From Deltaproteobacteria bacterium (GTDB lineage Bacteria > Desulfobacterota > DSM-4660 > Desulfatiglandales > Desulfatiglandaceae), in contig DUZB01000065.1 in assembly GCA_013349725.1 (NCBI GenBank), positions 1-5,621 on the forward strand: a DNA stretch of 5,621 bases. The letters are read 5' to 3'. This document shows, in pieces, positions 1 through 5,621 of this stretch (position 1 is its first letter; every line of letters starts with the position of its first letter). The position numbers and the translations under genes are program-made. The notes below the pieces were generated by a model. It was not told the DNA's origin. It worked only from the letters and a program-made list of their open reading frames with translations, and did not search any database.

Positions 1-652
1 ACTCTTCAATCCCTAACATGCGGCAGATCTGATCGGCATAAAGGCCCGCCGCATTAATCACGATGGGCGCGGCAAAATGTTCGCCGGTAAAGGTGGTCAT
101 GGAAAACCGGGCATCCGCCCACGATAACGATTTCACCCTACGCCCAAGGTAGAAGGTAACACCATTCGCCGCGGCGTTTTCAGCAAGAGAGATGGTCAAA
201 CCATAGGGACAGATGATACCGGTTGTGGGAGACCATAATGCTTTTATTCCTCCGACTCCAGGTTGTCGTTGCTGCATTTCCCTGCCATCGATGATCTCCA
301 GGCCTGGCGCCCCGTTGGCCTCTCCCTGCTCTTTCAGCCTCTCCAGCTCTTTCACATCGGTATCATCCTGGGCCACGGTCAATTTTCCGATGTACTCAAT
401 TTTCACCTTTAATTCCCGGCACAGGTCGGTCATCATGGCATTGCCCTGTACATTGAGCCGGGCCCTGGTGGTTCCGGGTTTATAATGGATCCCGGAATGG
501 ATAACACCGCTGTTCCGGGAACTGGTCCCCATGGCCACATCCAGTTCCTTTTCAAGCACCGCCACATCCAGTTCAAAGCGGGAAAGCTCTCTCGCAATGG
601 CATTTCCTACAACGCCTGCGCCGATAATGATCACATCATGCTGTTTTGTCAT
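1..652 (-). CDS. FAD-dependent oxidoreductase, L-2-hydroxyglutarate oxidase/GlpA-like, C-terminus cut by window edge
   Basis: This is the N-terminal 217 residues of a flavoprotein of the DAO superfamily, closest in motif pattern to L-2-hydroxyglutarate oxidase (LhgO) and GlpA-like dehydrogenases. The start ATG is at 650-652, preceded by an AGGAAGGG ribosome binding site, and the frame stays open to base 1. A dinucleotide-binding fold opens the protein: GAGVVG at residues 11-16, with the acidic end of the second strand at about Glu34. The stretch SSRNSGVIHSGIHY (44-57) matches the flavin-contact segment typical of LhgO/GlpA relatives, SPTTGI (141-146) fits the same family, and NAAGLYAD (200-207) is the usual second FAD segment. 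No signal peptide is visible, so it is probably cytoplasmic or membrane-associated and passes electrons to a quinone or another carrier. It follows the AbfD-like gene on the same strand but has its own promoter. The substrate cannot be fixed: 2-hydroxyglutarate, glycerol 3-phosphate or another hydroxyacid are all possible. Confidence -1.
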   Translation of the reverse strand, partial: MTKQHDVIIIGAGVVGNAIARELSRFELDVAVLEKELDVAMGTSSRNSGVIHSGIHYKPGTTRARLNVQGNAMMTDLCRELKVKIEYIGKLTVAQDDTDVKELERLKEQGEANGAPGLEIIDGREMQQRQPGVGGIKALWSPTTGIICPYGLTISLAENAAANGVTFYLGRRVKSLSWADARFSMTTFTGEHFAAPIVINAAGLYADQICRMLGIEE

Positions 653-681
653 GTTCCCTTCCTAAAATCTATATCAACAAA

Positions 682-720
682 GCGCATTTTCCATGTTCCG
701 CTATATATGGAAAAATACGC
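682..720. promoter_or_regulatory. Palindromic operator candidate over the oxidoreductase promoter
   Basis: An imperfect inverted repeat has arms at 682-694 and 707-720 around a 12-base centre. Nested in it is TTCC-N9-GGAA (696-712), which covers the -10 box of the oxidoreductase promoter. A protein bound there would block RNA polymerase. The TTCC/GGAA half-sites loosely recall operators of some IclR-family repressors, but no IclR gene is in this window and the GntR regulator could equally be the ligand. It could also fold as a short hairpin in read-through RNA. Confidence 0.4.
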
Positions 721-730
721 TTCGCGTCAA
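702..730 (-). promoter_or_regulatory. Sigma70-type promoter of the FAD oxidoreductase gene
   Basis: On the minus strand a -35 box TTGACG (730-725) is followed by exactly 17 bases and a -10 box TATATA (707-702). Transcription would start near 695, giving a leader of about 43 bases before the ATG at 652. This gives the oxidoreductase gene its own promoter in addition to any read-through from the upstream AbfD-like gene, whose stop is only 96 bases away. The boxes and spacing are seen directly; activity is inferred. Confidence 0.55.
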
Positions 731-748
731 TGAACCACTGCATAAAAC

Positions 749-2185
749 TCAGGCATCAATTCCCGCAAGACGTCTGGCAGCCCGCTTTTTTGATTCCAGA
801 TCGCTTTCGCGCAAGATGGTTATGCGATGAGCCTCCGGAGACCCGCCTCCGTGGATGTCGGAGATGGTATCCGCACTCTCCAGGGCCATTTTCTCCACCA
901 GACGAAACATCTTGATTCGATTCTCCACCGGCACTCCTTCGGCGCCTTTCATGTACTTCTTCAGAAGATCGCCCACTTCCGGATTTTCAAAATCCCGGTC
1001 GGATGGCATATCGGCCACAAAACCGCCGCTGATGTCCACCATAAGCCGAATGGCTTCCGAAAGTTCCTTGCCTTCGTGAATCTTGGAAGCGTTGGCCAGC
1101 ACCGTATCAATAAAATAGGTCCCCGACGGCTCTTGCTTTCCTTCGTAGGAAGAAGCCAGACAGCATCCGTACAGGGTCTCCGCCCGATGGATCATGTCGA
1201 TGACCTTCTGCTTGTGATGGCCTACCTTGCCGGTGCCATTGTAGTCCATCATGGACAGGGCCGCCCCGATCATACAGTCGATCTTCCCGGACTTACACCC
1301 CCCATGGCTCTGTCGATGAAAGGAGGAGAATTTGACCACCATGTCAACGGCAAATTCCGTTTCACCACACATGAAGACCTTGTTCCAGGGGACAAACACG
1401 TCATCAAAAATCAGCGTAGGACAGTATTTGGAATAATGCACATTACCCCTGTCGCACCCATCCAGTTCACGCATATCCAGGGTGGATCTCCCGACCACGT
1501 GAATAAGACCCGGAGCGTCCTGTGGAACGGCAAAGGAGACCGCGTAATCTTCATCGCCGGCTCTCATGGCGCGTGTGGGCAACACGATAACTTCATGGGA
1601 AGACAGGGACCCGGTCTGGTGGGCCTTGGCGCCGCGCACCACAATACCGTCTTCCCTTTTTTCAACAACTCTCAAATACATGTCCGGATCGGACTGGGCA
1701 CTCGGCGCCACGGACCTATCGCCCTTCATATCGGTAACGCCCGCATTGCATGTCAGATCGTTTTCCTGAACATACTTGAGGAACTCCAGAAAATTTTTGT
1801 TATAATTTGTTCCGTGTTTCCGGTCGATATCATAGGTGACGATAGACAAGGTGGAGAGGCAATCCAGTCCTGTGCAGCGCTGGTGGCAGGTGCCCACAAA
1901 GTTCCCCAGCTTTCGATTCAACTTGACCCTGGCCACCAGGTCTTCAATGGAAGCAGGGGGAAGCGTAAACCGGTTGACAAGTTCATCAATCAAAGGACTC
2001 GTGGTCACCGCCATATTCCGCGTTTCTTCCATATTGGCTACTTCATAGGTCGCCCCCGTCGCTTCAATTCCGGCCCGCAGTCGCGGATTATCCACCACAT
2101 TTGTGATCTTCTCCCCAAACATATACACGGTGGGATTGAATTTTCTCAACGACTCAATATATTCATCTTTGGTCATTACGGCCAT
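749..2185 (-). CDS. 4-hydroxybutyryl-CoA dehydratase (AbfD)-family flavin/[4Fe-4S] enzyme, divergent active site
   Basis: A complete 478-residue member of the 4-hydroxybutyryl-CoA dehydratase/vinylacetyl-CoA isomerase family (4-hydroxyphenylacetate 3-hydroxylase fold); clostridial AbfD is about 490 residues. Family enzymes are cytoplasmic tetramers that bind FAD and a [4Fe-4S] cluster and dehydrate 4-hydroxybutyryl-CoA to crotonyl-CoA by a radical route. Start signals such as YIESLRKFNPTVYMFGEKI (9-27) and VVRGAKAHQTGS (182-193) match AbfD closely. All four cluster ligands are kept: Cys100, Cys104, His290 and Cys297 (AbfD Cys99, Cys103, His292, Cys299). Lys298 and Thr191 are also kept (AbfD Lys300, Thr190). 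However AbfD Glu257, Tyr296 and Glu455 align with Cys255, His294 and Ser442, and Ala460 with Gly447. The family call is firm; 4-hydroxybutyryl-CoA as substrate is doubtful. The ATG at 2185 is chosen because AAGGAGG lies 8 bases upstream; a second Met at codon 4 lacks such a site. It lies downstream of the GntR gene and upstream of the oxidoreductase gene. Confidence 0.9.
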   Translation of the reverse strand: MAVMTKDEYIESLRKFNPTVYMFGEKITNVVDNPRLRAGIEATGATYEVANMEETRNMAVTTSPLIDELVNRFTLPPASIEDLVARVKLNRKLGNFVGTCHQRCTGLDCLSTLSIVTYDIDRKHGTNYNKNFLEFLKYVQENDLTCNAGVTDMKGDRSVAPSAQSDPDMYLRVVEKREDGIVVRGAKAHQTGSLSSHEVIVLPTRAMRAGDEDYAVSFAVPQDAPGLIHVVGRSTLDMRELDGCDRGNVHYSKYCPTLIFDDVFVPWNKVFMCGETEFAVDMVVKFSSFHRQSHGGCKSGKIDCMIGAALSMMDYNGTGKVGHHKQKVIDMIHRAETLYGCCLASSYEGKQEPSGTYFIDTVLANASKIHEGKELSEAIRLMVDISGGFVADMPSDRDFENPEVGDLLKKYMKGAEGVPVENRIKMFRLVEKMALESADTISDIHGGGSPEAHRITILRESDLESKKRAARRLAGIDA

Positions 2186-2193
2186 CTTTACAT

Positions 2194-2200
2194 CCTCCTT
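2194..2200 (-). promoter_or_regulatory. Strong ribosome binding site of the AbfD-like gene
   Basis: The minus strand reads AAGGAGG, a near-perfect anti-Shine-Dalgarno match, 8 bases before the ATG at 2185. It decides the start codon over the in-frame Met at codon 4. A weak promoter (TTAGGA, 16 bases, TTTAAT) may lie just upstream at roughly 2211-2238, but this is only a suggestion. Confidence 0.75.
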
Positions 2201-2279
2201 GCTTTCTATTGATTAAATATTTTTTGGTATCTGTCCTAAGCGGTCATGACACAGTCGGGTCACCCCAACGCATAAAAAT

Positions 2280-2370
2280 CCTTCTGTGTGAGTGGCATGT
2301 TGCCACGAAGGTTTAGGCTCCCCCCAAACAGATGGGGGATAAAAGCCCCTCTCACAGGGTAACAAGACCC
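2280..2370. other. Cluster of tandem hairpins in the AbfD-like gene leader
   Basis: Three adjacent stem-loops can be drawn. The first pairs GTGGCA (2292-2297) with TGCCAC (2301-2306) over a 3-base loop, extended by CCTTC (2280-2284) with GAAGG (2307-2311). The second pairs GGC-T-CCCCC (2316-2324) with GGGGG-A (2334-2339) and GCC (2345-2347). The third is either CCCT (2347-2350) with AGGG (2356-2359) or GGGT (2357-2360) with ACCC (2367-2370). These last two exclude each other. None is followed by a clear T run on the minus strand, so it is not a standard terminator for the regulator gene. It does not match a riboswitch class that I recognise, and it could be a dispersed repeat or the remnant of a mobile element. 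Confidence 0.4.
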
Positions 2371-2377
2371 TTTGTTT

Positions 2378-2405
2378 ATTCGTGTGATTTGTGTGATTCG
2401 TGGTT
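2378..2405. repeat. Short tandem repeat with 9-base period (dispersed intergenic repeat type)
   Basis: Three successive 9-base units read ATTCGTGTG, ATTTGTGTG and ATTCGTGGT, followed by T. Such ATTCGTG-type arrays are, to my recollection, common dispersed intergenic elements in environmental bacteria including Desulfobacterota. The period and units are seen directly; the family assignment is from memory and no copy number is known from this window. Confidence 0.55.
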
Positions 2406-2439
2406 GAAAAAGTGTTTTCATGGTAAAATATCTCGGACA

Positions 2440-3141
2440 TCAAAAATCAGGGATATCCACTTTTCCACTCATTTTTTCCGCGCTCTCCAGAACCCTTTCC
2501 TTCACATCCGCGATATGGCCGGTAAGAATCTTCTGGGCCAGCGCCACATTTCTCTCACAGACCGCATCGTAAATTCTCTGATGATCATCGTTCACGGAAC
2601 TCGTAAAAGCCACTGGGAGGTAGTTTCCACCGTATTTCAGAAACAACAGATTGTAGAGCTGTCTCAGGATTCTTATGTGCGTGTCCAAACCGGAAAGAGC
2701 GGCCAGGGTCAGATGAAATTCAACATTTCTGAGCAGCCGGTCCTGCATAAAAGGCTCCTGGCCTGCCGAAACATGAGCATCCAGAGCCGTTTTCAGTTCT
2801 TTCATTCCCGACTTACCGATGCGTGAAATGGTAGCAGGAAGCAGCGCAGGTTCAATCAGGTGTCGAAGCTCATAGATCTCCTTTACCTCCTCCATGCTGA
2901 AGGGGGTCAGAAAAAAACCTCTGTTGGGTTCATGGCGGACAAAACCTTGAATTTCCATCAGCTTCAACGCCTGAATAACCGGCGTCAGGCTCATTTTCAG
3001 TTTATCTGCAACCTCACGGCAGGAGATTTTTTGACCGGGAACCAGTTCCTTCAAATAAAGCAACTGCCGAATGCCCTTATAAGCCTTCTGGCTGCGTTCC
3101 CCGTTCTGATCTGAATTTTTCTCTTTTTCTACTTTAGCCAT
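2440..3141 (-). CDS. GntR-family transcriptional regulator, FadR/FCD subfamily
   Basis: A 233-residue DNA-binding regulator of usual length for the FCD branch of the GntR family. The winged helix-turn-helix lies at about residues 18-78, with the recognition region around KISCREVADKLKMSLTPVIQAL (split as 38-59) and the wing FVRHEPNRGFFL (67-78). The all-helical effector domain spans about 83-220 and keeps the typical polar set Asn139, His143, His187 and His209. In this family these residues usually bind a metal that helps hold a carboxylate effector; Asn instead of Asp at the first position is a common variant. It is divergent from the ligase operon across a 122-base gap and precedes the AbfD-like gene on the same strand, so it probably controls both by responding to a pathway acid. 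The ATG at 3141 has only a weak purine-rich site (GGAAAAG, 2 bases away), which suggests low expression. The stop is TGA-type at 2440. Effector and direction of control are unknown. Confidence 0.9.
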   Translation of the reverse strand: MAKVEKEKNSDQNGERSQKAYKGIRQLLYLKELVPGQKISCREVADKLKMSLTPVIQALKLMEIQGFVRHEPNRGFFLTPFSMEEVKEIYELRHLIEPALLPATISRIGKSGMKELKTALDAHVSAGQEPFMQDRLLRNVEFHLTLAALSGLDTHIRILRQLYNLLFLKYGGNYLPVAFTSSVNDDHQRIYDAVCERNVALAQKILTGHIADVKERVLESAEKMSGKVDIPDF

Positions 3142-3174
3142 ATCTTTTCCGGAAAACCTATTTCAATTAAAAAC

Positions 3175-3203
3175 TTGATTAATTATTTAATTACATATAT
3201 AAC
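3175..3203 (+). promoter_or_regulatory. Candidate sigma70-type promoter of the CoA ligase operon
   Basis: TTGATT (3175-3180) is followed by 17 bases and TATAAC (3198-3203), placing transcription start near 3210 and giving a leader of about 55 bases. An alternative downstream pair is TTGTCA (3208-3213) with TTTATA or TATATT (3231-3238). An imperfect inverted repeat, CTTGATTAATT (3174-3184) against AATTGTCAAG (3206-3215), frames this promoter and is the most likely binding region for the divergent GntR regulator. Confidence 0.5.
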
Positions 3204-3214
3204 CCAATTGTCAA
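3189..3214 (-). promoter_or_regulatory. Candidate promoter of the GntR regulator gene
   Basis: The minus strand has a perfect -35 box TTGACA (3214-3209). The best -10 is not clear: TAAATA lies 19 bases away (3189-3184) and TAATTA 15 bases away (3193-3188). The -35 overlaps the predicted start site of the opposing ligase promoter, so the two would compete for polymerase. Confidence 0.4.
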
Positions 3215-3250
3215 GCAGTTTTTGATTACATTTATATTATGAGAGCGAAA

Positions 3251-3259
3251 GGGAGGAGG
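3251..3259 (+). promoter_or_regulatory. Ribosome binding site of the SucC-like gene
   Basis: GGGAGGAGG lies 4 to 7 bases before the ATG at 3264, depending on which purine block pairs with the ribosome. It is a strong site and supports this start, which also matches the N-terminus usual for SucC proteins (M-x-L-x-EY). Confidence 0.75.
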
Positions 3260-3263
3260 AAAC

Positions 3264-4403
3264 ATGAGACTGCAGGAGTATGAAGCTGCGGATATTTTTG
3301 AAAAGGCCGGTATTCCCGTACCGCGAAGGAGGGTGGTGGAAACTACCGGAGAGGCGTTGAGTGCAGCGGGGGAAATCGGCTATCCGGTAGTAATCAAGGC
3401 CCAGGTGCTGGTAGGGGGCCGCGGACTGGCAGGAGGAATCAAAACGGCCAAATCGCCTTATGAACTGGAAACTCAAACCGATGCGTTGCTTGGTTCCGAC
3501 ATCAGGGGATTGCCGGTAAACAAAATTCTGATCAGCCAGCAGATTGAGATTGAAAAGGAGCTGTATATAGGGATCACCGTTGACGGTTTCACAGGGAAAC
3601 CGGTGATCGTGATCAGCACGGAAGGGGGCGTAAATATCGAAAAGACGGCCCGGACAGCTCCGGATAAAATTGCGTCTGTTCATGTGGAACCAGGCCGGAA
3701 TTTTTATCCCTACCAGGCAAGAACACTGTTTCGCAAACTCAAAATGAGTAATCGTCTACTGGTATCCTGTGCTGACATTCTTGTCCGCCTTTACAAGGTA
3801 TTTGTTCAAAATGAAGCCCTCATTGCCGAAATCAACCCCCTGGTTGTCCAGCCCAACGGAGGCCTGCTGGCCGTGGACGCGGTGCTTGAAATCGACAATT
3901 CGGCCATCTCAAGGATAAAATATTCCATTCCCGATTTCTTGGGGCGCATAGATAATCCCCTGGAGCGCAGGGGAAAAGAGATCGGCGTTACCTATGTGGA
4001 TCTGGACGGCGACATCGGGCTTATCTCATCCGGCGCCGGGCTTGGTATGGCGAGCATGGACATCATTGGAGAACGTCTTCGTCCGGCCAATTTCATGGAA
4101 ACCGGCGGAGGGATCACGGAAAAGCTGCTCTATAAATGTATGGAACTCCTTATGATGAAGAAAGGGGTCCGTGCGGCATTTATTAATATCTATGGTGGGA
4201 TCAATCCGATTCATGAAGGCGCAAAGGGCGTTGTTCGGTACATCAGGGAACACGACATCAAGATCCCCATTGTCGCAAAGGCACTGGGAAACCGGCAGGA
4301 AGAAACCTGGGAAATTTTCAGGAATGGCGGGGTACACGTGGTGACGGAAGCCGCTACGGAAAAAGCGATCGATCGCCTCTGTGAACTATTGGAAACCAAC
4401 TGA
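3264..4403 (+). CDS. sucC: ADP-forming acyl-CoA ligase, beta subunit (SucC-like, altered acyl-site loop)
   Basis: A 379-residue homologue of the succinyl-CoA synthetase beta subunit (E. coli SucC 388). The symbol names the family, not a proven succinate specificity. With the alpha subunit it would catalyse acid + CoA + ATP to acyl-CoA + ADP + phosphate, or the reverse, in the cytoplasm. The ATP-grasp domain occupies about residues 1-230: VVIKAQVLVGGRGLAGG (42-58), Glu189 and Asn191 in EINP, and Asp205, matching E. coli Glu197, Asn199 and Asp213. Pro20 matches the residue linked to ATP rather than GTP preference. The CoA-ligase domain follows, with DGDIGLISSGAGLGMASMD (248-266) and GGG (281-283). 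The loop that reads GGI-x-RCD in SucC proteins reads GGINPIHEG here (311-319), so the usual Arg and Cys are replaced by Pro and Ile. That loop lies by the acyl group, which suggests another substrate, possibly a hydroxylated, longer or otherwise substituted acid. The SucD-like gene starts 13 bases downstream. Confidence 0.88.
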   Translation: MRLQEYEAADIFEKAGIPVPRRRVVETTGEALSAAGEIGYPVVIKAQVLVGGRGLAGGIKTAKSPYELETQTDALLGSDIRGLPVNKILISQQIEIEKELYIGITVDGFTGKPVIVISTEGGVNIEKTARTAPDKIASVHVEPGRNFYPYQARTLFRKLKMSNRLLVSCADILVRLYKVFVQNEALIAEINPLVVQPNGGLLAVDAVLEIDNSAISRIKYSIPDFLGRIDNPLERRGKEIGVTYVDLDGDIGLISSGAGLGMASMDIIGERLRPANFMETGGGITEKLLYKCMELLMMKKGVRAAFINIYGGINPIHEGAKGVVRYIREHDIKIPIVAKALGNRQEETWEIFRNGGVHVVTEAATEKAIDRLCELLETN

Positions 4404-4416
4404 GAGTGAGGAAAAC

Positions 4417-5289
4417 ATGAGCATCTTTCTTGATAAAGATACCCGCGTTATCGTACAGGGCATCACAGGGAAAATCGGCAGCGTCCAAACCAAATGGATG
4501 CTTGATTACCATACCAATGTGGTAGGAGGAGTAACTCCGGGCAAAGGAGGAGCAAAGGTTGAAGGCTTACCCGTCTTTGACAGCGTGGAGCAGGCTGTTC
4601 AGGAAACCGGCGCCAACGCCTCCGTTTTCTTTGTTCCGGCGCCTTTCGTCTTAGACGCCTTCTATGAAACGGTGGACGCCGGCATCCCGTTCATCGTGGT
4701 GGTTCCTGAGCATATCCCGGTTCACGATGTCATGAAGATGAGGGCGTACGCTCACGAAAAGAACGTATTTGCTCTGGGGCCGACGACTCCCGGCATACTG
4801 GTACCCGGAGTCGGAAAAATGGGTATTATGCCCGCATCCCTTTTTGTCCCCGGTCGCGTGGGCATCATTTCGCGCAGCGGCACCCTTTCCTATGAATTTG
4901 CCGGCATCCTTTCTGAAGTGGATGTGGGACAGAGCACCGTTCTGGGAATGGGCGCAGATCCCGTAGTACTGACAAATCTCTCCGAAATTCTGGAGAAGTT
5001 CGAATCCGATGGGGATACGGATGGGGTGGTCATCGTGGGCGAGGTTGGCGGAGAACAGGAAGAGCGTGCCGCTGAATTCATCCGGGACAACATGAAAAAG
5101 CCTGTGGCAAGCTACATTGCGGGTCGTTTTGCCCCGCAGGGCAAGCGGATGGGGCACGCCGGCGCCATCGTACGGGGTTCGTCCGGAACCTTCGAGGGGA
5201 AACAGAAGGCAATGGATAACGCAGGCGTAACCATGCTCGCATCTCCCATTGACGTGGCGGACTGGGCCCGCGGAAACAACCTTAGATAG
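4417..5289 (+). CDS. sucD: ADP-forming acyl-CoA ligase, alpha subunit (SucD-like)
   Basis: A 290-residue homologue of the succinyl-CoA synthetase alpha subunit (E. coli SucD 289); the symbol marks the family. It binds CoA and carries the histidine phosphorylated during turnover. The CoA-binding Rossmann domain opens with VIVQGITGKIGS (11-22) and VGGVTPGKGG (36-45). The active-site His247 sits in GKRMGHAGAI, equivalent to E. coli His246, and Glu209 in VGEVGG is equivalent to Glu208. ISRSGTLSYE (151-160) is also typical. The motif that is GPNCPG in classical SucD reads GPTTPG (121-126): both the Asn and the Cys near the CoA thiol (E. coli Cys123) are Thr. The ATG at 4417 is chosen because it gives the standard MSI-x-x-DK N-terminus and has GAGGA 4 bases upstream; an in-frame GTG at 4381 would add 12 unrelated residues and overlap the SucC-like gene. 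The 13-base gap indicates cotranscription and likely coupled translation. Confidence 0.9.
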   Translation: MSIFLDKDTRVIVQGITGKIGSVQTKWMLDYHTNVVGGVTPGKGGAKVEGLPVFDSVEQAVQETGANASVFFVPAPFVLDAFYETVDAGIPFIVVVPEHIPVHDVMKMRAYAHEKNVFALGPTTPGILVPGVGKMGIMPASLFVPGRVGIISRSGTLSYEFAGILSEVDVGQSTVLGMGADPVVLTNLSEILEKFESDGDTDGVVIVGEVGGEQEERAAEFIRDNMKKPVASYIAGRFAPQGKRMGHAGAIVRGSSGTFEGKQKAMDNAGVTMLASPIDVADWARGNNLR

Positions 5290-5312
5290 TGGTTTCAAGG
5301 AAATAGTGTTGG

Positions 5313-5394
5313 GGACGCAGATTTTCGCAGATGCGCACAGATAACGAATAAAAAATCAGAGTTAATCTGCGTTCATCAGCGTCCAATTTTTTTT
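5313..5394 (+). terminator. Long imperfect hairpin plus T run, terminator of the ligase operon, built from a 10-base-period repeat
   Basis: Arms at 5313-5332 and 5365-5384 pair over 20 positions with 4 mismatches and are followed by eight T (5387-5394), beginning 23 bases after the SucD-like stop. This fits an intrinsic terminator for the plus strand. The arms are themselves arrays: CGCAGAT at 5316 and 5326 and CACAGAT at 5336, then ATCTGCG at 5365 and ATCAGCG at 5375, all spaced by exactly 10 bases. The 32-base loop is long for a simple terminator, so this may be a dispersed CGCAGAT-type repeat that also serves as one. Confidence 0.6.
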
Positions 5395-5422
5395 ATTAAG
5401 GGATCATTTCACCTTCATTTCC

Positions 5423-5599
5423 TTATTGCGCCCACAGACGACAAAGATGCAGGATCACCTCGGCGCCTTTTTCAAGGGCGATCTCCGGAATACATTCGCT
5501 TTTTGATCGGAAAAAAAGAGAATTCAACGTCCTCACTTTTTTTAATACCTGCTCAGAACTGATCCGACCATTCAAATATTCCTTCTCGGTTTGAAATGA
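5423..5599 (-). pseudogene. Short minus-strand reading frame, possible frameshifted or truncated C-terminal gene fragment
   Basis: An open stretch of 58 codons ends in TAA at 5423-5425 and is closed upstream by TAA at 5600-5602. It has no ATG; the best start is a TTG at 5573-5575 with AGAAGGA 4 bases before it, giving 50 residues (LNGRISSEQVLKKV to HLCRLWAQ). The peptide looks like ordinary globular protein, with charged and hydrophobic residues alternating as in helices. A neighbouring frame is open from the window edge to about 5574 and reads QLTYFYNHFKPRRN; joining the two near AAACCGAG would give one continuous protein tail. That pattern suggests a one-base frameshift, real or a sequencing error. 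I do not recognise the family. It converges with the ligase operon. Confidence 0.35.
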
Positions 5600-5621
5600 T
5601 TATAAAAATAAGTCAGTTGGG

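Follow-up and report, generated by a model that had tools for sequence, protein, structure and literature searches.

A candidate separate branch of the 4-hydroxybutyryl-CoA dehydratase family with intact cluster ligands and replaced active-site residues

4-Hydroxybutyryl-CoA dehydratase (4HBD) gives its name to a family of FAD- and [4Fe-4S]-containing enzymes, and its chemistry, which acts on a C4 hydroxyl group, is redox-neutral. Two solved members, AbfD from Clostridium aminobutyricum (1u8v) and the archaeal enzyme from Nitrosopumilus maritimus (6vjr), both carry Glu257, Tyr296 and Glu455 (E/Y/E; AbfD numbering is used throughout unless the window protein is named). In the clostridial enzyme, these three residues are reported to be essential or almost essential; they were reportedly subjected to mutagenesis by Zhang et al. 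in 2015 and are said to have been proposed to start the radical. For 4HBD, an allylic ketyl radical and a flavin semiquinone that forms as the substrate binds have been described (PMC13101534). The enzyme (K14534, COG2368) also served one study as a marker for the 4-hydroxybutyrate CO2-fixation cycles; many of the matches there turned out to be relatives with no part in carbon fixation (PMC7872239).

The window, i.e., the whole stretch of 5,621 nucleotides analysed, contains five genes, three on the minus strand and a divergent ligase pair on the plus strand. The gene under study (749..2185, minus strand; 478 aa, ATG start) encodes an AbfD-like protein with the domains HpaB_N and HpaB (PF11794/PF03241), which HMMER aligned over nearly the full length to 1u8v (465.7 bits) and to 6vjr (435.7 bits). 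On its 3′ side lies the N-terminal part of an FAD-dependent oxidoreductase (DAO; 2..652, minus strand), cut by the window end, whose nearest models—type 2 glycerol-3-phosphate oxidase and L-2-hydroxyglutarate oxidase—are both matched under cut-off. A GntR/FCD transcriptional regulator (2440..3141, minus strand; 233 aa) is encoded 254 bases upstream of the AbfD-like gene. The divergent pair comprises a SucC-like ligase beta subunit (3264..4403, plus strand), with the altered motif YGGINPIHEG, and a SucD-like alpha subunit (4417..5289, plus strand), with its start ATG at 4417, 13 bases past the beta subunit. The intergenic piece at 5310-5395 (CGCAGATTTTCGCAGATGCGCACAGATAAC...) has the look of a repeated element, by eye only.

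The [4Fe-4S] ligand residues of AbfD (Cys99, Cys103, His292 and Cys299) are all matched in the window protein, namely by the predicted ligands Cys100 (codon 1888-1886, minus strand, as for all codons given here), Cys104 (1876-1874), His290 (1318-1316) and Cys297 (1297-1295). Thr191 and Lys298, corresponding to AbfD Thr190 and Lys300, are kept as well. An earlier note, made by eye, had called these six residues intact and had paired Cys255 (TGT, 1423-1421) with Glu257, His294 (CAT, 1306-1304) with Tyr296, and Ser442 (TCC, 862-860) with Glu455; HMMER and codon checks bear out both statements. A further swap, Lys253 (1429-1427) for Gly255, is absent from that note. The least straightforward column is that of Glu455, which a three-residue deletion adjoins and at which MAFFT --auto places an Asp; this shifted pairing was ruled out, since HMMER on 1u8v and 6vjr, MAFFT L-INS-i and a motif-anchored reading all give Ser. 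The last reads the residue three places ahead of the His in HG[AG]GS, a pattern unmatched in four of the 31 E/Y/E rows. By HMMER, the codons at 857..862 thus place Ser442-Asp443 against Glu455-Ser456.

When 118 sequences were classified by their residues at positions 257, 296 and 455, 76 were C/H/S, one X/H/S (unresolved residue), two A/H/S, one S/H/S, 31 E/Y/E and seven others. Throughout the 80 sequences with His and Ser, henceforth xHS, the CCHC ligands, Thr190 and Lys300 are conserved (80/80 each), and so, by definition of the set, are the changes from Tyr296 to His and from Glu455 to Ser (80/80 each). Further positions shift together with this pair relative to the 31 E/Y/E sequences: Met149 becomes Val in 79 of 80, Glu257 becomes Cys in 76 and Ser456 becomes Asp in 78, while Gly255, a glycine in 31/31 E/Y/E sequences, is Lys in 79 xHS sequences and unresolved in the remaining one; the two sets were sorted by the same H/S and E/Y/E residues, and the tree gives the same split. 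In this maximum-likelihood tree of 76 rows, drawn with its root at the midpoint and accompanied by a program warning of long branches among outlying rows, 38 xHS rows are separated from 31 E/Y/E rows by a branch with a support of 100/99. Both solved 4HBDs stand on the E/Y/E side; seven rows belong to no group, and one of these, L089, falls with the E/Y/E rows. On sequence grounds, the swaps are not a matter of chance, given that the ligands are all kept, that other positions co-vary and that the tree agrees.

The 120 matches listed nearest to the window protein (79-94% identity) have Cys at 257 and His at 296, and the 120 listed nearest to AbfD have Glu and Tyr at these positions. A deeper xHS branch, represented by L167 and L168, has 52% identity to the window protein. 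Among the 120 matches listed for this second branch, His and Ser are present in all, as are the CCHC ligands, Lys at 255, Val at 149 and Lys300 (120/120 each); position 190 is Thr in 118 and Ser in two. Position 257 is variable, with Ala in 96, Cys in 15, Ser in six, Val in two and Thr in one of these 120 matches, and His101, found in 75/80 of the xHS set, is replaced by Phe (87), Tyr (24) or Val (9). Since Ala, Ser, Val or Thr stands at 257 elsewhere in xHS, Cys255 does not define the clade and was dropped as a candidate key residue (Ala is present in L178 as well). The Cys/His/Ser triplet that had been put forward as a clade signature therefore survives in its His and Ser, and not in its Cys. 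As read from these alignments, the markers of the clade are His294, Ser442, Lys253 and Val150 of the window protein. The suggestion of a distinct branch is upheld by the support of 100/99, and that of an undescribed one agrees with the papers listed by open-access literature searches under the 4HBD name, among which no description of the xHS branch was found.

Two kinds of stray relatives were encountered. The AbfD relative encoded in L089 (5443-6879, plus strand; 44% identity) reads Ala/Tyr/Val where E/Y/E would stand, has Thr190 and Lys300 replaced by Gly and Ser, respectively, and possibly represents another functional branch. AbfD relatives at 34% identity (L013:8001-9440, L014:1228-2685, L025:1438-2925 and L071:14864-16354) miss some of the cluster ligands, having VEHY or CPHY at the four ligand positions; two of them occur in Dehalococcoidia MAGs.

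With the window protein as a query at 1e-40, some family member was detected in 138 of 395 genomes from the phylum of the Desulfonema magnum genome; identity is 68-82% in the best 30 rows of this search, one of them partial, and drops to 51% in the next row of whole length. At 1e-160, matches were obtained in 28/46 genomes of the class of G387, in 20/85 of the order of G192 (two of them from the 52-53% branch) and in 11/242 of the order of G007, and at 1e-155 in 7/8 genomes of the class of G130 and 4/55 of the class of G045, these genome samples being overlapping ones. Named members among the matches listed include Desulfatiglans anilini, Desulfonema magnum, Desulfobacula toluolica and Syntrophus aciditrophicus, several of which are known for the degradation of aromatic compounds. 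In the second branch, at least three proteins among the matches listed bear Chloroflexota or Dehalococcoidia names; the L167 protein found no match in 350 Chloroflexota genomes at 1e-160. Many oxygen-avoiding bacteria carry an xHS relative of a radical enzyme that goes by the old name in databases.

The AF2 model of the window protein has a pLDDT of 89.7, with residues 442-444 below 50. 1u8v and 6vjr headed the Foldseek matches (TM-score by query, 0.96), and a general resemblance to acyl-CoA dehydrogenases (TM about 0.5) was also seen. This resemblance, together with the loss of the proposed radical relay, would suit an enzyme that has kept fold and cluster and acts only as a double-bond isomerase or as a cluster-bearing dehydrogenase akin to acyl-CoA dehydrogenases. 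However, the conservation of the ligands, Thr190 and Lys300 in 80/80 sequences argues for retained cluster chemistry, and we consider such a function very improbable. From the 4HBD structure, we presume the swapped positions to be at the substrate site. On balance, the xHS protein has lost two acids and gained one Lys and one His, and four side chains have become smaller, which suggests a substrate that is bulkier and anionic.

The gene neighbourhood was compared by tblastn on 81 xHS loci, of which four were removed as duplicates. In the resulting 77 distinct loci, 47 contain a SucCD-like ligase, 21 a 2-oxoacid:ferredoxin oxidoreductase and nine neither, and at the identity thresholds used no locus contains both CoA-forming modules. 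The exclusion has a Fisher p of 3.6e-12, calculated ignoring kinship, with the pattern running between related genomes. Three of the neither-type loci (L063, L105 and L126) are short or at a contig end, and L126 has pieces of oxidoreductase beta (55%) and gamma (43%) just under the thresholds; the ligase-type locus L064 has an uncounted oxidoreductase alpha (48%) at the far end of its stretch. Nine further loci on pieces of 2.8-4.4 kb, kept outside the 77, divide into two ligase, five oxidoreductase and two neither. The ligase was therefore given up as a universal partner, and the expectation of the earlier note that the gene always sits beside a SucCD-like ligase fails, with 47/77 loci so arranged and 21/77 having the oxidoreductase instead.

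The GntR/FCD regulator accompanies 37/47 ligase loci, the DAO 16/47 as well as the neither-type loci L157-L159, and a D-2-hydroxyacid dehydrogenase is found with oxidoreductase loci only (10/21). On the tree, at least three switches between ligase and oxidoreductase are needed (30 labelled rows). The dedicated ligase (67-72% to that of the window) is present in 11 of the 17 genomes searched and was not found in the other six, which had been chosen as oxidoreductase-type or neither-type. An oxidoreductase alpha subunit of at least 60% identity occurs in 9/19 genomes and in none of the ten ligase-type ones, so that no genome tested combines it with the dedicated ligase; in G554, such an alpha subunit lies away from the xHS gene. 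This 60% line is not a clean one, because some alpha subunits adjacent to xHS genes are only 57-58% like the query.

At 20 control loci with E/Y/E-type or other paralogues (L076-L095), no ligase, regulator or DAO was matched at 1e-15, and one (L089) gave a weaker oxidoreductase match (33-49% identity). These controls bear on the view that the xHS enzyme is still a 4-hydroxybutyryl-CoA dehydratase/vinylacetyl-CoA isomerase, with a radical relay rebuilt on His294, Ser442 and Lys253. The retained predicted fold, ligands, Thr190 and Lys300 would accord with it, as would the name 4-hydroxybutyryl-CoA dehydratase, which several xHS proteins among the matches listed bear in public sources. Against this, the xHS neighbours are lacking at the 20 paralogue loci, bar the one oxidoreductase, and the residues replaced are reported to be essential, or almost so, in AbfD. 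Moreover, G001, the one genome examined for this point, harbours three E/Y/E copies beside its single xHS copy, so that the latter is not simply that organism's 4HBD. Unchanged 4HBD function thus appears distinctly unlikely. The combination of residue swaps and a distinct neighbourhood is consistent with an xHS enzyme that would act on another substrate or use another proton route.

The SucD-like subunit of the window scores over its model cut-offs. The SucC-like subunit scores under those of SucC (342.7 bits against 375.55, and 334.2 against 370) and shares 32-41% with the other SucC paralogues of the searched genomes. YGGINPI(H/Q)EG is present in 41/46 linked SucC sequences (five unmatched by the pattern), and the RCD motif, FGGI(L/T)RCD, in 14/19 other SucC paralogues (five unmatched). 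By these sequence measures, the SucC-like subunit linked to xHS genes stands apart from ordinary SucC. On the oxidoreductase side, the beta subunit encoded in L069 has its nearest relative in a 2-oxoglutarate:ferredoxin oxidoreductase.

In another reading, ligase and oxidoreductase are consecutive steps, connecting 2-oxoglutarate, succinyl-CoA and 2-hydroxyglutarate, and the AbfD-like protein links 2-hydroxyglutaryl-CoA to glutaconyl-CoA. SucCD-like, 2-oxoglutarate-type oxidoreductase, L-2-hydroxyglutarate-oxidase-like DAO and PGDH-like dehydrogenase genes would all fit, and so would the Desulfobacterota among the named members that are known for degrading aromatic compounds. PMC13101534 lists a subunit of glutaconyl-CoA decarboxylase for a Desulfobacterota strain that degrades benzene, which points the same way. 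However, consecutive steps are at odds with the 0/77 loci that have both modules at the thresholds used, and the DAO of D. magnum scores higher with the glycerol-3-phosphate oxidase model, both scores being under cut-off; we regard this pathway as improbable.

Accessory genes were found at single or few loci and include TRAP transporters, an OYE/BaiCD-like flavoprotein, a cupin, GlcD-like proteins and iron-sulfur CCG proteins. A KHG/KDPG aldolase gene lies upstream of the xHS gene in L164 (5510-11081) and L165 (6795-9102), and L164 also has an aldehyde ferredoxin oxidoreductase and a GarL/HpaI-like aldolase. A DAO relative in L011 carries a BFD domain and has Pyr_redox_2 and DUF1667 neighbours; comparable gene runs occur elsewhere among the loci. 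A conserved protein of about 290 aa (L069:3092-3946), matched by no Pfam or NCBIfam model in L069, occurs in an oxidoreductase-type run and has homologues in L176, L182, L188 and L189; the cupin adjoins it in L069, L182, L188 and L189. The adjacent stretches L179 and L169 of G554 form a microcompartment-type locus with a weak BMC match, EutJ, an RnfC-like protein and an aldehyde dehydrogenase that passes the cut-off of the PRK15398 model and that we take to be of the acylating EutE type; genes resembling those of glutamine synthetase and glutamate synthase lie upstream of an xHS gene there. A LarA-type nickel-pincer isomerase of group 22 is encoded near xHS and oxidoreductase genes in L172 (6248-6994), L176 (104-1372) and L177 (938-2242). 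As a lead to the substrate it was abandoned, no function having been found and the terms "group 22" and "LarAH22" being absent from the main text of PMC11770544 and PMC7583248. Together, the accessory genes suggest that hydroxy acids or sugar acids are broken down, but they do not converge on one compound.

Some of these genes would suit a reductive elimination at C2 of glycolyl-CoA or sulfoacetyl-CoA to acetyl-CoA, with electrons from ferredoxin or the neighbouring flavoproteins. If one acyl-CoA could be reached from an acid, a 2-oxo acid and an aldehyde, this would account for the ligase, for the oxidoreductase and, near L169, for the aldehyde dehydrogenase. Glycerate or sulfolactate would fit the PGDH-like, GlcD-like and Ldh2-like families (best model of the last, L-sulfolactate dehydrogenase), and the third-best solved relative of the TRAP binding protein of L176 is an isethionate-binding protein. 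Yet 4HBD chemistry takes place at the C4 hydroxyl and is redox-neutral, and the smaller side chains speak for a bulkier substrate. The Ldh2 score is 273 against a cut-off of 500, and L169 is a single locus with an opposite-strand ORF in between. SauS gave no match over cut-off in the 395 genomes; of 11 SauS-like loci, one (L263) has a SucD-like gene, with 39% identity to the linked SucD, which leaves sulfoacetate via SauCD unsupported. We deem C2 elimination hardly probable.

Our preferred reading, in which belief and doubt are about evenly balanced, is that the window gene represents a separate xHS branch of the FAD/[4Fe-4S] 4HBD family whose enzyme may catalyse elimination from, or hydration of, a short, probably anionic acyl-CoA different from 4-hydroxybutyryl-CoA, in the breakdown of hydroxy acids. 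The SucCD-like ligase, encoded divergently, would convert an acid, ATP and CoA to the acyl-CoA; in other species, a 2-hydroxyacid dehydrogenase would supply a 2-oxo acid, from which the 2-oxoacid:ferredoxin oxidoreductase would form the acyl-CoA. Ligase and oxidoreductase would thus be interchangeable feeders of the xHS enzyme, which would add water to or remove it from the ester via FAD and the cluster. For this enzyme, we infer bound cofactors, a CoA-ester substrate and an anion site. With Lys, His, Ser and small residues replacing two acids and a Tyr, an extra negative group would be expected on the substrate, and the K/H/S set would hold this carboxylate or sulfonate near the position of the 4-hydroxyl group. 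The more specific proposal of a new kind of radical start-up, in which a Lys253-His294-Ser442 anion site replaces Tyr/Glu/Glu, the negative group of the substrate relays the proton or electron, and a hydroxylated anionic acyl-CoA new to this family, its ester fed by either module, is dehydrated, is tentative and, in our estimate, unlikely.

As to the compound, a hydroxy-dicarboxylyl-CoA such as 4-hydroxyglutaryl-CoA, to be converted to glutaconyl-CoA, is a guess; it is the single likeliest case, albeit a rather improbable one. Here, 2-hydroxyglutarate would be activated at C5 to 4-hydroxyglutaryl-CoA and then yield glutaconyl-CoA. This substrate leaves the replacement of the ligase by the oxidoreductase unexplained. 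What speaks against the preferred reading as a whole is that the accessory enzymes disagree on the compound, that the division between the modules depends on identity thresholds and on related genomes, and that the two CoA-forming genes may be separate pathway steps.

If the preferred reading is true, the 4HBD family spans more than one reaction, and the large xHS clade, without all three of the Tyr/Glu/Glu residues and with its cluster ligands kept, is a natural test of their proposed role in radical start-up. In practice, a marker gene for carbon fixation would be misannotated in these bacteria, and the His/Ser/Lys signature would be a simple filter.

Compared with known systems, the xHS protein resembles AbfD (1u8v) in near-full-length homology, predicted fold, the four ligands, Thr190 and Lys300. 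It differs in the replacement of Glu257, Tyr296, Glu455, Met149 and Gly255, in its separate clade, and in a neighbourhood of ligase, GntR and DAO genes or of an oxidoreductase. The N. maritimus 4HBD (6vjr) likewise shares homology and predicted fold, but has E/Y/E itself and falls among the E/Y/E rows. HpaB-type 4-hydroxyphenylacetate 3-monooxygenases have the Pfam domains and the general fold in common with xHS, but the identity is at most 24% among the solved members listed, and the window protein falls far short of the HpaB NCBIfam cut-offs (173.4 bits against 480.2, and 77.5 against 885.2). The genes at 3264-5289 are homologues of SucCD, with the SucC-like subunit under the cut-offs and its RCD motif lost. 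The xHS protein is, hence, a member of the 4HBD family by homology, while its residues and its place in the tree set it apart from the enzymes with 4HBD function.
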